From: an uncultured SAR324 cluster bacterium
Lineage (GTDB): Bacteria > SAR324 > NAC60-12
Assembly (NCBI GenBank): GCA_902562015.1
Contig: CACERX010000002.1
Span: 1-64,000 of the forward strand
DNA: 64,000 bases
Direction: 5' to 3'
Below, piece by piece: positions 1-64,000 of the stretch. The notes below the pieces were generated by a model, which did no database searches, had not been told where the DNA came from, and saw nothing but the letters and a program-made list of their open reading frames with translations. How positions within the stretch are numbered: the stretch's first letter is position 1; each line of letters opens with the position of its first letter. Made by a program: the position numbers and the translations under genes.

Positions 1-923
1 TGAATTTTTTTTTATACTTTGCCCACAAAACATTGTGACGTAAATCAAGGCGCCCGGGCAAGGTAAATTTTTGTGCAGCATTAATCCATTTTTTTTTTCT
101 GTTTGGTTTTTGCTTTAAATAAAATCTGCATGGCAGATAAACTTGCCTGAAAACATTCAATCCATGGCTTAGAGAAAATTTCAGGGGATAACATATGATC
201 AGGAAATTCCTTTTCAAAAAAATCATCGACAAAAAAACAAGGTACATTGCCATTACTGAAATTTCCCTTTAACCAGTGTCTCAATTCTTCAACTTGAGGA
301 GCCACAATTACAGGAATACCTGTACGGGTGATACCCATTTTCTCTGTAGCAATCTGCTTTAAATCACTCCCGAGGACTTCCTGATGATCAAAGCCGATTC
401 TAGTTAAAACGCAAAGCTCCTTATCAGTTACATTTGTAGAATCAGCTTTCCCCCCTAATCCTGTTTCGAGAACTACCCACTCCATTTTGGAGCTCATGAA
501 AACATAAAATGCGACTACAGTCAGAATATCGAAATATGAAAGGTATGGAGTCCCTTTATAATCTTTTGCTAAGTTCAGTACCCTGGATGCACTTTTTTCA
601 AACACATTTTCAGAAACAAACTTGCCGTTTATGGTAATTCTTTCTCGAATATCCACTAAATGCGGGGAAGTATAGCACCCGCTTGAAAAGCCTTGCACTC
701 CCAGCATTCTGCTTATCATTGCTGCTGTGAGGCCCTTCCCGTTGGTTCCTGCAATGTGTATTATCTTAAAATTTTTTTCTGGATTATCTAAATCTCGTAG
801 TAATCGTTTGATGCCGTCAAGTTTGCTTATATCCCGAGGTTGGGCGCTGGATTCATAGTTCCCCCACTGCTCAAGTTCGAATAGAACCTGTGTATAATTT
901 TTATTAGAATCAGGCATTTTCAA
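1..923 (-). CDS. folC: FolC, folylpolyglutamate/dihydrofolate synthase; partial, with an apparent frameshift
   Basis: Mur-ligase-like enzyme that ligates glutamate to folates (and usually to dihydropteroate) in the cytoplasm. The intact frame covers residues 1-280, with P-loop GTNGKGLT at residues 59-66 and the central ligase domain after it. The family is usually about 420 residues. This frame stops at 81-83, directly after a run of ten A on the coding strand (plus-strand T run 89-98). If the run had nine A, reading would continue as WINAAQKFTLPGRLDLRHN, the expected FolC segment with its PGR motif, and stay open to the window edge. The gene is therefore interrupted by a one-base insertion, a sequencing error or slippage, and its C-terminus lies outside the window. 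Start is the first or third codon (both Met). Confidence 0.85.
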
Positions 924-1115
924 GGAATGTTTAAGGAAGAATCAGGGGGGAATTTTCTTAAAAAGGCAAAAACCTCTTTATATACCTTTGAGGTAAAGGA
1001 AAGCAAATAATTTTTAACTAGGGTATTACAAACTTGTTTCCCTGCTTATGTTTATGCAGGCCAAACGGTTTCTCACTAAAGACTGGTGGATTCAGCCCAA
1101 GACTGGTGCCTGAAT

Positions 1116-1967
1116 CTATTTGAGGTACTTAAAAAAATCGCTTTCTGCGTCCATTAAAAGTGTTGTCCCCTCCTGCAAGCTGTCTCGATAAACATCATGG
1201 GAACGTAGGAATTTAAAGAAATCTGAATCCTTCTGGTAAGAGTCAGCATAAATTTTGGTAGCAATTGCATCAGCTTCTCCGCGAGTCTCTTCGTTAATTT
1301 TTTTTGATTCAGCAAGAATTTCTACACGCTCTCTGTCAGCATCAGAACGAATTTTTAGGGATTCTTCTTCACCTTCCGAACGATACAGTTTTGCTTGTCT
1401 TTTACGTTCCGCGTTCATACGTCCAAAGACGGACTGGCTGTTTGCTTCAGGAAGGTCAGCACGTTTTATTCGCACATCTAGGATTTCAATTCCGAAATTT
1501 TCCGCGTTTTGACGGGAGCGCAAAGTGATGTCTTCTCGGATTTCCCTGCGGTTTCCGGATACGATTTCCATAAGTGTGTGTTGACCGAGTACTTCACGTG
1601 TTTGAGAATAAATTATGTCGTCAAGCCTTGCGTGGGCTCCGGCAGTGGTGCGAACTGTTTCATAAAACTTGAGTGGTTTGGAAACACGCCACTTTGAGTA
1701 AGTATCTACCTTCATTTCTTTTTTGTCTTTTGTAAATACCGCGCCAGGGTCTGCATCATAATCTTGGAGCCTGTTTTCCATGTAAATCACTCGACTGACA
1801 AATGGCAACTTGAAATTGAGTCCCGGCTCCATGACAATGTCAACGGGGTCACCTAAAAGGATCTCAATAGCATATTCAGTTTTATCTACTATGTAAGCGC
1901 TCAAGTAGATTGTGGTGGCGATGATGAGTATTCCGATACCCCATATATTTATCAGCTTCTGGAACAT
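1116..1967 (-). CDS. hflC: HflC-like SPFH/band 7 membrane protein
   Basis: Inner-membrane SPFH-family protein; in E. coli HflC forms a complex with HflK that modulates the FtsH protease. There is one N-terminal membrane helix at about residues 7-27, then the band-7 domain with IKRADLPE and the charged helix SVFGRMNAERKRQAKLYRSE, both typical of HflC. A coiled region rich in Glu, Arg and Ala follows to about residue 240. Length (283) is normal. The usual partner hflK, normally directly upstream, is not here: upstream lies a 170-base gap and then an unrelated plus-strand gene. folC lies 192 bases downstream, so they are probably separate units. HflC rather than a generic stomatin is likely, though without HflK the exact role is less certain. 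Confidence 0.85.
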   Translation of the reverse strand: MFQKLINIWGIGILIIATTIYLSAYIVDKTEYAIEILLGDPVDIVMEPGLNFKLPFVSRVIYMENRLQDYDADPGAVFTKDKKEMKVDTYSKWRVSKPLKFYETVRTTAGAHARLDDIIYSQTREVLGQHTLMEIVSGNRREIREDITLRSRQNAENFGIEILDVRIKRADLPEANSQSVFGRMNAERKRQAKLYRSEGEEESLKIRSDADRERVEILAESKKINEETRGEADAIATKIYADSYQKDSDFFKFLRSHDVYRDSLQEGTTLLMDAESDFFKYLK

Positions 1968-2137
1968 AAAATTTAACTTTTGTTTAAATTAAAGTTTTTA
2001 AATCTTATTTTAAATAGTATGGCTTTAAGTCAGCCTGTATTTATTAATTGATGTAACAAATTGTCTTTTATTTTAGCACTATTGTCAAGATGAAATAACT
2101 CCAAGGGATCATAAAACACAAGGATAATAATACACAA

Positions 2138-2398
2138 ATGTTAAGTTTCAAATCTCCAAGTAATAATGAGCGAATTCTCGCCATGGCAATGAGACAAATT
2201 GAGAAAATGCTTAAGGACATGCAAAGTGAAGGGAAAGATTTATCAAGGTTGAAACTCAAAAAATTTCAAAAAACCCACCACATTCACTGTAGTTGTAAAC
2301 TATGTGAAGAAGCCAAGAAAAAAAATGATCCTCATTTGCGCGGATTAAGTGAAGACGGTTTCAAAGTTTATTTAGATAGTGGGAAAAAAGCTAATTGA
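2138..2398 (+). CDS. small conserved-looking protein with a Cys cluster
   Basis: Unrecognised 86-residue soluble protein. The N-terminal half is helical and charged. The middle has HIHCSCKLCEEAKKK, a CxCxxC arrangement next to two His that could bind a metal ion such as zinc. No signal peptide or membrane segment is visible. It starts with ATG, diverges from hflC across a 170-base gap, and is followed by a 208-base gap, so it seems to be transcribed alone. Coding status is inferred from open length and plausible composition; function is unknown. Confidence 0.5.
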   Translation: MLSFKSPSNNERILAMAMRQIEKMLKDMQSEGKDLSRLKLKKFQKTHHIHCSCKLCEEAKKKNDPHLRGLSEDGFKVYLDSGKKAN

Positions 2399-2606
2399 AA
2401 TCAGTTTTTCCAAGCCTTGTTATAATCTAGTTTAGCAAGTTCTAATGTCTATATCCTATCTACAAAATTTTTTTACAACTAAGTGCAAATAGTATTTTCC
2501 AAAATTAGTAAATTGACAGTTTGACTTATTGCTGCGTAAAATGAGTTCATTTTGAGCAATCATCAAACTTTTGGAATGAAATTGCATCATTCTACAAAAA
2601 ACGCGT

Positions 2607-3008
2607 TTGATGAAAATTAAGCATTCCAAACTTATTTTTATGAACCGTGAATCACTTGAAAAGACTCTCACATCTTCGCTGTCACTCATGCTGGGCTTGG
2701 CAATTCTCGATCTTTTATTGTACATCTGGTTTGGAACTGCGGCAGTGACTGTTCTGGCTCATGCCATGTCTTTGTGGCTGGTACTTCGTCACCGTTTGAT
2801 TTTTGACTTGGTGAAACTGCTTGAAGCATCAGCCCTACTAGTTGATTTATACCTGATTACAAAGTATGGTTTTGCTGTCTTTTCGCCGATTGCTACTCTT
2901 TTCTCAATTATTCATATCGCTTTGAATAAAGAATATCACCTAGGTAAACTTCAAAAAGACCTTGACAAAGTATTTGCCTCCAAAAGCAATGATGCTAAGG
3001 ATGATTGA
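2607..3008 (+). CDS. hypothetical multi-pass inner-membrane protein
   Basis: 133-residue protein of unknown function with about three or four hydrophobic segments (about residues 28-45, 47-65, 75-90 and 92-108) and a charged Lys/Asp-rich C-terminal tail. An alternative ATG at 2640 (residue 12, MNRESLEK) would give 122 residues; no clear ribosome site favours either. The hydrolase at 3070 follows on the same strand after about 60 bases, so the two may be cotranscribed. No family was recognised. Confidence 0.6.
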   Translation: MMKIKHSKLIFMNRESLEKTLTSSLSLMLGLAILDLLLYIWFGTAAVTVLAHAMSLWLVLRHRLIFDLVKLLEASALLVDLYLITKYGFAVFSPIATLFSIIHIALNKEYHLGKLQKDLDKVFASKSNDAKDD

Positions 3009-3069
3009 AAGTTCCTATCTAAGCTGGACAAGTAAATAAAGTTTTTTCCCCTAAGCTTTTTTTCCTGCT

Positions 3070-3840
3070 TTGGATATACGGGTAAACGAAAAAATTCTGG
3101 AATCAGTTTGGCATGGACCTTCTCCGGGAAATGCCCCATCGCTTATTTTCCTTCATGAGGGGTTAGGGAGTGTTTCTATGTGGAAGGACTTTCCGCAAAA
3201 ACTTTCCCAGCAAACAGGTTGTGGTGCTCTTGTATACAGCAGGTTGGGCTACGGAAAATCTGAGAATTGTGAACTTCCCCGTCCACTAAACTTCATGCAC
3301 AAAGAAGGTTTGGAGGTACTGCCTCAAATAATTGCTCGGTGCAGGATCAAAAACTATATCCTTGTTGGACATTCTGACGGGGCATCAATTGCGCTGATCC
3401 ATGCAGGATCAGACTCTAATAAAAAATTACTAGGGATTGTTAATGAAGCACCACATGTTTTTTGTGAATCCATCACAATTTCTTCTATCCAGAAATTGCG
3501 AGTGAAATATAATTCAGGTAATTTGAGGGAACGCCTCAAAAAACATCATAAAGACATAGATATAACATTCAACGAATGGGCAAATGTCTGGCTTAATGAT
3601 GAATTTTATAAATGGAACATTGAATCATTTTTACCTCGTATTAAGGTTCCGCAATTAATAATTCAGGGAAATGATGATGAGTATGGCACCTTAAAACAGG
3701 TGGAAACAATTGTTCGTCATTCAGTAGGAAGTGTTAAAACTTGTTTACTAGACAACTGTGGTCATACACCGCATCGAGATCAGCAGTCAAAAACTTTGCA
3801 AGTAATGACTCAATTCGTGCGAAACTTGCTTGTCAATTGA
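3070..3840 (+). CDS. alpha/beta hydrolase
   Basis: 256-residue single-domain alpha/beta hydrolase, probably cytoplasmic. It has the oxyanion segment FLHEGLGS (around residue 28), the nucleophile elbow GHSDGAS (Ser), a likely acid Asp in QGNDDEYG and the catalytic His in CGHTPHRD, in the usual order, so the triad looks complete. The cap domain between strands is short. The start is TTG, chosen because the domain begins directly after it and no upstream in-frame ATG exists. The substrate cannot be read from the sequence; the family includes esterases, lactonases and C-C hydrolases. aroQ follows after 141 bases. Confidence 0.85.
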   Translation: MDIRVNEKILESVWHGPSPGNAPSLIFLHEGLGSVSMWKDFPQKLSQQTGCGALVYSRLGYGKSENCELPRPLNFMHKEGLEVLPQIIARCRIKNYILVGHSDGASIALIHAGSDSNKKLLGIVNEAPHVFCESITISSIQKLRVKYNSGNLRERLKKHHKDIDITFNEWANVWLNDEFYKWNIESFLPRIKVPQLIIQGNDDEYGTLKQVETIVRHSVGSVKTCLLDNCGHTPHRDQQSKTLQVMTQFVRNLLVN

Positions 3841-3981
3841 AACCTTGTTTTATAATCGTTCAAATTTCTTGCATTTTAATGCAGCAGGCATTATCTTGAG
3901 CGATGTATAATTCAGTTTAGGAATGCAGATCCTTATTAAAAATAATCAAAGACAAATCAAACTATAAAAGACATTTAAATA

Positions 3982-4440
3982 ATGCCAAAAGTACTCCTGA
4001 TAAATGGTCCAAATTTGAATTTACTGGGTAGCAGAGAGCCTGAAATATATGGATCAACAAATTTGATGGAAATTGAAAAAAAGGTGGCTTCCACACTGAG
4101 AGTACATGAAATCGATTGTAAATCATTTCAGTCAAACTCAGAAGGGGAAATTATTGATTGGCTTCATAATAATTGTAGTGCTGATTTTCTGCTTTTAAAT
4201 CCGGGAGCACTTTCTCATACCAGTGTTGGGCTACGTGATGCTGTGCTTGGTGTGGGAATCCCTTTTATTGAAATTCACCTTTCCAATGTGCATAAACGAG
4301 AAGAATTTAGACACCACTCCTATTTTTCAGATATAGCAATTGGAGCTCTTACAGGACTTGGAGTCAAAGGTTATTTGCTTGCAGCAGAGTTTGCAGTTGA
4401 TTATATAGAACAAAAAGTGAAGATAAACTCAGATATTTGA
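3982..4440 (+). CDS. aroQ: 3-dehydroquinate dehydratase, type II
   Basis: Cytoplasmic dodecameric enzyme of the shikimate pathway that converts 3-dehydroquinate to 3-dehydroshikimate. The 152-residue length is typical. Diagnostic blocks are all present: INGPNLNLLGSREPEIYG at the N-terminus with the catalytic Arg and Tyr, the substrate loop FQSNSEGEIIDW, NPGALSHTS, and EIHLSNVHKREEFRHHS with the catalytic His and C-terminal Arg. No other aromatic-pathway gene is nearby. The gspC-like gene follows after 43 bases on the same strand and may be cotranscribed. Confidence 0.96.
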   Translation: MPKVLLINGPNLNLLGSREPEIYGSTNLMEIEKKVASTLRVHEIDCKSFQSNSEGEIIDWLHNNCSADFLLLNPGALSHTSVGLRDAVLGVGIPFIEIHLSNVHKREEFRHHSYFSDIAIGALTGLGVKGYLLAAEFAVDYIEQKVKINSDI

Positions 4441-4483
4441 CACCAGTGCCTCAGTAAAGTCTCTCAATATTTTTTTTGCAACA

Positions 4484-5518
4484 ATGAGAGTTTCCTCATC
4501 AACATTTATTTTATTTTTCAACCTCCTGCTTGGAGGCATTGCCTCATACATTGTAGGCTCTCTATTGAGCACATGGATGCACTATGAGGTCGTGTCTTTT
4601 TCTGAGTCAATGCTTGGCAGACCTGCGATTATAAAAGATAAACTTCCTTTTGATCCTGGTAAATCTGAGAATTCTTTTAACATTATTTTGGAACGTAATG
4701 TATTTAATGCACAAAAAATCGAAGTAGAATTACCTGATGAACCTCAGCCCGAGTTAGTAATTAGAAATACTGAAAATTTAGGGGAGGAAATGGTCGAACA
4801 AACAAGTCTAGCACTCGCACTTACGGGAACAATGATCTACGGCCCAAAGACCTCATTTGCCTTTATCAGTAAAAAAAACAATCTTCAAAATTATGTAATT
4901 TTTGGAATAGGGGATTGTTTTCATGCAAATACTAGCCATCATGATGTTGAATGTACGAAGGAAAGTGTAAAAGTACTAGAAATCAAAGATCGTTGGGTTT
5001 TGCTTCTGCATAATGGGAAAAAGCAGGCATTGCGTATGAGAAACGCACTTCCCGCAGCAAAAATAGCTGATGTTGTGGAAAAATCAAACAATTTGCAGAA
5101 AAATACTTCTAACAATCTAAAAACTGCCGCATTAGTTGTTTCTCCAAAGGAAAAATCTGCTTCAGAAAATACTCCGTCTTCACCAGCTACTGTTAAGAGT
5201 GAAAATACTTTTCACTTTGAGCGCGTATGGGTTGATGAACAATTGGCAGATTTTGGCCAGCTTTTGAATGATGCCAGAGTTATTCCAACTAAGAAAGACG
5301 GTAAGTCATTTTTCATGTTTCAGTACATAAAAAAAGAGAGTATATATGAGCAATTGGGATTGAAACCAAAGGACATAATATTGGAGATTAACGGATTTGT
5401 TGTGGATACAGTTGATAAAGCCCTAAAGCTGTTGGAAGTCCTTCAGTCTGAAAGAGAAATAGCCCTGATTGTTGAGCGGGAGGGGAATCCTGTAAATTTT
5501 CATTACTACATTGATTGA
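4484..5518 (+). CDS. type II secretion GspC-like protein with PDZ domain
   Basis: 344-residue bitopic inner-membrane protein. One N-terminal helix (about residues 6-28) is followed by a periplasmic linker and an HR-type domain (NIILERNVFNAQ and LALTGTMIYGPKTSFAFIS, a pattern typical of GspC homology regions). A low-complexity Ser/Thr/Lys linker (about residues 195-235) leads to a C-terminal PDZ domain (about 245-340, with YEQLGLKPKDIILEINGF). This order matches GspC, which links the inner-membrane platform to the GspD secretin. No other gsp gene is in the window; the neighbours are aroQ and meaB. The assignment rests on domain order and short motifs, so it is good but not certain. Confidence 0.75.
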   Translation: MRVSSSTFILFFNLLLGGIASYIVGSLLSTWMHYEVVSFSESMLGRPAIIKDKLPFDPGKSENSFNIILERNVFNAQKIEVELPDEPQPELVIRNTENLGEEMVEQTSLALALTGTMIYGPKTSFAFISKKNNLQNYVIFGIGDCFHANTSHHDVECTKESVKVLEIKDRWVLLLHNGKKQALRMRNALPAAKIADVVEKSNNLQKNTSNNLKTAALVVSPKEKSASENTPSSPATVKSENTFHFERVWVDEQLADFGQLLNDARVIPTKKDGKSFFMFQYIKKESIYEQLGLKPKDIILEINGFVVDTVDKALKLLEVLQSEREIALIVEREGNPVNFHYYID

Positions 5519-5635
5519 GTAACAATTTGAGAGCTTAAATCAGTTATAACTGTGTTGTATGTTTAAAATGATTAATTATAATCTTAAATATATGCAGTTG
5601 TTTCACTCTATCGAAAACATGACGGGCGTACTTGA

Positions 5636-6619
5636 TTATTTGCTGGTCTGCCAAATTTCGAGCAGTTTTCTAGCAGCACTTGCGGGCAATATTTCTCCAG
5701 ATGCAACAAATTTTTCCAGTTCAGGAATTTTTTTTTGAATAATTTTATTTTTGCGAAAATTCTTCAACAACCCTTCTTCCACTAAAGTCCACATCCATTT
5801 TTCATATTGGCTTCTTCGTTGTTGTTCCCACTCTCCAGAATTTTTTAGGGATTCACGGAAATTATTCACGGCTTCCCAGATTTTGTCTATTCCCTGTTTT
5901 TCAAGAGCGCTGCTACGCAAAATTTGAGGTTCCCAAGAATTTTTTGACGATGAAAGCAACTGCATTGCCTTTCGGTATTCAGACTGTGTCGTTATTGCCT
6001 GAGATTCCTGCAAGCCATCTGACTTATTTATAACGATCAAATCTGCAAGTTCCAGCACTCCTTTTTTTATACCCTGCAGTTCGTCTCCGGCATTTGGGAG
6101 CAACAGTAGCATAAACAAATCGACCATTGAATCCACTAATGTTTCGGACTGTCCAACTCCTACTGTCTCAACAAAAATTATTTCATAACCTGCCGCCTCA
6201 CATATCAATATTGTCTCTCTGGTTTTTCTGGCAACCCCTCCAAGAACTCCTGATGAGGGAGAAGGACGTATAAACGAGTCAGGATGTTGTGACAATTCTT
6301 TCATACGCGTCTTGTCGCCCATTATACTTCCTCCAGTAATAGGACTACTTGGATCTACCGCTAATACCCCCACACGATATCCAATTTCAATTAAATACAG
6401 TCCAAATGCTTCAATGAAGGTACTTTTACCGACACCAGGGACTCCCGTTATTCCAATTCGTAAAGCTTTTCCTGTGTAAGGTAAAAGTGAATCTAACAGT
6501 TCCTGTCCTTGTTCAAAAGATTCCGGATTTGTACTTTCCAGAAGTGTAATGGCTTTGGCCATTGATCTTCGATTCCCCTGAAGAATCTCTCCCAGCAAGG
6601 TTGAACTTTTTTGATTCAT
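5636..6619 (-). CDS. meaB: MeaB/ArgK-family G3E GTPase, methylmalonyl-CoA mutase chaperone
   Basis: 327-residue SIMIBI GTPase that loads, protects and repairs the adenosylcobalamin cofactor of methylmalonyl-CoA mutase. Walker A GVPGVGKST is at residues 59-67. VDPSSPITGGSIMGDKTRM (switch region), FVETVGVGQSE and the base-specificity motif NKSDG follow in order. It lies 19 bases after the mutase gene on the same strand, clearly in one operon, which supports the mutase-chaperone role over an amino-acid transport kinase. Length is normal. Confidence 0.95.
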   Translation of the reverse strand: MNQKSSTLLGEILQGNRRSMAKAITLLESTNPESFEQGQELLDSLLPYTGKALRIGITGVPGVGKSTFIEAFGLYLIEIGYRVGVLAVDPSSPITGGSIMGDKTRMKELSQHPDSFIRPSPSSGVLGGVARKTRETILICEAAGYEIIFVETVGVGQSETLVDSMVDLFMLLLLPNAGDELQGIKKGVLELADLIVINKSDGLQESQAITTQSEYRKAMQLLSSSKNSWEPQILRSSALEKQGIDKIWEAVNNFRESLKNSGEWEQQRRSQYEKWMWTLVEEGLLKNFRKNKIIQKKIPELEKFVASGEILPASAARKLLEIWQTSK

Positions 6620-6638
6620 TTGTCTTGGGTTTAGTGAT

Positions 6639-8783
6639 TCAGTGAGTTATTTTTAGAGATGACAGCACTTCACGTGCTGCATCAGGTATTGGTGTGCCGG
6701 GACCGAAAATACATGATACTCCAAGGCTTTTTAGAAAATCATAATCCTGTGGTGGAATCACGCCGCCAGCAACAACTGCAATATCTTCAGAATTTTCTTT
6801 GCGCAGTACTTTCATAAGCTGTTCAATTAATGTTTTGTGTCCCGCTGCTAGCGAAGAAATTCCAATCACATGAACATCATTCTCAATTGCCTGCTTAACG
6901 ACCTCTTCCGGAGTTTGAAAAAGAGGAGCAAAGTCAACATCAAAACCCATGTCAGCAAATGCCGTAGCAATTACTTTTGCACCACGGTCATGACCGTCCT
7001 GACCAATTTTGGCAACCATAATCCTTGGACGACGTCCCGCTTTTTTTGCAAATTCCTTTATTTCATTGCGTACGTCTGAAATTTCCTGCTGATCCGGGAA
7101 TGCTCCTGCATAAACTCCAGATATTGATTGAATGGGTGCGTTGTAACGTCCCCAGACTTTCTCAAGCGCTGAAGAAACCTCACCAACAGTTGCACGTGCC
7201 CTCATTGCATTTATTGAGAGCCCAAGAAGGTTCTCTTCACCAGTATCAGCAGCTTTAGTAATTGCGCTCAATACGTAATCAATTTTTTGCTGATCACGAT
7301 TTTTTCGGGTTTGTTTAAGTCTCTTAATTTGTGCATCTCGCACAGCTGTGTTGTCAATTTCACGTACCTCGACCGGTTCACTATTCCCCGCTTTGTATTT
7401 GTTAATTCCGACAATCACTTCCTCTCCCTGGTCAATCATGGCTTGCCTTCGAGCTGATGAGGCTTCAATTTGCTGTTTAGGCATTCCTGATTCAACAGCT
7501 TTTGTCATTCCACCGAGTTTTTCTATTTTTTTAAGCAGTTTAGTCGATTCCTGAATTAAGGATTCGGTAAGTGATTCCATGAAATAAGAACCTCCGAAAG
7601 GGTCAATAACATTTGGGATTCCTGCCTCTTCCTGCAAAATAAGCTGAGTGTTCCTAGCTACTCTGGCGGATGTCTCAGTAGGTAGACCAAGTGCTTCATC
7701 AAAAGCGTTTGTATGTAGTGACTGTGTTCCGCCTAGTACAGCCGCAAGTGCTTCAATTGTAGTGCGTACTATGTTGTTATATGGATCCTGTTCTGTAAGG
7801 CTCCATCCTGATGTCTGACAATGGGTGCGCAACATTGCAGACGCAGACTTTTCAGGGTTAAAATCCTGAATCAGTTTATTCCATAAAAATCGTGCTGCAC
7901 GTAATTTGGCGATTTCCATGAAAAAATTCATCCCTATACCGAAAAAAAAAGATAAACGTGGTGCAAAACTGTCGATTCCCATTCCTCGATTTAGAGCTGT
8001 GCGGACATATTCCAATCCGTTGCCGAGGCTGAAGGCAAGTTCCTGTACAGCATTAGCTCCTGCTTCTTGCAAATGGTAACCGCTTATGCTGACTGAATTG
8101 TATCGAGGCATGTGTGTGCTGGTGTACTCAATGATATCGCCTAAAATGTTAATAGATGGTGATGGAGGATAAATATAGGTGTTGCGTACTATGAATTCCT
8201 TCAAGATATCATTTTGGATGGTTCCTTTGAGCTGTTCCTGCTTAACCCCTTGCTCTTCAGCAGCAACTATATAAGAGGCTAAAATCGGCAATACCGCACC
8301 GTTCATTGTCATGGAAACAGACATTTGATCAAGTGGTATCTGGTCGAATAAGATTTTCATGTCTTCAACCGAATCTATTGCTACTCCTGCTTTCCCGACA
8401 TCTCCAAGCACCCGCTGATGATCAGAATCGTATCCCCTATGGGTTGCAAGATCAAAAGCCACACTTAGTCCCTTTTGTCCGGATGCAAGGTTTTCTCTAT
8501 AAAATTTGTTTGATTCCTCCGCGGTTGAAAATCCTGCATACTGCCTGATTGTCCAGGAACGACCAGAATACATTGTGGCACGCGGTCCTCTAATGAAAGG
8601 TGAAAAACCAGGGAGTGTTTCTGAGTAACCTAGCTTCTCTAGGTCTTCAGAAGTGTATAGCGGTTTTATTTCAATGTCTTCTAAGGTGTTCCAGTTTACT
8701 GAAGAGACGGGTTTCCCCTCCAGTTCTGAGGAGGCTTTTTTTTCCCAGTCTTTCAAGGCAGAAGTAGATTTTGAGTATGGCAT
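6639..8783 (-). CDS. scpA: methylmalonyl-CoA mutase, large subunit with B12 domain
   Basis: 714-residue adenosylcobalamin enzyme interconverting methylmalonyl-CoA and succinyl-CoA. The N-terminal TIM barrel has the substrate segment [37 protein letters not shown] and [19 protein letters not shown], all hallmarks of the catalytic subunit. The C-terminal cobalamin domain starts near residue 585 and has the DxHxxG motif (Asp596, His598, Gly601), SSLAAGH and the GG motif [12 protein letters not shown]. All expected residues are present, so the enzyme should be active. No small mutA subunit is adjacent, as in homodimeric ScpA-type enzymes. No cobalamin riboswitch was seen in the 43 bases upstream. 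The enzyme serves propionate/odd-chain and branched-chain catabolism or succinyl-CoA conversion. Confidence 0.96.
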
Positions 8784-8826
8784 TGTTTTTTCAATATCTC
8801 ATGGTAAACAATTTTGAAAAGAAAGA

Positions 8827-9783
8827 TTACTCCTTACAGCCTACATCTTTCAATAAGGTGTCTGTAGATGTCTGTGCATTTGTAATGGCTTCGGTATTGT
8901 CTCCTGAAAGAGTCAGTTTGCTAACTGATTCAGTGAGTTTACTAAGATAAGTTGTAAGAGAATCAACAGGATCACACACAGCAGTGCGAATTGCAGAGGG
9001 CAGGAGACCACCTCCATTAGCCCAGGTAGCAAGTTCTTCTAATACTTCTGTAGAGTCACTCAAAGATTCAATTGCAGTTTTCATTAGCTGGCATTGAATG
9101 GCATTACGTTCAGTATTCCAAAGGTGACCGTCCATTGCTTTGAGCATGGCCTGAGCCTCCGAGCCATTAGCACCGTCAACTTCTGAACAAGTAAGACTAT
9201 TTCCGGATGGAACGAGAGCTGTTGCAGTAGTTGCATTGTCATAAGTAATAACCTGGTGAAGCTGCATCGAAAATGCCAGTGCAAAAGTGTCAAGCAGAAT
9301 TTCATCCGCGCTTAAAGGTGAACTGTTGTCGTTTAGATAAGGATGCAAAAGTGCGGACGCGTTATCAAGGTAATTCTTTGAGTTAGTAATTGCTGTTGCA
9401 CGTTGTGAATCATCCGAGATCAAATCTGTGCTTAATTGCAGAATATTCAGTATTGTAGCTCCTGCAATATCATCTGTACCTAGTTCTACTCCGGATGGAG
9501 CAGTATAAGCGCTGGGAACTGCTGATGATGCTTTAAGAAGGTTAACAATGTCATAGCCCGCTTTTCCCATATAGGCCGTTGCTTTGTCTTTTCTTGATGT
9601 ACAAGCTGAGAGGGCAGTATCATAGTCCCTTCCATCAAGTGCATTAATGCATGCGCCTGTATCTGTTTCTGTTACAAAGTCTCCACATCCACTTACAGAA
9701 AAAATAAATCCAGAAAGAACACTCAAAAAAATAATGTTTTTAAGAGAAACAAACACTTTTGACTGCAGTGTGCTCATTCTCAA
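8827..9783 (-). CDS. hypothetical lipoprotein, alpha-helical
   Basis: 318-residue predicted lipoprotein. A hydrophobic signal (about residues 13-31) ends in SVSGC, a good lipobox, so the mature protein is probably anchored at the outer membrane. The rest is rich in Ala, Leu, Ser and Thr with helical stretches and several Cys (ACINALDGRDYDTALSAC, similar to a tetratricopeptide-style turn). No family was recognised. Its start overlaps the stop of the upstream outer-membrane protein gene by four bases (ATGA), so translation is coupled and the two products may act together at the outer membrane. Confidence 0.75.
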   Translation of the reverse strand: MRMSTLQSKVFVSLKNIIFLSVLSGFIFSVSGCGDFVTETDTGACINALDGRDYDTALSACTSRKDKATAYMGKAGYDIVNLLKASSAVPSAYTAPSGVELGTDDIAGATILNILQLSTDLISDDSQRATAITNSKNYLDNASALLHPYLNDNSSPLSADEILLDTFALAFSMQLHQVITYDNATTATALVPSGNSLTCSEVDGANGSEAQAMLKAMDGHLWNTERNAIQCQLMKTAIESLSDSTEVLEELATWANGGGLLPSAIRTAVCDPVDSLTTYLSKLTESVSKLTLSGDNTEAITNAQTSTDTLLKDVGCKE

Positions 9784-10967
9784 AATCCAAAATTAACTTG
9801 AAGTACTCTTCGTTTATCTGGACTGTCTCCAGGCTCATCACCTGTTTCCGATGTATAAACGGCATACTGTATATTTAGTCCGCGGGCAAATATAAATGGA
9901 TTAAGTTCAAATCCGTGAGTAAAGTATCCCTGATTATATCCTGCTCTTACAGCAAAGAAACTTGCTCCTGAGTCAATTGGAATAATGCCTAGTTCAGTAC
10001 CTATGTGAAGCCTTTTAATGATGCAGTTTGTTTCCTTATTTGTCTGGCAGTATGTATCATCTGCATGATTCATTGTTAAATCACGAAGGTCGAAGGCAAA
10101 TAGCCATCTAAACGGCCCCCAGTCTGGTTGCCACGAAAGTCCTGTGCTAAATTCCGGCTCCTGATCTGAAGGTGATGTCTCGTTATCTGAAAGGTTAAAT
10201 TTAAGACCACCGACATTGTTTGCAGTAAAGCCCCATGTCATTTTCAATGCAGAAGCTGTTTCAAGGCGTCTTTGAAATCCGAAATTAAAAGTTTGAGCCT
10301 TTTTCAGATTTGTAAGTTCGCAAGATCCGAAGGAACTTGATAGGTCTGTATTTGTAAGTACTGTACCTATGGTGGCAGTTGTTAATGGTATATCGCAGCG
10401 TTCAACAGATTCTATTGAGGCACCAAAAAGCCAACGCCCACGAGCAACTGGGAGACCAAATCCAAGGTTGGTGATTCTGTCTAGGCGTAGGCCAAAATCT
10501 ATTTCAATTGACACAGGATTCCTGACTTCTAGGTCAAACTGTGTTTCTACACCACTTACACCTCCAAGGGTCACCAATTCTCCAAAGGGCATAATCACGT
10601 TGATGTCAATTAAATTGCGAAAATGAACACGTTTGCCCATAAGTAGCTCAACAATCTCCGCAGTGCTGGAATCACTGCTGAGTTTTGATATTTCATTAAC
10701 AATGTCGACAGAATCTTCTGAAACCTCGAATAAAAACGGGAATCCCACAATAATAGCATCAACTCCAACCAATCCGGCAGGATTGTAAAAAAGGGCATTT
10801 TCATCAAAACTAAGAGCAATACCTGCGTTCCCCATACCCAGATTACGAACAGCCTGAAAGGGACGCCGTAACTCACTTGTTTGAGCCTGCAGACTCATTA
10901 ATCCGCTTAGATTCAGTAAAAAAAATAGGACAAACAAAATGCGAATGTGGTAGCGTAATCTTGACAT
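9780..10967 (-). CDS. outer-membrane beta-barrel protein, FadL/PorV-like
   Basis: 395-residue exported protein with a signal peptide (about residues 8-29, ending near LQAQ). Directly after it comes RNLGMGNAGIALSFDENALFYNPAGL, abbreviated here as GMGNAGIA...NPAGL, the N-terminal signature of FadL/OmpP1 and PorV-type barrels. Alternating hydrophobic strands continue to a C-terminus ending in aromatic Phe (VNFGF), as in many outer-membrane proteins. FadL relatives import hydrophobic compounds, while PorV relatives serve secretion; the sequence does not decide between them. It is the first gene of a two-gene operon with the lipoprotein downstream. Confidence 0.75.
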   Translation of the reverse strand: MSRLRYHIRILFVLFFLLNLSGLMSLQAQTSELRRPFQAVRNLGMGNAGIALSFDENALFYNPAGLVGVDAIIVGFPFLFEVSEDSVDIVNEISKLSSDSSTAEIVELLMGKRVHFRNLIDINVIMPFGELVTLGGVSGVETQFDLEVRNPVSIEIDFGLRLDRITNLGFGLPVARGRWLFGASIESVERCDIPLTTATIGTVLTNTDLSSSFGSCELTNLKKAQTFNFGFQRRLETASALKMTWGFTANNVGGLKFNLSDNETSPSDQEPEFSTGLSWQPDWGPFRWLFAFDLRDLTMNHADDTYCQTNKETNCIIKRLHIGTELGIIPIDSGASFFAVRAGYNQGYFTHGFELNPFIFARGLNIQYAVYTSETGDEPGDSPDKRRVLQVNFGF

Positions 10968-11137
10968 TAAAGCAAAATCTAAATGTTAACCAGTTTAAAT
11001 ATAATTATTAATGGGTTATATCGCTTTGGTAAATGCACCCTTTATGCAAATTTTTTCTTACATAGCTCATAACATTCTGTATATTGGTGTTGTTAAAGTT
11101 TAGATTAAACATTTCCCAATTATTCTACAGTTTTTTT

Positions 11138-13921
11138 ATGCCCACACTATTTGCGTTAGATTCCATGGCAGTCCTCTACAGGGGATATTTTGCTATGATC
11201 CGGACTCCGCTGATAAATTCAAAAGGCTTGAACACAAGTGGGATCAGGACTTTTTTAATGCAGTTGATAAAAATAATTGAAGAAGATAAACCTGATTATC
11301 TGGCGGTGGCGTCTGATTCAATGGAGCCAACATTCCGTCATAAAATGTTCCCAGAATATAAAGCTACTCGTGAAAAAATGCCGGAGGATCTCGTCGATCA
11401 GCTCCCGTATCTTCCAAGGTTGGTGGAAGCGCTTAATCTGCCTTATTTGATTCTTCCAGGATACGAGGCTGATGACATTGTGGGTACACTTATGAGGCTT
11501 TGTCGTGAAGCGGAAATAGAAGGAGTTATGGTTACTAGTGATAAGGATTACATGCAGTTAATCAGCGAAGAAATTGTGATGCTGAACCACCGCAACGAGC
11601 GTATAGGAATAAGCGAAGTGGGAGAAAAATTCGGATGCGCTCCTGAGCAGGTGATTGAGATGCTGGGCCTGATGGGAGATTCTTCGGATAATATTCCCGG
11701 AGTAAGAGGAGTTGGAGAAAAAACCGCGGTTAAGCTGATATCAGATTTTGGAAGCATTGAACGTGTTTATGAAAATCTTGAAACAATTACCAGCAAAAGT
11801 CTGAAGGAAAAACTGGGGAATAATCAGGAAAATGCATTTCTTTCTAGGGATCTAGCCACTATTGACTGTCATGTGCCTCTATCTGTCTCGCTAAAAGATG
11901 TCCATCTTGGAGAAACAGATTTATATAACAATGATGAATTATATGCCCTGCTCGAAGAGCTAGAGTTCAGAACTCTGATGAACCGTCTTGTAAAAAAAAG
12001 GGGGGCTGTTTCAGCAAGTCAGGAGTCTGGATCTACTGATGCTAAAGCTAGGAAATTATCAAGTAATGAAAATCAGGAACTGCTTTCTTCGGAAATTGTA
12101 ATTGATCATGCCTATCTGGAAGTCAAATGTTCTTTAATTCAAACTGGAGAAGAACTACGATCCATATTAAGTGAATTTTCTAATAAAAATAGAATAGCTC
12201 TTGCTTTGGATGTGAAAGGTGAGCATCAGCTTGATTTTTGGCTTAATGGATTGGCGATTTGTGGTGATGGTGAAAATGCAGTTTATATTGATTTAGATAA
12301 TACTGAAACAGAAAGGGAAGAAATTATTGGGTTACTTAAAACACATCTGGAGTCTGCTGAGCATCCGAAAATTTTCTATGATCTTAAAAAAGCAGTACAG
12401 CTTTTTTCAAAATTAGGAATTAAGATTGAGGGTGTTGAATCGGATATATTAATTGCTGCACACATGACTGATCCGCTTTCAAGAAGACATGACCTTGATT
12501 ACCTGCTGGGACTCAAGTTGAATATGAAAAGGCAATCCAAGGAATCTACCTATGCACCAAAGCAGAGCCAGATGGACATGTTTGAAGAATCTGATGAAGA
12601 TGATTACACAGTGCTTTGTGAAAACTCGGTCATAATTTTTCAGTTGCATGAACTTCTTAAAGCTCAGTTGAAGCAAACCGGAATGGAGAGTGCATACCAC
12701 AACATAGAAATTCCACTGGCCGGTACTCTTGCAGAGCTTGAAATGACTGGAGTAAAGCTTGATGTAGGAGGATTGAAAAAAGTTGCTCTTGAGTTTGATG
12801 GACGCCTTACTGAATTACGCAAAAAAATTACTGAACTTTCGGGGGAAGAATTTAATCCAAATTCTGTAGTTGAACTACAGAAAATTCTTTATGAAAAATT
12901 TAGACTTCATGAGCGGTTCAACATCAAACCAAAAAAAATTAAGCTTGGCAACCGTATGTCTACTGATGAGGAAACATTGGAAAAACTTGCTGAAGATGAA
13001 TTGCCACGCACCATCTTAGATTATCGTTCACTAAATAAAATTAAAAACACTTATATTGATCAGCTTCCCGAATATGTTCATTTAAAAAGCGGAAACATCC
13101 ACTCGACATTTCATCAAACTGGAACATCCACAGGGCGTCTGTCATCAGAAAATCCGAATTTGCAGAACATTCCTGTTCGTTCCACTGAAGGACGACGAGT
13201 CCGTCGTGCCTTCATAGCATCCAGAACTGAAAATATCCTGATTTCTGCAGATTACAGTCAGATTGAACTTAGAGTTGTAGCACATTATTCAAAAGACCCA
13301 ACTTTTCTAGAAGCATACCGTCGAAACCTTGATATCCACTCGCTGACAGCTTCAACTATTTTTGGCGTTGCAGAAAAAGATGTGACGCGTGAAATGCGGG
13401 ACAGAGCAAAAGAAGTTAATTTTGGACTGATTTATCGTATGGGTGCTGAGAGGCTGTCAATAGTTAGCAAAACTACCAAAGCTGAGGCAAAAGAATTTAT
13501 TGAACGCTATTTTGAGAAATACAGTACAATACACTCTCTGCAAGAGCGATTCTTGGAACAGGCTCGAAAGGAAGGTTTTTCTGAGACTTTATTCGGAAGA
13601 AGACGATACTTGCCAGACATAAATTCTAAAGGACTTTTGAAAAGAATTGCAGAAGGTGCAGCTATAAACACGCCAATCCAAGGTTCTGCAGCGGAAATCA
13701 TCAAACTGGCCATGATTGATGTGGAGAATCTGTTAAGAGAAAAAAAAATGCAGTCGAGAATGATACTTACAGTGCACGATGAGCTAGTTTTTGATGCAGT
13801 CAAAGAAGAGGAATATGAACTATGTGAGATTGTCAAGCATGCAATGGAGAACGTGGTTGGCCTTGAGGTTCCCCTGCTGGTTGAAATAGGAAAGGGCCAG
13901 ACTTGGCTTGATGCGCATTAA
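11138..13921 (+). CDS. polA: DNA polymerase I
   Basis: 927-residue DNA polymerase I for Okazaki-fragment processing and repair. The N-terminal 5'-3' exonuclease (residues about 1-290) is complete, starting MPTLFALDSMAVLYRG and containing YEADDI and MVTSDKDYMQL. I chose the ATG at 11138 because homology begins there; an upstream GTG at 11084 adds 18 unlikely residues. The polymerase domain has motif A DYSQIELRV (Asp705), motif B RDRAKEVNFGLIYRMG and motif C VHDEL (Asp881, Glu882). The 3'-5' exonuclease domain is present as a fold but its metal ligands look lost: LDVKGE replaces DxE, and the later Asp positions are not acidic. Motif B has Arg767 where YG is usual. The gene is monocistronic or leads weakly into the next gene. 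Confidence 0.96.
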   Translation: MPTLFALDSMAVLYRGYFAMIRTPLINSKGLNTSGIRTFLMQLIKIIEEDKPDYLAVASDSMEPTFRHKMFPEYKATREKMPEDLVDQLPYLPRLVEALNLPYLILPGYEADDIVGTLMRLCREAEIEGVMVTSDKDYMQLISEEIVMLNHRNERIGISEVGEKFGCAPEQVIEMLGLMGDSSDNIPGVRGVGEKTAVKLISDFGSIERVYENLETITSKSLKEKLGNNQENAFLSRDLATIDCHVPLSVSLKDVHLGETDLYNNDELYALLEELEFRTLMNRLVKKRGAVSASQESGSTDAKARKLSSNENQELLSSEIVIDHAYLEVKCSLIQTGEELRSILSEFSNKNRIALALDVKGEHQLDFWLNGLAICGDGENAVYIDLDNTETEREEIIGLLKTHLESAEHPKIFYDLKKAVQLFSKLGIKIEGVESDILIAAHMTDPLSRRHDLDYLLGLKLNMKRQSKESTYAPKQSQMDMFEESDEDDYTVLCENSVIIFQLHELLKAQLKQTGMESAYHNIEIPLAGTLAELEMTGVKLDVGGLKKVALEFDGRLTELRKKITELSGEEFNPNSVVELQKILYEKFRLHERFNIKPKKIKLGNRMSTDEETLEKLAEDELPRTILDYRSLNKIKNTYIDQLPEYVHLKSGNIHSTFHQTGTSTGRLSSENPNLQNIPVRSTEGRRVRRAFIASRTENILISADYSQIELRVVAHYSKDPTFLEAYRRNLDIHSLTASTIFGVAEKDVTREMRDRAKEVNFGLIYRMGAERLSIVSKTTKAEAKEFIERYFEKYSTIHSLQERFLEQARKEGFSETLFGRRRYLPDINSKGLLKRIAEGAAINTPIQGSAAEIIKLAMIDVENLLREKKMQSRMILTVHDELVFDAVKEEEYELCEIVKHAMENVVGLEVPLLVEIGKGQTWLDAH

Positions 13922-14080
13922 TCTTCCATAATGCTAAACTATTTATAGTTTATAGGTCAATTTGTATGAGTAATAATTAACTATAATAGTCAATTCCTAG
14001 GAATCAAAATGCTTTTGAAAAATTATGGTCATTGTTACAATATATAAATACCTGTAAAAAAATGTTTTGAGGAGAAAATA

Positions 14081-14356
14081 ATGGTAACAGCGCTTGTACT
14101 TTTAAACATCGACCGGAATAAAATTAAAAATGTTTCGCAAAAACTTGTAGATATGCAGGAAGTATCAGAGGTATATTCTGTTGCGGGACGATATGATCTA
14201 GTGGCGATAATTCGAGTAAAAAATAATGAACAAATCGCTGAAACAATCACAGTAAAATTCTCTGATATGGAAGGTATAACAGCTACAGAAACTCTGATTG
14301 CTTTCAACACTTTTTCTAGACACGATCTTGAACTAATGTTTTCAATCGGGGAGTGA
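14081..14356 (+). CDS. stand-alone Lrp/AsnC ligand-binding (RAM) domain protein
   Basis: 91-residue protein matching only the C-terminal effector domain of Lrp/AsnC regulators. It starts MVTALVLLNID, has VSEVYSVAGRYDLVAIIRV (the conserved GxYD segment) and ends in TETLIAFNTFSRHDLE. There is no helix-turn-helix. Such proteins form ligand-binding oligomers and may sense amino acids. AGGAG lies a few bases upstream of the ATG. hisC starts seven bases after the stop, so they form an operon, which suggests a link to amino-acid metabolism. Confidence 0.85.
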   Translation: MVTALVLLNIDRNKIKNVSQKLVDMQEVSEVYSVAGRYDLVAIIRVKNNEQIAETITVKFSDMEGITATETLIAFNTFSRHDLELMFSIGE

Positions 14357-14362
14357 TAGCAA

Positions 14363-15439
14363 ATGTCAGCTCCAGGATTGAAAAAATCAATAGAGGTCCG
14401 GGAAGCAATATCACGTATGGACCAATATAGACCCCCTCTTGAAATCCGTGATCCGGATGCATTCCTGCTGATGGACTTTAATGAATCTCCAATGCCACCC
14501 CCTCCGGTAGTAATTAAAAAAATTACAGAATTCCTTAACTCTCATGTTCATGTCTATCCCAAATATGGTGATTTTCTTCAGAAACTCGGGAATTATTCTG
14601 GTGTTCCTGCCGAAAACCTGTTGCTGACAAACGGTTCTGATCAAGCAATTGACATCATAATGAGAAGCCTATTGGAAAAAGGAGAAGAAGCTACAATGGT
14701 GCAGCCTGGATTTCAGATGTACAATCAGATTGCGAATACACTTGGATGTAAATTGAGCGGGCCGCAATTTCCTCCTGATTTCCATTTCCCCCACCTTGAA
14801 TTGAAAAAATCAGTAAACACCAAAACACGATTGATTGTTTTAATTAACCCGAATAATCCTACGGGAACATCCGTATCAATTGAGCAAATTGAGGATATAC
14901 TAAAATCTTTTCCGGATATTCCTTTGCTTGTTGATGAAGCATATTACGAATTTACTGGTGAAACCTGCGTCTCACTTTTGAGAAACTACCCAAAGTTGAT
15001 TTTGGTACGCACTTTTTCTAAAGCGCTTGCTTTATCAAGTCTACGTTTGGGTTACATTATAGCAAGCCAGGAATTCATTCTTGAGCTTCAGAAAATTCGT
15101 GGTCCTTATGATGTGAATAGTGTAGCTGTATTAGCAGCTCGGGAGCAACTTAATCTCCCGGAACACTGGCAAAATACCGTGAGACACCTGATGGATGAAA
15201 GTAAACCGGCATTAGAAAAATATTTTGACGAAAAGCAGGTGAAATATTTTTCCAGCAAGGCAAATTTTATGTTGGTAGAACCTCCGGATGTTGAGAATGC
15301 ATGCAAGTTCCTGATGGATAATAAAATTCTTGTAAGACCGATGAGACCGCCGATATCCCACACTTTCCGAATGAGCCTCAGGATGATGCCTGAAATGCAG
15401 AGCTTTATGGATGTTTTTACCCGTTATTTAGACAGCTGA
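14363..15439 (+). CDS. hisC: histidinol-phosphate aminotransferase
   Basis: 358-residue fold-type I PLP enzyme that converts imidazole-acetol phosphate to histidinol phosphate. It has LTNGSDQAIDIIMR (phosphate-binding turn), NPNNPTGT, the PLP Asp/Tyr pair in LVDEAYYEF, the Schiff-base Lys in VRTFSKALALSSLRLGYI, and the C-terminal Arg in HTFRMSLR. The set is typical of HisC, but the family also holds broad-specificity aminotransferases for aromatic amino acids. No other his gene is in the window. It shares an operon with the upstream RAM-domain protein. Confidence 0.88.
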   Translation: MSAPGLKKSIEVREAISRMDQYRPPLEIRDPDAFLLMDFNESPMPPPPVVIKKITEFLNSHVHVYPKYGDFLQKLGNYSGVPAENLLLTNGSDQAIDIIMRSLLEKGEEATMVQPGFQMYNQIANTLGCKLSGPQFPPDFHFPHLELKKSVNTKTRLIVLINPNNPTGTSVSIEQIEDILKSFPDIPLLVDEAYYEFTGETCVSLLRNYPKLILVRTFSKALALSSLRLGYIIASQEFILELQKIRGPYDVNSVAVLAAREQLNLPEHWQNTVRHLMDESKPALEKYFDEKQVKYFSSKANFMLVEPPDVENACKFLMDNKILVRPMRPPISHTFRMSLRMMPEMQSFMDVFTRYLDS

Positions 15440-15498
15440 CTAGAAAAAAGCAAATTGGTGAGATAATTGCATTCATTCAAGTCCTTATGAAGGAACCG

Positions 15499-15572
15499 CA
15501 CAGGAGGTTAGCGTTTTCCAAGGAAGGAAAAAATTGACAAGGACGACAAGAATTTAACGATGATCTCCTGTG
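15499..15572. repeat. inverted repeat between convergent genes
   Basis: CACAGGAG at 15499-15506 and its exact reverse complement CTCCTGTG at 15565-15572 enclose 58 bases. They lie between the convergent ends of hisC (15439) and the minus-strand gene ending at 15590. No T-run follows the stem on either strand, so a rho-independent terminator is not supported. It may be a structured 3' end or chance. Confidence 0.3.
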
Positions 15573-15589
15573 TATCCCGTTTAAGCTTT

Positions 15590-16309
15590 TTATTTCAAGT
15601 TATGATCATTATTCCCCCTAATAATTTCATCAAGTACATCCATATACATACCGCAAAGTGTTGACCATTTGTCAGATTTGGTCAGCTCCTCTTGAAATTT
15701 ATTAAAGGTACCAAATTCTGTTTTTTTATGATCAAAATCGTTGCAGTACGGCAGAGAGACACTTTCCTGAGTAAAAGGGGAAATACAGGTGAAAAAATCG
15801 ATGCACAATTTATGAGGATCAGCATTGTAAATCATTTGCATTTTTCTTAAAAATAGGGTTGCAATTGCTTCACGATCTCTTGCTGACATGGAAATTTTGC
15901 CTGATGAAGCCTTAGTCAAAAGGTTTTTTTCAAATACCATTACGAATAGCAGGTAATCACTCCAGTTCCTTGAAAGACCAAATGACCGTACTTCAGGGGT
16001 ATTTGCCCATTCAGTTAAATATTCCTGATGACGGTAATAGCAGCTTAAAATATTTTTTTGTGAGCCTTTTTGTCGCGCATACCATACCATAACCTGCTGC
16101 TCGATTTTTGAAATACTGATACTTTTCAACTGGCTCCAGATCAGCAACAGTAGGGACTCCATTCCTCTAAGCATTTCAAGGTAATTCATAGCCAAATCCC
16201 TTTCAAGCCAGGCACAGTGAAAAGGCATATTATGAGCGGAATTAAGTGCATCAATAATCTTTGCCAACTGCCAGGATGCTTCCTCTTTCAACCAATTTTC
16301 AGGGCTCAT
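15590..16309 (-). CDS. hypothetical protein downstream of mfd
   Basis: 239-residue cytoplasmic-looking protein, not recognised. It is helical, rich in Trp, Tyr, Met and Leu, with no signal peptide; stretches such as LRGMESLLLLIWSQLKSI look like amphipathic helices rather than membrane spans. The start lies 18 bases after the mfd stop on the same strand, so it is almost certainly cotranscribed with mfd. Nothing in the sequence supports a repair role beyond this position. Confidence 0.65.
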   Translation of the reverse strand: MSPENWLKEEASWQLAKIIDALNSAHNMPFHCAWLERDLAMNYLEMLRGMESLLLLIWSQLKSISISKIEQQVMVWYARQKGSQKNILSCYYRHQEYLTEWANTPEVRSFGLSRNWSDYLLFVMVFEKNLLTKASSGKISMSARDREAIATLFLRKMQMIYNADPHKLCIDFFTCISPFTQESVSLPYCNDFDHKKTEFGTFNKFQEELTKSDKWSTLCGMYMDVLDEIIRGNNDHNLK

Positions 16310-16327
16310 TTTTTTTTAAGAATGCTA

Positions 16328-19300
16328 TCAACTGTTAACTATGAAAAAGTGCTCCATCTGTTTAAGTCTGCTGAGTATTGTAGGCATGTCCGCAGGCACA
16401 TCATTTAAATTTAGTGTATTTTCAGGTACGTAATTAAGTGATGTCTGGTCATCACACAGCCATTCAACAAGTTTGTCATGATCAAGTTTAGCAGTATCTT
16501 TAATCTTTAGCCTCAAGCGGTTGTTTTCATATTCAATTTTTTCCACACCATGAAGCTGTCCCCATAGTCTAATTTCAGCATGTCTGAATATATTAAGCAC
16601 CGCTTCCGGAAGAATGCCGAACCGGTTTTCGATACCGTTACGAAATTCCCAAAGGTCTTCTTTTGTGGGCAGAGTCCAGACTGCTTTGTAAAAAGAAAGG
16701 CGCTGGTTGCTACTGCCTATGTAGGATTCAGGAATAATCTGATCAATCTGGCTCAGTTTCACCTGAATGTCTTCCACAGATAATCCTGATTCAGATTGTT
16801 GTAGTTTTTTCACTGCTCTATCTACCATTTGTGTGTAAAGCTCCAGACCCACGCTTGCTATTTGCCCGGACTGCTCTGATCCAAGTAAATTCCCAGCTCC
16901 TCTAATTTCCAAGTCTCTTGAAGCAACCTTAAATCCTGCCCCAAGGTCGTTCAAGTTCTGCAGTACGTTGAGTCGCTCATTTGCGATTCCGCTTAAGATC
17001 ATGTCTGGTGGATACAGCAAATAAGCATAAGCCTGTACATTGCTACGTCCAACTCTTCCCCTTAGCTGATAGAGTTGAGATAGTCCAAAAATATGTGCGT
17101 TGTTAATTATGATTGTATTGGCATTTGTTATATCAAGACCAGACTCAATAATAGTAGTAGAGAGCAAAACATTAAATTCCCCATTAATAAACTCCAGCAT
17201 AACTTTTTCCAGTTTTTCTTCCCTCATTTGACCATGTCCGATTACGATCTTCACATTAGGAAGGATATTATCAAGATAGCGACCATATTCATAAATAGTA
17301 TCAATACTGTTGTGAACTATAAAAACTTGACCATCGCGACGAATTTCACGGCTGACAGCTTCCTGAATAATATATTCATTTGCAGGTAGTAATCTGGTCC
17401 GAATTGCCCTGCGATCTGCAGGAGGTGTGTTTACTAGGCTAAGGTCCCGTATTCCCATCAATGACATGTGAAGAGTACGTGGAATTGGAGTGGCTGAAAG
17501 AGTAAGTACATCTACAGAGGCCCTGAAGTGCTTAATCTTTTCCTTGTGTTTAACCCCGAAACGTTGTTCTTCATCAACAACAAGCAATCCCAAGTCTTTG
17601 AATTTAACATCTGTTGAGAGCATACGATGTGTACCAATAAGCACATCTATTTTACCTTCCTGCAAACGTTTAATAATTTTTTTCTGTTCCGTTACTGTTC
17701 TGAAACGGCTAATGACATCTATTATAAAAGGGGTGTTTTCAAATCGGTTGCAGAATGTCTCAAAGTGCTGCTGTGCGAGAATTGTGGTAGGGACAAGAAT
17801 CGCAACCTGTTTTTCCTGTTGGACAGCCTTGAATGTAGCACGCATGGCGATCTCAGTTTTTCCAAAACCAACATCTCCACAAACGAGCCTGTCCATAGGC
17901 ATATCATTTTCCATATCTTCCTTGACTGAGTTTATCACTTGCATCTGATCTGGAGTTTCCTCAAACTCAAAGCGCAGTTCAAATTTTTGCATTTCCAGAT
18001 CATCAGCTGCAAAGGCGAAACCCTTACGGGCTTTACGTTCAGCATAAATGTCAGCCAATTCTTCGGCAATGTTCTCCACAGTCTTAGAAACCTTACTGCG
18101 AGTCTTTTTCCAAGCTTTTTCTCCAAGCTTGCTCAATTTAGGAGTAGTGCCGTCTGCATTTATATATTTCTGCACAAGGTGGATTTTTTCTAAAGGAACG
18201 TAAACTTTTTCATCATTTGCGAAAACTAGCTGCATGAATTCGTTTTGATTGCCACCAGCCGAAATTTTCTGTAACCCTTTGTAGCATCCGATTCCGTAGT
18301 CAAGGTGTACAATATGGTCTCCTTCCTTTAGATCATCAAGGTTACCTGCAGTCTGGTGAACTTGGGCACGCTGTAAGCGACGACTCCTTGTTTTTTCACC
18401 GAAAACTTCTTCCTCAGTCAGTAAAACGAAAAGATCTTTCCCATTTGAATCAAGTTTTCTGAAACCTGAAGAAACTTTTCCTATTAAAATTGGGATCTTG
18501 TCATCCGTGTATTTAGGAGCTTTTTTTTCAAGCCACTCAAACCATGGACATGAGTTTGTGTTCATTTCATTCCCCGCTAAAGTGCTCTCAACTCCTAAAT
18601 CGTCAAGCAGTTGCTGGAATCCATCCGCATGTGTTTGGTTTCTTGCACTGAGCAAAACCGGTGTTCCAGAGCTGTACCATTTTTGAATCAGTTGAACCAT
18701 GTAACCTACTGAGGAAGTAGCCTTCTCTCTTTTAAATTGATTGCGTAGTGTCTTGTTATCTACAAACTGAATATGATGTACTGTACGTGCTTTAGATTTA
18801 TTAATTTTCATTGAGCTTAAAATCAGGTTGACATGCTTATTAAGCTTGGTCTGAAGTTCTCTATGGTTTAAAAATAATGACTCAGGATTTAGAGTAAGCT
18901 TGTTTTGTTGATTGCTGATTTCGTACTCCAAAAAGACTTCATTGTAAAAATTTTCAGCACGCTTATTTAAATTTTTTTCTTCATCAATTATCAAAATGAA
19001 TTTATCTGGAAAATAATCAAATAGTGTTTCCAGTTCTTTGTAGAATAAAGGGTAAAGTGATTCAATTCCGGGGAACCCTTCCTTATTTTTCAGACTTTGT
19101 CTTAATTGCAAGAGTACTTCTGCTTTGCATTTTTTTCGATATTCTGGCAGGTTTTGGCTAGCATAATCGATATTTTCTTGATTAAAAAGGATTTCACCAG
19201 CTGGGAGGATTTGTAATGAATCCAATTCAGTTTGATCAGTATGTTGAGATTGAATGTCAAAAGGTTTAAGTAACTGCTTCTTGGAATTTTCAGAAAACTC

Positions 19301-19873
19301 TATTCGGACTGGTTTTTCGATGTTCAATGGAAAAACGTCTATTATCCCTCCATGAAAACTGAACTCTCCCAGTTCTTCAACCACATCAACCTGAATATAA
19401 CCAGAATTAAGCAGTTGTTTTCTAATTTCATCCGGACTTCTGAAAAACTCATTTGTTAGTGTGAAAGTGTTTTTTAAAAAATCATTTCGAGGCAGAATAA
19501 ACTGCATCAGTGCATTGGGTGTGGTAATAAGTACTCGTACCTGCTGATTTAGTAAAGCTGCAAGCGTTTGAAAACGTTTTGCAACCAGTTCTTTGTGTGG
19601 AGAAAAATTGTCGTATGGAAGCACATCCCAGAATGGGAAAAAATAAACCCCCTTTTTTCCAAAATAATAGTATATGTCATGCAGTAAAATTTCGGCAATA
19701 TCAAATGATTCACATACAACCACAACTGGGAATGTTCCCTCTAGAGATGATTCGGATTTATTGCTGAGCATGGAAACAAGCAGTGCTTTGCTGGAGCCAG
19801 CAAGTCCTTGAAGTTCAACTGGAGCAGAATCTCGATTTATATTGTTTAGGATTTTCTGGAGAGATGAGGACAT
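16328..19873 (-). CDS. mfd: transcription-repair coupling factor Mfd
   Basis: 1181-residue ATP-dependent translocase that removes stalled RNA polymerase and recruits UvrA to transcribed-strand lesions. The order is a degenerate UvrB-like N-terminal module (FPFWDVLPYDNFSPH, GGIIDVFPLN), the RNA-polymerase-interacting domain (DHIVHLDYGIGCYKGLQ, VYVPLEKIHLVQKY), then the RecG-like SF2 motor. The motor has Walker A GDVGFGKTE, the DEEQ box in VVDEEQRFGV, LSATPIPRTLHM, and QLRGRVGRS (motif VI). The C-terminal TRCF domain (SLSQIDQIIPESYI region) follows. Length is slightly above the E. coli protein (1148). It lies between a small acidic protein gene 33 bases upstream and the hypothetical gene downstream. 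Confidence 0.97.
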   Translation of the reverse strand: MSSSLQKILNNINRDSAPVELQGLAGSSKALLVSMLSNKSESSLEGTFPVVVVCESFDIAEILLHDIYYYFGKKGVYFFPFWDVLPYDNFSPHKELVAKRFQTLAALLNQQVRVLITTPNALMQFILPRNDFLKNTFTLTNEFFRSPDEIRKQLLNSGYIQVDVVEELGEFSFHGGIIDVFPLNIEKPVRIEFSENSKKQLLKPFDIQSQHTDQTELDSLQILPAGEILFNQENIDYASQNLPEYRKKCKAEVLLQLRQSLKNKEGFPGIESLYPLFYKELETLFDYFPDKFILIIDEEKNLNKRAENFYNEVFLEYEISNQQNKLTLNPESLFLNHRELQTKLNKHVNLILSSMKINKSKARTVHHIQFVDNKTLRNQFKREKATSSVGYMVQLIQKWYSSGTPVLLSARNQTHADGFQQLLDDLGVESTLAGNEMNTNSCPWFEWLEKKAPKYTDDKIPILIGKVSSGFRKLDSNGKDLFVLLTEEEVFGEKTRSRRLQRAQVHQTAGNLDDLKEGDHIVHLDYGIGCYKGLQKISAGGNQNEFMQLVFANDEKVYVPLEKIHLVQKYINADGTTPKLSKLGEKAWKKTRSKVSKTVENIAEELADIYAERKARKGFAFAADDLEMQKFELRFEFEETPDQMQVINSVKEDMENDMPMDRLVCGDVGFGKTEIAMRATFKAVQQEKQVAILVPTTILAQQHFETFCNRFENTPFIIDVISRFRTVTEQKKIIKRLQEGKIDVLIGTHRMLSTDVKFKDLGLLVVDEEQRFGVKHKEKIKHFRASVDVLTLSATPIPRTLHMSLMGIRDLSLVNTPPADRRAIRTRLLPANEYIIQEAVSREIRRDGQVFIVHNSIDTIYEYGRYLDNILPNVKIVIGHGQMREEKLEKVMLEFINGEFNVLLSTTIIESGLDITNANTIIINNAHIFGLSQLYQLRGRVGRSNVQAYAYLLYPPDMILSGIANERLNVLQNLNDLGAGFKVASRDLEIRGAGNLLGSEQSGQIASVGLELYTQMVDRAVKKLQQSESGLSVEDIQVKLSQIDQIIPESYIGSSNQRLSFYKAVWTLPTKEDLWEFRNGIENRFGILPEAVLNIFRHAEIRLWGQLHGVEKIEYENNRLRLKIKDTAKLDHDKLVEWLCDDQTSLNYVPENTLNLNDVPADMPTILSRLKQMEHFFIVNS

Positions 19874-19906
19874 GACTTTGGTAAAAAACTGTAAAGATTC
19901 CGGTGT

Positions 19907-20128
19907 TCATGTCTGGCGTAGAATATCCAGTACTACTACATAGACAATAGGACACTCCACATCTTCATTTATTATACGGACAATTTTATAATTTACTTCA
20001 TCAAGAACAAATTCTCCTTCCTCAACAAGCAGTTCTTCTTCAAACTCAATTTGTACTCCATCCTGTTCTCCCAACAGACCGTGGATGTTCACAATTACAG
20101 TGGAGGAATTTTCATCATTCATTACCAT
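19907..20128 (-). CDS. small acidic hypothetical protein upstream of mfd
   Basis: 73-residue very acidic protein (many Glu and Asp), predicted mostly beta, with no membrane segment. Start is codon 1 or 3 (both Met). It ends 33 bases before mfd on the same strand and is probably the first gene of the mfd operon. Function unknown. The conserved-looking core EFVLDEVNYKIVRIINEDV could be a small beta-barrel, but no family was recognised. Confidence 0.55.
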   Translation of the reverse strand: MVMNDENSSTVIVNIHGLLGEQDGVQIEFEEELLVEEGEFVLDEVNYKIVRIINEDVECPIVYVVVLDILRQT

Positions 20129-20807
20129 GCTAGATGAAGAAAAGTCTCTATCACGAGGATGGTGACTTAGTTAAAAAATTTTTCCTTAGAGATATTGAAA
20201 CTTAGGACAAGCATAAGTTTGAATTAGTTCTTAGCCTAGACAAGTAAGTATGAAGTGCAAAGCGAGTAATTGCAAGGGCTTAAGCTTTTTAGTTACTTTC
20301 CAATATCTCAAGCCAACTCCAGATCCTGATGTTGCATTCCCTATAAATGTCCTTGAGAATAAGTAAGGATGTAGTTGTTTTGTAGTGGGTTAAAACTTGA
20401 TTAAGATATATATTGTGTGTTCCGAAGAAATTTTTTAGAAGTATTTACAATGGATTACAGAAGGCAAAATATAATTTTTTCTGAATCAAGTTTAAATTCT
20501 AAATATTTGTGAAAACTTTAAATTTTTTAGCAGAATTATCTTACATTCCTGTAATATTGAATGATATTCATATTCTCATGCTTCATTGTCTTCAATAGTT
20601 TTTAAGAAGATTTAATTCAACATTAACTGAATGGTTTGGAAAAATTACTCATTTTTCATCAGGGGCAGGCTTGCAACGTTATCTTCTAAGAATACGTATT
20701 GATTGTTCTAAAGCTTGTATTTCAGCACTGAGATTGCCATAATTTTAATATATGTTATATGTTTTTCCTCAAATAAAGGAGGTTATAACTGAGATTTTAA
20801 TTAAATA
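20129..20807. other. 679-base intergenic region between divergent genes
   Basis: AT-rich DNA between the acidic-protein/mfd operon (minus) and the MFS gene (plus). Apart from the candidate structured RNA at 20189-20309 I see no gene. A strong ribosome-binding-like AAAGGAGG lies at 20776-20783, but it is about 25 bases from the MFS ATG and has no start codon at normal distance. Confidence 0.6.
20189..20309. ncRNA. candidate structured RNA in the mfd-MFS intergenic gap
   Basis: Three nested stems can be drawn. The outer stem is 20189-20197 with 20301-20309 (nine perfect pairs, GAGATATTG/CAATATCTC), extended by AAA/TTT past one bulged C. The middle stem is 20230-20237 with 20276-20284 (eight pairs, one bulge). 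The inner hairpin is TGCAA/TTGCA at 20256-20260 and 20270-20274 with a nine-base loop. The rod of about 121 bases has no reading frame. On the minus strand an ATTTTTT run follows the outer stem by about ten bases, which may favour minus-strand transcription. It does not look like SRP RNA, tmRNA or RNase P. Confidence 0.3.
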
Positions 20808-22010
20808 ATGAGCAGAACCGCAAGAACTCCGATTTTCACCCACAAAGAAAGAAAGAGTATTTACAGTTTAAGCGGTATACTTTTTTTCAGGATGTTCAGC
20901 ATTTTTTTGATATTGCCGGTTTTCAGTGTTCTTGCCTTGGATTTGGAGGAGGCAACACCATTTCTGATTGGAGTTGCTTTTGGGGCTTATGGTTTGACTC
21001 AAGGGTTTCTTCAGCTTCCATTCGGAATGTGGAGTGACAGGGCAGGAAGAAAAAAAGTGATCGTGCTCGGTTTGGGGCTATTCATTATCGGTAATCTGCT
21101 TGCTGCTGTGGCTGATTCTATCTATTTGATGATAATTGCACGTTTTCTCCAAGGGACAGGTGCAATCAGTTCAACCGTATTTGCTCTGGTTGCAGATTTA
21201 ACTCGTCCTGAAGTCAGAACACGTGCCAATGCGGCAGTGGGAATAAGCATCGGGACTGCTTTTGCGATTGCATTTTTAACAGCTCCTTTTCTTGGAGAAT
21301 GGCTGGGTTTGGGAGGAATGTTTTGCATGATAGCAATATTTTCCTTAATAAGTATGGGACTTGTAATTACAACGGTTCCAAATCCAGATGTAATACCCAT
21401 TATGCCCGAGGAGACATCCTTCTTGAAAATGATAAAAAAAGTATGGATGGTTCCTTCTTTACGGATTATTAGTTGGGGAGGATTTGTTTGTGGAGCGGGC
21501 CTTTCATCCACCTTTTTCTTGATACCAATGACACTTTTAAATCTCGGCTATGAACGTGGAGAAATGTGGAAAATATACTTGCCTATGATGTTTGCAGGAG
21601 CTTTGATGATGATACTTTCGTCTGTTTTCGCGGAGGTCCGTAACCGCTTTCGTGAAGTTATGCTTTTTGGAGTGGTTTTGCTTCTGTTTTCAGCTTTTGC
21701 GATGGGGATTGGCCAGGATCAAAAGACATTACTTTGGTTTATAGTTGCTTTGTTCTTATTTTTCATGGGATTCAACATTTTTGAGCCAATTTTCCCTTCT
21801 TTAGTTACTCGGAGTACTACAGGAGAGACCAAAGGTACTGCAATGGGTGTATACAACTTTGCACAGTTTTTTGGACATTTTGCTGGAGCAACTCTTGCCG
21901 GGGCACTGTATATTAATCACTTTCACATTTTCATTTTGCTGATTTTGCTGGCTGAATTTTGGTTTTTCTATTTAACACTTTCATTTACAAATCCTAAAAA
22001 AAAATATTAA
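20808..22010 (+). CDS. MFS transporter, YajR-like
   Basis: 400-residue major facilitator with about twelve hydrophobic helices. The loop 2-3 signature is GMWSDRAGRKK (residues 73-83), and ARFLQGTGAISSTVFALVADL in helix 4-5 is typical of drug/proton antiporters of the DHA1/YajR type. No C-terminal extra domain is present. The substrate cannot be read from sequence. An in-frame stop lies directly upstream of the ATG, so the start is fixed. lon follows after 114 bases. Confidence 0.88.
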   Translation: MSRTARTPIFTHKERKSIYSLSGILFFRMFSIFLILPVFSVLALDLEEATPFLIGVAFGAYGLTQGFLQLPFGMWSDRAGRKKVIVLGLGLFIIGNLLAAVADSIYLMIIARFLQGTGAISSTVFALVADLTRPEVRTRANAAVGISIGTAFAIAFLTAPFLGEWLGLGGMFCMIAIFSLISMGLVITTVPNPDVIPIMPEETSFLKMIKKVWMVPSLRIISWGGFVCGAGLSSTFFLIPMTLLNLGYERGEMWKIYLPMMFAGALMMILSSVFAEVRNRFREVMLFGVVLLLFSAFAMGIGQDQKTLLWFIVALFLFFMGFNIFEPIFPSLVTRSTTGETKGTAMGVYNFAQFFGHFAGATLAGALYINHFHIFILLILLAEFWFFYLTLSFTNPKKKY

Positions 22011-22124
22011 AAAAATATTAAGCAGCAATGAAGTGTTTTTCTTACCTCAAGATTAGGCTGAAGAATTGCTTTTATAGAGAAGATTTGTTGCTCATAAACA
22101 TAAACCTGTGCTCTTAAAAAAAAA

Positions 22125-24533
22125 ATGTCTGGAAAACTCAAACCTTTAATTGTACCCCTGCTCCCGATGAGGGAAGAAATAGTGTTCCCCGGAACTACAG
22201 CTCCTTTTTTCGTAGGCCGTCAGTCTTCAATGGATGCTTTGGATCGGGCACTCTCTGGTGACAGAGAAATTTTTGTAGTAACTCAAAGGGATTCTTCTGT
22301 AGAGAATCCAAAAGAGAGAGATTTGTATGAAATAGGAGTTCTTGGTAGTGTCCTCCAAGTGATGAGACTGCCTAATGGTACGGTCAAAGCCCTTTTCGAG
22401 GGAGTTCACAGGGGTAAACTTTTGGCTACAAAACTGGATGAAAAAGAATTTTTAGCACAGATTGAGCCAGTGTATGAAAGTGAACTGGATTTCGATCAGG
22501 ATGAGCTGGAAGATAAGGCCAAAAAAGTACGTGAACTTTTCAAAAAATATGTAGTGCAGCGAAAGCTGAAGTTAGACAAAGATGCTTTAAAATCGATGAA
22601 AGAACTCGATCCCATGAGCGTTAGTGACAAGACTGCGTCATTGTTGAAAATCTCAAATGAGCAAAAACAAAATTTGCTGGAAACTCTTAATCCGGTAATC
22701 CGGTTGAAGATGGTTCTGGATATTCTCAGGGATGAGATGAAAATAAAAAAGCTTGAAAATAAGCTTAAAAAAGAAGCATCAGATAAGTTCAGTGACACTA
22801 AAAAAGCAGATTTCCTTCAAGACCAGCTACGCAATATTCAAAAAGAACTTGGACAAATGGAAGATCCAAAGGCTGAAATGGATGAGATTGCTGAACAGAT
22901 CAAGCAGTCAAAAATGCCCGAAGAAGTGGAAAATGAAGCCGAAAAAGAATTAAAAAAATTACGAATGATGTCACCAATGTCAGCTGAAGCAAATGTTGTA
23001 AGAAACTACCTTGAATGGCTTATAGCAATGCCTTGGGACATACGAACTGAAGATAATTTTGATCTTAAACAGGCGGAACAGATTCTTGATGAGGACCACT
23101 ATGGTTTGGAAAAAATAAAAGAGCGCATTATTGAATATTTAGCTGTGGCTTCGCTTAAGGGAAAACTTAAAGGTCCTATTCTTTGTCTGAATGGTCCTCC
23201 TGGTGTTGGGAAAACTTCTCTTGCTCAGTCTGTGGCAAGCGCTCTGGGAAGAAATTTTGTTCGAATAAGTCTAGGAGGAGTAAGAGATGAAGCAGAGATA
23301 CGTGGTCATCGTCGCACGTACATCGGAGCTATGCCTGGAAAAATAATTCAGTCTATCAGGAAAGCTAAAAGCAAAAATCCAGTTTTGCTGATTGACGAAA
23401 TAGATAAACTTTACCAAAGCAATATCAGTGATCCTTCCGCAGCTATGCTTGAGGTACTAGACCCTGATCAGAACGATTCATTTATCGATCACTACCTCGA
23501 TGTTGAATTCAGTTTGTCTGATGTCCTTTTCATTTGTACAGCTAATAGTCTTCAGAATATTACTAGTCCTCTGCTAGACAGGATGGAAGTTATTGAACTG
23601 ACAGGCTATACAGAATTGGAAAAACATCAAATTGCTACTCAGTTTCTTACTCCACGACAGAGAGAATCCCATGGTCTGGAAGAAAAACAGCTTCGTTTCA
23701 GAAAATCTGCAATTGAAGAAATCACACATGGCTACACTCGTGAAGCTGGGGTACGCAACCTGGAACGAGAAATTGGTAAAGTATGCAGAAAAGTAGTAAC
23801 TCGTCTGGTACGAAGCAAAGGTAAAAAAACTACTATCGTAACTCCAAAACTAGTACACGAACTTCTTGGTGTACCAAAATATGAGCGTGACCAGCGTGAA
23901 GATAAGAGTGATATTGGAGTTGCAATGGGATTGGGTGTCACTCCAATGGGTGGGGAAATGCTACTGATTGAAGTAGGTTTAATGCCAGGTTCAGGAAAAG
24001 TTGTACTTACAGGGAAAATGGGAGATGTGATGCAGGAATCCGCTAAGGCAGCATTCTCCTATGTTCGCAGCAATGCTGATTATTTAGGTATTGATCCTGA
24101 AATTTTCGCAAAAACAGATTTACACGTTCATCTTCCTGAAGGAGCAATACCCAAGGATGGACCTTCTGCCGGACTCCCGCTAATCATGGCTATAATAAGT
24201 AGCTTTACTAAAATTTCAGTTAAGCACAATGTAGGAATGACTGGTGAAATTACATTGCGGGGTCATGTGACTGAGATAGGAGGTTTGAAAGAAAAACTTA
24301 TTGCCGCAAAGAGGGGTCTCCTAGATACAGTTCTGATTCCCAATGAAAATCAAAAAGATCTTCTCGATGTACCGGATGAAATTAAAAAAGGTCTGGAAAT
24401 AATTATTATCAAAAATGTAAAAGAAGCATTGAGATTGGCACTGGTTACTCATCCTCAGGACATAAAAGATCAGCAAAAAGGTGTGAATGATATTTCATGG
24501 ACAAGTGATTCTGGTTCCCAGGCTACTGCATGA
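22125..24533 (+). CDS. lon: ATP-dependent protease Lon
   Basis: 802-residue LonA protease for regulated and damaged proteins in the cytoplasm. The N-terminal LAN domain (from VPLLPMREEIVFPGTT) is followed by a coiled-coil, the AAA+ module with Walker A GPPGVGKTS (residues 357-365) and Walker B PVLLIDEIDKL, then the protease domain. That domain has catalytic Ser681 in PKDGPSAGLP and a Lys in GLKEKLIAAKRG. Length and order match the LonA family. The ATG follows a run of nine A. thrS begins 56 bases downstream on the same strand. Confidence 0.97.
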   Translation: MSGKLKPLIVPLLPMREEIVFPGTTAPFFVGRQSSMDALDRALSGDREIFVVTQRDSSVENPKERDLYEIGVLGSVLQVMRLPNGTVKALFEGVHRGKLLATKLDEKEFLAQIEPVYESELDFDQDELEDKAKKVRELFKKYVVQRKLKLDKDALKSMKELDPMSVSDKTASLLKISNEQKQNLLETLNPVIRLKMVLDILRDEMKIKKLENKLKKEASDKFSDTKKADFLQDQLRNIQKELGQMEDPKAEMDEIAEQIKQSKMPEEVENEAEKELKKLRMMSPMSAEANVVRNYLEWLIAMPWDIRTEDNFDLKQAEQILDEDHYGLEKIKERIIEYLAVASLKGKLKGPILCLNGPPGVGKTSLAQSVASALGRNFVRISLGGVRDEAEIRGHRRTYIGAMPGKIIQSIRKAKSKNPVLLIDEIDKLYQSNISDPSAAMLEVLDPDQNDSFIDHYLDVEFSLSDVLFICTANSLQNITSPLLDRMEVIELTGYTELEKHQIATQFLTPRQRESHGLEEKQLRFRKSAIEEITHGYTREAGVRNLEREIGKVCRKVVTRLVRSKGKKTTIVTPKLVHELLGVPKYERDQREDKSDIGVAMGLGVTPMGGEMLLIEVGLMPGSGKVVLTGKMGDVMQESAKAAFSYVRSNADYLGIDPEIFAKTDLHVHLPEGAIPKDGPSAGLPLIMAIISSFTKISVKHNVGMTGEITLRGHVTEIGGLKEKLIAAKRGLLDTVLIPNENQKDLLDVPDEIKKGLEIIIIKNVKEALRLALVTHPQDIKDQQKGVNDISWTSDSGSQATA

Positions 24534-24589
24534 AATTATTTTTTATATTTCTACTGCGAACCTTTAATTAAAAATTCCTTAAATTTTTA

Positions 24590-26371
24590 ATGAACAAACT
24601 TGATACAAATTCGAATCTCTACAAAATTAGGCATTCGCTTGCGCATGTGCTGGCACAGGCAGTTCTGGAAATACGCCCTAGCGCTAAACTTGGTTTCGGG
24701 CCTCCGGTTGATAATGGATTTTATTATGATTTTGATCTCGAGGAACCATTGACGCCTGAAGACTTGCCCAAACTTGAAAAACGTATGAGACATATTATTA
24801 AGTCAGGACAGGTTTTCGAACGTGAAGAATTAGACCAAGAGAAAATAGTTGAACTTTTGAGCAGTGAGAATCAGAATTACAAAATTGAGCAGGTTGAGGA
24901 TCTTGTTGCCCAAAACGAAATTATAAGTCTATACCGTAATGGTCCTTTCTGGGATTTGTGTGAAGGGCCTCATGTTAAAAAAACAAGTGAAATTCCAAAA
25001 AACTGCTTTTCGCTAGATTCTCTGGCAGGAGCATATTGGAAAGGATCTGAAAAGAACAACATGATGCAGAGGGTTTATGGCTTGGCATTTGAAAATAGTG
25101 AGCAACTCAATGAATATAAGGAGAAGCGCAGCCTAGCAATGCAACGTGATCACAGGAAACTGAACAGCAAACTTAGCTATTATACTATCAGTGAAGAAGT
25201 TGGCAAAGGCCTGCCCTTATGGATGCCAAACGGAACCGTGATTAGGGATGAACTGGAAAAACTGGCCAAGGAAAAAGAATTTCTTGCCGGATACAAACGG
25301 GTATCAACTCCCCATGTAACAAGAGAGGATTTATATTTTACTTCCGGACACCTGCCTTATTATCAGGAAAGTATGTTCCCCCCGATGGAAATGGATGGGG
25401 AACGTCTTTTTCTCAAGCCAATGAATTGTCCTCATCATCATATGATTTATAAAGCAGAGCCTAGGAGCTATCGTGATCTTCCCCTCCGTCTAGCAGAATA
25501 CGGCACATGTTATCGTTATGAACAGTCTGGGGAACTAGCTGGATTGCTGCGCGTACGCGGTATGACCATGAATGATGCTCATATTTACTGTACTCCTGAG
25601 CAGGCTAAATCAGAGTTTATTAATGTTATGAATCTGCATACAGAATATTACAAGATGTTCGGATTGAGCAATTTCTGGTTGAGACTTTCTCTTGCTGAGG
25701 AAGATAAAGGTAAATTCGTAGATGAGCCTGAACTATGGAAAAAGGCAGAAACTCTTGTTTCAGAAGTAATGAAAGAAGTAGGTATACCTTATGAAGCTGT
25801 TCGAGGTGAAGCAGCATTTTATGGTCCAAAGATAGATTTTCAGGTTACAAACGTGGTTGGCCGTGAAGAAACTGCCTCAACAAATCAAATGGATTTGGTG
25901 ATGGGTAACCGTTTTGGTTTAAAGTACACTGCAAGTGATAGTCAAGAACATACTCCGATAATTATTCATCGCGCACCACTTGGTACGCATGAAAGATTTG
26001 TGGCTTTCTTGATAGAACATTACGGTGGAGCATTCCCATCATGGCTGGCTCCAGTGCAAGTACGGTTTATTCCGGTGGCTTCAGCATTCAATGAATACGC
26101 CTTTGTCTTGAATCAAAACTTGTATGATTCTTTAATTCGTTCAGAGGTAGATGATTCTCACGATTCATTCAGCAAGAAAATCAGGAATGCCGCGGTGGAT
26201 AAAATACCAAACATCTTGATTGTTGGTGAAAAAGAAATGTTAAATCAATGTGTTACTTGGCAAAGATACGGAAGCAAGAAAGGAGAATCAGTTTCATTTG
26301 AAACCTTTTCGTCATTGTTCCATGATGAAATAAAACTTCGTCTTGACTGGCGTGACAATGACAAAAATTAA
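24590..26371 (+). CDS. thrS: threonyl-tRNA synthetase lacking the TGS domain
   Basis: 593-residue class II synthetase that charges tRNA-Thr. It begins almost directly with the editing domain, with HSLAHVLAQA giving the HxxxH pair (His15, His19). The SAD zinc-like segment DLCEGPHV, the catalytic core (MNCPHHHM with zinc-binding Cys, RYEQSGELAGLLRVRG as motif 2, APLGTHERF as motif 3) and the anticodon-binding domain (IPNILIVGEKE) follow. Most bacterial ThrRS are about 640 residues with an N-terminal TGS domain; here there is no room for it, since the ATG lies only 56 bases after lon. All catalytic elements look intact. Confidence 0.95.
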   Translation: MNKLDTNSNLYKIRHSLAHVLAQAVLEIRPSAKLGFGPPVDNGFYYDFDLEEPLTPEDLPKLEKRMRHIIKSGQVFEREELDQEKIVELLSSENQNYKIEQVEDLVAQNEIISLYRNGPFWDLCEGPHVKKTSEIPKNCFSLDSLAGAYWKGSEKNNMMQRVYGLAFENSEQLNEYKEKRSLAMQRDHRKLNSKLSYYTISEEVGKGLPLWMPNGTVIRDELEKLAKEKEFLAGYKRVSTPHVTREDLYFTSGHLPYYQESMFPPMEMDGERLFLKPMNCPHHHMIYKAEPRSYRDLPLRLAEYGTCYRYEQSGELAGLLRVRGMTMNDAHIYCTPEQAKSEFINVMNLHTEYYKMFGLSNFWLRLSLAEEDKGKFVDEPELWKKAETLVSEVMKEVGIPYEAVRGEAAFYGPKIDFQVTNVVGREETASTNQMDLVMGNRFGLKYTASDSQEHTPIIIHRAPLGTHERFVAFLIEHYGGAFPSWLAPVQVRFIPVASAFNEYAFVLNQNLYDSLIRSEVDDSHDSFSKKIRNAAVDKIPNILIVGEKEMLNQCVTWQRYGSKKGESVSFETFSSLFHDEIKLRLDWRDNDKN

Positions 26372-26397
26372 TAATAAAAGGGTAAATTGTCTTAATT

Positions 26398-27705
26398 ATG
26401 GCTCAAGCAGAAGCAGGAACAGTATCTGGAGAACAATCACCTGTTGATTTAGAAGAGAAGATTGCCAGAGATGTGATGGTTATCTTTCAGAAGCAGATGG
26501 ATAGCGAAGCTGCATCTGAAGAAGCTTCTGCCTATATTTGGCAAAATGTGGGTACTCCTGAAAAAATAGACGCTTTTGTTGAAGCTACTGAGTTATGGTT
26601 GGAGTCAAGTGGCGTTGCAGATAAATTTGCTGCTTTGAGCTGGAATGGCCTAGCTATCAAGAGGGACAGCAACGAAAACTATGATACCTTGCTTCGTATG
26701 ATGGTTGATTCCATTTTAAATGGTTATTATACGCTTCAGAAACCTGATATTGATTACAAAGGCAGGAAATATTCTACCTACACGTCAATCATTGGAAATA
26801 CCTTCATCCGTATGTTGGAACTTAGTTCATCAAACATTGAAAATGCGTCAGATATTTTTTCTATAGTGGTTCGCCATGAAATGGAATTGGAAGCCAAGTC
26901 AAAGGCCGAAGAAGAAGAAACAGGACATAGCAGTTTCCCTGCAGAAATGCATAAGTTGTATGATGAGTTGATAGAGTACCTTACCAACCGTGCGGAATTT
27001 AAAGCTACCCCGTTGTCAGATGGTGAAGATAATCCCAATGAACATATCGAGGAGTTAACAGAAAGGCTTAGGGCTTCAAGACGTTATGTGATGCAGGAGA
27101 TCATCAATGAGCGTGCAATTGAAAAAAAGAAACAACTGGAAATGGAGCTGGAAAATCAGCTTGCTTCTGCTGAAGAGATTGTAATAGCGGCACCACATTT
27201 TACAGAAGGGATGTCATTTTTCGTAAAGGAAAAGCGGTATAACATAAAATATCTTAATGTGGAAAAAGTTAGGGTAACATTACAGCTATTAGCCCATATT
27301 GTAGGTGCAATATATTTTATGATGGGTCACATGGGGGTATGGGGAATAAGTTGGATTGACGGAATGTTTGTTTGTTTTGCAATGTTTATTTTAGCTCGCC
27401 TAGTAGGTTCAAGAAAACAGATGAAATTTTTTTACCCAACTGACGTCAGCAAAGAACTTGAAGAATGCTCAACAGCATTCATCAGTGTTATGCGCAATAT
27501 GTCTCAGGAACAGTTTGAAAATTTTCTGGTACGGCAGATAAAGCTGGAAGAAAACCAAAATTATTTATCTATGATCCCTGAATTTGTTAAATATCTTTAT
27601 GCAGTCATGCCGGACCGTAAAAGCATGATGATTTCTGTGGATGAACTTTCTGAAGTAGTGGAAAATTCTGAAATAGAGGTTGCCAAGCAACTACGAGGAC
27701 AATAG
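26398..27705 (+). CDS. hypothetical membrane-anchored protein
   Basis: 435-residue acidic protein of unknown function, starting 26 bases after thrS and probably cotranscribed. Residues 1-215 are helical and charged. A coiled-coil of Glu/Lys (about 215-265) is followed by two membrane helices (about 295-342, containing LLAHIVGAIYFMMGH and MFVCFAMFILARLVG). A cytoplasmic helical tail ends the protein. No signal peptide. No family was recognised; the layout suggests a cytosolic scaffold held at the inner membrane. Confidence 0.75.
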   Translation: MAQAEAGTVSGEQSPVDLEEKIARDVMVIFQKQMDSEAASEEASAYIWQNVGTPEKIDAFVEATELWLESSGVADKFAALSWNGLAIKRDSNENYDTLLRMMVDSILNGYYTLQKPDIDYKGRKYSTYTSIIGNTFIRMLELSSSNIENASDIFSIVVRHEMELEAKSKAEEEETGHSSFPAEMHKLYDELIEYLTNRAEFKATPLSDGEDNPNEHIEELTERLRASRRYVMQEIINERAIEKKKQLEMELENQLASAEEIVIAAPHFTEGMSFFVKEKRYNIKYLNVEKVRVTLQLLAHIVGAIYFMMGHMGVWGISWIDGMFVCFAMFILARLVGSRKQMKFFYPTDVSKELEECSTAFISVMRNMSQEQFENFLVRQIKLEENQNYLSMIPEFVKYLYAVMPDRKSMMISVDELSEVVENSEIEVAKQLRGQ

Positions 27706-27920
27706 TAGTTTTTGTCTCCCTTCAAACTGTTTAGACAGAATAAATTAAGAAATTAATACGGAGAGAATAAAATTAAAGATGCCTCTAACTGAGTTAATGT
27801 TTAAAATTAATGCAATCCTTTTTATTTCTAGCCCTATAGGGTCTCGCAAAGTTTGTACTCTTTATGAAAAAAAATATAATGTATACACATTCAAGGATTT
27901 CTTAGAAACACCGGCTGTTA

Positions 27921-29066
27921 ATGAAAATCCTTATAGGTAGCAATTTCCATTGGTGGAACGCAGAAGCTGAATATGCTGCCAAAATAGCTCTACTGCTACA
28001 GCAGGCTGGACATAGGGTTTTTGTACTGACTCTGCCTAACTCACTAAATTCACAAAAACTTTCTAATCTTGGACTTCCTCTTGTTGAGCACATCAATCTA
28101 AACAGCAAAAATCCCTTTCATATTTTTCTTTCATATCAAAAACTGAAAAAATTTATTGATGATGAGCAAATTGACCTCATCAATCCGCATTGCTCAGAAG
28201 GATTACCGTTATTTGTTTTTGTCGCTCTTTCTGCGCGTTCAAAGCGTCCTGAAAGCCCTATTGCCATTGTTCGAACTAGAGGAACAACACGAATCTTGTT
28301 AAATCACTGGTTGAACCGTAAAATGCATACAGACTGGATAGATTATCATATAACAGCAGGAGAAATTGTTACTCAGAGGTTGCTGAGTGCTGTTCCGCAA
28401 GTCGAGAACAAAGTGGAATCAATTTATTTCCCTGCAGATTGTTCCTTAATACTGCAGAAGCCGGTTAAATATTTCTGGAAGGAATTTGAAATACCAAAAA
28501 ATTCCACTATTCTCTCAGTCGTTGGGCGCATTCGGGCTGTGAAAGGACAGCGAATCCTGCTTCAGAGTTTTAGTGAACTGCTATCAGAATTTCCTGACCT
28601 TATTTTGCTGATTCCTTATCGGGACACCTCAGAAAACGAACCGGAAATGACTGCACTTAGAAAAGATATTAATCGGCTGATTCTCAAAGACAGTGTGCGG
28701 CTGATTCCAGAAAGGGAAGACATTCTTCAGATAATGAAATTTTCTGGTTTGGGAATTGTCAGTTCAGTTGATTCTGAAGTAATATGCAGAGTAGCAATGG
28801 AGTTTTTTTCAGTGGGAACTCCTGTAGTAGCGTTCCCAACAGGATGTCTTCCGGAAATTATAAAACACGAGCAAAACGGAATGCTTGCGAAGAACAAAAC
28901 TTCGGAAGCACTTGTTATAGAAATACGAAATGTTCTCTCAAATCCGGAACTCTTAGATCGGATTTCTCATGGAGCTCGCAGTGATGCACTAGTCCGATTC
29001 AACCCAGACATCATGCTAGACAAAACCTTGGAAGTTTTTGATTCTGCCCTTTCATCTTATAAGTAA
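27921..29066 (+). CDS. glycosyltransferase, GT4-like
   Basis: 381-residue GT-B-fold glycosyltransferase. The N-terminal Rossmann half (MKILIGSNFHWWNAEAEYAAK) resembles the acceptor domain of WaaG/PimA-type enzymes. The C-terminal nucleotide-sugar half has SVVGRIRAVKGQRILLQSF and the donor-binding region ICRVAMEFFSVGTPVVAFPTGCLPEI with its Glu. It probably acts on lipopolysaccharide or another surface glycan at the cytoplasmic face; the sugar is not predictable. No other glycan gene is adjacent. It is preceded by a 215-base gap in which nothing else was seen. Confidence 0.85.
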   Translation: MKILIGSNFHWWNAEAEYAAKIALLLQQAGHRVFVLTLPNSLNSQKLSNLGLPLVEHINLNSKNPFHIFLSYQKLKKFIDDEQIDLINPHCSEGLPLFVFVALSARSKRPESPIAIVRTRGTTRILLNHWLNRKMHTDWIDYHITAGEIVTQRLLSAVPQVENKVESIYFPADCSLILQKPVKYFWKEFEIPKNSTILSVVGRIRAVKGQRILLQSFSELLSEFPDLILLIPYRDTSENEPEMTALRKDINRLILKDSVRLIPEREDILQIMKFSGLGIVSSVDSEVICRVAMEFFSVGTPVVAFPTGCLPEIIKHEQNGMLAKNKTSEALVIEIRNVLSNPELLDRISHGARSDALVRFNPDIMLDKTLEVFDSALSSYK

Positions 29067-29142
29067 TAGGATATTAAATAATTCTTAAGGAAATGAATTC
29101 AAGCTTGAGAAAAAAAATCAAATCTCAGAAAATTATAATTCA

Positions 29143-29232
29143 GGAGGGATGGGTGAGTGGTTGAAACCGACGGACTTGAAATCCGTTAAGGCTGCAAGGT
29201 CTTCGGGGGTTCGAATCCCTCTCCCTCCGCCA
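29143..29232 (+). tRNA. tRNA-Ser (anticodon TGA)
   Basis: Acceptor stem GGAGGGA pairs exactly with TCCCTCC at 29222-29228, followed by discriminator G and encoded CCA. The anticodon arm ACGGACTTGAAATCCGT gives anticodon TGA. A long variable arm (type II) and the T-loop GGTTCGAATCC are present. It reads UCN serine codons. It lies in the gap between the glycosyltransferase gene and the convergent sdhB end. Confidence 0.96.
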
Positions 29233-29418
29233 TTTAACAGTTATTACAGCAACATCCCCTCAATTAATAATCTTCTCAAAAACACCTCTCGTTCCACTTA
29301 ACTTCCACTCTTAGAATAATCCTAACTTTGCTTTCTTAAAACAAGATTTGTGATATCTAATACTTTAAAAGATCTAGCAAACTACTAATTATAATTTGAT
29401 TAACTGCAGTATAATTTA

Positions 29419-30177
29419 TTATTTTTTAGGATTTTTTTTTAAATTGGAAGTTATACTTTTCCAAAGCCAGGCAAGTGGGTCATAGAATGCTCCTGCAACT
29501 CTCTCCTTTAGAGGTATGATTCCATTATCAGTAATCTTTATGTTTTCCGGACATACTTCAGTACAGCACTTTGTAATGTTGCAGTAACCTATCCCGAAAA
29601 CATCTTTAAGTTCTTTAAGTCTATTAAGTGTGTCAAGTGGGTGCATTGCCAGGGATGCAATTCTTATTAGGAAGCGTGGACCTGCAAATTCCTTGACATT
29701 GTGGTCTCTAATTACATGACAAACATTCTGACAGAGAAAACATTCAATACACTTATGAAATTCTTGAATTCTCTCTATATCTTCCTGCTGCATCCGGTAA
29801 GTACCATCAGGTTCTCTAGGTTTTGGAGTTAAGGGTCTAATTTTTTTGTTAATTTCATAGTTTCTTGAGACATCTGTTACAAGGTCTTTCATATGAGGGA
29901 ATCCACGTAATGGCTCGATCAACACCGGTTTATCTAACGATAATTCATCCATTCTTGTCATGCACATCAGTCTAGGTCTACCATTAATCTCAGCACTGCA
30001 TGAACCACATTTCCCAGCTTTGCAATTCCATCGGACTGCTAGATCATTAGCATGCCTTGACTGTATCTGATGAATTGCGTCAAGAACCACCATTCCTTCA
30101 GTTACTTCAACAGTAAAGTCTAAAAGATTCCCTTTTGCTCCTTCCCCTCGGAATACTTTAAATTGTGCTTCAACCAT
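29419..30177 (-). CDS. sdhB: succinate dehydrogenase/fumarate reductase iron-sulfur subunit
   Basis: 252-residue subunit carrying electrons from the flavin to quinone. The plant-type ferredoxin domain has the [2Fe-2S] ligands Cys52, Cys57, Cys60 and Cys72. The C-terminal domain has CIECFLCQNVC (Cys143, 146, 149, 153) and CTEVCP, giving the [4Fe-4S] and [3Fe-4S]-type clusters. It is the last gene of the sdhC-A-B operon, 30 bases after sdhA. Confidence 0.95.
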   Translation of the reverse strand: MVEAQFKVFRGEGAKGNLLDFTVEVTEGMVVLDAIHQIQSRHANDLAVRWNCKAGKCGSCSAEINGRPRLMCMTRMDELSLDKPVLIEPLRGFPHMKDLVTDVSRNYEINKKIRPLTPKPREPDGTYRMQQEDIERIQEFHKCIECFLCQNVCHVIRDHNVKEFAGPRFLIRIASLAMHPLDTLNRLKELKDVFGIGYCNITKCCTEVCPENIKITDNGIIPLKERVAGAFYDPLAWLWKSITSNLKKNPKK

Positions 30178-30207
30178 TATTCCCTTTTGCCTTTTATCAG
30201 ATTTTTT

Positions 30208-31992
30208 CTACAATAGTTTTTGCAAATATTCTGGTATAGGTTCCCTTTCCCGGGTTTCGATGACCATTTTTCCTCCCTTATCACTTATGAATGAGTTTAC
30301 ATTCTGAAAAGATTCGCTGCTTTTCGGGAAATCATCTCGGGTGTGACCACCCCTACTCTCTTCTCTCTTAAGAGCGGCTAGAGTAATAGCTTCGGCAACG
30401 CATAAAAGATTTTTCAGATCAAGAGCATAATGCCATGCCGGATTGTATTGTCTGTTTCCTTCCACGCGAACTTTTTCTCTACGCTTCTTTAGTTCCTGAA
30501 GAAGTTCTAGTCCCTTTTCCATTTCGTCTTTCGTCCTTACAATGCCTGCGTTATTTTCCATTATTTCCTGAAGATCTTTCATAACAGAATATGGATTTTC
30601 AGTTCTTTCAGGATCAAATTGTTCCAGAGAAATTAATTCCATCTTTTTCAGGAGATCCTCGGAGGGATTAAATGGCTCTGCAATTTCTTTACTGTAATTT
30701 GCTGCATGAAATCCGGCTCTAGCACCAAAAACCAGGAGATCTGTAAGCGAATTTCCTCCAAGTCTGTTTGCACCATGAAGACCACCTGCTACTTCTCCAG
30801 CCGCAAAAAGACCTTTAACTGTTGTCATTGCAGTTTCAGGTTCAACTCTCACTCCTCCCATTACATAATGGCAGGTGGGGCCTACTTCCATTGGCTTACT
30901 GGTAATATCTAAGTTGCCCAATTTCATGAACTGGTGATACATACTGGGCAATTTCTTTTTTATGTATTCTGCATCTCTCTGGCTTGCAATATCTAGAAAT
31001 GCACCCCCATGAGGGCTACCTCTTCCAGCAATTCTTTCACTCCTTATCGCTTTTGCTACAACATCACGAGTAAGAAGTTCAGGTGGACGCCTAGCTTCAG
31101 GGTCCCCTTTCAGCCAGCGTGATGCCTCTCCTTCAGAATCAGATGTTTCTGCAGCAAAAGTTTCAGGAATATATTCAAACATGAAACGCTTGCCATCACT
31201 GTTTTTTAAAATTCCTCCCTCACCTCTAACACCTTCAGTTACCAAAATCCCTTGTACACTTGGAGGCCATACCATCCCTGTGGGATGAAACTGCACAAAC
31301 TCCATGTCAATTAGCTCTGCCCCAGCTCGATAGGCCAGTGCATGACCATCACCTGTCCCCTCCCAAGAATTGCTGGTTACCTTGTAAACCTTTCCTAGAC
31401 CGCCTGTTGCAAGAATTACTGATTTTGCCTTAAAAACTACAAACTGTCCGCTTTCTCTCCAGAATCCAAAAGCACCGCAAACTTGGTCATTCTCTTTAAT
31501 TAACTCCACAACACAGCATTCCATGTAGACCTCAAATCCCTGATGAATCCCATGGTTCTGGAGTGTTCTTAAAAGTTCTAGACCAGTACGGTCACCAACA
31601 TGAGCAAGACGGGGATATCTGTGACCACCGAAGTTTCGCTGTGCAATCAATCCTTCCTTTGTTCGATCAAAAATGGCCCCCCATTCCTCAAGTTCTGATA
31701 CTCTAGCAGCAGCTTCCTGGCAAAAAATTTCAACCATACGCCAGTTGTTGATGTGCTTTCCTCCCCGAATAGTGTCTCGGAAATGCACCTCCCAGTTATC
31801 TCTTGGATCAGAATTTCGCAGTGATGCAGCCATACCTCCTTCTGCCATCACTGTATGTGCTTTCCCGAGCAATGATTTACAGATTAAACCCACTGAAACT
31901 CCTTGAGCTGAGGCTTCAATTGCTGCTCTCAGTCCTGCTCCGCCTGCTCCAATTACAAGGACATCATGCTCGTTTACTTCGTATGATTCCAC
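30208..31992 (-). CDS. sdhA: succinate dehydrogenase/fumarate reductase flavoprotein subunit
   Basis: 594-residue FAD subunit that oxidises succinate. The N-terminal dinucleotide fold VIGAGGAGLRAA (about residues 14-25) is followed by KSLLGKAHTVMAEGGMAAS with the His that normally binds FAD covalently region, then FVQFHPTG, the catalytic Arg-containing RIAGRGSPHGGAFLDI and HYVMGGVRV. GLHGANRLGGNSLTDLLVFG completes the FAD site. The start codon directly abuts the sdhC stop, so translation is tightly coupled. In an aerobic setting succinate oxidation is the likelier direction. Confidence 0.95.
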   Translation of the reverse strand: MESYEVNEHDVLVIGAGGAGLRAAIEASAQGVSVGLICKSLLGKAHTVMAEGGMAASLRNSDPRDNWEVHFRDTIRGGKHINNWRMVEIFCQEAAARVSELEEWGAIFDRTKEGLIAQRNFGGHRYPRLAHVGDRTGLELLRTLQNHGIHQGFEVYMECCVVELIKENDQVCGAFGFWRESGQFVVFKAKSVILATGGLGKVYKVTSNSWEGTGDGHALAYRAGAELIDMEFVQFHPTGMVWPPSVQGILVTEGVRGEGGILKNSDGKRFMFEYIPETFAAETSDSEGEASRWLKGDPEARRPPELLTRDVVAKAIRSERIAGRGSPHGGAFLDIASQRDAEYIKKKLPSMYHQFMKLGNLDITSKPMEVGPTCHYVMGGVRVEPETAMTTVKGLFAAGEVAGGLHGANRLGGNSLTDLLVFGARAGFHAANYSKEIAEPFNPSEDLLKKMELISLEQFDPERTENPYSVMKDLQEIMENNAGIVRTKDEMEKGLELLQELKKRREKVRVEGNRQYNPAWHYALDLKNLLCVAEAITLAALKREESRGGHTRDDFPKSSESFQNVNSFISDKGGKMVIETREREPIPEYLQKLL

Positions 31993-32742
31993 TTATAAAA
32001 TTCTATAATCAGTAATAATGCTCATCGAGACGAGTCGTATATATAAGTCGGTAAACCCAACCCAAAATAAGCTTATCCATGCCCAAAGATTATGATGAAC
32101 GTTAAAAAGTGAAACAAATTTCCATGTCTGGTATCTTTGATTGCCAAATCTAGCGCATGAATAGCAATTTATATTTCCTCCCACCAGATGCCTTAAAGAA
32201 TTGCAGCCGAGAGTAAATGCAGTCAGGAAAACTGCATTAAGGGTCATTATTATACTTCCGGCTCCTACACCTAATCCATTTTCAAAAGAGAACGAAACAA
32301 TTGCATCGTAGCTTAAAATCACACAGAAAATGAGAGCAATATAAAGGAAATAGCGATGTAAATTTTGAAAAATAAATAAAACACGCTCTCCACGATATTT
32401 TTGAGGCCTTGCTCCAACCGCACATGCAGATGGAGTAAGAAATAAAGATCTGTAATAGGCTTTTCGGTAATAGTAGCAGGTGAACCTGAATCCTGCAGGA
32501 GCCCAGAGGATGAGGAATGCTGGTGAAAAAGGCCACCATTCGAATTCAAGCAGAGGTGCATAAAATGGAGAGAGGTAGGGTCCCCACTGATAGTGTTCAT
32601 TCTGAAAAGCAGCCCATGTTGAATACAAAATGAATGCAAGTAAACCAATGGAAGTTAGAAATGGTCCGACCCACCAGTTATCAATTCGAGTTGTTTCAAG
32701 AAAGGATCGATTTGGATGATCAATGGATATATTTCTTTGCAT
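31993..32742 (-). CDS. sdhC: succinate dehydrogenase cytochrome b membrane subunit (single-subunit, five-helix type)
   Basis: 249-residue membrane anchor with about five hydrophobic helices (around residues 24-45, 72-88, 128-150, 165-185 and 208-233). His residues in NLHRYF, NSLRHLV and NVHHNLW are candidates for haem or quinone-site ligands. A single five-helix anchor instead of separate SdhC and SdhD fits type B (or related) complexes. It is first in the sdhC-A-B operon. Exact haem number cannot be told from sequence alone. Confidence 0.85.
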   Translation of the reverse strand: MQRNISIDHPNRSFLETTRIDNWWVGPFLTSIGLLAFILYSTWAAFQNEHYQWGPYLSPFYAPLLEFEWWPFSPAFLILWAPAGFRFTCYYYRKAYYRSLFLTPSACAVGARPQKYRGERVLFIFQNLHRYFLYIALIFCVILSYDAIVSFSFENGLGVGAGSIIMTLNAVFLTAFTLGCNSLRHLVGGNINCYSCARFGNQRYQTWKFVSLFNVHHNLWAWISLFWVGFTDLYIRLVSMSIITDYRIL

Positions 32743-33126
32743 TCTAAAAATGTTAAGATGTCAAAAAAGTAGTTATAAGATCAAAAAAACAAGGTTTCTG
32801 AGAGGCAGAATTATAACTCAGAGCCAGAGCTAAAAATTTTTTTGAAAGAAAAAGTCAAGGATATCTACTAAAAAAATTTCTTTAAACAAAACAATTCTAC
32901 AATATTTTTTAGAAAATTGTTTTGAAAAGATCAAGAATTCTCAGCAGAAAAAATTGGCAGGGTATAAAAAAATCAATGCTGTATCAATAATAAAACAAAC
33001 TTAACCTATGTTTCTAACATTATTTTTAGATATAAAAATTGTTGTTAAAAAAATTAAATTTTTTACTCTTTCAATGTGGGTTGTTATTCCTACGTAGTAT
33101 GAAAATCTCTAAATCAATATAGTTTT
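32743..33126. other. 384-base intergenic gap upstream of sdhC
   Basis: AT-rich DNA between sdhC and the 3' end of the AhpD-like gene. It should hold the sdh promoter on the minus strand, but no single promoter or operator stands out, and no gene is visible. Confidence 0.4.
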
Positions 33127-33618
33127 TTAAGGATTAGTTGTAGTAATATTCCCGTCCTTATCAATTTTCATAGAACCGATCATTTTCTTAAATTTATCTA
33201 AATCCATTTGGCTAGCATAAAAGTGAGTACTAAGATAAGCGATTTGTGCAGCAAGTTGATTTGCAGTTTTGATTTCCTCTAAATTTGCTCCTGCCTTTAC
33301 AGCATTAAACTTGTTAGCATGAACGCAATATTCGCATTTCATAGCAGCGGAAGCTGCAAGGCCCATTAACCACATATATTTTTCAGGTATAACTGAATTT
33401 TTATACAGTCCCATTGCACCTTTTAGAAATCCTGCTGATGCTTTAATATTTGCTTTTGGTGATAAACCAATTATTGGATGTTTTTTAAGCTTCGAGTATT
33501 CAGCATCAGAAATTTCTTGGCTAAACCCTAAATTAGTCATTGAAAAAATGATACATATGAAAATTATTAACTTGGAGAGCATTTTCACATAATTTAATAA
33601 TAATTTTTTTTTAAGCAT
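33127..33618 (-). CDS. secreted AhpD/carboxymuconolactone decarboxylase-like protein
   Basis: 163-residue protein with an N-terminal signal (hydrophobic about residues 15-30, ending GFSQ). The mature part has the AhpD-like core LAASAAMKCEYCVHAN with the CxxC pair and adjacent His that form the peroxidase-relay site in AhpD, followed by AVKAGANLEEI. An alternative start at codon 13 gives a more typical signal length. An exported location is unusual, as most AhpD relatives are cytoplasmic; it may act in periplasmic thiol or peroxide chemistry, but the substrate is unknown. Confidence 0.75.
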   Translation of the reverse strand: MLKKKLLLNYVKMLSKLIIFICIIFSMTNLGFSQEISDAEYSKLKKHPIIGLSPKANIKASAGFLKGAMGLYKNSVIPEKYMWLMGLAASAAMKCEYCVHANKFNAVKAGANLEEIKTANQLAAQIAYLSTHFYASQMDLDKFKKMIGSMKIDKDGNITTTNP

Positions 33619-33712
33619 AATGTTGTTATTCTAGTGATCTTAAATATTTTTATTGAAGTAAGTTAGTTACTTACAAATAGTTAAATTTTAAAAATCCGAA
33701 TGTTTTGGTTTA

Positions 33713-34129
33713 CTATGAAGGCATCACTCCAAAACCAGCCATCATCGACATCATGTCAGTGTACATTCTTTGATTTTTTATTTGACCATTCTCACTCTCA
33801 ATAACCTGACAAGCTCTCATTGTATGAGTTTTTCCAGTTGGAGGAATTTTACTTCCGTCAGGCATTTCCATTTCGCCGGTCATTGTTGCAGTAACTTGCA
33901 TTTCAACTGCACCTGTATTTCCTGATTGTATAAATTCTCCAAATTCAAAAATGAAATCAGAAAATATATTTCGCCAAATTTTATCATTTGCTAAATTTGC
34001 TTCCCTTCCAGTGAAAATGGCACCAGTCGGGTCTGAACCTACTGTATCATCAGAATAAAGTGACGCTACTGTTTCCCAATCCTCATTCTTAAAAGCTTCA
34101 GTCCATTTTTTGATAATTTGCTCTGACAT
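33713..34129 (-). CDS. SnoaL/NTF2-like protein (paralogue B)
   Basis: 138-residue cone-shaped SnoaL-type fold, beginning with a helix typical of the family (KKWTEAFKNEDWETVASLYSDD). The shared block MPDGSKIPPTGK lies in the middle. Family members are small polyketide-type cyclases, isomerases or ligand-binding proteins; none can be chosen here. It lies 30 bases after a paralogue with the same block, so the pair arose by tandem duplication and is one operon. Confidence 0.75.
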   Translation of the reverse strand: MSEQIIKKWTEAFKNEDWETVASLYSDDTVGSDPTGAIFTGREANLANDKIWRNIFSDFIFEFGEFIQSGNTGAVEMQVTATMTGEMEMPDGSKIPPTGKTHTMRACQVIESENGQIKNQRMYTDMMSMMAGFGVMPS

Positions 34130-34159
34130 AATTTCCTTTCATTAATTTAGTTTTTTTAG

Positions 34160-34582
34160 TTATCCTGCCAAGCCCAGTTGCCCCATCATACTCATGGTGT
34201 CGAGGTAGTTTTTCATTGACTTGATTTTTCCGTTCTCAAATTCATAAACGAAACAATTATTAATATTAACACTTTTACCAGTTGGAGGGATTTTACTTCC
34301 GTCTGGAGCATTTATTTCTCCTGTATTTGTTCCTGTCCAGGAGCATTCTTCAAACATAGTATTGCCTGATTCAACCCTGTTATTACACTTTCCTACCATG
34401 TCTGGGAAAGTAGTTTTCCAATTTTTAACATATGCTTTAGCCTCTTCCTTACCGAATGCCTTATGCCCTATGGCCACATCCTCAAGAGCAATGTCATCTG
34501 CCGCTATGGCATCAGTCCATTCATCAATTTTATTTTCATTGAATAATTTTATACCTAATTCTGAAATTTCTGCATTTGTCAT
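34160..34582 (-). CDS. SnoaL/NTF2-like protein (paralogue A)
   Basis: 140-residue SnoaL-type protein. It shares APDGSKIPPTGK and a C-terminal ENGKIKSMKNYLDTMSMMGQ with the next gene (ENGQIKNQRMYTDMMSMM), showing recent common origin. No catalytic residues can be assigned with confidence. First gene of the pair; glnA lies 192 bases upstream on the same strand behind an inverted repeat. Confidence 0.75.
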   Translation of the reverse strand: MTNAEISELGIKLFNENKIDEWTDAIAADDIALEDVAIGHKAFGKEEAKAYVKNWKTTFPDMVGKCNNRVESGNTMFEECSWTGTNTGEINAPDGSKIPPTGKSVNINNCFVYEFENGKIKSMKNYLDTMSMMGQLGLAG

Positions 34583-34690
34583 TTTGTCCCTTTCATTTCT
34601 TAACGATTTAATATTTTAGTACTGTCTTAGTGATTTACCTGTAAGAAAAAAAGCCAATTTTATATTTAGATAAAAAAAAATTGTTAGAGT

Positions 34691-34731
34691 TTATTAGCAT
34701 AACATTATTGTTTTTTAGTAAATGCTAATAA
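34691..34731 (-). terminator. inverted repeat after glnA, candidate terminator
   Basis: TTATTAGCAT at 34691-34700 and ATGCTAATAA at 34722-34731 form a perfect ten-pair stem with a 21-base loop, about 45 bases after the glnA stop. On the minus strand a run of nine T follows about twelve bases beyond the stem. The AT-rich stem makes it a weak terminator candidate. Confidence 0.4.
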
Positions 34732-34774
34732 TAATTTTTCAAAATCTAACTAAGTACTATGCTTAATTTTTATA

Positions 34775-36190
34775 TTAGACGTCATAGTAAAGAGAGAATT
34801 CATACGGATGAGGTCTTAGTCGCATTGCATCAACTTCACGTTCTCTCTTGTAACTCAGCCACATGTCGATTACATCCTGAGTGAATACATCACCTTTCAA
34901 AAGAAAGGCATGATCTTCCTCAAGTGCGTCCAATGCAGCGTCCAACGAGCCTACTACAGATTTCACGTCTTTCATTTCTTCAGGCTTTAGATCATACAAA
35001 TCTTTATCAACAGGTTCTGGAGGTTCAATTTTGTTTATAACGCCATCAAGTCCTGCCATAAGCATTGCTGAGAAAGCTAAGTATGGATTAGAGCTGGGGT
35101 CTGGAGTCCTAAATTCGATTCTTCGCGCTTTTTCACTGTTGGAATATGTTGGAATACGAATGCAGGCACTCCTATTTCTAAGCGAATAAACGAGATTAAT
35201 AGGGGCTTCGTACCCAGGTACAAGCCTCCGATATGAATTTGTTGTTGGAGCAATAAAAGCACAAAGCGCGTCAGCATGCTTTAGCAGTCCACCGATGTAA
35301 TGTCGTGCTGTATCACTTAACAAACCGTATTTTGAGGCATCATAAAATACGTTTTTTTCTCCTTTCCAGAGACTTTGATGGACATGCATTCCTGATCCGT
35401 TATCCATAAAAATTGGCTTGGGCATCATAGTTACCGTTTTTCCGTGGTTCTTGCCAACGTTTTTAACGATGTACTTGTATAACAAAACTTTATCTGCCAT
35501 ACGAGTAAGGCTGTCAAAACGCATGTCAATTTCCGCCTGTCCACCTGTTCCTACCTCGTGATGATGAACTTCCACATCAATATCAACTTGCTCTAAGGTT
35601 TTAACCATTTCTGAACGGATATCCTGCATGTGATCCATTGGAGCTACTGGGAAGTATCCCTCTTTATAACGTGGTTTGTAGCCAAGGTTCTGTTGAGAGT
35701 TATCTCCGGTATTCCAAGCACCTTCAACAGAGTCTACATGATAAAAGCCTTCATTGTAGGTTTGGTCAAAACTGACATGGTCGAAAATGTAAAACTCGAC
35801 TTCAGGGCCCCAGTAACTAAGATCTGCTATTCCAGTGGATTTAAGATACTGCTCTGCTTTCTGGGCAAGGAATCTAGGATCCCTTGTATATGGCTGGGCG
35901 GTTATAGGATCTTTTATGTTGCATGTAATGCTGAGAGTCTGGTGTTTTGTGAAAGGATCAATAAAAGCTGTTTCTGGATCTGGGAAAAGCAACATGTCGC
36001 TTTCCTGTATGGACTGGAAACCTCTAATACTTGAACCATCAAAACCTAGACCTTCTTCAAAAACGTCCTCATTTAAGCATGATATAGGTGTTGAAAAATG
36101 GTGCCATGTTCCGGGGAAATCGCAGAACTTATAATCAACAATTTCCACATTATTTTCACTTGCAAATTTAATTAGTTCTGTTTGATTCAT
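34775..36190 (-). CDS. glnA: glutamine synthetase type I
   Basis: 471-residue dodecameric enzyme that makes glutamine from glutamate and ammonia. It has [10 protein letters not shown] (N-terminal beta-grasp Asp/Ser loop), the metal-binding [18 protein letters not shown], the glutamate-binding loop of NRSACIRIP, and [18 protein letters not shown]. The adenylylation-loop Tyr is conserved at Tyr399 in [11 protein letters not shown], so control by GlnE-type adenylylation is likely. A long 5' leader of over 300 bases precedes it, with a sigma54-like element. The leader and first eight codons recur upstream of the gene at 45260-47299. Confidence 0.97.
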
Positions 36191-36594
36191 TTAATTCTCC
36201 TTGAATTATACTTAAATTTTTTTTTAAATTTCTCATTTTTTTAAAGGCTTAACAGTTGTTTGTAAGCCAAAATGTCAGTTTATAATAATGCACAGAAAAA
36301 ATGCTTTTTAGTTTGCAGTTTTAATTTTTAATATACATTAAGCTGTGCCAGCGTCCATACATATCTCAAAGATTATGCCAATAAAATATTATTTTACTAA
36401 ATTTATATAGTTTATTGATTTTATTAAATTATTTAAATACTGTTAAAAACATTATTTAAGTACTTAAAATTAATATCGCCTAAAATTTAATCACTATTTA
36501 TATCTAAATGCATAATAATTGATCATCTTTAATTGCATCATTAAATATAAATTTTATATGAATTTTTTACAAATGCTTCAATTGATTAAGTAGG
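36167..36594 (-). repeat. glnA leader, copy 1 of a duplicated regulatory region
   Basis: Region from codon 8 of glnA to about 400 bases upstream. It matches 47276-47687 in order and orientation with many shared blocks: the first 24 coding bases are identical, the ribosome site GGAGAATTAAATG is shared, then GATTATGCCA, TTATTGATTTTA, ATCATCTTTAATT and ATAAATTTTATATGA recur at matching distances. Identity breaks down just past codon 8 and just past TAAGTAGG at about 36594. The copies are direct repeats about 11 kb apart. Confidence 0.9.
36366..36380 (-). promoter_or_regulatory. sigma54-like promoter element upstream of glnA
   Basis: Minus-strand TGGCATAATCTTTGA, compared with the consensus TGGCAC-N5-TTGCW. 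The -24 GG and the spacing fit; the -12 GC is GA, which weakens the case. The same element is preserved in copy 2 at 47472-47458 (TGGCATAATCCTTGA). Transcription would start near 36354, leaving a leader of about 160 bases. Confidence 0.4.
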
Positions 36595-36904
36595 GAGTGT
36601 ATTTTAACGAAAAAGATGATTGGAAGCCTATGATTCTTAAACCTTAAAACTATAAATGATAACTAACTAATTATTAATGGGATGTTCTTCTGCCAATTAA
36701 TAATAAAAAATTCTCAGATCAGATAGTAGCATTGTGATTGAGACATGTTAATTAAAATAAAGTCGAAAGATTGTTATCTTATTCAATCTCATCAGAATTC
36801 GATTGAAAGGGGCTATTAACTATGGCAAAATTGCAATGGAAATATTGGATCAATATTTTGTAAAAAATAATAATCTATAATAATAATTTAAATCAAAAAT
36901 ACAG
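36595..36904. other. 310-base AT-rich intergenic region
   Basis: Lies between the upstream boundary of the glnA leader duplication and the SDR gene on the plus strand. Promoters for the SDR/EamA operon should be here, but I could not single one out. No gene is visible. Confidence 0.4.
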
Positions 36905-37663
36905 ATGGAATTAAAAGATAAAGTAATAATTATAACAGGTGCTGGGCAGGGTTTAGGGAGACAATTCGCGCTGGACTGCGCGTTAAACGGAATGAAAGTA
37001 GCACTTGCAGATATCGATGTAGAGGCGATGGAAAAAACTCGCAAGGAATGCGAGGCTAAAGGAGTCGAGGCAAGAGGATACGAACTTAACGTCACAATAG
37101 AAACGGAAGTTGAGGCAGTATATTCTCAGGTCGTAAGCGATTTCGGCACACTTGACGCCACTGTAAACAACGCTGGAATTTTACGTGACAGCCTACTTGT
37201 AAAGGAAAAAGAAGGTGAAATCAGGAAGTTCCCTCTCTCCAAATGGCAGGAGGTTATCGATACTAACCTCACTGGGGTCTTTCTTTGTGGACGCGAGGCA
37301 GCAGCTCAGTTTGTTGAACTCAAAAAAAGAGGTGTGATCATAAACATTGCCAGTGTTGCACGTTCTGGAAATTTTGGACAGAGTAATTATTCCGCAGCAA
37401 AAGGAGGAGTTTCAGCTATGACAGTTCTTTGGGCTAAGGAACTAGCTCAGCACGGAATAAGAGTAGCAGGTGTTGCGCCTGGTTTTACTGCAACAGAGAT
37501 GGTTGTCTCACTGCGTGATGATGTAAAAGAAAAATTCGTCAAGAGTATTCCTTTAAGACGCTTTGCTGAGCCTACTGAAATGTCCGATGGAGTTCTGTTT
37601 ATCCTCAAAAATAAATATTTTACTGGCCGTATGCTTGAAATTGACGGTGGTGTCAGAATGTGA
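36905..37663 (+). CDS. SDR family oxidoreductase, FabG-like
   Basis: 252-residue short-chain dehydrogenase/reductase. The NAD(P)-binding TGAGQGLGR is at residues 11-19, an Asp in ADIDVE (end of beta 2) suggests NAD preference, then NNAG, the catalytic Ser in INIASVARSG, the YSAAKGG Tyr/Lys pair, and the C-terminal ML-IDGG (MLEIDGG). The reaction is oxidation or reduction of a carbonyl/alcohol; the substrate is unknown. Its stop overlaps the start of the EamA transporter by four bases (ATGA), so the two are translationally coupled. Confidence 0.9.
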   Translation: MELKDKVIIITGAGQGLGRQFALDCALNGMKVALADIDVEAMEKTRKECEAKGVEARGYELNVTIETEVEAVYSQVVSDFGTLDATVNNAGILRDSLLVKEKEGEIRKFPLSKWQEVIDTNLTGVFLCGREAAAQFVELKKRGVIINIASVARSGNFGQSNYSAAKGGVSAMTVLWAKELAQHGIRVAGVAPGFTATEMVVSLRDDVKEKFVKSIPLRRFAEPTEMSDGVLFILKNKYFTGRMLEIDGGVRM

Positions 37664-38556
37664 CAAAACTGTCCGATTCGATTCAAAATATTTTTCTCTA
37701 CACTACAACGATATTGATCTGGGGTTCCAGTTGGCTGGCCATTAAATTCCAGCTTGGATACGTAGATCCAATGGTCTCGGTTGCTTACCGGTTTATACTT
37801 GCATCTGGTATTTCTTGGCTCTACTGCAGTTATTCAGGGATATTGATGCGCTTTGGATTGCGGGATCACTTTTTAATGTTTCTTCAGGGCACCTGCCTCT
37901 TTTCGTTGAATTACTTGCTATTCTACATTTCTGAACTTACTCTTACCAGCGGTCTTGCAGCAGTAATATTCAGTACCCTTGTAGTAATGAATATGCTAAA
38001 CGGGATCATTTTCTTGAAAAACAGGTTTGAGCTTCGAATGGGATTTGGTGCATGCCTTGGACTTGCGGGAATAGTAATGGTTTTCTGGCCAGAAATAACC
38101 AGCTTTGAAATGGGAGATGAAAACCTGAAAGCCACGGCAATAGCAATTCTGGCCACGTTTTTAGCTTCACTTGGGAACATAGCCTCTGCAAGAAATCAGT
38201 ACAATGGTGTCCCGGTAATACAAGCAAATACCTACGGCATGGCTTACGGTGCGCTGCTTATGCTGGCATTGTCTTTTGCCTCGGGGAAAGAGTTTACAAT
38301 AGAGTTGACGGTATCTTATATAGGTTCCTTGCTGTTCCTTTCAGTTTTTGCCACCATATTTGCATTTTTGAGTTACTTGACACTGGTCGGTAGGGTTGGT
38401 GTTGAGAGGGGGGCATACGCAACTCTCGTGTTCCCGCTTGTTGCGCTTGGAATATCCACAGTTTTTGAAAGCTATCAGTGGTCTGCATACGCGGGTGCAG
38501 GAGTGGCACTGATTCTTGCAGGAAACCTTTTGATTCTAAGGAGAAGATCAAGCTGA
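37660..38556 (+). CDS. DMT-superfamily EamA transporter
   Basis: 298-residue inner-membrane protein with about ten helices in two EamA repeats. The first repeat starts [21 protein letters not shown], a typical EamA opening, and the second is in the C-terminal half (NIASARNQ). Such proteins export amino acids or other metabolites. It overlaps the SDR gene start-to-stop, so it may move that enzyme's substrate or product. Its 3' end overlaps the convergent adenosine deaminase gene by nine bases. Confidence 0.9.
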
Positions 38557-39564
38557 ATTTTTCATTTTTAGAACAAATTCGTCAATGGTTTCAATATGAT
38601 AATTTATGCTATCCTGTGGCAGGAAGCTGGAGCGGAATCCGTTTTTTGCTATTTCAATGATTTCATTTTCACTCAACTTCAGGGCCCGCTGTGTGGCAAT
38701 AAAATTTTGATTAATGTAGCCTCCAAAATATGCAGGATCATCTGAATTTATTGTCACTCGAATACCATGGTCAAGCATTTTTTTAAGGTTGTGATCTTCC
38801 ATTTTATCAAATACACATAGCTTGATATTTGAAAGAGGGCAAACAGTTAAGGGTATTTGTTCTCGAACGATGCGCTCCAAGAGTTTTTTATCTTCAGTAC
38901 ACTTTACTCCATGGTCGATTCTCGAAACTCCAAGTATGTCCAGTGAGTTCCATATATATTCAGGAGGACCTTCTTCACCGGCGTGTGCAACTTTACGGAA
39001 TCCATTTTCCGCTGCCTTTGCGAAAGCGTTTTCAAAATTATCTGGAGGGAATCCAACTTCTGAAGAATCAAGTCCTACTCCCTCAATCCAATCTTTGAAA
39101 GGCAGTGCCTCTTCAAGAGTTTCAAGAGCTGCTTCTTCGCTCAGGTGCCTTAAAAAACAAAGTATCAGGAAAGACGTAATTCCAAATTTTTCTCTTGCTG
39201 CTTCCAGTGCTTTATGAATGCCAGTTATAACTGTTTTAAAAGGAATGCCTCGGTCAGTATGTGTCTGTGGATCAAAAAATATTTCTACGTGTCTTACATT
39301 TTCATTATGTATTCTATTCAAGTATGCCCATGTCAAATCAAAGAAATCTTCAGTCTTCTTCAGAACTCCTGCTCCTGCGTAATAAATATCCAAAAAAGAC
39401 TGAAGATCACTGAATTCATATGCCGCCCGGATGTCCTCAACTGAAGAATATGGTATATCAACTCCATTGCGCTCTGCCAGTTCAAACATAAGTTCTGGTT
39501 CCAAACTTCCTTCGATATGCAGATGCAACTCAGCCTTTGGAATTCCCCTGATAAATTTTTCCAT
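38548..39564 (-). CDS. add: adenosine deaminase family protein
   Basis: 338-residue amidohydrolase that deaminates adenosine (or adenine in a sister group). The zinc site begins with HLH at His14 and His16 ([12 protein letters not shown]). [10 protein letters not shown] holds the next His and the catalytic Glu, SRIDHGVKC another His, and [11 protein letters not shown] the Asp pair. Purine salvage is the likely role. Some relatives prefer adenine; the sequence does not decide. It stands alone on the minus strand, converging on the EamA gene. Confidence 0.9.
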
Positions 39565-39734
39565 TATGTTTTCTTTGTTTTTTGGTAATTCTAACTATAA
39601 GAAAATGATCTAATTTTAACTTAATGGTTAAAATTTCGGACAACATTTCAATTTCTCAGGTTTATGAAATAAAGATCTAAAAAATTTCATTCTTTATGTT
39701 AATTCGTTTGCAGTAACAAAAAGTAGTTCAGGAG

Positions 39735-40472
39735 TCATGTTTCGAACCTGCACCAGATACGTTCTGGAATAAATTTTATTAATCCGGAAACAACTGCCCA
39801 TGGCCAGACAGGAACCGTGGAAGAAAATACTTTTTTTTCTATCATATCAGCCGTCAAGCTAGCACATTTTTCGGCGTTAATTAGAAAAGGTCTGAATTTG
39901 CGGTTAGTGTTAATTGAAGTATCAATAAATCCAGGATTAATCACGGTAACATCAATTTTGTGTTTTGTAAGATGGTGACGGATGCCTTCCATGTATGTGG
40001 ATAAAGCAGATTTGGAAGCTGAATATGCGGGGACGTTGGAAAGACCTCGAAACCCTGCAACAGAAGATATACCAACAATTTGTCCACCTCCTTGTTTTTT
40101 AAGTATTTCCGCACCAGCATCTATAGTGGCCATTGCTCCAAGCAGATTTATTTCAATCACTTTGCGGTCAAGGTTAAATGTACCTTCTCCGGGGAAACTT
40201 CTTTCACCAACTCCTGCATTGGCTATTATGATGTTTGCTCCTCCAAGTTTATCCGAGAGTTTGAAAAGAACTTCCCTGACAGCTTCAAATTTAGAAACGT
40301 CAAGTTCTGCAATTTCTACAGTATTATTTTTGCTAATCTCGTTTTGAAGATTCTTTAGAAGTTCAAGCCTTCGGGCGCATAAACCAAGTGCGTAGCCTCT
40401 TTGAGAAAACTCTACTGCTAGGGCTCTACCAATTCCTGAACTGGCACCAGTAATTAAAATTGTGTTGGTCAT
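39735..40472 (-). CDS. SDR family oxidoreductase
   Basis: 245-residue SDR. I chose the ATG at 40472 (MTNTILITGASSGIGRA), since it follows the stop of the upstream small gene by one base and the Rossmann fold starts there; an upstream ATG at 40502 lies inside that gene. TGASSGIGR, NAGVGER (NAG), VGISSVAGFRG (Ser) and the YSASKSAL Tyr/Lys pair are all present. It resembles membrane-associated SDRs of the 'classical' type. Substrate unknown. Confidence 0.88.
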   Translation of the reverse strand: MTNTILITGASSGIGRALAVEFSQRGYALGLCARRLELLKNLQNEISKNNTVEIAELDVSKFEAVREVLFKLSDKLGGANIIIANAGVGERSFPGEGTFNLDRKVIEINLLGAMATIDAGAEILKKQGGGQIVGISSVAGFRGLSNVPAYSASKSALSTYMEGIRHHLTKHKIDVTVINPGFIDTSINTNRKFRPFLINAEKCASLTADMIEKKVFSSTVPVWPWAVVSGLIKFIPERIWCRFET

Positions 40473-40473
40473 T

Positions 40474-40680
40474 TTATGTAGTCTGCTGACTACCGCGACC
40501 AATCATCCAACCAAGTCCAGATCCAACTGCCACCCAGATTGTAGTGGTAAGACTTCCTGAGGAAAGCAACCAGAGAAGCAGATACAAGGCAAGAACACTA
40601 TACTGTAGCTTACGTTTACTTTGAAAAAGTAACCCGAATTCCTTTAATTTTGCTAACATCTCCTGAATGAGTTTATCCAT
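40474..40680 (-). CDS. small membrane protein
   Basis: 68-residue protein with two close hydrophobic stretches (about residues 27-41 and 46-62, the second Gly-rich). It begins MDKLIQEMLAKLKEFG and ends one base before the SDR start, so it is the first gene of a two-gene operon. Function unknown; too short for a family call. Confidence 0.6.
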   Translation of the reverse strand: MDKLIQEMLAKLKEFGLLFQSKRKLQYSVLALYLLLWLLSSGSLTTTIWVAVGSGLGWMIGRGSQQTT

Positions 40681-41284
40681 TTTATAGAATATTTATTGCA
40701 TGGAGTTATACTTTAAACATATTTAAGTTTCTATACTGTAAAGGACAGGTTCAAGTTTAACTTGATGTCACAAATTTTTTGTTTAATTTGTGCTGATGCT
40801 ATAGAACGTATCGGCTGATAATAATGGCTTAGTGGAAGAATTGGTAAAAGCACCATTATCAGACTCTATTTTTAATTGGACTCTATTTCCACAACATACC
40901 TGATTCTTGTTAGATCCCCAAAATTTAGATATATATTGGGTTTTACTAATACACAAACCAATTAGAAAACAAAGTGAGACACTTACTCATCATACTCTCC
41001 TTCTTTCTTCTGTCTTCTACTGTGATTGCGTGGTGAATGTCCAAATTGTGCTATGGACTTTGTTTGGGAATGATAAAATTATCGATTGTAAAAACTCATA
41101 AATTAAGTATACTCAAAACCATAAAAATTTCTGAACTAGAACTTCAGGATTGACCAAAAGTGTGACCAAAAAACATACGTTGGTTGGTTTTTTGTCGGAA
41201 ATTTAAAGTAAAGTACGGAGTCAAGGGTATCTAGGAAATATGGGTCTTGAAATCATGTGGTAAAAAATCCAATAAAATCAGTAT
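40681..41284. other. 604-base non-coding region upstream of tRNA-Leu
   Basis: No gene supported. It holds a stem-loop at 40815-40862 whose loop resembles a tRNA-Leu D-arm, a direct repeat GACTCTATTT just after it, two copies of TGACCAAAA near 41151-41168, and an A/T hairpin AAAAAAC...GTTTTTT at about 41167-41193. This patchwork next to two tRNA genes looks like an old insertion or decay site. Confidence 0.4.
40815..40862. repeat. stem-loop with a tRNA-Leu-like loop
   Basis: CTGATA-ATA-ATGG (40815-40827) pairs with CCATTATCAG (40853-40862) in ten pairs with a three-base bulge. The loop carries TAGTGGAAGAATTGGTAAAA, similar to TAGTGGTGGAATTGGTAGAC in the tRNA-Leu 450 bases downstream. It may be a decayed tRNA fragment or attachment site; no full tRNA can be folded. 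Confidence 0.35.
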
Positions 41285-41371
41285 GCCGTAGTGGTGGAAT
41301 TGGTAGACACGCATGATTCAGGTTCATGTGCAAGAAATTGTGTGGGAGTTCGAGTCTCCCCTGCGGCACCA
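41285..41371 (+). tRNA. tRNA-Leu (anticodon CAG)
   Basis: Acceptor GCCGTAG pairs with CTGCGGC at 41361-41367, followed by A and encoded CCA. The anticodon stem CATGA/TCATG encloses loop TTCAGGT, giving CAG. A long variable arm and T-arm GGGAGTTCGAGTCTCCC are present. tRNA-Phe follows after 64 bases, so they may share a transcript. Confidence 0.96.
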
Positions 41372-41435
41372 GGACTTTCTTTCCTGACTGCGAAGGAAGA
41401 GAAATAGGTTATACTGCAAAAACCTTGCTTCAAAG

Positions 41436-41511
<76 letters not shown>

Positions 41512-41717
41512 GCATTTGCAAAGTTTACGGGTTTACAATTTTTGGAAAATCCATTTTTTCGCAAATAATCCATACAATTCCCTAAAAATATCCTCTCCGT
41601 TCTCCAAATTTTCTTACCAGAAAAGTCTAAATAAAGATCTGCACTGGCAGAATATATTTGCCAAAAGTAAATTTTAAATATTAGCCCAATAGTTTTTTCT
41701 ATGTCGATATAGAAAAC

Positions 41718-42707
41718 TTAATTTTTTAATCGAGCTTTACCTGCAATCGCTGCTCGATTAACGCAGTACGGCGGCCAATCGCCTTTTACACCGGCTAGCA
41801 AGTTCTCAACCGACATCATCGCCATCTTCATACGTGTATCGATCGTGGCACTGGCTACGTGTGGCGTTATAAGGCAGTTTTTGAGCGTCAACAAGGGATG
41901 ATCAGCAGGAATCGGCTCTGGTACAGTAACGTCCAGCGCAGCTCCAGCTAATTCACCAGATTTAAGTGCTTTGTACAAAGCATCCTGATCGATAATCCCA
42001 CCACGACTCGTATTGATCAAAATAGCTGATTTTTTCATCAGCTTGAACTGGACTGTACTAATCATATTCATGGTTTCTGACGTAAGCGGATTATGCAGTG
42101 TGACATAGTCAGATTGTTCGAGCAATTCATCAAGAGAATCCACGTAACTGGCGCCAAACTCTTGATCTCGCTTATTACGGTTGAAGTAAATCACCCTCAT
42201 ACTGAATCCGGTGGCACGTTTCGCCATTTCGGATCCGATTCTCCCCATACCAACAATTCCTAATGTCTTATGGTGAATGTCAGTAGCAAGGTAGCCAAGA
42301 GGGTCGAAATCACCCCATTCCCCTTGCTTGACCTTCGCTGAAAGATCATTGATCCGGCGGGCCATTGTTGCAAGCAGCGCAAATGCTTGGTCAGCTGTGG
42401 TTTCAGTTAGAATTCCTGGAGTGTTGCAAACTGCAATGCCACACTCGTTGGCAGCGTTAATGTCTATATTGTCGTAACCAACACCAAACTGTGCGATAAC
42501 CTTGAGATTTGGTGCAGCATTCATCACTTCAGCATTTACTTTATTCGTGATGTGGGCATAGAGACCGTCAAAATCGGAAACAGCTTTGATCAGGGCCTCT
42601 TGTGACGGTGATTCAGAATCTTCCCAAACAACCACATCAGCACCACTAGCTCCTAAGGCCTCGACAGCCGCTGAAAATGTTCGTCTAGTTACGAGAATTT
42701 TTGGCAT
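41718..42707 (-). CDS. D-isomer-specific 2-hydroxyacid dehydrogenase
   Basis: 329-residue NAD-dependent dehydrogenase. The coenzyme fold has GIVGMGRIGSEMAKRA (GxGxxG), then the catalytic Arg in ILINTSRGGIIDQ, Glu in DVTVPEPIPADHPL, and His in ITPHVASAT. It resembles phosphoglycerate and glyoxylate/hydroxypyruvate reductases; without the C-terminal ACT domain a SerA role is unlikely. Base use looks richer in G+C than its flanks, and it sits just after a tRNA pair, which hints at transfer. It is monocistronic. Confidence 0.9.
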   Translation of the reverse strand: MPKILVTRRTFSAAVEALGASGADVVVWEDSESPSQEALIKAVSDFDGLYAHITNKVNAEVMNAAPNLKVIAQFGVGYDNIDINAANECGIAVCNTPGILTETTADQAFALLATMARRINDLSAKVKQGEWGDFDPLGYLATDIHHKTLGIVGMGRIGSEMAKRATGFSMRVIYFNRNKRDQEFGASYVDSLDELLEQSDYVTLHNPLTSETMNMISTVQFKLMKKSAILINTSRGGIIDQDALYKALKSGELAGAALDVTVPEPIPADHPLLTLKNCLITPHVASATIDTRMKMAMMSVENLLAGVKGDWPPYCVNRAAIAGKARLKN

Positions 42708-42911
42708 TTGTTGTCTTTTTAAAATGGTGGGAAAATCAATAATTTACTTTCAACTCTGTTTCTTCTTATATAAATTTTTTGAAAAAGGTTGGATGAGAAT
42801 TACGATTTTAATTTCTGCCATGTGTTTTTTCTATGTTATAATGTTAATTATACACAAATTTTACGCAGATTGACCATTTGTAAGCAATTGAACTATTATT
42901 AAAACCTGCAA

Positions 42912-43514
42912 ATGTTTGGGAATTTAAATGATAAAAAATTCATAATTCATTTTTCAATTCTAATTAAGTTTTTTTTTGTTCTTTGTGTATCGCCTATGGA
43001 AATTGAATCAAGTAATAAGCATAGACTTATTGTTAACTTTGTTGAACCAACGAATGTTTTTGAATGGATAGTGGTTAACGACAATGTGATGGGTGGTATC
43101 TCTCGTTCGAAAGTTAGTATTAATGAAGACGGATACATGTTATTTAATGGAAATGTCTCCTTGGATTATGGAGGTGGCTTTGCTTCTGTTAGATCATCCT
43201 ATGAAAATTGGGAAATAGGAAATTTTGAGGGCTTTGTCATAAAGGTTTGGGGTGATGGGAAATCTTACCAGTTTCGTTGTAGAATGGGTAATAATTTTAA
43301 TGGAGTGGCCTATCGTCATTATTTTCAGACAAATAATGAAAATTGGCAGGAAATTCGTCTGCCTTTCAGCAAATTTGTTCCTACGTACAGAGGAAGGATT
43401 CTTTCAGATATAAAACCGCTTGATCCTAAGGCAATAAGGAATCTTGGTTTAATGATCTCAGACAAACAGTCCGGTAGTTTTAATCTAAAGATTGCCTGGA
43501 TTGGAGTATATTAA
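42912..43514 (+). CDS. CIA30 family protein
   Basis: 200-residue protein with the CIA30 beta-sandwich fold: VVNDNVMGGISRSKVSI, then YGGGFASVRS and the F-GFVIKVWGDGKSYQFR core, and WQEIRLPFSKFVPTYRG near the C-terminus. Eukaryotic CIA30 is a complex I assembly factor; bacterial members are carbohydrate-binding-like and of unclear role. A hydrophobic N-terminal segment (about residues 9-27) suggests export; an alternative start at codon 29 would remove it. It precedes the radical SAM gene on the same strand by about 200 bases. Confidence 0.8.
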   Translation: MFGNLNDKKFIIHFSILIKFFFVLCVSPMEIESSNKHRLIVNFVEPTNVFEWIVVNDNVMGGISRSKVSINEDGYMLFNGNVSLDYGGGFASVRSSYENWEIGNFEGFVIKVWGDGKSYQFRCRMGNNFNGVAYRHYFQTNNENWQEIRLPFSKFVPTYRGRILSDIKPLDPKAIRNLGLMISDKQSGSFNLKIAWIGVY

Positions 43515-43712
43515 TTGAGAAACTAAAGTGAAATCTTTCTTAAAAGTCTTTTCAATTCTTTTTCATTTTTCATTCAATCTTAATAATGAGAAAAAAGAAT
43601 TTGCTCAATTGATTACTGTTTTTTATCTAATTATTTTTTTGTATAATTACATAATTAATTTAAAATGATCGGATCAACTGAAATATTAAAAGCATAGTAT
43701 AAAATTGTCTTT

Positions 43713-45146
43713 TTGAAAGTTTGCCTGATAAATACATATGACCTAGGTCATCAACCATTTGGTATTGCTAGCCCTGCAAGGTGGCTTGAGGATGCAGGTG
43801 CTAATGTAAAGTGCCTTGATCTATCTGTGGAATGCATAGATGATGATACGATTGAATCTGCCGGTTTAATAGCAATATACCTCCCAATGCATACTGCAAC
43901 TAGGCTTGCAGTTGAAGTCCTTCCCAAAATAAAAAATCTTAATCCTAGAGCATATCTGGTTTTTTATGGACTATACGCGAAAATTAATAAAGACCTTCTC
44001 CTGAGCCTAGGAGGAAAAACAATTATTTCAGGAGAGTTTGAGGATAGTCTGGTACATCTTTATAAGGAATTAGTAGATAAGAAGATATTCAGTAATTCGG
44101 ACATGGTATTACTTAAAAGGCAAAAATTTCGTAAGCCAAATCGCAGTCATCTTCCAAATTTAAAGAACTATGCAAAACTAATAAATGGTAAAGGACAGTC
44201 AATTACTGTTGGTTATACCGAAGGTACACGAGGTTGTAAGCATATTTGTCGCCATTGCCCTGTAGTAAATGTTTATAAAGGTCGATTCTTTGTAGTCCAG
44301 CCAGATGTGGTAATGGAAGACATTCGCCAGCAGGTCAAGGCTGGCGCAAAACATATTACATTTGGAGATCCTGATTTTTTTAATGGACCGGGCCATGCTT
44401 TTAAGTTAGTAAAGACTTTTCATGAAGAATTCCCAGACCTGACATACGACGTCACCATCAAAGTAGAGCACTTGCATGCTCATAGGGAAAAACTTTCTCT
44501 GTTGGCTGAAACCGGATGTATTTTTGTCACCACAGCTGTTGAGGAGGTAGATAATGAAATTTTATGCAAACTGGGAAAAAATCATACAAGATTTGATTTT
44601 GTAGAGGTTGTAAATGTGACACATACCGCAGGGCTTAAACTTTCTCCAACTTTCATACCTTTTCATCCATGGACTACAACCTTTGGATTTGTGGATCTTC
44701 TTTCTATGATAAGCGAATTGAATCTGATTGAAAATGTATCTCCAGTTCAGCTTGGCATCCGTCTTCTAATAACGGAAGGGAGCAGAATTTTAGAACTGAA
44801 AGATATTAATCAGTTTCTTGGTAATTTTGATGCAGAAAAGCTGAGTTACAATTGGAAGCCGGACGATCCACTTACAGATGAACTGCAGGCTGAAGTCTAT
44901 AAAGCAATCCAGCTTGGAGTAAATGAAGGTGCAAGCAGAAGGGCAATTTTTGAACAGGTTTGGGTTTTAGCTCACAATGCACTTAATCAGTTAGCACCGA
45001 CGTTGCCTCCTGAGCCTGTTGGAAGTACCCATGTACCTAAAATGAGTGAACCCTGGTATTGTTGTGCAGAGCCTAATGATGAACAAGTCGCAGGAATGAA
45101 GAATTTTTCTAAAGTCAACAAATTTTCACAAAAAGCAAGTTTATGA
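43713..45146 (+). CDS. CCAEP-tail radical SAM protein
   Basis: 477-residue radical SAM enzyme. The N-terminal third is a Rossmann-like B12-binding-type domain without an obvious cobalamin His motif. The SAM cluster is CX3CX2C at Cys175, Cys179 and Cys182 (GCKHICRHC), followed by a TIM-barrel half (ITFGDPDFFNGPGH). The C-terminal tail carries CCAEP at residues 450-454, the hallmark of the CUAEP/CCAEP-tail radical SAM family, in which the first residue can be selenocysteine; here it is encoded as Cys (TGT). The start is TTG. The reaction is unknown. Family name is from memory; the motif itself is seen directly. Confidence 0.85.
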   Translation: MKVCLINTYDLGHQPFGIASPARWLEDAGANVKCLDLSVECIDDDTIESAGLIAIYLPMHTATRLAVEVLPKIKNLNPRAYLVFYGLYAKINKDLLLSLGGKTIISGEFEDSLVHLYKELVDKKIFSNSDMVLLKRQKFRKPNRSHLPNLKNYAKLINGKGQSITVGYTEGTRGCKHICRHCPVVNVYKGRFFVVQPDVVMEDIRQQVKAGAKHITFGDPDFFNGPGHAFKLVKTFHEEFPDLTYDVTIKVEHLHAHREKLSLLAETGCIFVTTAVEEVDNEILCKLGKNHTRFDFVEVVNVTHTAGLKLSPTFIPFHPWTTTFGFVDLLSMISELNLIENVSPVQLGIRLLITEGSRILELKDINQFLGNFDAEKLSYNWKPDDPLTDELQAEVYKAIQLGVNEGASRRAIFEQVWVLAHNALNQLAPTLPPEPVGSTHVPKMSEPWYCCAEPNDEQVAGMKNFSKVNKFSQKASL

Positions 45147-45192
45147 AAACAAAACCAGCATTTTAAATAATTAGTGATCAATAGGTATGGTA

Positions 45193-45229
45193 AAAAATTT
45201 TATGTAATCGAGTTATTAATAAAATTTTT
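45193..45229. terminator. AT-rich hairpin between convergent genes
   Basis: AAAAATTTTAT at 45193-45203 and ATAAAATTTTT at 45219-45229 form an eleven-pair stem with a 15-base loop. It lies between the converging ends of the radical SAM gene and the YHYH gene and could act as a weak bidirectional terminator, with T-runs in both stem arms. Confidence 0.45.
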
Positions 45230-45259
45230 GACTAACCTCTATGTCTTTAAATTGTTTTC

Positions 45260-47299
45260 TTAATTACAGCTCCCTGATGCATAGTTTTTATTACCAATCC
45301 ACTTATTATTTTGAGCTCCTGTAGTTGCCGGCTTCCCATTATTATTGGAATTCCAGAAATCTGGGACACTATCTATGTCTCCTGCCCAAGCACCTTTCAT
45401 AAGTATGTTCATAGTATAACTTCCAGCGGCTAAGCAATTGGATGAACATGCACCATTTTCATCACCATTGGCAATTCCTTGAGCATGATAGTGATAATTA
45501 TAGTCACCGTGATCATGTCCACCAAAGGTATCTAAAGCATAAGTAGTATCCTCGGTATAGCCATCCATATAATCATAACTGGATTCATATTTGCCGTATA
45601 ATGCAACTCCATCTAGTCCAAATCCAATTAATGGTGGATGCATGTAACCTACATAGTCTGGAAGATTATAAAGGTTTAATCCGTTACCCGTTGCTCCATG
45701 TCCATCACCATGCCAGTGAAGACCCATTCCCTGACCTACATGAATGCCAGAACTTGTGATTTCTGCTTTCTCAACTGCAGGCAGTAGAGTGTTGTTATAA
45801 ACTGGGTAGATTTGCACACCATCTACTGCTATACCAATTGTACTTATGCTGGCGTGGGAATATACAGTATAGGTAGAACTACTTGCATCAGTTGCTAAAG
45901 ATGTACTAAGAGTATTATCAGTAACGCTCGAAACTTCTCCGTAATCCTTTAATGGTATTTTGTGCAAAAATGTCTGTAAAACTGCATCACGCGTTACATT
46001 TGAGTCAGGATATGAACCAGTACCATCACCAGGAGGTACAGGCACATCTAGTAATCTGTTTGGCCTGTCTGATATAGACCAAGAAAAAATAACCATGAAA
46101 GGATGCCTAACGCCACTAAGACATTCATTTGTAAAGAATACATTAGGTGCTGTGTTTAGCCCTACTGGAGCACCCACTATGGTTTCTCCTGTTACTTTTG
46201 TTTTAAGCAGTGCATCTCTAAAAGCTAGGTATACTGAAGTATCATATCTAAGCGAAGAACCGGCAGATTCAAGGTCACTTTTTATTGTTGAAAGCATAGT
46301 TGATGCTGCAGAGGATGTAGTAGAATTATCTCCTGCAGATTCTACCTGTGACTGATAACTAGAGTGAGTATCGTTATATAACTTGTTTTGATACGTACCT
46401 GTATATGTGTGATTATCATAATGTGTAGCATAGGAAGACCACTCTACCCTGCTGTTTGTAACCATACTTGATAAATTAGGATTAAAACTGCTTGGTAAAG
46501 TAAGGTCCAAAGCTCCAGTATCATAAAGAGTAATTGAAGATGCTGAAGATGATGATGAAACTAACTTAAAAATAGAATTGGTACTATCATATGCAACATA
46601 CATCGTACTAAATGATGTGTCTTGAGTGTAACCATTAGTACTATTATCGTATTTAAATCTTTTTGAAGCAGTCAAAAGTGAAGAAGAATGAGTGAAGCAC
46701 AAATATCCAGTTGTATTATCTGCTGCATTTTCAGATTCTCTTTCGTAACCGAACGTATTTCTCAAATAAAGCCTATTTGAGCTACTACTATTATAATCTA
46801 TTGAGTAGTTCGAATGTTTTTCAGAATCTGCTCTATAACAGGAGGGGGATGATGAGTTATCTGCTACAAGCTGAAATGTTTTTAAAAATACATCATTGTA
46901 GGTAGACAATGTTGAATCGAGTCCTACTGTAGTATAGCTGGAATTATCAAGCGACATGTAGGAACTGCTATAACCTATCAACACTCTGTCTAGATCTGAA
47001 ACACTAGATTTAGAAGCTGGTGTAATGCTTACTGATTTTAATAAAATAGCATTAAAATTATCAGGTGTGTTAACAGAAGAACTACATGAAGATGTGCAAG
47101 AAGTTGTTGCTCCAGTCCAAGTTGAAGTTGAGCTTGAAGAACTGGAAGAATCATCTGAATTATCTGAGCAACTTTGTATAATTAATAGAAAAATTAGTGC
47201 CAGAACTAGAGGGGCATAAAATTTTAAATTTGATTTTTTTAAACAGCTATGAAAAATATTTTTCATAGAATTAGATTTAATTAGTTCTGTTTGATTCAT
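45260..47299 (-). CDS. YHYH domain lipoprotein with a glnA-derived N-terminal extension
   Basis: 679-residue exported protein. Residues 1-8 (MNQTELIK) are identical to GlnA and come from a duplicated glnA leader; the native start is probably Met12 at 47266, giving MKNIFHSCLKK, a hydrophobic helix and a lipobox-like IIQSC near residue 44. A Ser/Thr-rich low-complexity segment (about 47-75) follows. The C-terminal third holds the YHYH domain: LHWHGDGHGATGN, PPLIGFGLDGVALYGKY, and FGGHDHGDYNYHYHA. Family function is unknown; the His pattern suggests metal binding. If translation starts at codon 1, the extra residues precede the signal and may impair or alter export. Confidence 0.85.
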   Translation of the reverse strand: MNQTELIKSNSMKNIFHSCLKKSNLKFYAPLVLALIFLLIIQSCSDNSDDSSSSSSSTSTWTGATTSCTSSCSSSVNTPDNFNAILLKSVSITPASKSSVSDLDRVLIGYSSSYMSLDNSSYTTVGLDSTLSTYNDVFLKTFQLVADNSSSPSCYRADSEKHSNYSIDYNSSSSNRLYLRNTFGYERESENAADNTTGYLCFTHSSSLLTASKRFKYDNSTNGYTQDTSFSTMYVAYDSTNSIFKLVSSSSSASSITLYDTGALDLTLPSSFNPNLSSMVTNSRVEWSSYATHYDNHTYTGTYQNKLYNDTHSSYQSQVESAGDNSTTSSAASTMLSTIKSDLESAGSSLRYDTSVYLAFRDALLKTKVTGETIVGAPVGLNTAPNVFFTNECLSGVRHPFMVIFSWSISDRPNRLLDVPVPPGDGTGSYPDSNVTRDAVLQTFLHKIPLKDYGEVSSVTDNTLSTSLATDASSSTYTVYSHASISTIGIAVDGVQIYPVYNNTLLPAVEKAEITSSGIHVGQGMGLHWHGDGHGATGNGLNLYNLPDYVGYMHPPLIGFGLDGVALYGKYESSYDYMDGYTEDTTYALDTFGGHDHGDYNYHYHAQGIANGDENGACSSNCLAAGSYTMNILMKGAWAGDIDSVPDFWNSNNNGKPATTGAQNNKWIGNKNYASGSCN

Positions 47300-47687
47300 T
47301 TAATTCTCCTATGATTTTTTTATTGTTTCTCATAATTTTAATCGGCGGATTTTTTTTCAGCCAAAAAGTCAATTATTAGTCTATTAAAGACAAAATGCTT
47401 AATTGCCTGTAGTTTAAATTTTTAGTACAAATTAAATTGTATCAGCACATACCTATCTCAAGGATTATGCCAAAAAAAAAATTTTTATAATAGCTATATA
47501 AATTATTGATTTTAAAAAATTATTTAGCTAGTAAAAAAAATAGTTTTTAATGGAATAAAATTAATAACGCCTAAAACGTAGACACTATTTAAACCCAACT
47601 GCTTAAAAATTAATCATCTTTAATTAAATCATTGAATATAAATTTTATATGATTTTTTTCAAATGTTTAAATAGCTTAAGTAAGGTT
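47276..47687 (-). repeat. glnA leader, copy 2 upstream of the YHYH gene
   Basis: Diverged duplicate of 36167-36594, described there. It includes the ribosome site, ATG and seven further glnA codons, the sigma54-like element and the distal AT-rich part. Diverged sequence with scattered indels, yet still easy to align, indicates an old but traceable duplication, or conservation of the regulatory elements. Confidence 0.9.
47458..47472 (-). promoter_or_regulatory. sigma54-like promoter element upstream of the YHYH gene
   Basis: Minus-strand TGGCATAATCCTTGA at the same relative place as in the glnA leader. One base differs between the copies in this 15-base element, while the flanks differ more. 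The -12 position is GA and not the canonical GC. Confidence 0.4.
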
Positions 47688-47827
47688 GAACCACCCTTAA
47701 AATTATTTATTAAAAATATTCAAAATTTTTTTAGAAGGATTTAAAAGGAGTGCAGAATTAGAATGATTTAAGAATCAAAATATAATTTAGCTTAAGATTT
47801 TTTATAATCAGTAAACACACTTATTTG

Positions 47828-48304
47828 TTAATCATATTCTTCTACACTTAGGCCCCTTATCAGGTAACTGGTTTCAGTATCGTACCTCATCTGACCAAAA
47901 TCATCTGATCCTCCTTCAAGAAAGTAATCGCCTATTTCTAAAATACCAGTAATCCATATAGCAAAAGAAATCACTTCAAAATGTACTGGTTCATCCAAAA
48001 TAACATGAATAACTTGATTTGGAGGAGGTGGGGGTACATGAATACACGCTCCAAAATACGGGACAAGAAGGAATTCGTTAATATATTCAAATCCATCATC
48101 TCCCTCCAGTGGGACAGCGAATCCAGGAATTTTAATTGATTTACCTATTAACTTTCTTAAGCTTTCAGGCATTTCTCCAGTTCTGTAGTTTAACTTCCTC
48201 AAGTCAGACCATTTAAGCTCTTTTGTATCTAAATTAGAGCTGAAAGCCTGGGAAGAGTTTATTAAAAGAGAAAAGAAGAGAAAGGCTGAGATTATTATTT
48301 TCAT
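47828..48304 (-). CDS. DUF3299 periplasmic protein of a metal-uptake operon
   Basis: 158-residue exported protein with signal (about residues 1-20, ending SSQAFS). It has the DUF3299 core: GKSIKIPGFAVPLEG, then FLLVPYFGACIHVPPPPPNQ, in which Cys, His and a Pro run are characteristic. Homologues sit next to ZrgA-type zinc transport genes. It is the last gene of a five-gene operon running from 51343 down, eleven bases after the permease gene. A role in metal delivery is inferred from context. Confidence 0.85.
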   Translation of the reverse strand: MKIIISAFLFFSLLINSSQAFSSNLDTKELKWSDLRKLNYRTGEMPESLRKLIGKSIKIPGFAVPLEGDDGFEYINEFLLVPYFGACIHVPPPPPNQVIHVILDEPVHFEVISFAIWITGILEIGDYFLEGGSDDFGQMRYDTETSYLIRGLSVEEYD

Positions 48305-48315
48305 CAGCTATTTTT

Positions 48316-49572
48316 TTATAGACGTACCGACATTCCATCTGAAAGCGACTGACGATAAGCTTTTATTGCAGGAATTAATCCCATCAACATTCCAGCAAAA
48401 ATAATTCCAACAAGCAAAATCATGTCCTGATAAGTTAAGAAATCAACCGAAACAAATAAACCGAAGTAAGCCTCTAAAATAGGCTGTGAGACAATTAATA
48501 CAATGTATAAAAATAGAATACCAAAAATTATACCGGTAAGAGTTAATATTGTAGATTCGAAAATCAACAAAAAAGATATTGTAACAGGTCCAGCTCCAAC
48601 TGAACGCAGGATTGCCATCTCTCTTCTGCGTTCATTAAGTCCCGATAATAAAGCAGTGATCATTCCAAGAAGTCCTGCAAAAAGAACGAACCAGGTTATA
48701 ACTCTCAATCCTGTTTCTGCAGTCCTAAGTATATTCCAAAGCTCCTGAAGAGCAACTCCAGGCAAAATTGCGCTAAGTGGTTCCTCCATATAGGAATTTA
48801 TTCTGCGCTGGATTTGAAAGGCATGAATCTTAGATTTAAGGCCAATAAGAAAGGAAGTTATTTCTTCAGGTTGAAGGTCTAATTTTAAAACTTCTTCTAA
48901 ACTAAGGCTTTCTCCTTCCATTGGGGGAGCTCCACTTTCCCAGTCAACATGCATGGCAGTAATTCCTTCCAGACTGACGTGAACTGTCTGATCTACTGGA
49001 GTACCTGTAGGTCGGAGTATACCTGTTATTTTAAATGGTCTGTCATCATGCTGAAGAAATGATTTTTTGCCCGTTCCATGAGAAACTATTATTTCTTCAT
49101 TCAACTGATAATTTAGATTTTTTGCTACTTCACTTCCAATTACAGTATCAAAAACTTCAGAAAATGATTTCCCCTTTGAAAATTCTAATTTCTTTTTTTT
49201 ACTATAACGAAAATACTTAAAATAATCTTGGTTAGTACCTAGAACCCTATATCCTCGATGTGAATCTCCCAGGGAGAAAGGTATAGTCCATCTAACTCTT
49301 CGATTATTACTAAATTCTTTATAGCTCTCCCAGCTAAGATTATTAGGGGCGTTGCCTATGCGAAAAATTGAATAAAGTAGAAGCTGTAACTGGCCTCCCC
49401 TTGCTCCAACAATAATATCTGTTCCGGAAACTGCACTACTGAAACTAGCTCTTACCCCTTTGCGAATCTTTTCTACTCCAAGCAGCAAAGTAACACTAAT
49501 AACAATAGAAAATATTGTGAGCATCGCAGTGCCTCTTCGATTCCACAAACTTCTAACTAATATATTCAGCAT
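48316..49572 (-). CDS. ABC transporter permease, FtsX/MacB-like
   Basis: 418-residue inner-membrane protein. One N-terminal helix (about 13-35) precedes a large periplasmic MacB-PCD-like domain, then three C-terminal helices forming the FtsX domain (INERRREMAILRSVGAGP is the typical coupling segment). It starts seven bases after the ATPase gene stop, so the two form the transporter. FtsX-type permeases use mechanotransmission rather than simple import; in the Zrg system the related pair is needed for zinc uptake. The metal assignment here rests on neighbouring ZrgA. Confidence 0.88.
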   Translation of the reverse strand: MLNILVRSLWNRRGTAMLTIFSIVISVTLLLGVEKIRKGVRASFSSAVSGTDIIVGARGGQLQLLLYSIFRIGNAPNNLSWESYKEFSNNRRVRWTIPFSLGDSHRGYRVLGTNQDYFKYFRYSKKKKLEFSKGKSFSEVFDTVIGSEVAKNLNYQLNEEIIVSHGTGKKSFLQHDDRPFKITGILRPTGTPVDQTVHVSLEGITAMHVDWESGAPPMEGESLSLEEVLKLDLQPEEITSFLIGLKSKIHAFQIQRRINSYMEEPLSAILPGVALQELWNILRTAETGLRVITWFVLFAGLLGMITALLSGLNERRREMAILRSVGAGPVTISFLLIFESTILTLTGIIFGILFLYIVLIVSQPILEAYFGLFVSVDFLTYQDMILLVGIIFAGMLMGLIPAIKAYRQSLSDGMSVRL

Positions 49573-49579
49573 TTATCAC

Positions 49580-50278
49580 TTAATTTATTACGTTTAGTTC
49601 ATCCATTGAAGCTTTAGTTTTGAAATTATCACTAAGCGTAGAATCATGACTTACAAAAAGCAGTGTACTACCTGATTTTTTGCATTCCTCAAAGAGTAGA
49701 TCGAGAAAAGAATGACGAAGTTCTGTGTCTAAAGAAGATGTTGGTTCATCTGCAATTATCAACTCAGGATTTCCTATTAGAGCCCTTGCTGCAGCTACCC
49801 TTTGCTGCTGACCTACACTGAGCTCAATTACTGGTCTTTTCTCAGCTTGTTCCTCCTCCAGCCCCAGAGATTTTATAAGCCTTTGGGCTTCGTTTAGTCT
49901 ATCAAGTTTTGTTTTACCAGCCCTATTACTACGAATACTTGAGAAACTTAGAGGCAACATTACATTTTCCTCTATCGAAAGATATGGAAGAAGGTTGAAT
50001 AGTTGAAATATGAAGCCAATATGATCCACTCTGAACGCATCCCTGCCTGAACGGGAGAGATCCCAAATTTCCTGTCCGAGTACCTTAAGTGATCCGGATT
50101 CTGAAATTAGAATTCCCCCAACCAGGGAAAGTAGGGTTGATTTCCCACATCCACTAGGTCCCTGCAAAAAAACATGCTCATTTTGCTTCAATTGAAACTT
50201 CGGAATATCGAGTAGAATGTTCCCGGATTTTTTCCAACGAAAGCATAAGTTGTTAAGATCTATAATGGCTTCATCCAT
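49580..50278 (-). CDS. ABC transporter ATP-binding protein, LolD/MacB-like
   Basis: 232-residue ATPase. Walker A GPSGCGKST (about residues 39-47), Q-loop in FIFQLFNLLPYLS, ABC signature as LSVGQQQRVAAARAL, Walker B with Glu LIIADEPTSSLD, and the switch His in LFVSHD are all present, so it should hydrolyse ATP. It energises the adjacent permease. The ZrgA-like gene ends three bases upstream. Confidence 0.92.
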   Translation of the reverse strand: MDEAIIDLNNLCFRWKKSGNILLDIPKFQLKQNEHVFLQGPSGCGKSTLLSLVGGILISESGSLKVLGQEIWDLSRSGRDAFRVDHIGFIFQLFNLLPYLSIEENVMLPLSFSSIRSNRAGKTKLDRLNEAQRLIKSLGLEEEQAEKRPVIELSVGQQQRVAAARALIGNPELIIADEPTSSLDTELRHSFLDLLFEECKKSGSTLLFVSHDSTLSDNFKTKASMDELNVIN

Positions 50279-50281
50279 GTT

Positions 50282-50935
50282 TTATTTCCAACCTCTTATT
50301 CGATTATCCCCGGACTCTAACTCAAGCGAACCCTGTCCGCTGCTTGTAATCCACTTAACTCTAATTTCTTCAATACGAGGGAAAAAAGAAAAAAGATTAT
50401 TACCTATTGAGTCTAAATCATCTGTATGAAGACAATTCCATGAATAGTTTGACCTATATTCAGAATGAATTTCTCCTTTTTCTGAATCCTCATGACCATG
50501 TTCATCATGATCCTCATGACCATGCTCATCGTGGTCGTCATGACCAAATAAACTGTCCCAAAATCCTTTTTCTTCATGGCCGTGCTCATCATGGTCGCCG
50601 TGACCATCCTCACCCTCGCCAGAGAATAAGGTTTGAGAAACATTCAGTCCTGTTAAAATACATTCAGCATCATCTGGAGTTGAGAAAATTTTAGAAGGAT
50701 CTGAGAGAATTTTGATGGCTTCATTAAAACTCCTGCGATCACTTTGTGATTTAGGAAAATATTCAAAGCCAATCAGGCTGTCTGAAGGTACTTCAATGCC
50801 TATTTGAAGTTTATCTCCTTCAATGACCAACATTAAGTTAGCAGCACCATGTTCATGTGAATCTTTTTGTCGCACCTGAGCAGAAATTTGAAAGGACACA
50901 AAAAGACATACCAACGCAATAAAAATATTTTTCAT
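50282..50935 (-). CDS. zrgA: ZrgA-like zinc-uptake periplasmic protein (DUF2796)
   Basis: 217-residue exported protein with signal (about residues 1-19, QISAQ). After DSHEHGAANLMLVIEGD, a DUF2796 hallmark, comes a His/Asp-rich linker (about residues 110-152) with repeats of DHDEHGHE, suited to bind zinc or another divalent metal. A second beta domain follows. In Vibrio, ZrgA works with an ABC system for zinc uptake. The repeated codons make a short imperfect tandem DNA repeat at about 50490-50612. Zinc rather than another metal is inferred from the family. Confidence 0.85.
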   Translation of the reverse strand: MKNIFIALVCLFVSFQISAQVRQKDSHEHGAANLMLVIEGDKLQIGIEVPSDSLIGFEYFPKSQSDRRSFNEAIKILSDPSKIFSTPDDAECILTGLNVSQTLFSGEGEDGHGDHDEHGHEEKGFWDSLFGHDDHDEHGHEDHDEHGHEDSEKGEIHSEYRSNYSWNCLHTDDLDSIGNNLFSFFPRIEEIRVKWITSSGQGSLELESGDNRIRGWK

Positions 50936-50977
50936 ATTTAGTTTACTATTTGAAGTTATAAAATTTGTAAAAGACTC

Positions 50978-51343
50978 TTAAACTTCAAAAAAAGGTGGGC
51001 TGCGAGCAGGTGAAAAGTGCTTAAATAATAATTCAGGAGAGCCTTCAGGTTTTTCAAAAACAGTTTCAGCAGTGATATAAAAGTAATTTTGAAATGCATT
51101 AATTATAAAAGGATTACATATATCAGAATTTGCTAATTTTTCTGCGTCATCTGGAGTGTCTCTCTCGGAAAGTGGAGGATGAGAATGATTCGGGTCATTA
51201 CATTTTTCAAATGTTATATCAGAAAAATTAATATGAAAATTTTTTTTCTTATCAATTATTGGCAGAGTCCATTGAAATAAAAGGACTAACGTCAACATAA
51301 CTTTTAGAAAGTATTTTATTATTGATAGAAATTTAATTGACAT
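50978..51343 (-). CDS. small exported protein, DUF2946-like, first gene of the metal operon
   Basis: 121-residue protein with an N-terminal hydrophobic helix (about residues 10-29) and a C-terminus ending FSPARSPPFFEV, a tail similar to DUF2946-type proteins often found next to metal transporters. A small His cluster (NDPNHSHPPLS) is in the middle. The ZrgA gene follows after 42 bases. Function unknown; possibly metal binding. Confidence 0.55.
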   Translation of the reverse strand: MSIKFLSIIKYFLKVMLTLVLLFQWTLPIIDKKKNFHINFSDITFEKCNDPNHSHPPLSERDTPDDAEKLANSDICNPFIINAFQNYFYITAETVFEKPEGSPELLFKHFSPARSPPFFEV

Positions 51344-51722
51344 TTAATCCTTGGAGAGTCTTTTACTTAAAAAATATTTTCGCATATATATTGAAATTTA
51401 ATATGAAGTATTATATCAAAATAAATTATTTATGAAATTATTTTATAAGTTCCTGCCAAAAATTTTTTATTCAAAAAACGATCCTGAACCATTTTCAAGC
51501 TTTTTTCGTCACCCTCTTGCGAAATGATGAAAAAGCCTATTTAAAAGGGGCAACTTCTCGATATTGTTGAGTGATTCTCAAGAATTTGCAAAAAATTAAA
51601 AAAGTTCTTGCAAACATAAATTATTAGTATATACTAATTTTTTTTATAAGTTATATGTTACTGAAAGTCGTGTATTCATAGATAGGCTTTTTTTTAAAAA
51701 ATGGGAAAGAGTTCATTCTTTT
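51344..51722. other. 379-base divergent intergenic region with promoter and operator signals
   Basis: Between the minus-strand zinc operon and the plus-strand orphan genes. It holds an imperfect inverted repeat at 51499-51536 (GCTTTTTTCGTCA against TGATGAAAAAGCC) and the palindrome at 51623-51638, which overlaps a good plus-strand promoter. No gene was seen. Confidence 0.55.
51623..51638. promoter_or_regulatory. palindromic candidate operator, copy 1
   Basis: Perfect 16-base palindrome ATTAGTATATACTAAT. It contains the -10 hexamer TATACT (51630-51635) of a promoter whose -35 TTGCAA is at 51608-51613, with a 16-base spacer. The identical 16-mer recurs at 60489-60504. Binding there would block RNA polymerase. 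Confidence 0.55.
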
Positions 51723-52094
51723 ATGAATAATATTAGTTATATACATAAATCTCCTGCTTTTACCATCCTAGTAATTATTTTTTCATTTATTGGAATAATT
51801 TCTAGCTTTCAATACTCTAAATATAAAAATTCTTTAATCAACGAATCATTTAAATATTCTTCTGCCATATCAAAAAAAAATTATTCTGATTTTAATAATG
51901 ATTACGGAAGAACTGATTTAGACTATGAAAGATTAAAATATAGTAAATATCCGATTGGCTCTGTACCTGTTAAAGTTGTACTAGGAAAGATCAAAAAAAT
52001 TGAAAATCCTTATTTACCTAGGCTGCATTTAGCATTTTTAAATGAAGGTAAAAACTTTATTAGTTTAAATGATCATTTGTTATTATTAGATTAA
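51723..52094 (+). CDS. hypothetical small membrane-anchored protein
   Basis: 123-residue protein with one N-terminal helix (about residues 12-28), then a polar Lys/Tyr/Asn-rich part. Very AT-rich. It lies about 80 bases downstream of the promoter that overlaps the palindrome and heads a run of five same-strand genes reaching the peroxiredoxin. The C-terminus LNEGKNFISLNDHLLLLD is acidic and hydrophobic. No family recognised. Confidence 0.6.
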   Translation: MNNISYIHKSPAFTILVIIFSFIGIISSFQYSKYKNSLINESFKYSSAISKKNYSDFNNDYGRTDLDYERLKYSKYPIGSVPVKVVLGKIKKIENPYLPRLHLAFLNEGKNFISLNDHLLLLD

Positions 52095-52155
52095 ATATAT
52101 TAAATAAATTAATTAGATAGAAGAGTACAAAAATACTCCTAAATATAAATTTATA

Positions 52156-52458
52156 TTGAGATATAAAGTGGATTTTTTCCAATCATTAGAAAATGTAATT
52201 CAGTCGATCGAAAACAATAATCTAAAGACTGTATCTGGTAAAAGTAAACTCTCAATTGTAGTAGAGAATAAATATGAAATATTTCTGACGCATTATCCAT
52301 TATGGAACAATGAGGAATTTTTATATTCTATAGGCTGTATGTTAAATAAGACTATCCTTGAAAAGAATATTCCGGAGGAGCTTGTTGCAGATAAATTTAT
52401 TGAATTAAAAAGAAAAAATACTAGTCAATTTATTAATCAAAACATCGTATTAAATTAG
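52156..52458 (+). CDS. hypothetical small protein
   Basis: 100-residue AT-rich protein, probably soluble, mostly helical with one beta-like stretch (KLSIVVENKYEIFLTHYP). Start TTG at 52156, or GTG at 52168 (residue 5). The next gene starts eleven bases after its stop, so they are cotranscribed. Not recognised. Confidence 0.5.
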   Translation: MRYKVDFFQSLENVIQSIENNNLKTVSGKSKLSIVVENKYEIFLTHYPLWNNEEFLYSIGCMLNKTILEKNIPEELVADKFIELKRKNTSQFINQNIVLN

Positions 52459-52469
52459 TTAGTAAACAA

Positions 52470-53045
52470 ATGAAATTATTTAAACGTGAACCATCTATCA
52501 ACCATGATTATTTCCATATTGTTAAATCTGTTTATCCCAAAATTATTGATAGTATCGATAGTATATTCCTATCTTTTAAGGAAAATAGAGATGCAAGTAC
52601 GTCCTTTGTAAAATATTTCGAAATAGGACATAGAGAAATTCATCTAGTTGATAATTCTAACATGTCTTGTAGTGGTGTGAATGATTTACTAAGTGATTTA
52701 TTTGTTTCCTTAACTAAGTTTGACAGTAAGTCTTTATATTATGATATCCCTGATTTGTTTTATAATTACCATGCAGTTCATTACTATCATCAAATTAAAG
52801 AAATTATAGTAAGTTTAGATAAAAATAGTGTTCCATCAAATAAAATTGTTGATTATCTTATTAAATATGAAATCGAAAGGCATGAAAAAAATGAATGTCA
52901 TTGTGGTGAAGATCATAATTTATTAGATTCATATAAGTTAAAAGAATTATTAACAAGAATATTAGATTATTATTATTCGGTAAATAATCACTATATCATT
53001 GGAAATAGTATTAATTATCAAAATGAATACAAATATTTGAATTAA
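52470..53045 (+). CDS. hypothetical protein with a Cys-His cluster
   Basis: 191-residue AT-rich helical protein, rich in His and Tyr. The segment ERHEKNECHCGEDHN (about residues 137-151) could bind metal, which fits its place between zinc and iron uptake genes, but this is weak inference. No signal peptide. glutaredoxin follows after 40 bases. No family recognised. Confidence 0.6.
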   Translation: MKLFKREPSINHDYFHIVKSVYPKIIDSIDSIFLSFKENRDASTSFVKYFEIGHREIHLVDNSNMSCSGVNDLLSDLFVSLTKFDSKSLYYDIPDLFYNYHAVHYYHQIKEIIVSLDKNSVPSNKIVDYLIKYEIERHEKNECHCGEDHNLLDSYKLKELLTRILDYYYSVNNHYIIGNSINYQNEYKYLN

Positions 53046-53085
53046 TATTGGGATTTTACTTTATTTATTATTATACGGATCAGTA

Positions 53086-53337
53086 ATGGATATTAAATTA
53101 AGTGGGAATGTCATCATTAGACATCAATCAGTTCCTGAATGTCAGTGGTGCGACAAAGCTAAAGAATTTTTTGAAGAGAAAGGTTTGAAATATACTGTAA
53201 TTAATTCTGATAAAAGATTCTTTGGTGAGGTGATGAAAAACACCAAATCAACAGCAGTACCACAAATTTTAATTAAAGGAGAATTTGTTGGTGATTATCA
53301 CGATATGATTAAACATTTTGAAAAGGAGAAAGAATGA
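53086..53337 (+). CDS. glutaredoxin
   Basis: 83-residue thioredoxin-fold protein with the redox pair Cys19 and Cys22 (CQWC), cis-Pro segment TAVPQILI and the glutathione-contact GDYHDM. Normal glutaredoxin length. Its TGA stop overlaps the ATG of the peroxiredoxin gene (ATGA), so the two are translationally coupled. In Prx5-type systems a glutaredoxin reduces the peroxiredoxin, sometimes as one fused protein, so this one very probably serves the neighbouring enzyme. Confidence 0.93.
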   Translation: MDIKLSGNVIIRHQSVPECQWCDKAKEFFEEKGLKYTVINSDKRFFGEVMKNTKSTAVPQILIKGEFVGDYHDMIKHFEKEKE

Positions 53338-53822
53338 AAGTACCTAATACTACTTGGAGAATTCGTAAAGGACCAGATTGGTTTAATGAATCTGCCCAAG
53401 ATTATTTTTCAGGTAAAAGATCTCTTGTAGTATCTTTGCCTGGTGCATTTACACCTATATGAAGCGAGATGCAGCTTCCAGGTCTGGATGCTCTTTATGA
53501 AGATTTCAAAGCAAAAGGTATAGATGAAGTTTACTGCATGTCAGTGAATGATTCATTTGTAATGAATGTTTGGGCTGAAACGCATGAAATCGAAAATGTT
53601 AAAATGATCCCTGATGGTAGCGGTGAGTTTACTAGGGACATGGATATGTTGGTATGGAAGCCAGCACAGAATTTTGGATATCGAAGTTGGAGATATGCAA
53701 TGACGTTAAATGGAATGGAAGTAGAAAGAATGTGGGTTGAGGATGGAAAGAACCAAATGGGACTTGACAGTGATCCATATGAAGTTACTAAACCAGAAAA
53801 TATTTTAAAAAACATCCCTTAG
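53334..53822 (+). CDS. selenocysteine-containing peroxiredoxin (Prx5-like)
   Basis: 162-residue Prx5-like peroxidase that reduces hydroperoxides. Translation from the ATG overlapping the glutaredoxin stop gives a normal N-terminus, then LVVSLPGAFTPI, then TGA at codon 43 (53460-53462), then SEMQLPGLDALYEDF. In Prx5 proteins the motif is PGAFTPTCS, so TGA occupies exactly the peroxidatic Cys position. The frame stays open and homologous on both sides, including DEVYCMSVNDSFVMNVW. A SECIS hairpin follows the TGA. The intact second half and coupled start argue against a pseudogene. Standard gene callers would truncate it or start at 53469. Sec needs SelA, SelB, SelD and tRNA-Sec elsewhere in the genome. 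Confidence 0.93.
53460..53462 (+). other. in-frame TGA read as selenocysteine (Sec43)
   Basis: The codon lies at the peroxidatic position of the peroxiredoxin, between PGAFTPI and SEMQLPG. The rest of the gene remains in frame for 119 more residues. Confidence 0.92.
53463..53493 (+). promoter_or_regulatory. bacterial SECIS element
   Basis: Hairpin in the coding sequence: AGC (53473-53475) pairs with GCT (53490-53492), a T-T mismatch follows, TCC (53477-53479) pairs with GGA (53486-53488), and the loop is AGGTCT (53480-53485). The same loop AGGUCU with C-G closing pair is found in the E. coli fdhF SECIS, as I recall it. The number of bases between TGA and the loop is 17 in both. SelB binding would recruit Sec-tRNA here. 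Confidence 0.9.
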
Positions 53823-53837
53823 AAAATTTCTAAGGGA
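53815..53837 (+). terminator. hairpin at the end of the peroxiredoxin gene
   Basis: TCCCTTAGAAA and TTTCTAAGGGA form a perfect eleven-pair inverted repeat with one central base. It overlaps the peroxiredoxin stop codon (53820-53822). Only a short GTCTTT follows, so termination strength is uncertain. Confidence 0.55.
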
Positions 53838-54077
53838 GTCTTTAAGGTGATATCAATCTTTCATTTATTCCTCCTGCTAGATTTATCACTTATAATGAGA
53901 ATCTGTTTTTGTGAGCACTAGCATTACGACCTAATATGTATCTCTTTCGTATTGCGGTGCTCCGTCCCCAGGAATATAATAAATATCCATTTACCATCCT
54001 AGTCCTTATCTTATAAATCAGTCCGGCAGCGGTTCTAGTTTGTTTCTAGGAGGGTCTTTAACCGATTCTAATAGGCT

Positions 54078-55730
54078 ATGAAAAATATAACCATTAGTAT
54101 TTGGCGACCGAGTATAGTTGTGACTGCTTTAATACTCAGTATTCCTATCTTAACTATTGCTATTTCGGTCTTTGAACCTACTGGAGAAAACTGGCAACAC
54201 CTTAAAGATACGGTTTTAAAAGAGTATATTGTCAATTCAATTCTGCTGACTTGCGGTGTTGGTATTGGGACATTACTGATTGGAGTAACGACGGCTTGGC
54301 TGACAGCCATGTGTAGTTTCCCTGGAAAAAATCTATTCGTTTGGCTTTTACTCCTGCCTTTGGCGATGCCGGCATATATCGTAGCCTATACATATACCGG
54401 TATGTTGGATTTTGCAGGGCCATTACAAACCATGGTCCGTGATTGGACTGGCTGGAGGTATCGGGACTATTATTTCCCCCAAATTCGTTCAATGGGTGGG
54501 GCTATTACAATGCTGTCATTGGTCCTATATCCTTATGTTTATCTTTTGGGGCGTTCCATTTTTCTAGAACAATCTGTTGGTGTTATGGAAGTTTCTCGTA
54601 CTCTGGATTGCGGCCCATGGACTGTCTTTTATAAGGTTGCACTTCCTTTAGCCAGGCCAGCAATAGTAGCGGGGCTATCTCTTGCCCTGATGGAAACTCT
54701 GGCAGATTATGGTACAGTTGCCTTTTTCGGGTTAGGGGTATTTACCACAGGAATTTTCCGTACCTGGTTCGGCCTTGGTGATTATAATTCAGCTGCTAAG
54801 TTGGCCTCTTTGCTTTTATTTTTCGTATTTGCCTTAATAATTATGGAACGAGTTTCTCGTAACAAAGCGCGATACCACAATAGTTCCGGTAAGCTAACGC
54901 GCTTTTCTGAATACAGACTGAAGGGTTTAAAGGCTTGGGGAGCATTTGCTTCTTGTGCTATTCCTGTATTTCTGGGCTTTTTCTTACCCGCGTCACAACT
55001 TTTTCTCTGGGCTTTGGAAACTTGGAGCGAAATGGTCGACGACCGGTTTCTCGAATTGGCTCGAAACAGTTTTCTTCTGGGTTTTGGCGCAGCGTTGATC
55101 TCAGTGATTCTGGCTTTATTTTTAGGCTACGGGAAAAGGATAATTCCGGGAAAAGCAACGATTGCCTCTATTAGAATGGCTTCAATTGGTTACGCAATTC
55201 CAGGTACTGTCATAGCGGTGGGTATCATTATCCCATTCGCATGGATTGATGGCAGAATTGATACTTTTATGCAGTCTAGCTTCGGAATTTCAAGCGGCTT
55301 AATTTTCAGTGGAACTCTCATTGCTGTCATGTTTGCCTACGTGGTTAGATTTTTAGCAATTAGCCTGCAAACTGTTGAATCAGGGCTGGAAAAAATCAAA
55401 CCATCGATGGACGATGCTGCTCGCTCTTTGGGGTGTCGGCATCGCGAAACTTTGTTTAAAATTCACATTCCACTCTTGAAAAGCTCGACGCTGACAGCAC
55501 TGATGATCGTTTTTGTTGATGTAATGAAAGAATTGCCAGCCACTTTAATTCTAAGACCTTTTGATTTTAATACATTAGCGGTAAGGGCCTTCGAATTGGC
55601 CTCGGATGAAAGATTGGCCGACTCCTCCACGGCCGCATTAACGATAGTTGTTGTAGGCATACTTCCAGTCATATATTTGAGTAAAACAATTTCACATTCT
55701 CGATTAGATCAAGGAAATACCAAAATATGA
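54078..55730 (+). CDS. ferric-iron ABC transporter permease (FbpB-like)
   Basis: 550-residue permease with two fused halves of about six helices each. Each half has the binding-protein-dependent transport coupling motif (GVMEVSRTLDCGPWTVFYKVALP and DAARSLGCRHRETLFKIHIP, in the EAA-loop position), typical of FbpB/SfuB iron permeases. Base use is richer in G+C than in the preceding orphan genes. The ATPase gene overlaps it by four bases (ATGA). The substrate-binding gene lies downstream on the opposite strand. Iron(III) is the likely substrate; thiamine-type permeases are a less likely alternative. Confidence 0.9.
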   Translation: MKNITISIWRPSIVVTALILSIPILTIAISVFEPTGENWQHLKDTVLKEYIVNSILLTCGVGIGTLLIGVTTAWLTAMCSFPGKNLFVWLLLLPLAMPAYIVAYTYTGMLDFAGPLQTMVRDWTGWRYRDYYFPQIRSMGGAITMLSLVLYPYVYLLGRSIFLEQSVGVMEVSRTLDCGPWTVFYKVALPLARPAIVAGLSLALMETLADYGTVAFFGLGVFTTGIFRTWFGLGDYNSAAKLASLLLFFVFALIIMERVSRNKARYHNSSGKLTRFSEYRLKGLKAWGAFASCAIPVFLGFFLPASQLFLWALETWSEMVDDRFLELARNSFLLGFGAALISVILALFLGYGKRIIPGKATIASIRMASIGYAIPGTVIAVGIIIPFAWIDGRIDTFMQSSFGISSGLIFSGTLIAVMFAYVVRFLAISLQTVESGLEKIKPSMDDAARSLGCRHRETLFKIHIPLLKSSTLTALMIVFVDVMKELPATLILRPFDFNTLAVRAFELASDERLADSSTAALTIVVVGILPVIYLSKTISHSRLDQGNTKI

Positions 55731-56770
55731 AAAGACTTGAAGTTAAAAAACTAGACTTTGCTTATGGTAGGAATCAAATCTTGTTCGAATTTGATTTTAG
55801 CCTGGAAGAAAGTCAAATCGGCTGTTTGCTCGGTCCCAGCGGGTGTGGTAAAACCACTGCGCTTCGAGCGATCGCAGGTTTCGAGAATCCAACCAAAGGT
55901 GAAATTATCTTAAACGGCAGCAAACTGAACAGCTCAAAAATATTTGTTGAACCTGAGAAAAGGCAAATTGGAATGGTATTCCAGGACATTGCATTATTTC
56001 CACACCTTTCGGTTAAAGAAAATATCCAATTTGGTATACGCTCATTGTCTCAGAACCTAAGAGACAAACGCAGTAACGAATTGTTGGATTTGGTTGGCAT
56101 GTCTGAATTCAAAAAAAAATATCCCCATGAGATCTCCGGGGGCCAACAGCAACGAGTTGCATTGGCGCGAGCGATGGCACCTAAACCTTCGTTGCTCTTG
56201 ATGGACGAACCGCTCTCCAGTCTGGATGAAGAACTTAGAGAACAACTGGCTCGAGAGATTCGAGTTATTTTAAAGCAGGAAAAGGTTCCCGCTATATTGG
56301 TAACTCACGATCAGAACGAAGCCTTTGCTGTGGGTGACCATATCTGTGTTATGCACCAAGGCCGAGTTCAGCAAAACGATTCTGCCTATAATCTATATCA
56401 TCATCCTTTAAACCGTTTCGTTGCAGAATTTATAGGAGAAGGGACCTTACTTCCTGGCGTAGTTGTAGATGAGAGTACTATAGCAACAGATTTGGGAGAA
56501 ATTAAGGGTAATTTACCAGAATCCTGCAAGCATCAGGATAAAGTCGATATTTTGATCCGGCCAGAGAACGTGATCTTGGCAAATGATAACGAAAATAAAG
56601 TAGTGATTACGGCGCGCTATTTTAGAGGATCCAGTTACTTGTATACTTTAAAAACGAACAGTGGTTCGGAAATATTATGCTTTCTTTCTAGCTCTGAGAG
56701 TCTTCAAATAGATCAATCGATCGGTGTCCAGCTTCAAATCGAAAAACCGGTATTTTTTAGTCGTTCTTAA
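55727..56770 (+). CDS. ferric-iron ABC transporter ATP-binding protein (FbpC-like)
   Basis: 347-residue ATPase with Walker A GPSGCGKTT (about residues 36-44), Q-loop GMVFQDIALFPHLSV, signature SGGQQQRVALARA, Walker B LLLMDEPLSSLD and switch His LVTHDQNEA. A C-terminal TOBE-like regulatory domain starts near residue 240. All catalytic residues are present. It is coupled to the permease gene and ends ten bases before the convergent substrate-binding gene. Confidence 0.93.
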   Translation: MKRLEVKKLDFAYGRNQILFEFDFSLEESQIGCLLGPSGCGKTTALRAIAGFENPTKGEIILNGSKLNSSKIFVEPEKRQIGMVFQDIALFPHLSVKENIQFGIRSLSQNLRDKRSNELLDLVGMSEFKKKYPHEISGGQQQRVALARAMAPKPSLLLMDEPLSSLDEELREQLAREIRVILKQEKVPAILVTHDQNEAFAVGDHICVMHQGRVQQNDSAYNLYHHPLNRFVAEFIGEGTLLPGVVVDESTIATDLGEIKGNLPESCKHQDKVDILIRPENVILANDNENKVVITARYFRGSSYLYTLKTNSGSEILCFLSSSESLQIDQSIGVQLQIEKPVFFSRS

Positions 56771-56780
56771 GCCGATATTT

Positions 56781-57809
56781 TTATCTCCAACCGGCCCGAT
56801 CCATTAATTTTACAGCTTTAGGGTTATTTACCCCTAGAATGGTTAGATTAATGCTATCTGCCTTAAATGATCCAAAGCTTTCAAGTGTTTTTGAAATTTC
56901 GGCGCCTTCAACAACTGGATATTCGTTGTTAACTTCTGCATACCATTTCTGAGATTTGTCGGTCACAAGGAATTCCAAGAGTGATAAAGCCTCATTTATA
57001 TTTCGTGCGTATTTAGTAATACCCGCTCCACTGACATTAACATGAACTCCGCGATCTCCATCCGCCTGGTTTGGCCAAAACACCTTCAAATTTTTAGCTG
57101 CATTGCGCTCTGAGTTTATTTTACTGTTTATCAAGCGTCCCAAATAATAGGTGTTGGCTAAAGCAATACTGCATTGTCCAGCTGCTGTAGCCTTTAGCAG
57201 GTCCGTGTCTCCTCCAGTAGGGGGTCGTGCAAAGTTTTGTACGAGACCACGTGCCCAAGATTCGGTTTTATCTATACCGTTAACTTCAATCATAGAAGCG
57301 ACCAAAGACTGATTATAGACACTGTCGGAAGATCTGATGCAGAGTTGACCTTTCCATGTGGGACTTGCAAGATCTTCGTATGTCGATAGTTTGGACGCAT
57401 CTAAGGTCCTCTTATTATAGATAATTGTCCGCGCTCGCTGCGAAAGACCGAACCAGAAATTTTCACGATCACGAAGGCTGGCCGGAATGCGTTCTTTGAG
57501 AAAAGGGTTGTCAATTTTTTGAAGTACACCAGCCTTCTTTGCTCTTTGCAATCGCCCCGCATCCACAGTTATAAAGACATCGGCAGGGCTAAGGCTTCCT
57601 TCGATCTCAAGACGTTTTAAAAGACCATCTGCCTTGCCGGTCACTAACCGGAAATTTATTCCTGTCTCATTTTTGAATCGTTTAAGAAGAGGCATTATCA
57701 GGGCTTCCTTACGTGCTGAATAGATATTGACAACTTTATCGGTAGCTATTAGAGAATGGGGAGTAGTAAAAATACCGATTAAAAAAATAGATAGCAGGAA
57801 TTTTCTCAT
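56781..57809 (-). CDS. ferric-iron ABC transporter substrate-binding protein (FbpA/FutA-like)
   Basis: 342-residue periplasmic protein with signal (about residues 1-22). The mature start VVNIYSARKEALIMPLLKRF is typical of FutA/FbpA, and ALANTYYLGR holds the Tyr pair that binds iron in this family. It converges on the ATPase gene with a ten-base gap, and is third in a minus-strand operon with DUF4856 and sterol-desaturase genes. Splitting the binding protein from its permease in opposite orientation is unusual. Confidence 0.9.
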   Translation of the reverse strand: MRKFLLSIFLIGIFTTPHSLIATDKVVNIYSARKEALIMPLLKRFKNETGINFRLVTGKADGLLKRLEIEGSLSPADVFITVDAGRLQRAKKAGVLQKIDNPFLKERIPASLRDRENFWFGLSQRARTIIYNKRTLDASKLSTYEDLASPTWKGQLCIRSSDSVYNQSLVASMIEVNGIDKTESWARGLVQNFARPPTGGDTDLLKATAAGQCSIALANTYYLGRLINSKINSERNAAKNLKVFWPNQADGDRGVHVNVSGAGITKYARNINEALSLLEFLVTDKSQKWYAEVNNEYPVVEGAEISKTLESFGSFKADSINLTILGVNNPKAVKLMDRAGWR

Positions 57810-57826
57810 TTTTAGTCCTTATTACT

Positions 57827-58840
57827 TTATGCAGAGTTTTTTTGAAAAATTGAAAGTGGGATACGGGAGAATGGTCGTATAATCTCTCCCAAAGCCTGCT
57901 GAAAAGGGACAAGGTATAGGCCTTTCAAGCTGTGATAATCGAACGACTTTTCTTCGCTCAACCCGAATCGGAGCTGATCTTCAGTTTTGGAAAGACATAA
58001 TGAACCAAACATCCAGTCCCAGACAGATAGAGCGACCCCAAAGTTTTTGTCAATATGTTCCTTTGCAGTTGAGTGGTGGATATGGTGTTGGGCTGGAGAC
58101 ATCAAAATTAGCTCAAGAGTTTTCAAATAGCGAACGGAAACCGGGCTGTGACGCAGATTTGACCCCAGCAGATTGAATGCAAAAGTAAATATAGAGGCAC
58201 CTAGCACCATCATCAGGGTCACTTGATCGCCGAAGAAAAAGAAGAAGAGAGCCGTTGTAATCCCCTGCACCAGCGCACTACGGATTGAGAACAGTATTGC
58301 TTCTACAGGATGAGTTCTGAAAACTGTGAATGGGTTAAGTACCGTTGCACTATGGTGAACTTTGTGGAAAGACCATAATATAGGTACTTTATGTAGCCAG
58401 CGATGCAGCCAATAGCGAGCAAAGTCGTCAAGTAAAAATAGAAACAGGGTAAAGCTGAACGCAATAAACCACTGTGGCAGAATTGTTGAAATGTAGGGGC
58501 GTCCATCAAAAAGCATATGCATGCTATCGAAAACAAGATATGCAACTGTCGCTTTAGCCAATATTCTAGGTGATACCAACAGCATCAACATTGTGTTGAT
58601 CAGCATCACCTTGTAATCAGCCATTGCAGATCTGGAGATCCACACCTGTCTGTCAAAAATTCGTTTAGCACTTGAGAATATATTGGTCTTATCTACCAAT
58701 CTAAGCCACAAAAGTGCAATCACTAGTGATGAAAGCAGGTATCCCCAAAAAATTCTCTTCTGGGGATTAAAAAAGGCGGACAGCCATTCACCTAGCCATA
58801 ACTGCACCGCCTCTTCAATAATCGCAAATGATATGCTCAC
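57827..58840 (-). CDS. sterol desaturase/fatty acid hydroxylase family protein
   Basis: 337-residue membrane di-iron oxygenase. The His boxes are HRWLHK, FHKVHHS and QHHIHHS in the expected order, with about four membrane helices between. It may hydroxylate or desaturate lipids or carotenoid-like compounds; its own iron need may explain why it sits with iron-uptake genes. It starts directly after the DUF4856 stop and ends 17 bases before the iron-binding protein gene. Confidence 0.88.
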   Translation of the reverse strand: MSISFAIIEEAVQLWLGEWLSAFFNPQKRIFWGYLLSSLVIALLWLRLVDKTNIFSSAKRIFDRQVWISRSAMADYKVMLINTMLMLLVSPRILAKATVAYLVFDSMHMLFDGRPYISTILPQWFIAFSFTLFLFLLDDFARYWLHRWLHKVPILWSFHKVHHSATVLNPFTVFRTHPVEAILFSIRSALVQGITTALFFFFFGDQVTLMMVLGASIFTFAFNLLGSNLRHSPVSVRYLKTLELILMSPAQHHIHHSTAKEHIDKNFGVALSVWDWMFGSLCLSKTEDQLRFGLSEEKSFDYHSLKGLYLVPFQQALGEIIRPFSRIPLSIFQKNSA

Positions 58841-60253
58841 CTAATCATTTTCTGCGGCAAGACTTGAGCCTAATGTCTCGAGAAGCCCGGCCATATTTGA
58901 TGTAACATCATTTTTGCGTGCCTTCAAGCCAAAGGTATCACCAAGCAGTTTCTGCAGCTTGATCATATGTACCTGATACTCGCCCATGGAACGATTTCCT
59001 CCAGTCTGTAAATTCCCATTGGAATCAATGCCGGTTACCTGACCGCCACCCAGAAGGACTGGACCATATCCAACCAAACGATTCATGCGCACGCCCGCTT
59101 CACCGAGATCACGACCACTTGTTTCCAAGGCCATGAGGAAACCTTTCAATTCTCCCCAGTGCTTGCCGTAGGCTGCAAAGGCTTTGGATGCATCACCATT
59201 ACTTTCCACGATGGTTCTTAGTTTTTCCAGATCTTTATAGCAAGAACCTGCGTACTTGAATGCAGCTTCTGCAATAACCTGAGCCCAATTGGTTTTTATG
59301 GTTTTGACATACCCCATGAGCTTTGCGCGCTGCTGATCAGTCAGAGCTGCCCCATTAGCCTCAGTAATCAACTGGCGACCTTTAATGAAGGCACCGACAA
59401 TTGTATGCATATATTTGGTGCCTGTCTTGTCTGAATCAGCTGCGTAGTATGCATGAGCGTAAGTCATCTCAGTATAAAGGTCTACCACGCCATCTCCATT
59501 TGCATCAGCAACTTTAATATCTTTTTTCTTGGCAATTCCATAGGCCTGCTTTGCACTCAGAGCCATAGCATGTGCAGGTGCACCAAAATATCCGAATGCT
59601 TCATCCCATGAATGCTCCTTACCGGTATAGTGTGCCCCTTTCTTGTAAGGTTTATTATTGGGCTTATTATCTGCTCCCATTTTTTCATCAAGATAGTTGT
59701 CTACTGCCTGACTGTAAAATACAGCTCCCATCATGAATTTTGAAATCAACTGGGGATAGTTATAGCCTGTTAACGGATCGAAGCCCTTATTTGTTGATGA
59801 AGCTTTGTCAATCATAAACTCAAAAACCTCTGGCCCAGTCATCTGTCCCGGAAAGCCGTTTACTATACCTTTATATGTCTTTCCTTTGAGGTTTTTTCCC
59901 TTGGAAATCTGATCAACCATAGTCTGTTTGACCTTGAAATCTCCCTTGGAGGTTGGATCAATAATTTTGCGACCTGCATCCTTTCCTGAATAATAAGAGA
60001 GCATTTGTGCTTTAAGGCCAGGGTTTGGTTTACCATTTCCCTTGCCAGCAAGTTTTTTCAATGAATTGTGCAGTACGTGTCGAGCCATTTGTCCAGTATA
60101 GGATGTGGAATTCTTTTTACTGCCGCTATAACTCTTTTCTGTAACCGGGAAGCTACTATACATTTCCGGTTTCGCAAAAACACAGCCAAAAATCAGGCTG
60201 GTAGCAATTAAGACAACGATTGAGAGGGTTGGCCTCATTAATAATATTTTCAT
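58841..60253 (-). CDS. DUF4856 exported protein, imelysin-like
   Basis: 470-residue exported protein starting MKILLMRPTLSIVV with a hydrophobic signal. I chose the ATG at 60253, which has AAGGA upstream; a tandem duplication of the start region gives a second upstream ATG at 60283. The mature part matches DUF4856: SFPVTEKSYSGSK, TSYTGQMARHVLHNSLKK, and later KHWGELKGFLMALETSGRDLG. DUF4856 proteins resemble imelysin peptidase-like iron-regulated proteins. First gene of the operon with the desaturase and iron-binding protein. Confidence 0.8.
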   Translation of the reverse strand: MKILLMRPTLSIVVLIATSLIFGCVFAKPEMYSSFPVTEKSYSGSKKNSTSYTGQMARHVLHNSLKKLAGKGNGKPNPGLKAQMLSYYSGKDAGRKIIDPTSKGDFKVKQTMVDQISKGKNLKGKTYKGIVNGFPGQMTGPEVFEFMIDKASSTNKGFDPLTGYNYPQLISKFMMGAVFYSQAVDNYLDEKMGADNKPNNKPYKKGAHYTGKEHSWDEAFGYFGAPAHAMALSAKQAYGIAKKKDIKVADANGDGVVDLYTEMTYAHAYYAADSDKTGTKYMHTIVGAFIKGRQLITEANGAALTDQQRAKLMGYVKTIKTNWAQVIAEAAFKYAGSCYKDLEKLRTIVESNGDASKAFAAYGKHWGELKGFLMALETSGRDLGEAGVRMNRLVGYGPVLLGGGQVTGIDSNGNLQTGGNRSMGEYQVHMIKLQKLLGDTFGLKARKNDVTSNMAGLLETLGSSLAAEND

Positions 60254-60292
60254 TTTTTCCTTTTTTATTAATAATATTTTCATTTTTTCTTT
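60238..60292 (-). repeat. tandem duplication of a start region
   Basis: TTAATAATATTTTCATTTTT occurs twice within about 50 bases (about 60239-60259 and 60269-60289), duplicating the start codon plus about six codons (MKILL) and its upstream bases. The inner copy has a better ribosome site, so the outer ATG may be unused. Confidence 0.75.
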
Positions 60293-60694
60293 AAAAATTA
60301 TGAATACTAACGAATTTTTTTACTCAAAAAAAATAATCCATGCTTAATTGAGTAAATTTTTTATTAATAGACTGTTTGTCTTTCTTAACACATATACCAC
60401 GTATATAATCACTTTAATTATATACTCTTAATATCATAATTATTTGCATCATACGATTTATAATAATTTTTATTAAGACAATAAAAATATTAGTATATAC
60501 TAATTATGTCAAGAAAAAATGAAATTGTGTTGCAACATTAATACTAAGTAATTAATATCATTAGTTATATTTAACTAGTATATTCAATTTGAAAAATTAA
60601 AATTTTTTTAAACCTTAAAAATTCACTTACCTGCCATAGATTTATTGCAAGCTGAATATATTAATTTGTATTTAGGTTAATTTTATAAAACAAT
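60293..60694. other. 400-base divergent intergenic region with the second palindrome
   Basis: AT-rich region between the DUF4856 operon (minus) and the phosphatase gene (plus). Apart from the palindrome at 60489-60504 and the promoter elements around it I see no gene. Confidence 0.55.
60489..60504. promoter_or_regulatory. palindromic candidate operator, copy 2
   Basis: ATTAGTATATACTAAT, identical to copy 1. On the plus strand TTAAGA (60473-60478), a 17-base spacer and TATACT (60496-60501) form a promoter containing it. On the minus strand TTGACA, 17 bases and TATTTT form another promoter with the palindrome inside its spacer. Occupancy would repress both directions. Confidence 0.55.
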
Positions 60695-61471
60695 TTGATT
60701 AAAAAATTCATAAAAATATTGTTGTCCTCTTTTGGTCTGATTTTAGCGGCTATGCTCACAATTATGGCTTGGACAAAATTTAAAAGCCTTGGCGAAGAAC
60801 ATAATGAGCAGCCACTCGCAATCCGTTATGAGGGCCTTTATATTGACAATAATTACCGGGACATAGGCCAAAGCATAAATGATTGCCTAGCAGAGGACAT
60901 TTTTAAAAAAGATGTCGTTCATAGGGCGGCTGGATGGTTTTCAGGATGGAGTTGTTCAAATGTTGGAAATCCGGATGTTATTTTTTCACTAAATTATTCA
61001 CCAATAAAAAAAGAAAGATTTTTCTGTCATGAACCAGATGGAAAAAATATTGGTAAATTTTATAATGATGGAATTGTATTAAATGATCTTGAATTTATTT
61101 CAAATTGGGAGAATGAAAAGATTAGAATTCCAACATGTTTGTTTTATGAAAATATCCTTTTAGACATTATTGCTGAAAAGAAGGTATTAATTCATTGTGA
61201 TGCTGGAAGGGACAGGTCGGGAACCATTTCAGCTTTATTAATTGCAATGGCTTCTGAAAAGGCGGGCTTACTGGATGAAAATATGATAAATGCAATAGAA
61301 TGCGATTACAGAAAAACAGAATCTTTGGTTGAAGAAAAATACGGAAGAATGTCAAAATTTATTAGAAATCTTATAAATAGTGGTGGGGTAGATGATTTCC
61401 TGATCCAACAATGCAATCTCCCGCCACATTTTATCTCTAGAGCATCTGAAAAGATACTGTCCTCTTATTAA
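60695..61471 (+). CDS. tyrosine phosphatase-like protein, membrane anchored
   Basis: 258-residue protein with one N-terminal helix (about residues 7-26) and a cysteine phosphatase signature HCDAGRDRSGT (CX5R; Cys and Arg present) in the C-terminal half, so it is probably active on phosphotyrosine, phosphoinositide or another phosphate ester. An Asp general acid cannot be assigned with confidence. Start is TTG. The anchor and lack of cytoplasmic context suggest a periplasmic enzyme. It stands alone downstream of palindrome copy 2. Confidence 0.8.
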   Translation: MIKKFIKILLSSFGLILAAMLTIMAWTKFKSLGEEHNEQPLAIRYEGLYIDNNYRDIGQSINDCLAEDIFKKDVVHRAAGWFSGWSCSNVGNPDVIFSLNYSPIKKERFFCHEPDGKNIGKFYNDGIVLNDLEFISNWENEKIRIPTCLFYENILLDIIAEKKVLIHCDAGRDRSGTISALLIAMASEKAGLLDENMINAIECDYRKTESLVEEKYGRMSKFIRNLINSGGVDDFLIQQCNLPPHFISRASEKILSSY

Positions 61472-61582
61472 AAAAAAAAAATTATCTATATGTATAATTA
61501 TCTAAAGGACAAATCACTTGATCTGATACCATCTCCTTACAAAAAAAATGGAATAAATTAGTTTAATCAAAATTTGGTTTTT

Positions 61583-62227
61583 ATGTACTGGACAAAATTT
61601 AGAGCTGTTAAAGTGAGATATTTTTCAATAGGAATTATTATATGCTTTTTAATTATGTATTCTGGCATAGCAGATTCGCATGATCCTGAATCTAATGGAA
61701 TTGAGGGGGAAAACAAAGACGGTGAATCAAAGTCATTTCAGTTGGAGGATTTTATCCTTAGTTCACCAGAAGGTGCTTTATCACTTAAGGATCTCCGGGG
61801 GAGTGTAGTATTGTTGTTCTTCGGTTTTACTTCCTGCGCGGATGTTTGTCCAATATCGCTGGCAACGATATCACATGCATTTTCATTTTTGAATGATGAT
61901 GAATTAAAATTGAGTAAATCTCTATTCATCAGTCTTGATCCTGAAAGGGATTCATTGGAAAAACTTAAAAAATACACAGGATATTTTCATCCAAATATTA
62001 CTGGAGTTACAGGTACTATCAAAGAATTGGGTATGGTTGCTAAAATTTTTGGTGTAAATTTTGAGAAAAAAAATTCCCCAGATTCAGCTTTGGGTTATGT
62101 GATTTATCATTCATCAAAAATTTTTGTTATTGACCCGCAGGGAGTACTTCGAAAAACAATCCCACATAATACTGATTCAAAACTTCTTTCTGAGCAAATA
62201 AGAAGCCTCTTAGTAAAGAATCAATGA
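61583..62227 (+). CDS. SCO1/SenC-family copper protein
   Basis: About 214-residue membrane-anchored thioredoxin-fold protein for copper delivery to cytochrome c oxidase. One N-terminal helix is followed by LFFGFTSCADVCPISLA with the CxxxC copper pair, and a conserved His in VIYHSSKIFVIDPQG. The ATG at 61583 is preferred over a TTG three codons upstream. All copper ligands are present. It is oriented toward the beta-propeller-like gene and near two more copper genes. Confidence 0.9.
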   Translation: MYWTKFRAVKVRYFSIGIIICFLIMYSGIADSHDPESNGIEGENKDGESKSFQLEDFILSSPEGALSLKDLRGSVVLLFFGFTSCADVCPISLATISHAFSFLNDDELKLSKSLFISLDPERDSLEKLKKYTGYFHPNITGVTGTIKELGMVAKIFGVNFEKKNSPDSALGYVIYHSSKIFVIDPQGVLRKTIPHNTDSKLLSEQIRSLLVKNQ

Positions 62228-62285
62228 TAAAGGTTACTATTTTCTGTCATGAGTTTAATTTGTGGAAAATCAAACGGGGGAAAGA

Positions 62286-63035
62286 TCAATTTAATTTTGG
62301 TTGAAACAGGAACCCCGTAAGTCCTTCGTCACTCATAGCGACTTCTTTCTGCGCGAAAAGTGGATGTGGTACTCCGTGAACGAAACAAATTTCGACCGGG
62401 TCAAGGAACATTTTTTCATCGCCAAATTCAAATTCAAATTTTGCATTTCTCTCTAAAATCTTTGGAGGTTCAATCTGAATTCTAATAACTTCCTGCTCAG
62501 ATCTTATCAGCAGTTCATTTGGTATTTCTGCATTCAGCAATGATAGTGGCTGAACAGGCAAATTCAATGACTGTTTTTCCCCGGTCTTTGTTTCTATTAA
62601 AAAAACCTTTGGATTGTGTTCTTCAGCCACTGCAAGATATTTATTGTCAGCAGAAAAAACCAGGAATCTTGGTGGTACTTTCATCTTCAATGAAGTTTGT
62701 AATTCAAGTGTTTTTAAATCATATATGCGGAGAGTTTCCCATGGATTGAATGCAGAGACAGCAAGATTGGTACTGTCAGAATTTATCGTGAAATTTATGA
62801 TTGGCCAGCCTATATAAATTGACGAAAGTAATTTACTGGAATCAGAAAAAATTTCTATGGATTGTTTGTCGAGAGAAGACTTGTAACGTGCAGGAGTAAA
62901 AGTGAATTCAGTAAATTCTGTTTTTTCAAATGCTGAAAAAAACCAAGGTAAGCCGGCAACCAAAATGCAAAGCGCTAAAAGGCCTAAACTTAAAACTTTT
63001 ATTTTTATATCTTTGACTAACCAAGAATTATTCAA
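62286..63035 (-). CDS. hypothetical membrane-anchored beta-propeller-like protein
   Basis: 249-residue protein with one N-terminal helix (about residues 12-32). The remainder has repeated beta segments reminiscent of YVTN/WD-type blades, such as FTINSDSTNLAVSAFNPW and FLVFSADNKYLAVAEEHNP. Too short for a full seven-blade propeller. It lies between Sco1 and PCu(A)C genes, suggesting an oxidase-assembly or copper role, but this is only context. Confidence 0.6.
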   Translation of the reverse strand: MNNSWLVKDIKIKVLSLGLLALCILVAGLPWFFSAFEKTEFTEFTFTPARYKSSLDKQSIEIFSDSSKLLSSIYIGWPIINFTINSDSTNLAVSAFNPWETLRIYDLKTLELQTSLKMKVPPRFLVFSADNKYLAVAEEHNPKVFLIETKTGEKQSLNLPVQPLSLLNAEIPNELLIRSEQEVIRIQIEPPKILERNAKFEFEFGDEKMFLDPVEICFVHGVPHPLFAQKEVAMSDEGLTGFLFQPKLN

Positions 63036-63201
63036 TCAGAATCCAACAAAATTAGTATTTGTTAAAATATAATTGCAATACCAATCAACAGCTCTTCATT
63101 AATAAATAAGATTATTTCTTGAATTTAAGTATAAGTTTTAGAAATCATCCTTGGACACAAGTCGCTCAAGCTATTTATGAATGTAATGAGCTGCGAAAAA
63201 T

Positions 63202-63720
63202 CTAGCCATGGTCATGTTTCATATCATGCTTCATAGGCTCTCCCTCTTTTACTGGTGCAATTACTTTTACCATTCCAGAATGTTTAAAATGTAGTATAAA
63301 CTCAATTTCCTGACCCACTTTCAAAGTTTTTGTTAACTTCATTAACATTAAGTGATAACCGCCTGGTTTGAGTTCCTGGTTTTTTCCTGCGGGAATCTTA
63401 ACAAATTTGACCGGAAACATTTTCATAACGCCATCTTCTTTTTTAACATTATGAATTTCAACAACTTTAGCGATTGAGCTTTTTACTGAAAGCAATTGAT
63501 CATCTTTGTCTCCGTGGTTCATTAAAATCATGTATGCAGCTGAAGTTTCCGAGACAGGAGGAACTGCCCTCACCCATGGATTATGAACCATTATTTTTCT
63601 CTCACCGTGTTTATGATCGCTATGTTCTTCATGCGTATGGTGCAAATGTTTTTGACACCCGATTAAGATGTAAGCTACGCAAAAAAATATAAAAAGATAA
63701 ATGAATGCCTTAAATTTCAT
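63202..63720 (-). CDS. PCu(A)C periplasmic copper chaperone
   Basis: 172-residue lipoprotein-like protein: signal with lipobox ending at Cys22 (ILIGC), then a His-rich segment. The copper site H-X10-M-X21-H-X-M is complete: His90, Met101, His123, Met125. It delivers copper to the CuA centre of cytochrome oxidase, with Sco1. The His/Met-rich C-terminal tail (MKHDMKHDHG) could bind more copper. The Sco1-type gene at the window edge is about 80 bases upstream on the same strand, so they form an operon. Confidence 0.93.
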   Translation of the reverse strand: MKFKAFIYLFIFFCVAYILIGCQKHLHHTHEEHSDHKHGERKIMVHNPWVRAVPPVSETSAAYMILMNHGDKDDQLLSVKSSIAKVVEIHNVKKEDGVMKMFPVKFVKIPAGKNQELKPGGYHLMLMKLTKTLKVGQEIEFILHFKHSGMVKVIAPVKEGEPMKHDMKHDHG

Positions 63721-63801
63721 AAATATTTCCTTTAATATTTATAAAAATAAAATTTTTTGAAAATAACAAAGCACGAATATTATTATTTATATGGAAATTA
63801 A

Positions 63802-64000
63802 TCAAGAACCTTTTTCAAGAAGCCTGTTTATGTCCTTTGTCAGTTTTCCCATATCAAATTTTGATTTATATCTTCCTCTATATTTTCCATTTTGATCAAC
63901 CAGGATAACCACATCCGTGTGAGCCATCAAATATCCTGCTTCTGATTCTACTTTTTGTTTTATATAGATAGTTTGATATTTTTTAGCCACAGCAGCTATA
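63802..64000 (-). CDS. SCO1/SenC-family protein, C-terminal part (runs off the window)
   Basis: Only the last 65 residues are inside the window; the frame stays open to the edge (IAAVAKKYQTIYIKQ). The C-terminal SCO segment GYLMAHTDVVILVDQNGKY with the conserved His is visible, and differs from the Sco1 at 61583, so the genome has at least two Sco proteins here. A GTG codon at 63990 is internal, not a start. The CxxxC part lies outside. Confidence 0.85.
   Translation of the reverse strand, partial: IAAVAKKYQTIYIKQKVESEAGYLMAHTDVVILVDQNGKYRGRYKSKFDMGKLTKDINRLLEKGS

Follow-up and report, generated by a model that had tools for sequence, protein, structure and literature searches.

The glutaredoxin (Grx) and peroxiredoxin (Prx) genes that adjoin each other in a contig of an uncultured SAR324 cluster bacterium (CACERX010000002.1, assembly GCA_902562015.1, the first 64,000 nucleotides of which constitute the window analyzed here) raise the question of whether the TGA inside the Prx frame is read as selenocysteine (Sec), and of how such a gene came to lie in this chromosome. 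The original prediction, made from the letters of the window, was of a selenocysteine peroxiredoxin, based on three signs held to be independent, namely the position of the TGA, the continuity of the frame, and a SECIS-like hairpin. All three hold, although the hairpin taken alone is not statistically significant, and the identification is supported by the recurrence of the TGA in relatives, by the hairpin when considered across the set of homologues, and by a tRNA-Sec and SelB in the genome of a relative. We consider it highly probable that UGA43 is, as predicted, read as Sec and that the gene is akin to phage genes, an estimate that sets the direction of any transfer aside. The phage type of the window gene and the presence of its TGA form on phage contigs are additions to the original prediction.

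The start codon of the Prx gene (53334-53336) overlaps the TGA stop of the Grx gene (53335-53337), as had been described. Translation with TGA as U bears out the predicted 162-residue product with a frame that is intact on both sides of the TGA, which is the only one in this frame; the frame ends at a TAG (53820-53822). Codon 43 does fall at the peroxidatic position, being aligned with the Cys of PGAFTPTCS in PDB 1nm3, but the motif itself had been slightly misquoted, as the window reads PGAFTPI-U-S and not PGAFTPT-U-S. The suspicion that the gene is liable to truncation in annotation is borne out by database proteins of 117 or 116 aa (P0109, P0114, P0121), which match the ORF starting at 53469 (Table 1). 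No further in-frame TGA in the window appeared credible when the list was judged by eye with no homology comparison. Upstream of Grx are three small ORFs (51723-53045) that are all present in L033, the last of them also in L034 (both introduced below); none of the three matches a Pfam or PHROG family, and for the ORF at 52470-53045 we recovered no viral relative either. A perfect inverted repeat, noticed by eye at 53815-53837, extends across the Prx stop codon and is possibly part of a terminator.

Table 1. Features of the glutaredoxin-peroxiredoxin locus (positions in the 64,000-nucleotide window)
Feature	Position	Strand	Basis
Glutaredoxin, 83 aa, PECQWC (CxxC type)	53086..53337	+	Pfam Glutaredoxin 43.2 bits; ORF list
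Proposed selenoperoxiredoxin, 162 aa, Redoxin/Prx5 type, Sec at residue 43	53334..53822	+	Translation with TGA=U
UGA codon 43, proposed Sec, peroxidatic position of PxxxTxxC/U	53460..53462	+	1nm3 alignment; same codon in relatives
SECIS-like hairpin, apical GGUC within AGGUCU, first loop G 19 nt after UGA	53473..53492	+	RNAfold, fdhF register
117-aa ORF with ATG after the TGA; routine annotation could call it instead of the full gene	53469..53822	+	ORF list

The window Prx is recognized by the Pfam Redoxin (75 bits) and AhpC-TSA (40 bits) profiles, but its best family is a phage one, the phage peroxiredoxin PHROG 2281, which it matches with 206.6 bits across residues 1-160 (profile positions 2-160 of 168) and to which the peroxiredoxins of cyanophages and of the Pelagibacter phage HTVC008M also belong. 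In the INPHARED collection (50,697 records), 96 records match the window protein, all with less than 60% identity; of five that were fetched, four show Cys at the codon in question, and the remaining record, missed by the search pattern, carries the annotation of a single unbroken CDS. The closest sequence with a solved structure is 1nm3, HI0572 of Haemophilus influenzae (E 8.6e-40), a Prx5-Grx hybrid with both domains fused in one chain. The two systems have in common the PGAFTPxC and RSWRY motifs and the pairing of Prx with Grx, and they differ in that HI0572 has Cys where Sec is proposed for the window gene, and in that the window encodes the two parts separately, with Grx first and the Prx gene overlapping its end, in place of a single Prx5-Grx chain. 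P36, T40, and R120, presumably the catalytic residues of the Prx5/Redoxin family, are invariant in 26 aligned sequences; an AlphaFold model built from these 26 rows had a mean pLDDT of 59.6, too low for use of the fold. Against PrxU (NCBIfam NF040737), a peroxiredoxin family with Sec members, the protein P0001 reached 23.6 bits, well short of the curated cut-off of 270.

The hairpin downstream of the TGA has the apical loop AGGTCT (53480-53485), closed by a C-G pair and beginning 17 nt after the TGA, precisely as first noted. The resemblance to the SECIS of Escherichia coli fdhF also proved correct: the 41-mer in question, which 5368 of 5426 E. coli genomes contain and which is annotated as fdhF in the three listed, can be superimposed on the window hairpin in the same register with no internal gaps, the two sharing the AGGUCU loop, the C-G closing pair, and the distance from the UGA while differing in the stem. 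By itself, the hairpin of the window does not stand out from dinucleotide shuffles of its 46 nt (z +0.76; 151/200 at least as stable), and a synonymous randomization gives p=0.063 (n=300). Across the homologues, a hairpin is present in each of the 19 distinct TGA segments (the window, L033, L034, and 16 viral ones); 17 have the loop at nt 19, and the other two, with a different stem, have it at nt 21. The mean stem score of these segments is 8.9 versus 5.28 (sd 0.39) in synonymous recodings that keep each protein sequence, and none of 500 recodings scored as high; the 19 segments are mutually related and do not amount to 19 independent events. For eight chosen representatives of the TGA form, 0/1000 synonymous recodings score as high. 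In contrast, 21 Cys segments show no excess of the hairpin (4.48 vs 4.41; 197/500 as high). The RNAfold z-scores follow the same division, with a mean of -1.50 for the 19 TGA segments and -0.13 for 17 Cys segments (one-sided Mann-Whitney p 2.9e-5, with the rows being related); both this and the stem-score comparison are confined to segments with the PGAFTP-type pattern, which places L107, for example, outside them. The stem scarcely varies, and covariation is thus thin, being limited to three two-sided changes, two of which come from the added fdhF row; in some relatives the apical loop reads GGGC, GGCU, AGUU, or GUU. The hallmark of a SECIS, a hairpin downstream of the UGA with G among the two leading nucleotides of its loop, is supported at the level of the set of homologues, the single hairpin not being significant by itself.

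A scan of genome contigs for relatives of the window gene yielded four loci, two with the TGA (L033 and L034, respectively 99% and 96% identical to the window protein) and two with Cys codons (L035 and L036, at 51% and 49%). L034 bears the title of a SAR324 single cell; it shares synteny with the window across 11.5 kb (84% DNA identity), as does L033 across 5.5 kb (98%). The latter contig (CAJWRJ010000042.1) is titled Legionellales, a label we doubt in light of the 98% identity to the window and of a bin with no SelB or tRNA-Sec over the cut-off; misbinning of a SAR324 contig is the probable explanation. Among viral contigs, a first scan recovered 32 relatives, 15 with the TGA and 17 with Cys codons, and 24 IMG/VR contigs overall carry the TGA form with the pattern PGAFTP-[IT]-TGA-Ser, with a frame that remains open before and after the TGA (that of L009 and L031 is cut downstream by the end of the contig). 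Two pairs of contigs among the 24 have identical segments (L076/L093 and L091/L095). A variant pattern with TCN directly after the TGA was found in none of the viral contigs.

This distribution bears on the plainest alternative, that the TGA is a sequencing error or the nonsense mutation of a pseudogene in an ordinary Cys peroxiredoxin. A single base separates TGC or TGT from TGA, and there are close Cys homologues at 80-87% identity; nevertheless, the same TGA recurs in the 24 viral and two cellular contigs from separate assemblies, which makes error or nonsense mutation hard to sustain, the frame downstream is maintained, and the hairpin has no comparable excess in the Cys homologues. We regard this alternative as most improbable. 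A second way to dispense with Sec would be a termination at the TGA, with the ATG at 53469 starting a separate C-terminal protein. That ORF exists and has its counterparts in the three truncated database proteins, but the catalytic motif is absent from the piece it encodes, relatives conserve the 42 codons that precede the TGA as the N-terminus of Prx, and sequences of the L010, L021, and L076 types have no ATG at the equivalent place. Two separate products are thus very unlikely, if marginally conceivable. Finally, the TGA might be read as Trp (code 4), and this is how the protein database mostly presents it: among 120 matches listed of 3367, the catalytic position is occupied by W in 94, by C in 23, and is missing in three truncated sequences, so that the catalytic residue is largely hidden from database users. 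P0002, P0005, and P0006 are among the homologues with Trp at this position. These letters are most likely an artefact that conceals selenoproteins, as would result from TGAs on short contigs being read by translation table 4. Of the 48 mechanical ORFs in the window with 130 aa or more, 17 end at a TGA, which also serves as a stop in the 11 other contigs counted, and two phage contigs code for a tRNA-Trp with the anticodon cca; the ordinary use of TGA as a stop together with this tRNA argues against code 4. Moreover, Trp has neither a thiol nor a selenol and is therefore unfit as a peroxidatic residue, and the relative described next possesses tRNA-Sec and SelB, all of which leaves the Trp reading scarcely credible. 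The reading of UGA43 as Sec is the one we pursue below.

The original prediction named a search for the genes of Sec decoding among its checks, and this could be performed in relatives. The genome of L034 (1.9 Mb, and apparently incomplete) has a tRNA-Sec over the cut-off (57.5 bits; also called by ARAGORN as tRNA-SeC (tca)) along with SelB in full length (377 bits); searches of the same 1.9 Mb for SelA and SelD found neither. Both are, however, present across most of its phylum: in 52 genomes, including that of L034, matches over the cut-off were obtained for SelB in 48, SelA in 43, and SelD in 44. As far as the genomes of relatives show, the absence of selB, selD, and tRNA-Sec, which the prediction had itself put forward as grounds for abandoning it, is not observed. 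As a separate observation, 43 of the 45 SelD rows over the cut-off in this phylum (e.g., L063-L066) contain exactly one internal TGA, so that SelD, too, is probably a selenoprotein in these genomes.

The contigs with the TGA form include several of clear phage character. In the 32-kb record L083, genes for a sliding clamp, both clamp-loader subunits, RegA, and a dUTPase are located near Grx-Prx, with a DNA polymerase and a DnaB-like helicase farther along; L093 has a clamp gene, and L139, L140, and L141 when pooled (24 proteins, with counts per family) show SbcCD, a late sigma factor, helicases, and a clamp loader. Thus, T4-type replication genes accompany the proposed Sec-Prx in L083, L093, and the pooled L139/L140, with part of the proteins having been scanned in some of the records. 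Others code for an endolysin, exonucleases, and PhoH (L012), ribonucleotide reductase and thymidylate synthase (L091), or PhoH (L095). A uniform phage reading does not cover every record, however. The 19 proteins scanned in the L095 record belong mostly to metabolic families with no structural hallmark, and the transporter-like proteins of L008 match families of unknown function or none, again with no structural hallmark among the proteins scanned. By eye, an ammonium transporter, a phosphate permease, and an asparagine synthetase are seen beside the TGA Prx in L008/L141 (16.8-kb record), and the L021 record, which may be cellular, displays several transporter-like genes.

The pairing with Grx is shared by 12 of the 24 phage records, in which a relative of the window Grx (57-85% identity) is directly upstream of the TGA Prx. 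A search with Grx recovered seven more phage contigs (L127-L133), five of which (L127-L131, 12.7 to 117 kb) match Prx residues 120-161 only, with no Prx match in L132 and L133. Downstream of Grx in the 117-kb contig L131, what is left of Prx (5247-5380) is frame-broken and devoid of the catalytic part, and the surrounding 10 kb have high tblastx similarity to L083. This would fit a natural loss of Prx, as might befall a gene whose benefit is limited to certain hosts. None of the 24 phage records, all fragments, has a tRNA-Sec over the cut-off; nine have weaker matches, and those compared (L003, L006, L008) coincide with ordinary tRNAs. The lack of a tRNA-Sec over the cut-off implies Sec decoding by the host, and phages with the TGA Prx probably depend on Sec-decoding hosts.

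In a tree of 68 rows (which includes 19 of the 120 database matches and excludes duplicate loci, the partial L031 and L032, and sequences missed by the pattern), the window gene falls with L033, L034, and one database protein inside a supported set of 29 rows, the remainder of which are viral contigs or database proteins of no known context. Of its 57 inner forks, 19 are open, and some long branches meet. Between the Cys rows and the others, at least four changes fall on supported branches, which points to repeated switching; Sec and Cys thus seem to have replaced each other several times in this family. Within the 52-genome phylum, an orthologue (96%) of the window Prx is found in a single genome, and six further genomes have only distant relatives (at most 46% identity), none with an internal stop. 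An empty site beside the iron-transporter gene was not obtained, the next-best relative being only 56% identical. Exchange between phage and host would be the simplest history, with the more likely direction being from phage to host. The opposite course, that a native SAR324 selenoprotein was captured by phages, is compatible with the Sec reading and accords with the breadth of the Sec machinery in the phylum and with the cell copies being 96-99% alike in a syntenic chromosomal segment; yet, the single orthologue among 52 genomes, the greater diversity of viral than of cell rows in the tree, and the phage PHROG as best family all speak against it, and we hold it to be possible, though rather doubtful. 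We regard it as likely that marine T4-like and other phages code for true Sec peroxiredoxins with their own SECIS and no tRNA-Sec, that decoding by the host would boost peroxide defence during infection, and that the SAR324 copy would be a phage gene that moved into the host chromosome. The window gene belongs to a clade of phage-type peroxiredoxins, the TGA form of which occurs in marine phages, including T4-like ones.

Based on these considerations, we propose that Grx-Prx constitutes a two-gene unit in a SAR324-like bacterium, in which the SelB and tRNA-Sec of the host would insert Sec at UGA43 via the adjacent downstream hairpin, a step that we infer from the parts. The product would be a single-Sec peroxidase of the Prx5 type, with Sec43, assisted by T40 and R120, reducing peroxide, and the resulting selenenic acid would probably be restored by glutathione and the co-translated CxxC Grx. 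Fused Prx5-Grx enzymes of the HI0572 type operate by a glutathione/glutaredoxin cycle, and the window gene pair could be a split version of these. As the 162-aa product has no cysteine other than C68, the overlapping Grx would most likely take part in such a cycle.

Sec peroxiredoxins of the sea are already on record (PMC2398784, PMC9402790), as the original prediction had stated; a table from the Global Ocean Sampling study includes 253 sequences with TxxU (PMC2398784). These Sec peroxiredoxins resemble the window gene in having Sec at the peroxidatic position and in coming from ocean microbes, and differ in that the table files them under pfam00578, whereas the window gene matches best with Redoxin (PF08534) and the phage PHROG. 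In a text search of that paper, phage and virus have no occurrence and viral has one, and the words phage, virus, and viral are absent from two reviews searched likewise (PMC13188914, PMC9312934). According to a 2021 ocean survey, the families examined, named ones aside, have no or very few viral sequences (PMC9402790). Elsewhere, huge phages with tRNA-Sec genes are reported (PMC10747093), selenocysteine figures in the reference list only (PMC7029224), and two SAR324 cells are given in a table (PMC5029168). A literature search that placed most subscription journals and all preprints outside its scope showed, among the papers listed, none on a phage-encoded selenoprotein of the Sec-Prx kind. 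Phage carriage thus appears to be the new part, while the Sec peroxiredoxin itself belongs to a known marine kind. Selenoprotein genes are usually regarded as cellular, and viruses of bacteria appear to carry host-dependent ones. If this is true, UGA-Sec genes of phages would tie phage fitness to Sec decoding by the host, might serve as a host-range marker for uncultured phages, and would explain some of the marine Sec-Prx reads while offering a route for the spread of selenoprotein genes.

The TGA-Prx contigs also yielded a further RNA feature: three of them contain a permuted tmRNA (Rfam RF04321, 82-89 bits), at 8334-8632 in L091, 10306-10604 in L095, and 3893-4157 in L077, for which ARAGORN predicts the tags ANNADYTPAQVALAA / ANNADYTSASYALAA.
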